A stretch of DNA of 25,201 nt. Source: a virus. Positions within the stretch are counted from its first letter, which is position 1. Each line of letters begins with the position of its first letter. Both the position numbers and the translations under genes were made by a program. Below the pieces are notes generated by a model. It searched no databases, was not told the origin of the DNA, and saw only the letters and a list, made by a program, of their open reading frames with translations. Below, piece after piece: positions 1-25,201 of the stretch. The stretch spans positions 1 to 25,201 of the IMG/VR virus record IMGVR_UViG_3300022752_000362. The stretch is one strand, 5' to 3'.

Positions 1-1
1 G

Positions 2-160
2 GTATATGACGCCTGCTATGATAGTCTTTCACCCGCGTCTATCCCCGCTGCCGTTCTTGTTATTGCTAAGTACCAATACCAAATTGCGTTCGTGGCTGAT
101 CAAGAAATTAACCTTTTAGCAGCACTTACAGAATTGATGTGTGAGTGTGAATTCAAATGA
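2..160 (+). CDS. 44: Sliding-clamp loader large subunit gp44, C-terminal end (partial)
   Basis: The window opens inside an open frame of 52 codons ending in TGA at 158-160. Its translation (about VYDACYDSL...LTELMCECEFK) resembles the last helical segment of T4 gp44, which ends in ...LACEMQWK with a similar YQY/NQY and A-x-(D/N)-x-E-(I/L)-x-L pattern. gp44 is the AAA+ ATPase that with gp62 loads the gp45 clamp on primer-template DNA. The ATPase motifs lie outside the window. The stop codon overlaps the next start in an ATGA, implying translational coupling. The assignment is strengthened by gp62, regA and gp43 following in T4-like order. Confidence 0.85.
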   Translation, partial: VYDACYDSLSPASIPAAVLVIAKYQYQIAFVADQEINLLAALTELMCECEFK

Positions 161-1005
161 AATCTCTTAAGACACCTTTAAGATATCCTGGAGGTAAGTC
201 CCGTGCCTGTGAAAAGATGGGACCTTATTTTCCCGACCTTCGCAATTATGATGAGTTTCGTGAACCATTTCTTGGTGGTGGAAGTGTTGCGATTTATATC
301 ACCAAAAAGTATCCTGAATTGAATATTTGGGTGAATGATTTGTATGAACCTCTTGTAAACTTCTGGCAACAACTCCAGATGTTTGGTTCTGATCTTTCCA
401 ATATGCTTGCATTTTTTAAAAGTATGTGCAATACTCAAGATGAAGCAAGAAAACTTTTCCTAAATTCTAAGGAAAGGATCAATGACAAGACTATTCCAAA
501 TTTCAATCGTGCCGTGGCTTTCTATATTGTTAATAAATGTAGTTTCAGTGGTCTTACGGAGAGTTCTTCATTTTCTGCACAAGCATCTAACTCCAACTTC
601 AGCTTGCGGGGAATTGAAAAGTTGCCAGAATATTCTAAACTGATTGCTAACTGGCGCATAACTAATTACTCGTATGATTACCTGATGGATGGAAACAAAG
701 ATGCTTTTATGTATCTCGATCCTCCTTATGATATTAAGGATAATCTCTATGGGAATAAGGGATCAATGCACAAAGGATTTGATCACGATAAGTTTGCTGC
801 CGATTGCGATGCTAATAATATGGATCAGTTGATTAGTTATAATTCAGATCAACTTGTAAAAGATAGATTCAAAAATTGGAATGCTGCAGAGTTTGATCTA
901 ACATACACAATGAGATCAGTTGGTGAATATATGCGTGAACAGAAAAAACGTAAAGAACTTTTGCTTTTTAATTATGGAACTAAAGGATTGGTTGAATTCA
1001 ATTAA
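157..1005 (+). CDS. dam: DNA adenine N6-methyltransferase, Dam / D12 class
   Basis: A 282-residue protein with the layout of the D12-class (alpha) adenine methyltransferases. The N-terminal LRYPGGKS (P11-K14) and the PFLGGGSV glycine motif near residue 40 form the S-adenosylmethionine site, and DPPY (D188-Y191) is the catalytic motif. The length matches Dam proteins (about 260-280 residues). It would methylate adenine in a short target, probably GATC as for most family members, though specificity cannot be read from sequence. It is coupled by ATGA to gp44, and its 3' end overlaps gp62. Its position splits the clamp-loader genes, which are adjacent in T4. It may protect phage DNA from host nucleases or mark new strands. 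No cognate endonuclease gene is adjacent, so it looks solitary. Confidence 0.93.
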   Translation: MKSLKTPLRYPGGKSRACEKMGPYFPDLRNYDEFREPFLGGGSVAIYITKKYPELNIWVNDLYEPLVNFWQQLQMFGSDLSNMLAFFKSMCNTQDEARKLFLNSKERINDKTIPNFNRAVAFYIVNKCSFSGLTESSSFSAQASNSNFSLRGIEKLPEYSKLIANWRITNYSYDYLMDGNKDAFMYLDPPYDIKDNLYGNKGSMHKGFDHDKFAADCDANNMDQLISYNSDQLVKDRFKNWNAAEFDLTYTMRSVGEYMREQKKRKELLLFNYGTKGLVEFN

Positions 1006-1342
1006 CTTTACAAAGGAAGATTTGTCTGAAAATATTCAAAATTATCCTCCATATATTATCAATCGCTGTTTGTCTGGACACATTGATTGTGTATTATTTG
1101 CTAATGAAATGAATAAGCATCATTTTTTGGATAAAGATATGCAATATTCGTTTTATCTAAATAGTCTAAGGAAAAAGAAGAGATTTTCTCCCTGGCTCCA
1201 TAAGGATAAAATCACAGACTTAGAATGTGTTAAACAATACTATGGATATAGTAATGAAAAAGCATCCCAAGCTCTGAAAATCTTATCAAAAGAACAAATT
1301 GCTTTCATTAAAAAAAGACTTGAAATTGGAGGAAAAAAATGA
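974..1342 (+). CDS. 62: Clamp loader small subunit gp62
   Basis: A 122-residue protein from ATG 974, a start inside the 3' end of dam (32-nt overlap). The frame stays open back to 920, but the upstream extension is only dam read out of frame, so 974 is preferred. The C-terminal half (NxxLRKKKRFSPWL, then YYGYSNEKASQALKIL and a basic tail) matches the T4 gp62 pattern of an RGKRYGKW-like segment followed by a helical end. At 122 residues it is much shorter than T4 gp62 (187). It has no ATPase motifs, as expected for the non-catalytic subunit that joins gp44 in loading the clamp. The stop overlaps the regA start as ATGA. Order (44, 62, regA) supports the call. Confidence 0.85.
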   Translation: MELKDWLNSINFTKEDLSENIQNYPPYIINRCLSGHIDCVLFANEMNKHHFLDKDMQYSFYLNSLRKKKRFSPWLHKDKITDLECVKQYYGYSNEKASQALKILSKEQIAFIKKRLEIGGKK

Positions 1343-1785
1343 CTACTGCTCAACAAACAGTAGAACCTGTAGTCCATTGGTCTCAGGATCAAATGGTAGA
1401 GGTAATTCTTAATGAACCCGACGACTTTCTAAAAGTCCGTGAGACTTTAACCCGTATTGGAGTTGCGTCACGTAAGGAAAAGAAACTCTATCAGTCCTGT
1501 CATATTCTGCATAAGCAGGGTAGGTACTACATTGTTCACTTTAAAGAGTTGTTTGCTCTTGATGGCAAACACGCCAATCTAACAGTAAATGATGTTCAAC
1601 GTCGTAATCGTATTGTTCGTTTGCTTGCTGATTGGGGACTGATTACTATCGTAAAAGAAGAATCTGTTTCTGATATTGCACCACTCAATCAAATTAAAGT
1701 TCTTGCATATAAGGACAAAGGAGAATGGATTCTGGAGCAAAAGTATAATATTGGCAAAAAGGGTAAGACCCAGGAAACCGAATAA
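1339..1785 (+). CDS. regA: Translational repressor RegA
   Basis: A 148-residue protein that from residue 19 on follows T4 RegA closely: DDFLKVRETLTRIG, LYQSCHILHKQGRYYIVHFKE, RLLADWGLI and a C-terminal QKYNIGKKGK. RegA binds the ribosome-binding regions of many early mRNAs, including those of gp44 and gp62 in T4, and represses translation. The start at 1339 has a strong Shine-Dalgarno GGAGG six bases upstream. It adds about 18 residues before the position of the T4 start, and M19 (1393) is the alternative. It is coupled to gp62 by ATGA and followed directly by a strong terminator, making it the last gene of the clamp-loader transcript. Confidence 0.95.
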   Translation: MTTAQQTVEPVVHWSQDQMVEVILNEPDDFLKVRETLTRIGVASRKEKKLYQSCHILHKQGRYYIVHFKELFALDGKHANLTVNDVQRRNRIVRLLADWGLITIVKEESVSDIAPLNQIKVLAYKDKGEWILEQKYNIGKKGKTQETE

Positions 1786-1790
1786 AAAGG

Positions 1791-1817
1791 AGCGGGAAAC
1801 AACATCCCGCTTTTTTT
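1791..1817 (+). terminator. Intrinsic terminator after regA
   Basis: Perfect 7-bp stem AGCGGGA (1791-1797) with TCCCGCT (1805-1811), a 7-base loop and a run of seven T. It closes the gp44-dam-gp62-regA transcript. Confidence 0.93.
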
Positions 1818-1826
1818 ATAATCTCT

Positions 1827-1832
1827 TATAAT
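1827..1832 (+). promoter_or_regulatory. Putative -10 box upstream of hsp20
   Basis: A perfect TATAAT lies 10 bases past the regA terminator T-run and 57 bases before the hsp20 start. The hexamer 17 bases upstream falls in the terminator stem and is not a recognisable -35, so this is a -10-only candidate. Confidence 0.5.
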
Positions 1833-1868
1833 TAGTAGTGGATGCCGAAAGGGTCCAATTACTACTAA
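1832..1868 (+). other. Inverted repeat in the hsp20 leader
   Basis: TTAGTAGT (1832-1839) is exactly complementary to ACTACTAA (1861-1868), with an inner GGAT/GTCC pairing. It lies between the -10 box and the AGGAGG ribosome site of hsp20 (1878-1882). It could be an RNA hairpin in the leader or a DNA operator. The predicted start point (about 1838) would cut into the 5' arm, which favours a DNA site or a transcript from further upstream. Confidence 0.45.
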
Positions 1869-1888
1869 GACGCTCAAGGAGGTCTATT

Positions 1889-2368
1889 ATGTTCGGAACA
1901 AATTCGCTTACACTATCTGTACCAGAAACTGCAAAGTATTTGGCCGGTATTCAAAGAAATAGTATTGGAATGGATGAGTGGTTTAGAAGGTTTGATACTG
2001 CGTTTGAGACGCACACAAACTATCCACCATATAATCTTGTAAAAGAAGATAGTATTACTTTTAGGTTGGAAATTGCTCTTGCTGGATTTAAGAGAGAAGA
2101 AATTGAAGTTACTACAGAATGGAATAAACTTTTTGTGGAGGCAAAGAAATCTGATGATGTAGGTGAAGAATACTTGCATCAAGGATTGGCAAAGAGATCA
2201 TTTACTCGTACTTGGACTTTATCTGATGATGTAGAAGTTAAGGATGTTTCCTTTGCTGATGGATTACTCACTATCAAACTAAATAGAGTTATTCCAGAAC
2301 ATCAGAAGAAGAAGGTCTATGAAATCGTTTCGGGAGTTTACTCAGATCATCCAGGAAATGAAGGGTGA
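1889..2368 (+). CDS. hsp20: Small heat-shock protein Hsp20 (alpha-crystallin family)
   Basis: A 159-residue protein. ATG 1889 is chosen because AGGAGG (1878-1882) sits at ideal spacing; the frame is open further upstream only from a GTG without such a site. The alpha-crystallin domain covers roughly residues 45-145: an EDSITFRLEIALAGFKREEIEV strand set, then AKRSFTRTWTLSDDVEVKDVSFADGLLTIKL, where the family signature A-x(3)-G-L-L appears as FADGLLTIKL. A short tail (RVIPEHQKKKVYEI) follows. It is an ATP-independent holdase chaperone that binds unfolding proteins. Hsp20 is a hallmark gene of T4-like cyanophages, thought to act in virion assembly or host stress. It has its own -10 box and leader structure. 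Confidence 0.95.
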   Translation: MFGTNSLTLSVPETAKYLAGIQRNSIGMDEWFRRFDTAFETHTNYPPYNLVKEDSITFRLEIALAGFKREEIEVTTEWNKLFVEAKKSDDVGEEYLHQGLAKRSFTRTWTLSDDVEVKDVSFADGLLTIKLNRVIPEHQKKKVYEIVSGVYSDHPGNEG

Positions 2369-2474
2369 TTTTGGCGCTGATGCAAAACCACCAGAACCAA
2401 ATTGTTATGGAAAAACAACAACCTATGCAATGTTACCTGGAAAGAAAGTTTGTAAGTTTAAAAGAAAAAGATAA
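2358..2474 (+). CDS. Possible 38-residue basic peptide
   Basis: A small open frame overlapping the last 11 bases of hsp20 in another frame. The product begins MKGDFGADAKPPEPNCYG and ends in a very basic tail (KKVCKFKRKR), with two cysteines. AGGA lies just four bases before the ATG, so the ribosome site is weak. It fills most of the space between hsp20 and the next terminator, and its stop overlaps an ATAAATA motif as several real genes here do. No family is recognised. It could be spurious. Confidence 0.45.
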   Translation: MKGDFGADAKPPEPNCYGKTTTYAMLPGKKVCKFKRKR

Positions 2475-2477
2475 ATA
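2470..2477 (+). promoter_or_regulatory. Late-promoter-like motif GATAAATA
   Basis: Matches the T4/cyanophage late motif NATAAATA and overlaps the stop of the small frame ending at 2474. A transcript from it would meet the terminator at 2498 almost at once, so it may be fortuitous. Confidence 0.35.
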
Positions 2478-2497
2478 CAATTGAATATCGTCGCCGC

Positions 2498-2539
2498 GAG
2501 GAGCACCTGGCAAAATCCAGGTTGACTCCTCCTTTTTTT
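2498..2539 (+). terminator. Two-tier intrinsic terminator after hsp20
   Basis: Outer stem GAGGAG (2498-2503) with CTCCTC (2526-2531), inner stem ACCTGG (2505-2510) with CCAGGT (2517-2522), then a run of seven T. The -35 box of the following promoter lies inside its 3' arm. Confidence 0.9.
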
Positions 2540-2550
2540 ATTGCTATAAT
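2522..2550 (+). promoter_or_regulatory. Sigma70-type promoter of the replication operon
   Basis: TTGACT (2522-2527), exactly 17 bases, TATAAT (2545-2550), with TGC before the -10 (extended -10). It is likely the early promoter, used by host RNA polymerase, for the Sm-like genes, gp43 and the genes beyond. Confidence 0.85.
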
Positions 2551-2571
2551 ACTAAGAGGTATGGAGTAAAA

Positions 2572-2955
2572 ATGACTATTAAACTTTTGCTACTTAAGTC
2601 TGGAGAAGATTTGATTGCAGACGTTCAAGAAATGGTTGCAGGAGAAGGAGATGAAAGAAGAGTGATTGGATATCTTCTCAACAAACCTTGCATTGTAAAA
2701 ATGAGAAATCCAAATGTTCTTACTGAACAAAGCACAGAAGAACAGAAAAAAGCAGCTTTTGAGGTTTCTCTTTACCCATGGATGCCTTTATCTGCTGACA
2801 AAGTAATTCCTGTTCCTGCAGATTGGGTTGTAACTATTGTAGAACCAATTGCTAAACTTACTGAAATGTACACTGAGGATGTAATCAATTATGGAAAAGA
2901 AACTAACGAAAGTGCTGGCACTATTGAACAATCTGATTCTAATCAGTCAGATTGA
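2572..2955 (+). CDS. Sm-like protein, cyanophage type
   Basis: A 127-residue acidic protein, first gene of the polymerase operon. It begins MTIKLLLLKSGEDLIADVQEM, a strand-turn-strand start like Sm/LSm folds (KLLLLKSGEDLIADV), followed by a second strand block (NKPCIVKM...), LYPWMPL, and VPADWVVTIVEPIAKLTEMY; the last 25 residues are polar and probably disordered. I recall a described Sm-like crystal structure of putative cyanophage origin with this kind of start, but could not compare it here. Sm-like proteins form rings that often bind RNA, so an RNA-binding role is inference. A 65-base overlap with the next gene, which seems to be a diverged copy, suggests the pair may form a mixed ring. 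Confidence 0.7.
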   Translation: MTIKLLLLKSGEDLIADVQEMVAGEGDERRVIGYLLNKPCIVKMRNPNVLTEQSTEEQKKAAFEVSLYPWMPLSADKVIPVPADWVVTIVEPIAKLTEMYTEDVINYGKETNESAGTIEQSDSNQSD

Positions 2956-3163
2956 AGAAGTTGGTGCTGATATTGGTGAACCTGATTGTAAATTAGTAAA
3001 ACCATTCTTAATAACAAAGGAAAATGGATATGACCCAACATTAGAACCCTTCCTTTGTGGTTATACTAAACAAGATACATTTATGATAAGTTCGGATAAG
3101 ATTCTTACGCTCGCAGATCCAACTCCAACACTTCTTGAAAAATATGAGGGATTGATTAAGTAA
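2891..3163 (+). CDS. Second, diverged Sm-like protein
   Basis: A 90-residue protein from ATG 2891, with GAGGA about ten bases upstream. It overlaps the previous gene by 65 bases and the polymerase start by one base (TAATG). By eye it aligns with the preceding protein: LILISQIEEVGADIGE against LLLLKSGEDLIADVQE, VKPFLIT against NKPCIVK, and ISSDKILTLADPTPTLLEKYEGLI against VPADWVVTIVEPIAKLTEMYTEDV. The likely origin is tandem duplication. No catalytic motif is visible. The tight coupling to gp43 suggests co-expression with the polymerase; function is unknown. Confidence 0.7.
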   Translation: MEKKLTKVLALLNNLILISQIEEVGADIGEPDCKLVKPFLITKENGYDPTLEPFLCGYTKQDTFMISSDKILTLADPTPTLLEKYEGLIK

Positions 3164-5658
3164 TGCGGTTTTACACTAATGTTCAATTGATTGGAAATCA
3201 ATTTTTAGTTCGTGGTTATGAGAATGGTAAAAGTTTTGAAACAAGAGATGAGTTTATTCCCACACTCTTTGTAAAATCTAAAAAAGAATCCAAATATAAA
3301 ACATTAGGTGGAGAATATGTAGAACCTATTCAACCAGGATATGTTCGTGATTGTAGAGAATTTTATAAGAAGTATGATGCTGTAGATGGATTTGAAATCT
3401 ATGGAAATGATAGGTACATCTATCAGTATATTTCTGAAAAGTATCCAGAGGATGAAATCAAGTTTGATATTAGTAAAATCAAACTTGTAACTTTGGATAT
3501 TGAGGTTGCATCTGAACAGGGATTCCCTGATGTAGAATCTTGTGTTGAAGAAATTCTTGCAATTACTATTCAGGATTATACAACTAAGAAAATTATTACT
3601 TGGGGAGTAAAACCATTCAATAATGTTCGTAAAGATGTGACTTATCATCTCTGCGAATCTGAATATGCACTATTGAATTCTTTCATTAATTACTGGATGC
3701 AAAATACTCCAGAAGTAATTACTGGTTGGAACATTGAATTATATGATATTCCCTATATTGCTAAGAGACTTAATCGCGTTCTTGGTGAAAAGTTGATGAA
3801 GCGTCTTTCTCTTTGGGGACTTGTAACTGAAGGAGAAACATATATCAATGGACGTAAACACACAACATTTGATGTTGGTGGTGTGACTCAACTTGATTAC
3901 TTGAATCTTTATAAGAAGTTCACTTATAAGGCACAGGAATCATATCGTCTGGATTATATTGCAGAAGTAGAACTTGGGCAGAAAAAACTGGATCACTCTG
4001 AATTTGATACATTCAAAGACTTCTATACAAAAGGTTGGCAAAAGTTTATTGAATATAACATCGTTGACGTAGAACTTGTTGACCGTCTGGAAGACAAGAT
4101 GAAACTGATTGAACTTGCACTTACGATGGCTTATGATGCCAAAGTGAATTATGTTGATGTATTCTATCAGGTTCGTATGTGGGATAATATCATTTATAAT
4201 TATCTCAAAAAGCGTGATATTGTAATTCCACCAAAGAATAAGTCCCAAAAGAATGAAAAGTATGCTGGTGCTTATGTAAAAGAACCGATTCCAGGAAAGT
4301 ATGATTGGGTGGTTAACTTTGACCTTAATAGTCTATATCCACACTTGATTATGCAATATAATATTTCGCCAGAAACTTTGGTGGATGAAAGACATCCTAC
4401 TGCAACTGTTGATAAGATTCTCAATCAAGAACTTAACTTTGACGGATATAAAGATTATGCAGTATGTGCAAATGGTGCAATGTTCCGTAAAGATGTTCGG
4501 GGAATGCTTCCAGAACTCATGGAGAAAATGTATAACGAGCGGGTCATCTTCAAAAAGAAGATGATTGAAGCAAAGAAAGCATATGAAAAAACCAAAACAA
4601 AAGAATTAGAGAAGGAAATTGCACGATGCAATAACATTCAGATGGCAAAGAAGATTTCTCTCAACTCTGCTTATGGCGCTATTGGTAATCAGTATTTCCG
4701 TTATTATAAACTTGAAAATGCTGAGGCAATCACTCTTTCGGGGCAGGTTTCTATTCGTTGGATCGAATCTAAGATGAATGCCTATATTAACAAACTTCTT
4801 AAAACTGAGAATGTAGATTATGTTATTGCTTCTGATACCGACTCCATTTATCTTAATATGGGTCCTGTGGTTGAAACTGTATTCAAGGGAAGAGAGAAAA
4901 CTACTGAAAGCATTGTTTCGTTCCTTGATAAGGTCGCTTCGTTGGAACTTGAAAAGTATATTGAAGGTTCTTACCAAGAATTGGCAGACTATGTAAATGC
5001 CTATGACCAGAAGATGCAGATGAAGCGAGAGAATATTGCTGATCGTGGAATCTGGACTGCTAAGAAACGTTATATTTTGAATGTGTGGAATAGTGAGGGA
5101 GTGGCATATACAGAACCCAAACTCAAGATGATGGGTATTGAAGCTGTCAAATCTTCTACTCCTGCCCCCTGTCGCCAGATGATTAAGGATGCTCTTAAAC
5201 TAATGATGAGTGGAACTGAAGAACAGGTGATTGCATTTATTGATAAAAGTCGGGAAGAATTCAAAAAACTTTCACCCGAACAAATTTCATTCCCTCGTTC
5301 AGCATCTGACGTTCAAAAATATCAATCATCTTCATTAATTTATATTAAAGGAACACCCATCCATGTTCGAGGTGCATTACTTTTTAATCATTACATAAAA
5401 CAAAAAAATCTTACCAATAAATATTCACTTATTCAAAATGGCGAAAAAATTAAGTTTGTTTATCTCAAAAAACCAAATAGTATACATGAAAATATTATTT
5501 CGTTCATTCAGGAATTTCCAAAAGAACTAAATCTTGACAAATACATTGATTATGACTTACAATTTGAGAAAGCATTTTTAGAACCACTTAAGATTATTCT
5601 TGATGCAATTGGATGGAAAACAGAAAAAACAAATAGTTTAGAATCATTTTTTATGTAA
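3163..5658 (+). CDS. 43: DNA polymerase gp43, family B with 3'-5' exonuclease
   Basis: An 831-residue replicative polymerase, slightly shorter than T4 gp43 (898). Exonuclease motifs: Exo I DIE (D112, E114), Exo II NIELYD (N190-D195), Exo III Y298xxxD302. Polymerase motifs: motif A DLNSLYP (D387-P393), motif [11 protein letters not shown] (ending Y504 G505), motif C SDTDS (S557-S561, with catalytic D558 and D560), then KKRY in the thumb-proximal region. Both activities look intact. The C-terminus SLESFFM resembles the clamp-binding tail of this family. The last ~130 residues are encoded by visibly more AT-rich DNA. The start overlaps the upstream stop (TAATG), and uvsX follows after nine bases. 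Expected partners are the gp45/44/62 holoenzyme. Confidence 0.98.
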
Positions 5659-5666
5659 GGAGTATT

Positions 5667-6671
5667 ATGGATTTTTTGAAAGATATTGTAAAAGAAATCG
5701 GAGGTGACTATACTCAACTCGCTTCCGATATTGATGAGACTGAGACTTATGTTGATACGGGTTCATACATTTTTAATGCACTGGTTTCAGGTAGCATTTT
5801 TGGTGGTGTATCTGGGAATAAGATTACTGCTATTGCTGGAGAGTCTTCTACTGGAAAGACTTTTTTCTCTCTCGCCGTGGTTAAGAACTTTCTTGATACT
5901 CATCCCAATGGTTACTGCCTCTACTTTGACACTGAGGCTGCTATCACTAAATCTCTTTTAGAATCTCGTGGAATTGATACTTCTCGCCTTGTGGTTGTAA
6001 ATGTGGTTACAGTAGAAGAGTTTCGTGGTAAGGCACTTAAAGCGGTTGACCTTTATCTGAAGAAACCAGAAGGGGAACGCAGTCCTTGTATGTTTGTGTT
6101 AGACTCTTTAGGAATGCTTTCAACAAGTAAGGAGATTACTGATGCTTTGAATGATAAAGAAGTTCGTGATATGACCAAATCACAACTCATCAAAGGTGCA
6201 TTCCGTATGCTTACTTTGAAACTTGGTCAAGCAAACATTCCAATGATCGTTACGAATCATACCTACGATGTTATCGGTGCTTATGTTCCTACTAAGGAGA
6301 TGGGAGGTGGCAGTGGTCTTAAGTACGCTGCTTCTACCATTATTCATCTCTCAAAGAAAAAAGAGAAGGATGGAACGGAAGTCATCGGAAATATTATCAA
6401 GGCAAAGACTGCTAAGTCGCGTTTAAGTAAGGAAAACCAAGAGGTTGAAATTCGTTTGTTTTATGATGAGCGTGGTCTTGATAGGTATTATGGTTTGCTT
6501 GAATTAGGTGAACTTGGTGGTATGTGGAAAAACGTTGCAGGACGTTATGAAATTGATGGAAAGAAGCTCTATGCTAAAGAGATTCTCAAAAATCCAGAAA
6601 AATATTTCACTGAAGAAGTAATGCAGAAATTAGATGTAATTGCTAAAGGTGAATTTAGTTATGGCAAATGA
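5667..6671 (+). CDS. uvsX: RecA-like recombinase UvsX
   Basis: A 334-residue RecA/Rad51-family strand-exchange protein. The Walker A loop is GESSTGKT (G58-T65), with K64 contacting the phosphates. The Walker B strand is [10 protein letters not shown] around residue 145, followed by a [10 protein letters not shown] segment and a conserved [14 protein letters not shown]-binding loop. The length is below T4 UvsX (391), as usual for cyanophages. GGAG eight bases upstream supports the start. It drives recombination-dependent replication and repair, filling the same place in the order as in T4 (uvsX before 41). The stop overlaps the next start by ATGA. Confidence 0.97.
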
Positions 6672-7204
6672 TCAAAATTCTCAAAACTGGAATCAATGTA
6701 TCTAAAGTTGTAGAACAACTTAAAAAATATCCGCAAGATTGGGATCATCAAAAACAACTTAAAGATTCTCAATCTTTAGTTGATAGGGGATTTGCTGACT
6801 TGCCAGTAAGTGCTCTTCAACTTATAATGGGAGGAGTCAAGAAAAAAGAAGACTTTGTTGGAGATTCTGAAATCAATATCAAAACTCCAGCATACGAACA
6901 TCACAGTGAAATACGAAAGATTATACGCAAGCACTTTGGAAATAGAGAAATACATCGTTGTGGATTTCTTTCCCTTCCTGTTGATGAAATCGTTGGTGCT
7001 CATATTGACGAAGGATCATATTATCTAACAAGGGATAGATATCATCTTTCTATTCTTGGTAGATATCAATATTTTTGTGGCACTGATACCACCATTGTTG
7101 AACCAGGAACTCTTTTGTGGTTTAATAATAAATTACCTCATGGAACCGTAAACATCGGTGATGAGACAAGAATAACATTTGTATTTGATATGCCTCATGG
7201 ATAA
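6668..7204 (+). CDS. 2-oxoglutarate/Fe(II) oxygenase, aspartyl/asparaginyl beta-hydroxylase-like
   Basis: A 178-residue protein whose C-terminal half is a compact jelly-roll of the Asp/Asn hydroxylase type. The iron triad is H112-x-D114 (AHIDEG) and H158 (LPHGTVNIG), and R168 ([10 protein letters not shown]) is the expected 2-oxoglutarate anchor, ten residues after the distal histidine as in the family. All expected metal and cosubstrate residues are present, so it is probably active. The substrate is unknown: a protein side chain or a free small molecule are both possible. It sits between uvsX and gp41, coupled by ATGA on one side and an 8-base overlap on the other, in the slot held by gene 40 in T4. 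Many cyanophages carry oxygenases of this superfamily. Confidence 0.82.
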
Positions 7205-8573
7205 AGTTGAATTTCTTATTCTAAGAAACTTTTTACATAATGAACAATATACAAGAAAAGTTATACCTTTTGTAAAGGCAGAATATTTTGAAGATACGAA
7301 CCAAAAAATTGTATTTGAAGAAATTCTTAGATTTATTCAAGAGTATAATCAACTTGCAACAAAAGAAGTTCTGTGTATTGAAGTAGAAAAGCGTAAAGAT
7401 ATTAATGATGATTCATTCAAAGAAATCGTTCATCTGATTGAATGTCTTGATGATGTTCCTGTTGAATTTGAATGGTTGGTAAATACTACCGAAAAATGGT
7501 GTCGTGATAGAGCAATTTATCTTGCTCTGATGGAATCTATTCATATTGCTGATGGTAAGGATGAAAAGAAAAATCGTGATAGTATTCCCTCAATTCTCTC
7601 TGATGCTCTTGCAGTAAGTTTTGATGCTCATGTGGGGCACGATTATCTTCAGGATTACGAAAAACGTTATGAGTCTTATCATAAAAAGGAGGAAAAAATT
7701 GAATTTGATCTCGAATATTTTAACAAAATCACAAAGGGTGGTATCCCTAACAAAACTCTCAATATCGCACTTGCTGGTACGGGTGTCGGGAAATCTTTAT
7801 TCATGTGCCATGTTGCTAGCTCCGTCTTGCTCCAGGGACGGAACGTATTGTACATTACGCTTGAAATGGCAGAGGAGCGCATTGCAGAAAGGATTGACGC
7901 AAACCTCTTGAACGTTCCTATTCAGGATATTGGAGAACTTCCAAAATCAATGTTTGAGAGTAAGGTAAATAATCTTGCCAAGAAAACACAAGGAACTTTG
8001 ATTATCAAAGAGTATCCAACTGCCTCTGCTCATTCTGGGCATTTCAAAGCACTTCTCAATGAACTTGCTCTTAAGAAATCATTTAGACCTGATATTATTT
8101 TTATTGACTATCTTAATATTTGCTCTTCCTCTCGGTTTAGAGGAGGTGGCAACGTCAATTCCTATACATTAGTCAAATCAATTGCAGAGGAACTTCGCGG
8201 ACTTGCAGTTGAATTTAGTGTTCCCATTGTTTCTGCTACTCAAACTACCCGCAGTGGTTATGGTAACTCTGATGTTGAACTTACTGATACTTCTGAATCA
8301 TTTGGACTTCCTGCCACTGCCGACTTAATGTTTGCTTTGATTAGTACTGAAGAGTTGGAGGGGTTGGGACAAATTTTAGTCAAACAACTGAAGAACCGCT
8401 ATAATGATCCAACCATTCATAAACGTTTTGTGGTTGGTATTGATAGGGCAAAAATGAGATTATATGATGTAGAACAATCCGCTCAACAAGATATTATTGA
8501 CAATGGAAAGGAAGAAGAGTATAATTACGAAGAAAAGAAACCTAAAAAATCATTTGAGGGATTTAAATTCTAA
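7197..8573 (+). CDS. 41: Replicative DNA helicase gp41 (DnaB family)
   Basis: A 458-residue protein; ATG 7197 ([10 protein letters not shown]) is preferred to an in-frame ATG six codons upstream that lies deeper inside the oxygenase gene. The N-terminal ~150 residues form the helical primase-interacting domain. The RecA-like ATPase domain carries Walker A AGTGVGKS (G194-S200, K199), a TLEMAEERIAERID segment, Walker B IIFIDYLNIC, and the SATQTTRSGY sensor region typical of DnaB/gp41. It is a hexameric 5'-3' helicase that works with the gp61 primase encoded at 17344. The length is close to T4 gp41 (475). It is coupled to neighbours at both ends. Confidence 0.96.
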   Translation: MDKVEFLILRNFLHNEQYTRKVIPFVKAEYFEDTNQKIVFEEILRFIQEYNQLATKEVLCIEVEKRKDINDDSFKEIVHLIECLDDVPVEFEWLVNTTEKWCRDRAIYLALMESIHIADGKDEKKNRDSIPSILSDALAVSFDAHVGHDYLQDYEKRYESYHKKEEKIEFDLEYFNKITKGGIPNKTLNIALAGTGVGKSLFMCHVASSVLLQGRNVLYITLEMAEERIAERIDANLLNVPIQDIGELPKSMFESKVNNLAKKTQGTLIIKEYPTASAHSGHFKALLNELALKKSFRPDIIFIDYLNICSSSRFRGGGNVNSYTLVKSIAEELRGLAVEFSVPIVSATQTTRSGYGNSDVELTDTSESFGLPATADLMFALISTEELEGLGQILVKQLKNRYNDPTIHKRFVVGIDRAKMRLYDVEQSAQQDIIDNGKEEEYNYEEKKPKKSFEGFKF

Positions 8574-8992
8574 TGGCTGATAAAAAAGTTATTGATAGTG
8601 ATAAGTATATTGAGTTTGTTCGTCAAACTACAAGTCCTGCAAGTAGTGACTTTGCACAACTACTTGCTCGTATGACAGAACTGGAAGCAACAAATGATGC
8701 AGATGTTCCTCGTCTTTTGACTGCTGCTCTTGGTATGACTGCCGAAGCAGGTGAGTTTACTGAAGTTGTGAAGAAGATCATCCTTCAAGGTAAACCTTAT
8801 ACTGAGGAAAATATTTTTCATATGAAACGTGAACTTGGAGATATTTGTTGGTACATTGCTCAAGCATGTATGGCACTTGATACCAATTTCCGTGAGATTA
8901 TGGAAATGAATTATGAAAAGTTGAGTGCTCGTTATCCTGAAGGTGCATTTGATGTTTATCGTTCTGAAAATCGTAAGGAGGGAGACCTGTGA
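8573..8992 (+). CDS. mazG: MazG-like nucleotide pyrophosphohydrolase
   Basis: A 139-residue all-alpha NTP pyrophosphatase. The metal-binding pattern is ExxE (E58, E61 in AEAGEFTE) followed by ExxD (E87, D90 in RELGDICWYI), which is the MazG/dUTPase-2 superfamily signature. It would hydrolyse (d)NTPs to (d)NMP and pyrophosphate. MazG is common in cyanophages; the S-PM2 enzyme is reported to prefer dGTP and dCTP, which would help recycle a GC-richer host genome, rather than ppGpp. The start overlaps the helicase stop by one base (TAATG). Expression within the replication operon fits a nucleotide-supply role. Confidence 0.92.
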   Translation: MADKKVIDSDKYIEFVRQTTSPASSDFAQLLARMTELEATNDADVPRLLTAALGMTAEAGEFTEVVKKIILQGKPYTEENIFHMKRELGDICWYIAQACMALDTNFREIMEMNYEKLSARYPEGAFDVYRSENRKEGDL

Positions 8993-9171
8993 CTAAAGAA
9001 ACTGGAGTAACACTTAATCTTGATGTCCGCTCTGCTGTGGCAGTTCGTCAAGTTCTCTTTGATGCTCAGAAAGGATATACTTATGATGACGTAAGTGTTC
9101 CTCCTCGGGTTGTTGACATTCGCGGAGTGATTGCAGAACTTGATAGTCAAATTGAAAAACATACGCTTTGA
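8989..9171 (+). CDS. Small conserved-looking protein, unknown function
   Basis: A 60-residue protein starting at GTG 8989, preceded by GGAGGGAG at good spacing and overlapping the mazG stop (GTGA). It has an N-terminal strand (GVTLNLDVRSAVAVRQVL) and a C-terminal helix (VIAELDSQIEKH), no cysteine and no membrane segment. It is the last gene before a terminator. The good ribosome site and tight coupling support a real gene; no family is recognised. Confidence 0.8.
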   Translation: MTKETGVTLNLDVRSAVAVRQVLFDAQKGYTYDDVSVPPRVVDIRGVIAELDSQIEKHTL

Positions 9172-9178
9172 TTCCAAC

Positions 9179-9202
9179 CTCCTTTTGTAGGAGATTTTTT
9201 TT
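9179..9202 (+). terminator. Terminator ending the replication operon
   Basis: Stem CTCCT (9179-9183) with AGGAG (9189-9193), a 5-base loop, then eight T. The stem is short, and the T-run merges into the next late promoter. Confidence 0.75.
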
Positions 9203-9209
9203 ATAAATA
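9202..9209 (+). promoter_or_regulatory. T4-type late promoter TATAAATA
   Basis: An exact match to the T4 late consensus, 23 bases before the ATG at 9233 and overlapping the terminator tail. It marks the switch from the replication operon to the late block. Confidence 0.85.
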
Positions 9210-9232
9210 ACTAAAAAAGTATTTGTAAAAAA

Positions 9233-9844
9233 ATGGACTCTAAAATTTTAAGAGAAGCATCTCTTTCTTACCTTGCAATTTACGATCAAGATCTTCGTGA
9301 GGAAATGGAAGAGTGTGGTATGATTTCTGAAGAAAGAGCTCCTGGAGTAAAACCTTATAAACCAGGTCCTACTGGTGCTGAAGTCAGAGCAGATGCAAAA
9401 GCAGCAGCACAAAAAAAAGCAGCATCAAGTGCTGGCAAATCTGGTTATGGTTCTGAAGATAAGTTCAAGAGTGACTGGAAACTTCGTGCAACTCCATCTT
9501 CAACGAGTAAAAGAAAAGATGGAAGTGTTGAGACAGTTTCTCAAAGAATGGATAGAGAAAAACCTTACGCAACAAGACCTTTTTCTCCATTATTCACAAA
9601 ACAAGGAAGTCGTACTGCTTCTGCTGTTACTAGAGCTACTGAAGGTCCAGGAGAACCACAATCAGTTACAATGCCAAGAATGAAGTCAAAACCATCAAAA
9701 GAAATTATCCGTAAAGAAGATTTTGACATCTACGACATTATCCTTTCACATTTAATCGATGAAGGTTATGCAGAGACACCAGAAGCAGCAGAAGCAATTA
9801 TGGTGAATATGAGTGAAGAGTGGAGAAACTCCATTATTGGTTGA
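9233..9844 (+). CDS. Probable virion structural protein
   Basis: A 203-residue protein driven by a consensus late promoter. The middle (about residues 35-155) is Ala/Lys/Ser/Pro-rich and probably disordered. The C-terminal ~45 residues (DFDIYDIILSHLIDEGYAE, PEAAEAIMVNMSEEWR) form a helical module that I recall at the ends of several cyanophage virion proteins. The N-terminus MDSKILREASLSYL contains L-R-E-A at residues 6-9, compatible with the (L/I)xE cleavage rule of the T4 gp21 prohead protease; this is inference. No strong ribosome site is visible upstream. The exact structural role is unknown. Confidence 0.75.
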   Translation: MDSKILREASLSYLAIYDQDLREEMEECGMISEERAPGVKPYKPGPTGAEVRADAKAAAQKKAASSAGKSGYGSEDKFKSDWKLRATPSSTSKRKDGSVETVSQRMDREKPYATRPFSPLFTKQGSRTASAVTRATEGPGEPQSVTMPRMKSKPSKEIIRKEDFDIYDIILSHLIDEGYAETPEAAEAIMVNMSEEWRNSIIG

Positions 9845-9865
9845 TTGGTAAAATAAATCTTATAT

Positions 9866-9906
9866 CTTTCCTCTCTTTTCTAAATACAGGAAAGAGGGGA
9901 TTTTTT
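9866..9906 (+). terminator. Probable terminator
   Basis: CTTTCCT (9866-9872) pairs exactly with AGGAAAG (9888-9894), flanked by further partial pairing (ATC/GAT side) and followed by six T. The loop contains TAAATAC, a weak late-promoter-like string. Confidence 0.65.
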
Positions 9907-9908
9907 AT

Positions 9909-11060
9909 ATGGCGATTATTGATAGTACAACTTATAGAATTTTAGATGCAAGAACTGTTATAAGTATATTAACTTCTGGAAAAGTCCAAACTAATAAAAA
10001 TTATCCACATATAAGAAGTAATTATTTTGATTTAAAAAAAGCATCAGATTCTAAGGTCTTGATTATCGTTAAACCTCCATACGCATCAAATATTGAAAAA
10101 ATATACGATGATGTGGCAAAATTATTTTCTATAGATGTTTTGGTGGGAAAAAGGAAAGTTTTTACCACATCTGAGAAATCTAATATTGTTGGCATTAATT
10201 TTATTTTAAATTTGCAACAACAAGTTAAGACTGTGAAGATATTATTTAAATCATCAAAAAGTTCATTAAAAGATAAACTTCCAGAACTATTAAGACCTGG
10301 TGTTTTGAATGAAGAATATTTTACTTCTGTTATTAATGATGCAATTGATAAATTAAACGAAGCTAAAACTGAAGTAGGATTGCCAAATGTTTTTAACCCA
10401 AGATTGTTATTGGGAATATATGAAAATAATAAAAAAAAATATACAGTAGGTCCAATAAAATCTATTGAAAGAGTAGGTCAAGAATTAGGAAAAACTGACG
10501 TAAGAATAAAAACGGATACTGAAAATATAAACATTTCACTTAAGAAAAAAAACTTTTCATTTTGGAGTAGTGTAAGTCAATATATTGCAGCAAAAAATAT
10601 TATGGACCATTTAGTTATAACAAATCAAATACAGATTTCTAAAAATGGTGCAGGACGAACTGAAATTAAAGATCCAACCACTGGAAAAAAAATAGAAGGA
10701 ATAAAATTACTTGCTACTGTTGGGGAAATAAAAAAATATTGTTTTGGAGAAAAACAAAATAAAATTGATTATATTTTAATAAATTCATATAATCCAGGAG
10801 ATTTTACAGAAATTAGAAAAACTGGAAAAAGTGGAGAAGATTATAAATTAGAATTAAATTCAAGTATTGTATATACAAAAACATCTTCTGATATAATTAG
10901 AATGAAAAATGATGTTTATTTAACTATTGTTCCAAGTTCTTCAAATGCTTCGGCTCTTATGCCAAATTATCCTGGATTTAAAATTCAATTTGCAAATAAA
11001 AAATTATCATCTAAATTTTTTGAACCAAATATAACTGGAGCATTTTTACAAAGAATATAA
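9909..11060 (+). CDS. Late protein with possible PD-(D/E)xK nuclease-like core
   Basis: A 383-residue protein of unknown family. A central segment reads ERVGQELGKTDVRIKTD...ISLKKKNFSFW (E187 to W219). The spacing of D197, then S210-L-K212 on the next strand, resembles variant PD-(D/E)xK nuclease cores with SxK instead of ExK, as in some phage and restriction-type families. The N-terminal third looks like an alpha/beta domain and the C-terminal third is beta-rich. It lies in the late block between virion-type genes. The gene is strikingly AT-rich (many ATA, TTA, AGA codons) compared with the replication genes. The nuclease idea is inference; it could equally be a structural protein. Confidence 0.5.
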   Translation: MAIIDSTTYRILDARTVISILTSGKVQTNKNYPHIRSNYFDLKKASDSKVLIIVKPPYASNIEKIYDDVAKLFSIDVLVGKRKVFTTSEKSNIVGINFILNLQQQVKTVKILFKSSKSSLKDKLPELLRPGVLNEEYFTSVINDAIDKLNEAKTEVGLPNVFNPRLLLGIYENNKKKYTVGPIKSIERVGQELGKTDVRIKTDTENINISLKKKNFSFWSSVSQYIAAKNIMDHLVITNQIQISKNGAGRTEIKDPTTGKKIEGIKLLATVGEIKKYCFGEKQNKIDYILINSYNPGDFTEIRKTGKSGEDYKLELNSSIVYTKTSSDIIRMKNDVYLTIVPSSSNASALMPNYPGFKIQFANKKLSSKFFEPNITGAFLQRI

Positions 11061-11063
11061 ATA
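11056..11063 (+). promoter_or_regulatory. Late promoter TATAAATA overlapping a stop codon
   Basis: An exact late consensus, embedded in the last codons and TAA stop (11058-11060) of the preceding gene and 18 bases before the next ATG. Confidence 0.8.
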
Positions 11064-11080
11064 ATTAGAAACCCTATAAG

Positions 11081-12376
11081 ATGAAGAAATTTTCTCAATT
11101 TATTATAGAAGCAAAAGAAACAAGAGCATCTGAACAAGCAAAAAAACTTGGATTGGTTGGTGATGGTCACGGAGATTGGTATAATGCTCAAGGCGAATTT
11201 GTTGCAAAAACAGTAAAAGGGAAACTTGAATTTTTTACAAAAGGACAGAGAGTAGGGCAGAGAGATATTCCACCAAAACCAGGAACATCAGCACCTCAAC
11301 AAACAGCACAATCACAAGCACAGGCAGCAAACTCTCAACAAGTATTTCCTCAAGCGGCAGGAAAAAAACAACAAGAACTTCCTGGCGAAGATGAATATTT
11401 GACGATTGTTTTTGGAAGATTTAATCCTCCAACAAAAGAGCATAAAAAATTATTTACTGAAGCAGAAAGAATTGCTGCTGGTGGAGAGATTAGAATTTAT
11501 CCATCAAGAACTCAAGATTCTAAATTGGCACCTTTAGATACAAATAAAAAAGTAACTTACTTAAGAAAAATGTTTCCTAAGTATGCTGATGATATTATTA
11601 ATAATCCTGAAATGAAAACCATATTTGATGCATTAATATCTGCAAATGAAGATGGATATCAAAATTTAAATATTATTGTTGGATCTGATAGACAAGCAGA
11701 AGTGCAAAATTTATCAAATAAGTATAATGGAAAGTTTTATCAATTTGTTGAGATAAACGTAATTCCTACTGGTAATTTTGATTCTAAAAAAGATAGTTCT
11801 GGAATATCATCTGCAATGTTAAGAAAAGCAGCAGCAGATAATGATTTTAGAGAGTTTGGTAGAGGAATGCCTAAAGGTTTTGATGAAACTCAAACCAGAA
11901 GATTGTTTAATGATGTCAGAAAAGGAATGGGATTTAAGACAAATGTAAAAGAAAATTATAAACTTTGGGAAGTTGCCCCAGAACTTGACTATAAAAATTT
12001 AAGAGAAAATTATATTCAAGATAAAATTTTTAAAATTGGAAATATTGTAGAAAATACAAATACTGGATTAGTTGGAAAAATTATTCGTAGAGGAACAAAT
12101 TATTTAATCTGTGTAACAGAAAATGATATTATGTTTAAGTCTTGGATTAAAGATCTTATAGAATATACTGAAGTCAAAATGAATAGTATGTATAGATTGC
12201 CAGGAAAACCAAACACTTTAGCAGGAACAAAAGGATATTTTAAATATGCAGCAAAAATGACTCCAGGAACAGTTGGTACAGGAAAAGAAAATCTTCAAGC
12301 AGGTGGTAAAGCATATGGTGTTAATTTCATAAATAAGTATAAGAAAATAAAAGAAAGCATTTATTCTAATGTCTAA
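11081..12376 (+). CDS. Nucleotidyltransferase with capsid-targeting-like N-terminus
   Basis: A 431-residue multidomain late protein. Residues 1-11 (MKKFSQFIIEA) resemble the capsid-targeting sequence of T4 internal head proteins (MKTYQEFI-x-EA) and contain a gp21-type cleavage site I-I-E10/A11. Residues 23-55 form a short module (LVGDGHGDWY, GEFVAKTVKGKLEFF). Residues 65-100 are a Gln/Ala-rich linker. Residues ~104-270 are a Rossmann-type cytidylyltransferase/NMNAT-like domain: LTIVFGRFNPPTKEH (H121; a variant of the HxGH motif) and the C-terminal SGISSAMLRKAA (S240-R248 region), comparable to the ISSTxIR nucleotide-binding motif. Residues ~318-360 (FKIGNIVENTNTGLVGKIIRRG) look SH3-like. The substrate is unknown. 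The predicted head packaging would deliver it into the host with the DNA; that step is inference. Confidence 0.75.
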   Translation: MKKFSQFIIEAKETRASEQAKKLGLVGDGHGDWYNAQGEFVAKTVKGKLEFFTKGQRVGQRDIPPKPGTSAPQQTAQSQAQAANSQQVFPQAAGKKQQELPGEDEYLTIVFGRFNPPTKEHKKLFTEAERIAAGGEIRIYPSRTQDSKLAPLDTNKKVTYLRKMFPKYADDIINNPEMKTIFDALISANEDGYQNLNIIVGSDRQAEVQNLSNKYNGKFYQFVEINVIPTGNFDSKKDSSGISSAMLRKAAADNDFREFGRGMPKGFDETQTRRLFNDVRKGMGFKTNVKENYKLWEVAPELDYKNLRENYIQDKIFKIGNIVENTNTGLVGKIIRRGTNYLICVTENDIMFKSWIKDLIEYTEVKMNSMYRLPGKPNTLAGTKGYFKYAAKMTPGTVGTGKENLQAGGKAYGVNFINKYKKIKESIYSNV

Positions 12377-15008
12377 TAATATTCTCAACGATATTTCAAA
12401 GGTTTATTTGGATCAGGTTGTTTATACAACTGAAGCATTAGATCCTGTAGGACAAGAAGATGATGATATTGATAATGATGGCAAGAAGAATACAAAGTTT
12501 GATAAGTATCTTCAGCATCGTAGAGATATTCGTGGTGCTGTAATATCAAAAAGAAAAAAAGTATCAGAGGAACTAAAAGGAAATCAAGCAGTTCTTGATA
12601 AGGCACCTCCTTATGGAAAACTTACTGCTGTTGATTTTAAAGAACTTCGTAAAAGAAAAAAAAGAGTAACCAAAGAAGGTTATTCAAATTGGAGACAAGA
12701 TCTTTCTGAAATAGTTAATAAAGATCAAAATGAAACTCCAATTAAAGAAAAAAAAGTTGAAAATAAAATCATAATTAATCCACCTATGAAAATTGGTGAA
12801 GCAGTTTTTAATCTTGGTGGTGAATTGATTGAAATGGTTGAGTTTGAAGGAGTTCTTGATGAGTTTCATGATTCAGAACTTATGTTCTTATCAAATGAAT
12901 TGATTGAAGAAGTTGTTGAAGAGTTCTTCTACGAGTGCCTTGAAGAAGGTTATGAGATTGCTGAAGTTGAAGATATGTTAATTGAGTCAATTCAAACTTC
13001 AGTAGCAATTCTTAATGAAGCAAAAGTAACTTATGGTCATGATACAAAGATTGAAAGGAAAAATGATAAACTTGAAAAAGTTAAGTCTGCTGTTAAGAAA
13101 GTAGGAAAAGCAGTTGCTCGTGGTGCAGGATATGTTGCTGGTGCTGCAGTAAGAGGAGCAAAGGCAGTTGGTAGAGAGTTTAAATCTGGATATGATAGAG
13201 GTAGATATGGTTCTTCTACAACATCAACTCCATCTTCTTCTGGGTCTGAATCATCTTCTTCTGGATCATCTTCTTCTGGATCATCGCGTCCAGGTCTTCT
13301 TGGAAGAATAGGATCTGCTCTTAAAAGAGGGTTAAAAAAGGTAGTTGCAAAAGGTGCAAGAGCAGTATCCAGAGGAGCAAGAAATATTGCTCGTAAAATG
13401 GAAGGTGGTACTAATAATCAAAGTGAAGTTAGTAAATCTGATCGTGAACAAGAACCAGTCAAGAAGATTTCTGCAACATCTAAAAAGAAAACAGGACCAA
13501 TTGAAGATCCTTGGGGAAGTGCTACAACTCCATCAAAACCAAAAACTTCTTCAGTTAGGAGTGGAACTTCTAGAAGAGGAATTGAATTAAGACAAAAAGC
13601 GGATGAAATACTTAGAGGATTAAAAAGTGAATCTCATGAAGAAAATATTCCAGAGTTACGCTCAAGAACTATAACTGATGCTTCTTCTTCAGGGGGATCT
13701 AAAAAATCAAGAACTTCTAGTGTTGTAAAAATGATGAGACAAATGAACGCGGATGTTCAAAAACCAAAGAAGAAGAAGAAAAAAACAGTGGCAGAGGAAT
13801 CTTTATTAGAAAAAACTTTAACTTCCGCTGAAACTAAAAAAAAAGAAGAAATTGTAAAATCTATGAAGTCTAAACTACAAGATTTTGAAAAAAGATATCC
13901 TGGGCGTGGCAAAGAAGTAATGTATGCTACTGCTACTAAAATGTCTAAAAAGGTAGCAGAAAGTTTTATTGATGAGGCAAAGTTGTCTAAAACTGAAAGA
14001 AGAGCAAGACAAGCAGAAAATCCATCAACTCCAAGAAGACCAAGGCATCTTGTTCAGTTAGATTTAGATCAAGCAGCATTAGGAGAAGTTGGATCTAAAA
14101 AATTAAGAGATCCAAAAACAGGAAAAAAACAAACAACAAAAGTTGAACCTGCAAAGATTAATGTTAAGGGTGAAGGTGGAGAAGTTGTAAGAACAGTATC
14201 TACTGGTGATTTTCATAAAGAAAAATTAGGAAAAGGAGAAACTATGGATTTCTCTCCATTAAGAGATCCTAAAAAGTTTACTCAAACTACAAAAGCAAAT
14301 CCACATGTAGTTAATAAAGCAAGAGGTGCAGTTGTAGAACCAAATACTGCCAGAGGTGCATTTAGAAGAGAAGAGATTTCTTTAGATGAAAAAGTTGATA
14401 ATAAAAGCGTACTTCAACATTTGCAAAATATTGGATATAATAAAAAACGTGGAATGGATATAAAACCAGGTCACTTTACTGGTGATATGCCAGGATCTGG
14501 ATCACCTGGAAAAAAACTAAAGGCAACTCTGCATGATATTAAAAAATATCAACCTCAAAAAGTTTCTCATATTGATGATGATCCCAAAAATTTAGAACCA
14601 TTAGAACAACATAGAAGATCTACTCAAGGAGAAAGAGGAGAAACTAGAGGTAGTGATCCAAAGATTCATACCCAACATGTAGGTAGTTACAGAAAAAGAG
14701 GTGAAAGTAGAACTGAACCCAGGGAACATGGTAGAGTGAGGAGGTATAGTGGAGTTAGAGATCCTGAAAATGTAAATCAACCTCAAACAACGCAAGAAAT
14801 ACAACGCAGAAGACAAAGAGCAAGAAGAGGAATGGGTGAAGCAATTGATATGAATCAACAACAACCTACAACGCAAACAACAAAATCAAATCCTGCTGAA
14901 TTTGCAAGACAAAAACAGTTAGTTCAGATTCAGAAAAAGCAGACAATGGATCGAATGGCACAATTGAATAAAGGAGTACCTGTTACAAGTGAATCTATAG
15001 ATAAATAA
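12369..15008 (+). CDS. Large basic low-complexity virion protein
   Basis: An 879-residue, very basic, mostly disordered protein, overlapping the previous gene by 8 bases. Near the N-terminus is an EF-hand-like acidic loop DIDNDG (D33, D35, D37) followed by KYLQHRRDIRGAV, a pair I recall from other cyanophage structural proteins. An acidic helical stretch (about 145-215) comes next. Then come an amphipathic Gly/Ala/Lys segment (about 233-275), a Ser/Gly linker, and a second such segment (about 310-347). A FEKRYPGRGKEVMYATATKMSKK module lies near 505-530, then Arg/Gln-rich sequence to the end. Prohead-protease-type sites (I/L-x-E/A) occur after E144, E217 and E536. It is likely a capsid-internal or DNA-associated structural protein; exact role unknown. 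Confidence 0.72.
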   Translation: MSNNILNDISKVYLDQVVYTTEALDPVGQEDDDIDNDGKKNTKFDKYLQHRRDIRGAVISKRKKVSEELKGNQAVLDKAPPYGKLTAVDFKELRKRKKRVTKEGYSNWRQDLSEIVNKDQNETPIKEKKVENKIIINPPMKIGEAVFNLGGELIEMVEFEGVLDEFHDSELMFLSNELIEEVVEEFFYECLEEGYEIAEVEDMLIESIQTSVAILNEAKVTYGHDTKIERKNDKLEKVKSAVKKVGKAVARGAGYVAGAAVRGAKAVGREFKSGYDRGRYGSSTTSTPSSSGSESSSSGSSSSGSSRPGLLGRIGSALKRGLKKVVAKGARAVSRGARNIARKMEGGTNNQSEVSKSDREQEPVKKISATSKKKTGPIEDPWGSATTPSKPKTSSVRSGTSRRGIELRQKADEILRGLKSESHEENIPELRSRTITDASSSGGSKKSRTSSVVKMMRQMNADVQKPKKKKKKTVAEESLLEKTLTSAETKKKEEIVKSMKSKLQDFEKRYPGRGKEVMYATATKMSKKVAESFIDEAKLSKTERRARQAENPSTPRRPRHLVQLDLDQAALGEVGSKKLRDPKTGKKQTTKVEPAKINVKGEGGEVVRTVSTGDFHKEKLGKGETMDFSPLRDPKKFTQTTKANPHVVNKARGAVVEPNTARGAFRREEISLDEKVDNKSVLQHLQNIGYNKKRGMDIKPGHFTGDMPGSGSPGKKLKATLHDIKKYQPQKVSHIDDDPKNLEPLEQHRRSTQGERGETRGSDPKIHTQHVGSYRKRGESRTEPREHGRVRRYSGVRDPENVNQPQTTQEIQRRRQRARRGMGEAIDMNQQQPTTQTTKSNPAEFARQKQLVQIQKKQTMDRMAQLNKGVPVTSESIDK
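13230..13286 (+). repeat. 15-base tandem repeat encoding a Ser/Gly linker
   Basis: TCATCTTCTTCTGGA occurs twice in tandem (13251-13265, 13266-13280) with a close copy at 13230-13244 and a partial one after. It encodes SSSSG units between the two amphipathic segments and is prone to copy-number change. Confidence 0.85.
15000..15007 (+). promoter_or_regulatory. Late-promoter motif GATAAATA overlapping a stop codon
   Basis: NATAAATA formed by the last two codons and the TAA stop of the large basic protein, 33 bases before the next ATG. Confidence 0.65.
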
Positions 15009-15040
15009 CTCAGGTTTCACTTATTACAATAGAGGTTATT

Positions 15041-15223
15041 ATGACTACCGCATTTATTCTTGCTACAGTAAAAGGACTTAGCGCAGCAAATGTTCAACTT
15101 GCTCTTGGTGCTCTTTTAGCAGTATCAGAAGTTCTTGGAGCAGATCCAAGAGTTAAAGCAAATGGAATTGTTTCATTTGTTCTCATTCAAGCACAAAATT
15201 TAATAAGATCAAAAGTAAAATAA
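15041..15223 (+). CDS. Small hydrophobic protein, unknown function
   Basis: A 60-residue protein with AGAGG eight bases upstream of its ATG and a terminator straight after, so it forms its own short late transcript. The first ~33 residues are rich in Ala, Leu and Val (FILATVKGLSAANVQLALG, LLAVSEVLG). They are interrupted by D and E, so this may be a buried helix pair rather than a clear membrane span. The C-terminus (IQAQNLIRSKVK) is basic. No family recognised. Confidence 0.75.
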   Translation: MTTAFILATVKGLSAANVQLALGALLAVSEVLGADPRVKANGIVSFVLIQAQNLIRSKVK

Positions 15224-15238
15224 AATAAAATATTAATA

Positions 15239-15269
15239 AATGGGGAGAAATCTATACTCCCCATTTTTT
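15239..15269 (+). terminator. Strong intrinsic terminator
   Basis: A perfect 9-bp stem AATGGGGAG (15239-15247) with CTCCCCATT (15257-15265), followed by a T-run to 15269 that merges into a late promoter. Confidence 0.93.
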
Positions 15270-15276
15270 ATAAATA
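15269..15276 (+). promoter_or_regulatory. Late promoter TATAAATA
   Basis: An exact late consensus starting on the last T of the terminator tail, 33 bases before the ATG at 15310. The same terminator-promoter fusion as at 9202. Confidence 0.87.
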
Positions 15277-15309
15277 CTTCTACGAAACAAATTAGTAAAG
15301 GTAAAAAGA

Positions 15310-16092
15310 ATGGCACTCTGGGGCATCTCAACAACTACTGAAACAGCAGCAAATAATTATGCTATTCCAAAATATAAGCATAGTGTAGATAGAAACAGAA
15401 CACCTTGGAATACCTTTGCTGATGTACGTGGTTGGATTTATAGAAGATATGGCACATCCGAGCACTCTGGACTTTCTTCTTCATATTATGATGAGGTTTT
15501 AGTCCCTGTTGCTGGACTGAATACTGGAACCGATTCTCCTGGAAATGGTGCAAATAATACTGGACTTGGGACCGCAACTCCAGTGGCTGTTTTCTTTGAA
15601 GATCCAAACTTATCATCAATAATTTCTGTTGGTGGTGGCGGAACCAGTGGTATTGGAACAGGTAGAACTGGTTATGTCCATGTAGTTTGGAATGAGAATG
15701 TTTATTGTTCTGCAGGAGCAACCATTAGAATTTTACGTTCTACTGGATCTGCATTAATTGGAACAGCATCTTCTATTGGTACTTCTGTAGTAAATTATAC
15801 TAATTCTGATGGTTATGTCGTAGACACATTTAATGGTCAGATTTCAAATAGAATTGCATTTGCTTTCCCAGTTCCAGTTGCATTATCTGGAATAGGAACT
15901 ATTCTTTCGATTGATTTGGCTGCTGGTGTTGTTGGCACTATTACCGATTTTTCTGGCGGTGGTCCCGTAACAAAAACACTTTCTTCTGATCTTATTTGTA
16001 ATGTTGGTGGCGCTGGAACTTACCTGTCAGTGCATAGAGATACTGGACTTCCTGTAGGTATCGGTACTACTACATTGACAATTACTGCTTGA
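15310..16092 (+). CDS. Virion structural protein, beta-rich
   Basis: A 260-residue protein under a consensus late promoter. It begins MALWGISTTTETAANNYAIP and continues with NTFADVRGWIYRRYGTSEHSG, sequences I recall from a conserved cyanophage structural protein. The rest is Gly/Thr/Ser-rich with alternating hydrophobic strands and a terminal GIGTTTLTITA, as in jelly-roll or immunoglobulin-like capsid or fibre proteins. There is no signal peptide and no catalytic motif. A weak AAAGG lies before the start. Whether it is a head decoration, neck or fibre component cannot be told. Confidence 0.75.
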   Translation: MALWGISTTTETAANNYAIPKYKHSVDRNRTPWNTFADVRGWIYRRYGTSEHSGLSSSYYDEVLVPVAGLNTGTDSPGNGANNTGLGTATPVAVFFEDPNLSSIISVGGGGTSGIGTGRTGYVHVVWNENVYCSAGATIRILRSTGSALIGTASSIGTSVVNYTNSDGYVVDTFNGQISNRIAFAFPVPVALSGIGTILSIDLAAGVVGTITDFSGGGPVTKTLSSDLICNVGGAGTYLSVHRDTGLPVGIGTTTLTITA

Positions 16093-16098
16093 TACTAA

Positions 16099-16503
16099 AT
16101 GATTTTCAATGAATTGAATGAGGATAACTTCCTTTTATTTGCAATTAAACATTATGAAAATCCTCAAGCAGTAACCAGAGAAGATTTTGATAAAGACCTA
16201 AATCATTTCAAATATATCAAAAGACTTTTGAAAAGATATAAGAATACAGGTGAGCTAAAAACTCACCTTCTTCTTAATCATTTTATCGTTCTATATAATA
16301 TTTTTGGAGAAGCAACAACTCCAATGCTTTTTTTTAAAATAGAAAAAGAACTTTGGTCTACGATGAAAAGTTTTATTATTTTTTTGGGAAGGCTTCCTGA
16401 ATATCCAAAATCTGGAATACATGATATTAAAGTTGATCTTAATTGTCTATCAGAACTCTACAAAATCTATAATGGAAAAGAAGAAACTGGATTGGATAAT
16501 TAA
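16099..16503 (+). CDS. Conserved-looking cyanophage protein, unknown function
   Basis: A 134-residue, mostly helical protein starting six bases after the preceding stop. Notable segments are FNELNEDNFLLFAIKHYENP, HFKYIKRLLKRYKNTGELKTHLLLNH and FIIFLGRLPEYPK. It has a mixed charge pattern and no clear membrane span. I recall similar proteins in many T4-like cyanophages, without a known role. It is co-transcribed with the virion gene before it and overlaps the next gene by 32 bases. Confidence 0.8.
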   Translation: MIFNELNEDNFLLFAIKHYENPQAVTREDFDKDLNHFKYIKRLLKRYKNTGELKTHLLLNHFIVLYNIFGEATTPMLFFKIEKELWSTMKSFIIFLGRLPEYPKSGIHDIKVDLNCLSELYKIYNGKEETGLDN

Positions 16504-16690
16504 TCTTATTAGAGAAGAAATGATGACGGCAAATCCTCCCGGTAAAGGAGGAGGTGGTGGAAGTCAGACGGATTCAAAAGGAAACCAAGGATTAGTTGGA
16601 TTTGATCCTGTAATGGGAATGACAAAAAGAAAAGGTCCTCAAATTAAATTACCTCCTGGTTCTCGTAAAAGATGGCCAAAGAATAAATAA
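16472..16690 (+). CDS. Small Gly-rich basic protein
   Basis: A 72-residue protein read from ATG 16472 (MEKKKLDWIINLIREEMM). The frame is open further upstream, but those codons are the preceding gene in another frame. The N-terminal amphipathic helix is followed by PPGKGGGGGSQ and a basic, proline-containing tail (KLPPGSRKRWPKNK). It overlaps the previous gene by 32 bases and ends in an AATAAATA late motif. No strong ribosome site, so coupling is likely. Function unknown. Confidence 0.7.
   Translation: MEKKKLDWIINLIREEMMTANPPGKGGGGGSQTDSKGNQGLVGFDPVMGMTKRKGPQIKLPPGSRKRWPKNK
16682..16689 (+). promoter_or_regulatory. Late-promoter motif AATAAATA overlapping a stop codon
   Basis: NATAAATA made from the final codons and TAA stop of the Gly-rich protein; 67 bases before the next ATG. 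Confidence 0.65.
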
Positions 16691-16711
16691 TTTCAACAGT
16701 CGAACTATATT

Positions 16712-16755
16712 AGCAAAGTGCTCTTTACCTAATCACCATACTTTGCTTTACCTAA
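16712..16755 (+). repeat. Direct and inverted repeats in the leader of the coiled-coil gene
   Basis: AGCAAAGT (16712-16719) pairs exactly with ACTTTGCT (16740-16747). In addition CTTTACCTAA occurs twice, at 16723-16732 in the loop and at 16746-16755 directly before the start codon. No Shine-Dalgarno is present. This could be a translational control element. Confidence 0.6.
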
Positions 16756-16756
16756 A

Positions 16757-17173
16757 ATGTCAGACGAAATAGTAAAAGTTGCTGTTTTAGAGCAAAAATT
16801 TGCAGATTTTATCAGTATTGTAAACAAGTTAGACGATGCCATACAAAAGTTAAGTGAAGTAAATACCAACGTAATTAAAATGCTTGCAGTTCACGATGAA
16901 AAAATAGATCAGTGTAACAAAACTGATGATTTGTTTCTTAAGATGATTGATGATGTTCGTGGTGAAAACGCAGAAGATCATAAAAAATCTAATGAAAGAA
17001 TTACATCTCTTGAAAAAGAAATAGGAGAAGTATCAAAAATTAAATGGATGACCATAGGATGTGGGGTTTTACTTGCAGTATTGGCATCAGCACTCTCGAC
17101 ACTTGCCTCAGGATGGTGGACTCCTGGTGGAATGCAAGATGCAAGAGATATTCAGCAACATCAATCAAAATAA
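16757..17173 (+). CDS. Coiled-coil protein with C-terminal membrane helix
   Basis: A 138-residue protein. Residues 1-95 are helical with heptad-like patterns (VAVLEQKFADFISIVNKLDD, SNERITSLEKEIGEVSKI). They are followed by one hydrophobic span (MTIGCGVLLAVLASALSTLA, about residues 98-117) and a short tail GWWTPGGMQDARD. An N-terminal coiled coil plus one C-terminal span is the layout of XhlA-type haemolysin/holin-associated proteins, so a role in lysis or membrane attachment is possible but unproven. It lacks a ribosome site and has a repeat-bearing leader. A late motif overlaps both its upstream neighbour's stop and its own. Confidence 0.78.
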   Translation: MSDEIVKVAVLEQKFADFISIVNKLDDAIQKLSEVNTNVIKMLAVHDEKIDQCNKTDDLFLKMIDDVRGENAEDHKKSNERITSLEKEIGEVSKIKWMTIGCGVLLAVLASALSTLASGWWTPGGMQDARDIQQHQSK

Positions 17174-17176
17174 ATA
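17169..17176 (+). promoter_or_regulatory. Late-promoter motif AATAAATA overlapping a stop codon
   Basis: NATAAATA spanning the TAA stop (17171-17173) of the coiled-coil protein gene, immediately before the inverted repeat at 17176. Confidence 0.55.
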
Positions 17177-17231
17177 GTAAAGTGTTGGCACAAGATGCCA
17201 ATGAAAACGAAAAAGAAAACAACACTTTACT
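17176..17231 (+). repeat. 12-bp perfect inverted repeat with a nested hairpin
   Basis: AGTAAAGTGTTG (17176-17187) is exactly complementary to CAACACTTTACT (17220-17231). A competing small hairpin TTGGCA/TGCCAA (17185-17190, 17196-17201) overlaps the 5' arm. No T-run follows, so it is not a standard terminator. Confidence 0.75.
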
Positions 17232-17308
17232 CGCTTCAAAAACTTACCAATTCTGTCATCAAATGGACAGCAATCATGACATCCATTTGTCTTGACAAAG
17301 CAAGATAA
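17195..17308 (+). CDS. Possible 37-residue basic/hydrophobic peptide
   Basis: An open frame with ATG at 17195 or 17201 inside the inverted repeat; product MPMKTKKKTTLYSLQKL then a hydrophobic stretch SVIKWTAIMTSICL. The basic head and short apolar segment would suit a small membrane-associated peptide. No ribosome site is seen and the frame ends on top of the primase promoter. Uncertain. Confidence 0.35.
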   Translation: MPMKTKKKTTLYSLQKLTNSVIKWTAIMTSICLDKAR

Positions 17309-17319
17309 TCTGATAGAAT
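17292..17319 (+). promoter_or_regulatory. Sigma70-type promoter for gp61-nrdA-nrdB
   Basis: TTGACA (17292-17297), 16 bases, TAGAAT (17314-17319) with TGA before the -10 (extended -10). The predicted start lies about 17 bases before the primase ATG. It probably serves the early nucleotide/primase operon. Confidence 0.82.
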
Positions 17320-17343
17320 AGATGAACTGGTTATCATTTGATT

Positions 17344-18327
17344 ATGGATTTTATTGATGTTAAGTACATCAATTTGATATCTTCACGATTTCAAAAGTTT
17401 AAGAGGATAAAGGCAGATCTCTATAACTTTCGTTGTCCAATTTGTGGAGATTCTCAAAAAAATAAAAACAAGGCAAGAGGATATCTGTATCAAGTAAAGA
17501 ATAATACAAATTTCAAGTGCCATAATTGTGGAGTGAATATCTCTTTTAATAATTTTCTCAAACAATTAGATACTGCAATTCATAAGCAGTATATGTTTGA
17601 AAAGTTTAAAGAGGGTCATACTGGAAGAAATTTTACTGCGGAAGAACCAAAGTTTGAATTCAAAGCACCAGTTTTTATAAAACGCGAACAACCAGAAGAA
17701 CTAAGTATACCCAAAGCATCAACAAATCCTGTTGCAAAAGAATATCTGATTAAAAGAAAATTAAACCCAGATAAATTTTATTATGCCGAAAAATTCAAAG
17801 AATGGACTAATTCTTTAGTTCATACTTTTGATAGTATAAAATACGATGAACCAAGAATTATTATTCCTCTTTTTTATAATAAAGAGTTAGTCGGATTTCA
17901 AGGCAGAGCACTTGGTCCGAGCAAGGTTAAATATATTACCGTGATGATTAATAATGACGCACCAAAAATCTATGGTCTTGATCAAATACAAAAAACTGAA
18001 ACTGTCTACATCACCGAAGGACCATTTGACTCAACATTCATTCATAATGCGATTGCTCTTTGCGGAGCTGACGGTGATGTTAGTAAGTGGGGGATTAGCA
18101 ATCCTGTGTGGATCTATGATAACGAACCAAGAAATCAAGAAATCCTCAATAGGATCTCAAAGTGTATTGATCGCGGAGAAAAGGTTGTGATTTGGAACTC
18201 GCACATCAAAGAAAAGGATATCAATGATATGGTTCTTGCTGGACGTGATGTGCAACGTATGGTAGAATGTAGCAACTATTCTGGTTTAGAAGCAAAACTC
18301 AAATTTAACACCTGGAAGAAAATATGA
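17344..18327 (+). CDS. 61: DNA primase gp61
   Basis: A 327-residue DnaG-like primase close to T4 gp61 (342). The N-terminal zinc finger has C31-x2-C34 (RCPICGDS) and C59-x2-C62 (KCHNCG). The Toprim-type catalytic core shows YITEGPFDS (acidic TEG motif) near residue 225 and an IYDNEPRNQE aspartate motif near 260. It makes RNA primers for lagging-strand synthesis with gp41. ATG 17344 is used; a TTG two codons upstream is possible. The ribosome site is weak. The stop overlaps the nrdA start by ATGA, so primase and RNR are made together. Confidence 0.95.
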   Translation: MDFIDVKYINLISSRFQKFKRIKADLYNFRCPICGDSQKNKNKARGYLYQVKNNTNFKCHNCGVNISFNNFLKQLDTAIHKQYMFEKFKEGHTGRNFTAEEPKFEFKAPVFIKREQPEELSIPKASTNPVAKEYLIKRKLNPDKFYYAEKFKEWTNSLVHTFDSIKYDEPRIIIPLFYNKELVGFQGRALGPSKVKYITVMINNDAPKIYGLDQIQKTETVYITEGPFDSTFIHNAIALCGADGDVSKWGISNPVWIYDNEPRNQEILNRISKCIDRGEKVVIWNSHIKEKDINDMVLAGRDVQRMVECSNYSGLEAKLKFNTWKKI

Positions 18328-20621
18328 GCAACGGTCTTAAAGTTCAAAAAAGAAATGGGTCAATTGAAGGTATTGACCTTGATAAGATGCATGTGATGGT
18401 TGAAGAGGCATGTAGGGGTCTTGCGGGCGTCTCTGCATCGCAAGTTGAAATGCAATCTGGTATTCAATTTTATGATGGAATTACTACTGGAGAGATTCAA
18501 GAAATTTTGATTCGCTCAGCATCCGATTTGATTGATTTGGATCATCCCAATTATCAATATGTTGCTGCTCGTTTGCTTCTTTTTGCAGTTCGCAAACAAC
18601 TTTATGGAAAGATGCAGGAACTACCTCATCTTGAGCAACACATCTATCAATGTGTAAATCATGAAGTATATGATAATGATATTTTCAATAAGTATTCAAA
18701 AGAAGAAATTGATTCTGCAAATTCTTTTATTCGTCATGATAGAGATTATCTGTTCACGTATGCAGGTCTTCGTCAAGTAGTTGATAAGTATCTTGTTCAG
18801 GACAGAAGTACTGGAGGAGTATATGAAACTCCACAATTCATGTATATGATGATTGCTCTGACTATCTTTGCAGAATATCCAAAAGAAACAAGACTCTCAT
18901 ACGTCAAGAGGTATTATGACGCAATCAGCAAACACCGAATCAACATCCCAACGCCAATCATGGCAGGAGTTAGAACACCTCTCAGGCAATTTGCATCTTG
19001 TGTTCTCGTTGATGTTGATGACTCCCTCGATAGTATCTTTAGTAGCGATATGGCTATTGGTAGGTATGTCGCACAAAGGGCTGGTATCGGTATCAACGCA
19101 GGTAGAATCCGTGGTATCAACTCTAAAATTAGAGGTGGAGAGGTACAACACACAGGCGTGGTCCCCTTCCTTAAGAAGTTTGAAGCAACTGTACGATGCT
19201 GCACACAAAACGGCATCAGAGGTGGTTCTGCTACAGTTCACTTTCCTATCTGGCACCAAGAAATCCAAGATATCTTAGTTCTTAAAAATAACAAAGGTAC
19301 TGAAGATAATCGTGTCCGTAAGTTGGACTATTCGATTCAAATTAGTAAGTTGTTCTATGAAAGATTTATTCAAGACGGTGAGATCACGCTTTTCTCTCCA
19401 CATGATGTCCCTGGACTTTATGATGCTTTCGGAACAATTGAGTTTGACTCTCTCTATATTGGATACGAAAACAATCCGTCCATTCAAAAGAAAACTGTTA
19501 AAGCACAGGAACTTATTCTTAGTCTCCTCAAAGAACGTGCTGAAACGGGTCGTATCTACATTATGAATATTGACCATTGTAATTTTCACTCTTCCTTTAA
19601 GGATAAAGTTGAGATGAGCAATCTGTGTCAAGAAATCACTCTTCCCACATACCCTCTTCAGCACATTGATGATCCTACTGGAGAGATTGCTCTTTGCATT
19701 CTTTCTGCTATCAATGTCGGCAAAGTCAAGTCTGATGAAGAACTGGAAGATCTTTGTGACCTTTCTGTTCGCAGTTTGGATGAATTGATCGACTATCAAA
19801 AATATCCTGTAATTGCTGCTGAAATTAGCACCAAGGCACGTCGTTCCCTTGGCGTGGGATTTATTGGTTTGGCGCATTATCTTGCCAAACTTGGTCATAA
19901 TTATGAGTCTCAGGGAGCATGGGATGCAGTCCATGGACTTGCAGAATCATTCCAGTATTATCTACTCAAAGCATCTAATCAACTTGCTAAAGAAAAGGGT
20001 CATTGTGAATACTTTGGTCGTACTAAGTATTCTGATGGCATTCTTCCAATTGATACTTATAAGAGAGATGTGGATGAAATTTCTTCTATTGTTCTTCAGC
20101 ACGACTGGGAAGCACTCAGAGCATCTATCTTAGAGTATGGACTCCGACACTCCACACTATCTGCTCAAATGCCCTCAGAGAGCAGTTCCGTCGTCTCTAA
20201 CGCAACCAATGGCATCGAACCACCCAGAGGGTTCCTTTCAATCAAAAAGTCTAAGAAAGGTCCTCTCAAACAAATTGTTCCTCAGTATGCAACTCTCAAA
20301 AACAATTATACGCTTCTTTGGGATATGTCTGGGAATACTGGTTATATTAATATTGTTGCAGTTATGCAAAAGTTCTTTGATCAAGCAATTTCTGGAAACT
20401 GGTCCTATAATCCAGAGAATTATCCAGATAATGAAGTTCCTGTTAGCGTAATGGCAAATGACTTTTTGACTACATACAAGTACGGGTGGAAAACATCTTA
20501 CTACCAAAATACTTACGATATTAAGACTGATGAGGTAGTAGAAGAGAAGCCCAATCTTCAAGATTTGCTAAGTGAGTTAAGTTCAGTAAAGGAGGGAGAG
20601 TGTGAATCCTGTTCAGTTTAA
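18324..20621 (+). CDS. nrdA: Ribonucleotide reductase class Ia, alpha subunit NrdA
   Basis: A 765-residue catalytic subunit. An N-terminal ATP-cone (residues ~5-95, KVQKRNGSIEGIDLDKMH) precedes the ten-stranded barrel. The catalytic residues are visible: the redox pair C226 (ASCVLVDVDDS) and C458 (ALCILSAINVG), and the finger-loop N433, C435 (thiyl) and E437 in SNLCQEI. The C-terminal shuttle pair is C760 and C763 (GECESCSV). All key residues are present, so it is likely active in reducing NDPs to dNDPs. It is coupled to gp61 and overlaps nrdB by 20 bases. Large subunit first, then small, as in T4. Confidence 0.98.
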   Translation: MSNGLKVQKRNGSIEGIDLDKMHVMVEEACRGLAGVSASQVEMQSGIQFYDGITTGEIQEILIRSASDLIDLDHPNYQYVAARLLLFAVRKQLYGKMQELPHLEQHIYQCVNHEVYDNDIFNKYSKEEIDSANSFIRHDRDYLFTYAGLRQVVDKYLVQDRSTGGVYETPQFMYMMIALTIFAEYPKETRLSYVKRYYDAISKHRINIPTPIMAGVRTPLRQFASCVLVDVDDSLDSIFSSDMAIGRYVAQRAGIGINAGRIRGINSKIRGGEVQHTGVVPFLKKFEATVRCCTQNGIRGGSATVHFPIWHQEIQDILVLKNNKGTEDNRVRKLDYSIQISKLFYERFIQDGEITLFSPHDVPGLYDAFGTIEFDSLYIGYENNPSIQKKTVKAQELILSLLKERAETGRIYIMNIDHCNFHSSFKDKVEMSNLCQEITLPTYPLQHIDDPTGEIALCILSAINVGKVKSDEELEDLCDLSVRSLDELIDYQKYPVIAAEISTKARRSLGVGFIGLAHYLAKLGHNYESQGAWDAVHGLAESFQYYLLKASNQLAKEKGHCEYFGRTKYSDGILPIDTYKRDVDEISSIVLQHDWEALRASILEYGLRHSTLSAQMPSESSSVVSNATNGIEPPRGFLSIKKSKKGPLKQIVPQYATLKNNYTLLWDMSGNTGYINIVAVMQKFFDQAISGNWSYNPENYPDNEVPVSVMANDFLTTYKYGWKTSYYQNTYDIKTDEVVEEKPNLQDLLSELSSVKEGECESCSV

Positions 20622-21789
20622 AATTTCTTCTACTGAAGAATCTACATCAATTAAAGGAATGACAGTTTTTAATACTGACGATATTGACAGAAAAAAACAA
20701 CCAATGTTTTTTGGAGCTCCTCAGGGAGTTCAAAGATATGATTCTTACAAATATCCCATTTTTGAAAAACTGACTACTCAGCAACTTGGATATTTCTGGA
20801 GACCTGAAGAGGTGTCTCTTCAGAAGGATCGTGGAGATTATCAAACACTTCGTCCAGAACAAAAGCATATCTATACTTCTAATCTGAAGTATCAGATTAT
20901 GCTTGATTCTGTTCAAGGTCGTGGACCTGGTATGGCATTCTTGCCTTATTGTTCACTTCCTGAACTTGAGGCGTGTATGACAGTATGGGAATTTATGGAG
21001 ATGATTCATAGTCGTTCTTATACCTACATCATCAAAAACATCTATTCGGATCCTTCTGAAGTGTTTGATACTATTATTCATGATGAGCGTATTCTGGAGC
21101 GTTCTAAGAGCGTTACAGAGTCTTATGATGATTTTATTCGATCAGCACAACAGTATGGTGCATCTGATACTTGGATGCACAATCTTGAAGGAGTCTCATA
21201 CGCAAAAGCAACAATCAATGATGTCAAACGAAAATTGTACAGAGCAGTCGCAAACGTTAACATTCTTGAAGGTATTCGGTTCTACGTTAGTTTTGCTTGT
21301 AGTTTCGCCTTTGGTGAACTTAAGCTTATGGAAGGATCCGCTAAAATCATTAGTCTCATCGCACGAGACGAAAATCAACATTTAGCACTTACTCAGAATA
21401 TTCTGAATAAGTGGAGAGAAGGTGATGATCCTGAAATGCAACAGATTGCAAAAGAAGAGGAAGAATGGGTTTATGCAATGTTTGATCGTGCAGTAAATGA
21501 AGAAAAGAAATGGGCAGATTATCTGTTCAAAGATGGTAGCATGATTGGACTTAATGATAAATTACTTCAGCAATATGTTGAATGGATTGCAAATCGAAGA
21601 CTCAAGGCAATAGGACTTAAACCACAATACGATATTTCAGCAAACAATAACCCGCTTCCTTGGACTCAGCACTGGATTTCCTCTAAAGGACTCCAGGTGG
21701 CTCCCCAGGAAACCGAAGTAGAAAGTTATGTAGTCGGTGGAATTAAACAAGATGTGAAAAAGGACACATTTAGTGGTTTTAAATTGTAA
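20602..21789 (+). CDS. nrdB: Ribonucleotide reductase class Ia, beta subunit NrdB
   Basis: A 395-residue di-iron radical subunit. Ligands and radical site: D102 (LDSVQGR), E133 and H136, and radical tyrosine Y140 (EMIHSRSYTYI). They continue with E in ILEGIRFYVSF and the ExxH of DENQHLALT. The C-terminal tail KKDTFSGFKL would bind NrdA. The start is GTG 20602, six bases after GGAGGGAG. T4 NrdB begins at a position equivalent to M20 (ATG 20659, MTVFNTDDID), but that codon has AAAGGA directly against it, too close to work well. The 19-residue extension is therefore plausible but unusual. A strong terminator follows. Confidence 0.97.
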   Translation: MNPVQFKISSTEESTSIKGMTVFNTDDIDRKKQPMFFGAPQGVQRYDSYKYPIFEKLTTQQLGYFWRPEEVSLQKDRGDYQTLRPEQKHIYTSNLKYQIMLDSVQGRGPGMAFLPYCSLPELEACMTVWEFMEMIHSRSYTYIIKNIYSDPSEVFDTIIHDERILERSKSVTESYDDFIRSAQQYGASDTWMHNLEGVSYAKATINDVKRKLYRAVANVNILEGIRFYVSFACSFAFGELKLMEGSAKIISLIARDENQHLALTQNILNKWREGDDPEMQQIAKEEEEWVYAMFDRAVNEEKKWADYLFKDGSMIGLNDKLLQQYVEWIANRRLKAIGLKPQYDISANNNPLPWTQHWISSKGLQVAPQETEVESYVVGGIKQDVKKDTFSGFKL

Positions 21790-21810
21790 TAATTAATCTA
21801 AAATTTATAG

Positions 21811-21839
21811 ATAGAGGAGGTAACACTCCTCTATTTTTT
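21811..21839 (+). terminator. Terminator after nrdB
   Basis: A perfect 9-bp stem ATAGAGGAG (21811-21819) with CTCCTCTAT (21826-21834), 6-base loop, then six T running into the ATG of the next small gene. Confidence 0.92.
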
Positions 21840-21995
21840 ATGGTTCACTTTACAGACATTTACGAATTAAAAGCAAGACTTGATGGATTAAAGCATCAAC
21901 TTGAAAATGAAAACACATCCTGGCAAGAAAAACAACTGGCACATAAATACCTCAATAAAGCGATTGACTATGTGAATGAGTTGCAGTTATACTAA
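21840..21995 (+). CDS. Small helical protein, unknown function
   Basis: A 51-residue open frame whose ATG directly follows the terminator T-run. The product starts MVHFTDIYELKARLDGLKHQ and continues as one amphipathic, charged helix ending YVNELQLY. Its 3' end overlaps the GIY-YIG gene by 20 bases, the compact packing seen for real genes here. There is no ribosome site apart from GAGGAGG inside the terminator stem 18-25 bases upstream. I recall similar short proteins in cyanophages, with no known role. Confidence 0.65.
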   Translation: MVHFTDIYELKARLDGLKHQLENENTSWQEKQLAHKYLNKAIDYVNELQLY

Positions 21996-22413
21996 TCCGT
22001 GGATCTACAATGGTGAAGTTTTTGAGTCTGATAATATTCAAGATTATTTTGGTTTTGTTTATCATATTCACTGCACTACAACTGGTCGGGACTATATTGG
22101 TAGAAAATATTTCTGGAGTTTCCGCACACCGAAGGGAAAATTTAGAAAAGTTAAATCAGAGTCTGATTGGAAAAAATATTATGGATCATGTCCAGAACTA
22201 AAAGATGATGTTGAAAAATTTGGTAAAGAGAATTTTACAAGAACTATTATTTCATTACATAAAACAAAGGGCAAAACAAACTTCGAAGAGACGCGACAAC
22301 TCTTCACAAACAATGTCCTCACGGAAGCACTTGACAATGGAACCCCAAGGTTCTACAATAGCAACATCCTCAACAGGTACTTCCGAAAAGATTATTATGG
22401 AAACACAGATTGA
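21976..22413 (+). CDS. GIY-YIG family endonuclease (Seg-like)
   Basis: A 145-residue protein with a GIY-YIG-type core. GFVY (26-29) and YIG (40-42, GRDYIGRKYF) are separated by ten residues as the family requires. Basic residues follow (R43, R50, and the SESDWKKYYG stretch), then E104/E105 (FEETRQLF) as candidate metal-binding glutamate, and a C-terminal NILNRYFRKDYYG that could bind DNA. T4-like phages carry related free-standing homing (Seg) nucleases. Whether this one is mobile, or a resident repair or host-DNA nuclease, cannot be decided. It overlaps small genes at both ends. Confidence 0.75.
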   Translation: MSCSYTNPWIYNGEVFESDNIQDYFGFVYHIHCTTTGRDYIGRKYFWSFRTPKGKFRKVKSESDWKKYYGSCPELKDDVEKFGKENFTRTIISLHKTKGKTNFEETRQLFTNNVLTEALDNGTPRFYNSNILNRYFRKDYYGNTD

Positions 22414-22594
22414 ACCTGTCGTTCAAATACGTGATTGGGCAATTGAAAGAATCAGATCTATTGACGACTATGACACTGCTCTTGCTCTTGTATTAGAGTT
22501 TGAAGAATGGTTGGATCTTGAAGGTAAAGATGAAATTGATTATCTTTGCATTGAAACCAATGAATGGGGAGATCAAGAAATCGATGTTCGGTAA
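22397..22594 (+). CDS. Small acidic protein, unknown function
   Basis: A 65-residue protein read from ATG 22397 (METQIEPVVQIRDWAIERIR); the frame is open further upstream but only as a shadow of the GIY-YIG gene, which it overlaps by 17 bases. It is strongly acidic (EFEEWLDLEGKDEIDYLCIE) and predicted helical. Acidic small phage proteins sometimes mimic DNA or bind host factors, but nothing specific supports that here. No family assigned. Confidence 0.65.
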   Translation: METQIEPVVQIRDWAIERIRSIDDYDTALALVLEFEEWLDLEGKDEIDYLCIETNEWGDQEIDVR

Positions 22595-22603
22595 ACCAAA
22601 TTC

Positions 22604-22632
22604 TTGACAAAACCTAAATAATCACTTATAAT
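22604..22632 (+). promoter_or_regulatory. Perfect consensus sigma70 promoter
   Basis: TTGACA (22604-22609), 17 bases, TATAAT (22627-22632): a full consensus match. The predicted start point (about 22639) coincides with the first base of a terminator hairpin. Confidence 0.85.
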
Positions 22633-22638
22633 ATTTTC

Positions 22639-22664
22639 AAACCCACACAAAAGGTGGGTTTTTT
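22639..22664 (+). terminator. Terminator directly after the promoter
   Basis: A perfect 8-bp stem AAACCCAC (22639-22646) with GTGGGTTT (22654-22661), 7-base loop and a T-run. It ends the upstream genes, or trims or attenuates transcripts from the promoter at 22604. Confidence 0.88.
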
Positions 22665-22693
22665 GGTAATGAGAAAGTGAGTGACAATTAGAG

Positions 22694-22742
22694 CCCAGGA
22701 AGGTGCCCCCCGAGAGGGGCGGTGTACCCCCCTTCTATTGGG
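22694..22742 (+). other. GC-rich three-tier stem in the lysozyme leader
   Basis: Nested complementary blocks CCCA/TGGG (22694-22697, 22739-22742), GAAGG/CCTTC (22699-22703, 22731-22735) and GCCCC/GGGGC (22705-22709, 22716-22720). It is far more GC-rich than its surroundings and carries no open frame. It is likely an RNA structure upstream of the lysozyme gene. Confidence 0.65.
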
Positions 22743-22764
22743 ATGTAGAGTTCTATTAAACTAA

Positions 22765-23403
22765 ATGCAAAACTTCTTTACAGTAGCCCTGCCACTTTTG
22801 GCATCGGTTACAACTAGTTCGGTAACACTGCCTTCAGTGTTTCCTCCTCCCTTGAGTGCCCCGCCACCATATTCTATTATTCAAGAGGAGCCTACATCAA
22901 AGACAGCGACCAAAACGGTTGCTCCCGAAAAGCCAAAAGAAAAAAGGCTAATTTGTAAAGGGTGTAATGAAAATGAAAATGTTGCCCTGAATTATTTTCA
23001 GGACATTGGAATTAAAGACAAAAACGCCCTTGCTACTATTCTGGGAAATATTAAGCAGGAATCAACATTCCAAGCTAATGTTTGTGAAGGTGGTAGCAGA
23101 AGATCATATTATAACTGCTACGGTGGTTATGGTTTGATTCAATGGACATCTGCCAATCGTTATCATGGATTGGGTGATTTTGCTAAGAAGTATGGTGGTT
23201 CCCCATCATCACTTCATACGCAACTTCGTTATCTTACAAACGAAACTCAATGGAAAAAAATTGAAGACCGTATGAAAACTAATGGCCGTTCAATTTATTC
23301 TTATATGAGCGATGCTTATAGTTGGATTGGTTGGGGATGTCATGGATCCCGAACATCATATGCCTATGATTATGCATCCCGTCTAACTCCAGCAGAAGTC
23401 TGA
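22765..23403 (+). CDS. Exported phage lysozyme (tail-lysozyme-type domain)
   Basis: A 212-residue protein. Residues 1-20 (MQNFFTVALPLLASVTTSSV) form a hydrophobic signal or anchor sequence. A Pro/Thr/Lys-rich linker runs to about residue 62, and the enzymatic domain from there on. The domain shows ALATILGNIKQESTF (candidate catalytic E99), GGYGLIQWTSANRY and a C-terminal WIGWGC region, the pattern of phage tail lysozyme (NlpC-independent, goose-lysozyme-like) domains. Several cysteines (C64, C67, C107, C118 and one in GWGC) suit an oxidising periplasm. It would cleave peptidoglycan as endolysin or as virion-associated enzyme; the signal sequence favours export. No ribosome site upstream, but a structured leader. 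Confidence 0.78.
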   Translation: MQNFFTVALPLLASVTTSSVTLPSVFPPPLSAPPPYSIIQEEPTSKTATKTVAPEKPKEKRLICKGCNENENVALNYFQDIGIKDKNALATILGNIKQESTFQANVCEGGSRRSYYNCYGGYGLIQWTSANRYHGLGDFAKKYGGSPSSLHTQLRYLTNETQWKKIEDRMKTNGRSIYSYMSDAYSWIGWGCHGSRTSYAYDYASRLTPAEV

Positions 23404-23410
23404 ATAAATA
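23403..23410 (+). promoter_or_regulatory. Late-promoter motif AATAAATA next to a stop codon
   Basis: NATAAATA starting on the last base of the lysozyme TGA. It is followed at once by a terminator hairpin, so its activity is doubtful. Confidence 0.45.
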
Positions 23411-23411
23411 T

Positions 23412-23434
23412 GGGAAGAGAAATCTTCCCTTTTT
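23412..23434 (+). terminator. Terminator after the lysozyme gene
   Basis: A perfect 7-bp stem GGGAAGA/TCTTCCC closed by a GAAA tetraloop, then five T. Confidence 0.92.
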
Positions 23435-23437
23435 CAA

Positions 23438-23605
23438 ATGAAACTTTCAACAAAAGTTGTCTCAGAAATTTTAAATTATAGTAGTGATATTTCCTTAAAA
23501 AATCATTGCAAATTTGTCTTAGAGTCTTATTTGGCGCTTGAACCAAATCTAACAGAAGAACAACTTAAAGAGTCTCTTAGAGTTTATTTGATGGGTTTGG
23601 AATGA
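23438..23605 (+). CDS. Small protein, unknown function
   Basis: A 55-residue open frame starting four bases after the terminator T-run and ending in an ATGA overlap with the next gene, which strongly suggests a real coupled gene. The product begins MKLSTKVVSEILNYSSDISL and ends LTEEQLKESLRVYLMGLE: two or three amphipathic helices with one cysteine. No ribosome site stands out and no family is recognised. Confidence 0.7.
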   Translation: MKLSTKVVSEILNYSSDISLKNHCKFVLESYLALEPNLTEEQLKESLRVYLMGLE

Positions 23606-24003
23606 ACTTCAATTTTGGAAAGAAAAAACCAGACATAAAACAATATGCAATCATAGGAATTGTATTGAGTTCTATTATTGCAACACTTTCCCAATGCACT
23701 CATATTAAAGAAAATACTATATGGGATTTATTTGATGAAGTTCAAAGGCGATATTTTCCACAAACGATCATCAACGACTTTATTATCAAAGATCCAGAGA
23801 AACTTGATCGAAGAGTTCATAGAGATGTAGATAGAGCAATTGATGCTGTTACACCAGAATATAATCGTATTATTGCAGAAGCAGATAAAAAATATAAACC
23901 ACGATATTCTGAAAAAGCAATTGATGAAACTTTGTGTTATACTGATGAATGTAAAGCACTTGGAGGAGAAATGAGAATTCGTGCCTCCTGGGTTGACGAC
24001 TGA
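23602..24003 (+). CDS. Membrane-anchored protein with extracytoplasmic domain
   Basis: A 133-residue protein. A basic start (MNFNFGKKKPDIKQ) leads into one hydrophobic span (YAIIGIVLSSIIATLSQC, residues ~15-32). LSQC is near a lipobox, but Gln before Cys is unusual. The remainder is hydrophilic and helical (WDLFDEVQRRYFP, DRRVHRDVDRAID) with a C-terminal CYTDECKALGGEMR segment bearing two cysteines. I recall similar proteins in other cyanophages without known role. With the exported lysozyme just upstream, a spanin-like or lysis-accessory role is possible but only inference. The tRNA-Tyr promoter -35 box lies in its last codons. Confidence 0.78.
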   Translation: MNFNFGKKKPDIKQYAIIGIVLSSIIATLSQCTHIKENTIWDLFDEVQRRYFPQTIINDFIIKDPEKLDRRVHRDVDRAIDAVTPEYNRIIAEADKKYKPRYSEKAIDETLCYTDECKALGGEMRIRASWVDD

Positions 24004-24021
24004 TTCAAAGACTAGTATAAT
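23993..24021 (+). promoter_or_regulatory. Promoter of tRNA-Tyr
   Basis: TTGACG (23993-23998), 17 bases, TATAAT (24016-24021); the -10 ends nine bases before the mature tRNA. Confidence 0.85.
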
Positions 24022-24030
24022 AGTTTCATT

Positions 24031-24112
24031 GGGTAGGTGTCCGAGTGGTTAATGGAGGCGGACTGTAAATCCGCTGGCTCTGCCTACGGGGGTTCAAATC
24101 CCTCCCTGCCCA
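24031..24112 (+). tRNA. tRNA-Tyr (anticodon GTA)
   Basis: A type II tRNA: acceptor GGGTAGG/CCTGCCC with one G-T pair, anticodon stem GCGGA/TCCGC around CTGTAAA, long variable arm, T arm GGGGG TTCAAAT CCCTC. Only CC of a CCA end is encoded. Confidence 0.95.
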
Positions 24113-24114
24113 CC

Positions 24115-24143
24115 TTGACAATGAAATCCTAAATTGGTATGAT
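24115..24143 (+). promoter_or_regulatory. Promoter of tRNA-Arg
   Basis: TTGACA (24115-24120), 17 bases, TATGAT (24138-24143) with TG in the extended -10 position. It fills the whole gap between the two tRNAs. Confidence 0.83.
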
Positions 24144-24151
24144 TGTCTCAT

Positions 24152-24225
24152 GTCTTGGTAGCTCAGATGGATAGAGCCACTCACTTCTAATGAGTTGGTC
24201 GGGGGTTCGAGTCCCTCCCAAGACG
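24152..24225 (+). tRNA. tRNA-Arg (anticodon TCT)
   Basis: Acceptor GTCTTGG/CCAAGAC, D arm, anticodon arm ACTCA CTTCTAA TGAGT, T arm with GGTTCGAGTCC, discriminator G. It reads AGA/AGG, codons used heavily in the late genes of this window. No encoded CCA. Confidence 0.96.
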
Positions 24226-24226
24226 C

Positions 24227-24255
24227 TTGACAATTTGGAGTTTATCTCTTATAAT
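24227..24255 (+). promoter_or_regulatory. Promoter of tRNA-Gly
   Basis: TTGACA (24227-24232), 17 bases, TATAAT (24250-24255), a full consensus match. The string ATTGTCTCATG follows exactly as it does before tRNA-Arg. Confidence 0.87.
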
Positions 24256-24263
24256 TGTCTCAT

Positions 24264-24335
24264 GCGAAATTAGTTCAGTGGTAGAACGCCATCCTTCCAA
24301 GTTGGATGTCACCGGTTCGAATCCGGTATTTCGCT
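24264..24335 (+). tRNA. tRNA-Gly (anticodon TCC)
   Basis: Acceptor GCGAAAT/ATTTCGC, D arm GTTC/GAAC, anticodon stem CCATC/GTTGG with one T-T mismatch, loop CTTCCAA, T arm ACCGG TTCGAAT CCGGT. It reads GGA/GGG. Confidence 0.95.
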
Positions 24336-24336
24336 T

Positions 24337-24352
24337 GAAACCCTAAGGTTTC
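24337..24352 (+). other. Hairpin between tRNA-Gly and tRNA-Asn
   Basis: GAAACC/GGTTTC with a CTAA loop. No promoter-like boxes occur in this gap, so Gly and Asn tRNAs are probably one transcript and the hairpin a processing signal. Confidence 0.55.
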
Positions 24353-24356
24353 TTAT

Positions 24357-24428
24357 TCCCCTATAGCTCAACGGCAGAGCAGAGAGCTGTTAACTCTAAG
24401 GTTCCTCGTTCGAATCGAGGTGGGGGAG
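24357..24428 (+). tRNA. tRNA-Asn (anticodon GTT)
   Basis: Acceptor TCCCCTA/TGGGGGA, D arm GCTC/GAGC, anticodon loop CTGTTAA with stem GAGAG/CTCTA (outermost pair mismatched), T arm CCTCG TTCGAAT CGAGG, discriminator G. Confidence 0.95.
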
Positions 24429-24460
24429 TTGAAAGGATTGGAAATGTCCGATTCTTTCAA
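24429..24460 (+). other. 14-bp hairpin after tRNA-Asn
   Basis: TTGAAAG/CTTTCAA continuous with GATTGGA/TCCGATT (two G-T pairs) around an AATG loop. There is no T-run after it, so it is a processing or stability element rather than a clear terminator. Confidence 0.65.
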
Positions 24461-24492
24461 ATTGAGAAAGGTAAGGAAAGAAAAAAAGGAGC

Positions 24493-24620
24493 ATGGGAGT
24501 CGGTGACACTTCTGAAACGCACGACGCATACCGCACCTGCCTAACTCTCTTATTCACTGCCCTCTAATGCAGTGAAAATCGCAGAAAGTGTCTTCTGCGG
24601 GTGTCGGGCACTCGATACCC
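24493..24620 (+). ncRNA. Structured untranslated RNA region in the tRNA cluster
   Basis: No tRNA or sizeable gene fits here, but three perfect or near-perfect hairpins follow in series. They are TTCACTGC/GCAGTGAA (24553-24576), CGCAGAA/TTCTGCG (24580-24599), and GGGTGTCG/CGATACCC (24599-24618, one G-T pair). In an alternative fold GACACTTCTG (24505-24514) pairs with CAGAAAGTGTC (24582-24592, one bulge), enclosing the first hairpin. A 24-codon frame (ATG 24493, TAA in the loop of the first hairpin) is present with AAGGAG too close to its start. Local GC content is higher than around it. Function and exact ends are unknown. Confidence 0.5.
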
Positions 24621-24625
24621 ATCAT

Positions 24626-24700
24626 CGTGGGGAAGTGTAACGGTTGCACAGAAGTCTCATAAGCTTCAGGAAGGAGGTTCAATTCCTCCCCCCGCCACCA
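24626..24700 (+). tRNA. tRNA with CAT anticodon (Met or lysidine-type Ile), encoded CCA
   Basis: D arm GTGT AACGGTT GCAC, anticodon arm GAAGT CTCATAA GCTTC, T arm GGAGG TTCAATT CCTCC, acceptor CGTGGGG/CCCCGCC, then ACCA encoded. Odd points: a C1-C72 mismatch, A instead of U at position 8, and it is the only one of the six with a full CCA. The three G-C anticodon-stem pairs of an initiator are absent, so elongator Met or Ile is more likely. Confidence 0.72.
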
Positions 24701-24704
24701 AAAA

Positions 24705-24777
24705 GGGGGATTAGCTCAATTGGTAGAGCAGAGCCTTTGCAAGGCTAAGGTTAGGAGTTCGAGTCTCCTATCTTCCA
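24705..24777 (+). tRNA. tRNA-Ala (anticodon TGC)
   Basis: Acceptor GGGGGAT/ATCTTCC (two G-T pairs), D arm GCTC/GAGC, anticodon stem GAGCC/GGCTA with loop TTTGCAA, T arm with GAGTTCGAGTCTC, discriminator A. It reads GCA/GCG and lies four bases after the preceding CCA end, so the two are co-transcribed. Confidence 0.95.
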
Positions 24778-24786
24778 CTTATACAT

Positions 24787-24810
24787 TGTGCCACCATAAG
24801 GACTGGCACA
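24787..24810 (+). other. Hairpin after the tRNA cluster
   Basis: TGTGCCA (24787-24793) pairs exactly with TGGCACA (24804-24810), 10-base loop, no T-run. It may end or stabilise the tRNA transcript. Confidence 0.55.
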
Positions 24811-24836
24811 TAAGACCTCCAAAGCACTCAAAGAGG

Positions 24837-24845
24837 TGCTATAAT
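24837..24845 (+). promoter_or_regulatory. Extended -10 promoter candidate
   Basis: TGCTATAAT, an extended -10 identical to that at 2542-2550, 24 bases before the ATG at 24869. No good -35 is seen 17 bases upstream. Confidence 0.6.
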
Positions 24846-24868
24846 TACAGAGTAATCAAGCAAAGCAA

Positions 24869-25201
24869 ATGGGTACTCGTTCTCGTATTGGTCTTGAACT
24901 TTCTAATGGTTCAATTCTTTCTGTGTACCACCATTGGGATGGTTATCCCTCTTGGTTGGGTCGTATTTTGAATACTCACTATAATGCCAAATCACTTGCC
25001 GAAGAACTGATTGATGGTGGTGATATGAGTTGCTGTTGGACTGATGAACGTTGGGACGATAGTGGTGTGAAAGGTGTTTATGGACCTCAATACTATTCTC
25101 AACGTGGTGATGATTGTCCTCCTCGTCTTGATAAAGATATGGATGAGTTCTTTGCTGATGGTGAAGAATACTCTTACATCTTCCGTAATGGCAATTGGTA
25201 T
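24869..25201 (+). CDS. Conserved-looking phage protein, unknown function (3' end cut by window)
   Basis: An open frame of 111 codons running off the window end. It begins MGTRSRIGLELSNGSILSVY and continues HHWDGYPSWLGRILN, LAEELIDGGDMSCCWTDERW, then an acidic stretch (RLDKDMDEFFADGEEY). The HWDGYP motif and start are ones I recall from a widespread phage family of unknown function. The candidate -10 box lies just upstream; no strong ribosome site. Start is supported by the abrupt onset of the motif-bearing sequence. Confidence 0.8.
   Translation, partial: MGTRSRIGLELSNGSILSVYHHWDGYPSWLGRILNTHYNAKSLAEELIDGGDMSCCWTDERWDDSGVKGVYGPQYYSQRGDDCPPRLDKDMDEFFADGEEYSYIFRNGNWY

Follow-up and report, generated by a model that had tools for sequence, protein, structure and literature searches.

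A 431-amino-acid (431-aa) protein encoded in a 25-kb fragment of an uncultured virus (25,201 nt; hereafter the window) is probably an internal head protein of the T4 type that is made late, cut by gp21 and leaves the head with the DNA, with an NMNAT-like domain as its cargo; we put the probability of this reading at roughly 0.7. The virion association of the family is already known, because homologues have been published in the virions of three phages; we infer the cutting, the packaging of the exact 431-aa protein, its injection and its reaction. The cyanophage tag seems not to have been connected with the T4 signal before in the open literature, in which a full-text search for cyanophages together with capsid targeting found a T4 review alone (subscription papers lie mostly outside this search). 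Also new are the occurrence of the tag on unrelated proteins (a kinase, a SAM lyase and a GNAT protein) and the recognition of residues ~16–56 as a second module common to packaged kinases and HNH nucleases.

Genomic setting

The window has the gene order of a T4-like cyanophage (Kyanoviridae): polymerase, UvsX, helicase, MazG, a cassette, primase, NrdA and NrdB. The open reading frame (ORF) at 11081–12376 (+ strand) sits in the cassette between MazG and primase and, as stated in the preliminary description, begins with ATG and encodes the N-terminus MKKFSQFIIEA. Homologues occur in 555 phage records, mostly of Synechococcus and Prochlorococcus phages. The gene had been described as lying beside virion genes, and this agrees with the annotation of phage S-SCSM1, in which the neighbouring genes 89, 90, 92, 93, 95 and 97 are labelled as virion proteins; three window neighbours, all on the + strand, are homologous to gp89 (9233–9844), gp92 (12369–15008) and, weakly, gp97 (16421–16690). 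Elsewhere in the window, positions 1339–1785 correspond to S-SCSM1 gp70, a RegA-like translational repressor that the S-SCSM1 record likewise lists as a virion protein. The product of 16421–16690, S-SCSM1 gp97 and S-CREM2 gp160 have a GFxGxxAxxGPxAGYDPLM-like stretch in common with the major capsid protein, in which it lies directly behind the predicted cut. None of the defence-system models gave a match.

A T4-type late-promoter-like element, TATAAATA, lies at 11056–11063 (+ strand), upstream of the 431-aa ORF, and ends 17 bases before the ATG; the same element is found at 9202–9209, ahead of the gp89 homologue. The late promoter proposed earlier holds as a promoter-like element that is kept among relatives but not as a count in the window, where the bare 8-mer is not significant (3 seen, 1.9 expected). 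Of 105 distinct homologous loci, 69 have ATAAATA within the 60 nt ahead of the gene (background 3.3%), mostly at 23–31 nt; it recurs at a similar distance although the genes upstream of these loci differ.

N-terminal signal

The capsid targeting sequence MKKFSQFIIE (residues 1–10; 11081–11110, + strand) has a predicted gp21 cut after E10, which would leave A11 as the mature N-terminus. With identical spacing, MKKFSQFIIE↓A (the arrow marks the expected cut) aligns to T4 MKTYQEFIAE↓A, and the determinants of the T4-type signal at residues 4, 7, 8 and 10 are all present; mutagenesis of T4 IPIII showed that targeting depends on residues 4 and 7 and processing on 8 and 10 (review PMC9026906). These four positions are conserved in 77–83 of the 84 distinct homologous N-termini compared across other cyanophages, one partial sequence having been set aside: F4 in 82, F7 in 83, L/I8 in 77 and E10 in 82, with A11 in 70. 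Conservation collapses after residue 11, falling to 20% at residue 12, and most of the non-key positions of the tag are variable. When distant members are aligned, the N-terminal columns that do not vary are M1, F4, F7 and E10. Because these columns also hold in three members from which almost all of the stretch from residue 20 to 95 is missing, the ten N-terminal residues appear to act as a separate unit. The tag is likewise retained on the homologues of S-CREM2, S-CRM01 and S-SZBM1, which do not have the second (GHG) module. The expectation that homologues would carry the motif holds within the architecture of the 431-aa protein; untagged homologues exist, but outside it (jumbo coliphage slurp01, Caulobacter phage Cr30 and a DUF6267 fusion in S-PM2). 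In the S-PM2 case (LN828717, 93485–95260), the nucleotidyltransferase domain is fused behind DUF6267 without a capsid signal, and the DUF6267 part contains ligase-type motifs by eye (KWDG, EGFVAI and VKIVDR).

The N-terminal motif is not due to chance. At the ORF starts of ten T4-like genomes, M[KR]x[FY]xx[FY][ILVMF]xE was found 24 times where residue shuffles would give about 0.08; the window holds one motif of this class, against 0.005 expected from the same procedure. A score matrix trained on cyanophage N-termini only, with no T4 sequence, was applied to the 3030 six-frame starts of T4 and placed IPIII second, IPII third and IPI, which reads MKTFKEFTSTTTPVSTITE↓A, tenth; we assigned these three names from the sequences and from what is known of T4. 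First place was taken by a 54-aa protein (MKTFKEFIKE↓D; AF158101, 18966–19130) that is presumably gene 61.1 and, to judge from its N-terminus, is possibly an unrecognised head protein. The per-position conservation and this reciprocal matrix test bear out the parallel with the T4 signal that the preliminary description had drawn.

Nucleotidyltransferase domain

Residues 105–290 (11393–11950, + strand) are predicted to form a nucleotidyltransferase domain of the NadD/NMNAT/CoaD fold. Model pLDDT is mostly about 90 over this range, Foldseek retrieves NadD, NMNAT and CoaD structures (best 2h29, E = 3.5e-5, then 9fyb and 8aii; TM by target about 0.6), and relatives match NCBIfam profiles of NMN and nicotinate nucleotide adenylyltransferases. 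The 431-aa protein itself has no NCBIfam match and reaches 18.6 bits with Pfam CTP_transf_like, below the cut-off of 21; a sequence search of solved structures returned nothing usable. Fold and profile hits favour adenylyltransferase over cytidylyltransferase, the usual database name. Farther on, residues 304–361 (11990–12163, + strand) make up a small beta domain, GxxVENxNTGLxGxIIRRGTNYLICVTE, that is a separate ORF in other cyanophages; the name often given to it there, ribonucleotide reductase alpha subunit, is probably wrong.

The description of the protein as a nucleotidyltransferase is upheld by the NMNAT-like fold (model and profiles) and by an ISSTxxR-type motif, ISSAMLR (11804–11824, + strand), which ends at R248 and in which S243 is kept in 63 and R248 in 64 of 64 sequences. 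The HxGH-type motif is non-canonical, however, and "enzyme" is less certain than was assumed: in place of a GxFxP(H/T)xGH-type sequence, residues 112–121 read GRFNPPTKEH (11414–11443, + strand), with Glu at the usual Gly. This position, residue 120, is Gly in 55 of 64 sequences of the alignment and Glu throughout the clade of the window protein, which has eight members. Because active-site residues have changed in this way, enzyme activity is uncertain in the window clade.

These changes bring in the most serious alternative, which is possible although we doubt it: that the protein is packaged and ejected but, in the window clade, is no longer an adenylyltransferase and acts as a binding protein or inhibitor, as T4 internal proteins do. 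The Glu in 8 of 8 clade members is accompanied by a change of SAS to SSG or SSA and by variable G112 and R113, as this alternative would predict; H121, R248, P116, N115, S142, R143 and D146 are nevertheless invariant. Median dN/dS in the clade is 0.06 for the tag and module region and 0.18 for the catalytic domain, values from few, non-independent sequence pairs, whereas other clades show nearly the same value for both (0.16 for the tag region and 0.14 for the catalytic domain). Delivery thus seems, from these comparisons, to be more firmly kept than canonical catalysis in the window clade, but the catalytic domain is still under purifying selection there. Among 13 records of relatives, no NAD-salvage partner gene (NadV/NAPRTase family, nicotinamide phosphoribosyltransferase) was found; as to role, the obvious guess is NAD supply, against an NAD-depleting defence or for early metabolism.

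A second module behind the signal

Profile search and alignment delimit a GHG module at residues about 16–56 (11126–11248, + strand), with the consensus AxxAxxLGLxxDGHGxWYxxxGxFVAKTxxGxLxF. A profile built from NMNAT proteins only and run on all six-frame ORFs of ten genomes matched only NMNATs, kinases, HNH-type proteins and a short S-CRM01 relative of the latter, with E values of 5e-4 to 1e-17 outside the NMNATs; the GHG-bearing kinases are present in two copies each in S-N03 and S-CREM2. The six-frame ORFs of T4 gave no match. This profile replaced a comparison of two profiles (A1 and A3), which was dropped because their sets share sequences and are not independent. Both S-CREM2 carriers other than NMNATs, gp14 and gp12, are virion proteins; gp12 is annotated as Cas9 and has an HNH-like motif by eye and no Pfam match. 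In the HNH proteins, an internal FxxFhxEA stretch that lies about 20 residues from the start precedes the module. The AlphaFold model of the 431-aa protein gives a helix at residues 4–22 and a small beta element for the module, followed by a low-complexity linker (11249–11392, + strand) that is predicted to be disordered (pLDDT about 40–65).

The position of the gene within a cassette of virion proteins would also suit a head protein with a structural or core function, one that remains in the capsid instead of being delivered. We consider this unlikely, as the model points to an enzyme-type fold behind a disordered linker and the T4 proteins that bear the tag (IPI, IPII and IPIII) are injected (PMC12373910).

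Head maturation and virion proteomes

The gp21 family (Peptidase_S77) is encoded by four of five large related contigs, including the closest, G001, and is absent from the 25-kb window fragment. Capsid proteins of related phages have a matching site near residues 55–60 (FLAE↓A, LLTE↓A and NLME↓S).

Tagged homologues have been detected by mass spectrometry in virions of S-SCSM1 (MKSFLQFLKEA; PMC9602691), S-CREM2 (MKNFSSFLTEA, 3 peptides; PMC10665884) and S-SZBM1 (MRFRQFIIEA, 2 peptides; PMC9146016), and two of these studies proposed delivery, with the caveat of co-purification. Together with the conservation of the tag and the reciprocal T4 test, these three published detections strongly support the capsid targeting and the gp21-type site first suggested from the letters of the window. 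An NMNAT reported from S-CBWM1 virions was left out of the counts because it has no detectable similarity to the 431-aa protein.

A matrix built without S-CREM2 sequences was used to score all 219 proteins of that phage, 52 of whose genes are in the published virion list. The five top-scoring proteins, set off by a clear score gap from those below, are all in the virion proteome (p = 6.5e-4): the cytidylyltransferase, an APH/ChoK-like kinase, a SAM lyase, a 78-aa protein and gp136. A rank test of tag score over the whole S-CREM2 proteome was not significant, an expected outcome given that tail and capsid parts make up most of the virion proteins. When three proteomes were pooled, 7 of 10 tagged proteins had been detected (1.9 expected, p = 6e-4), and 4 of 7 when cytidylyltransferases were removed (1.4 expected, p = 0.03). 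One of two tagged proteins was detected in S-SCSM1 and one of three in S-SZBM1, the undetected ones being small (105–165 aa). The strict motif in S-SCSM1 alone was not significantly associated with virion detection (1/48 versus 1/234); the virion set here consists of the "virion protein" labels in the GenBank record, 48 by our count and 45 in the paper. It is improbable that a highly expressed late enzyme acting in the producing cell merely contaminates virions and that its motif is coincidental or otherwise used: the authors of two proteomes did raise co-purification of a late protein in CsCl, and peptide counts are low in S-SZBM1 and S-CREM2, but the motif equals the T4 signal position by position, stands on unrelated virion-detected proteins and retrieves T4 internal proteins.

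Proposed route and relation to known systems

As an internal head protein of the T4 type, the 431-aa protein would be synthesized late and docked into the prohead scaffold core by residues 1–10, via F4 and F7. The prohead protease gp21 would then cut after E10 to create the new N-terminus A11, and the freed protein would stay among the packaged DNA and accompany it into the next host. Its most likely role there would be to act on nucleotide cofactors (NMN + ATP → NAD); alternatively, in the window clade, a modified or inactive version might bind rather than catalyse.

The likeness to T4 IPI, IPII and IPIII lies in a signal at the same positions with the same expected (L/I)xE↓A cut, such that one score matrix recognizes both. 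The T4 internal proteins are small and inhibit GmrSD restriction enzymes (PMC12373910); the protein described here, by contrast, is 431 residues long, has the fold of an enzyme and bears an additional module after the signal. The virion-detected S-SCSM1 NMNAT (gp91), S-CREM2 gp154 and S-SZBM1 gp140 are direct homologues (35–50% identity) with the tag in common; gp154 and gp140 differ from the 431-aa protein in having no GHG module, and all three keep the Gly of HxGH that it has lost. NadD, NadM and CoaD share the nucleotidyltransferase fold and the ISSTxxR-type motif but are only about 13–17% identical, and their GxFxPxHxGH is replaced by GRFNPPTKEH. DarB of phage P1 is likewise a head protein delivered to the host by means of an N-terminal signal, although a different one (PMC9024508).

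Other tagged proteins

Several unrelated proteins of related viruses are tagged, and these phages therefore probably deliver a set of proteins with their DNA. We think it reasonably likely that in Kyanoviridae the T4-type tag, often with the GHG module, is a general label by which a changing set of unrelated proteins is loaded into the head, to be delivered when infection begins, the set comprising NMNAT-like proteins, a Ser/Thr-like kinase, an HNH nuclease, a SAM lyase, a GNAT acetyltransferase and possibly an ADP-ribosyltransferase-like protein. Cyanophage virion proteomes repeatedly yield enzymes that cannot be placed, and their authors have been unable to decide which of them are cargo and which are contaminants. 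A readable label would allow this distinction by sequence alone and, for marine phages that are widespread, yield a list of delivered proteins that can be tested. It would also become conceivable to send labelled foreign proteins into cyanobacteria. The anti-restriction idea from T4 is also extended, as one of the tagged proteins detected in virions is a member of the SAM lyase family, which has an anti-restriction role in other phages.

A conserved, tagged protein of 105–107 aa (MKSFKQFISESVNISGDFNGNLYIN) occurs in S-SCSM1 (44215–44535), S-SZBM1 (gp191) and the related contigs G001 (78736–79056), G002 and G003; it lies near terminase genes in S-SCSM1 and S-SZBM1 and is absent from the detections of those two proteomes. 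The IMG/VR contig of L086 (G003) encodes, at 51987–52451, a 154-aa protein whose first residues, MKTFQEFIAEAKR, nearly match the T4 signal. By eye this protein is ADP-ribosyltransferase-like (HHGTS...GVYTS); it has no Pfam match, and tblastn links it weakly (E = 2e-3) with one of the internal virion proteins of cyanopodovirus P60. A GNAT acetyltransferase-like protein of S-CRM01 (HQ615693, 139045–139440) carries the tag MKTFDEFLTEG. Within the window, a 51-aa ORF at 2319–2474 starts MKSFREFTQIIQEM, a partial look-alike of the tag, and belongs to a family that is found in related contigs.
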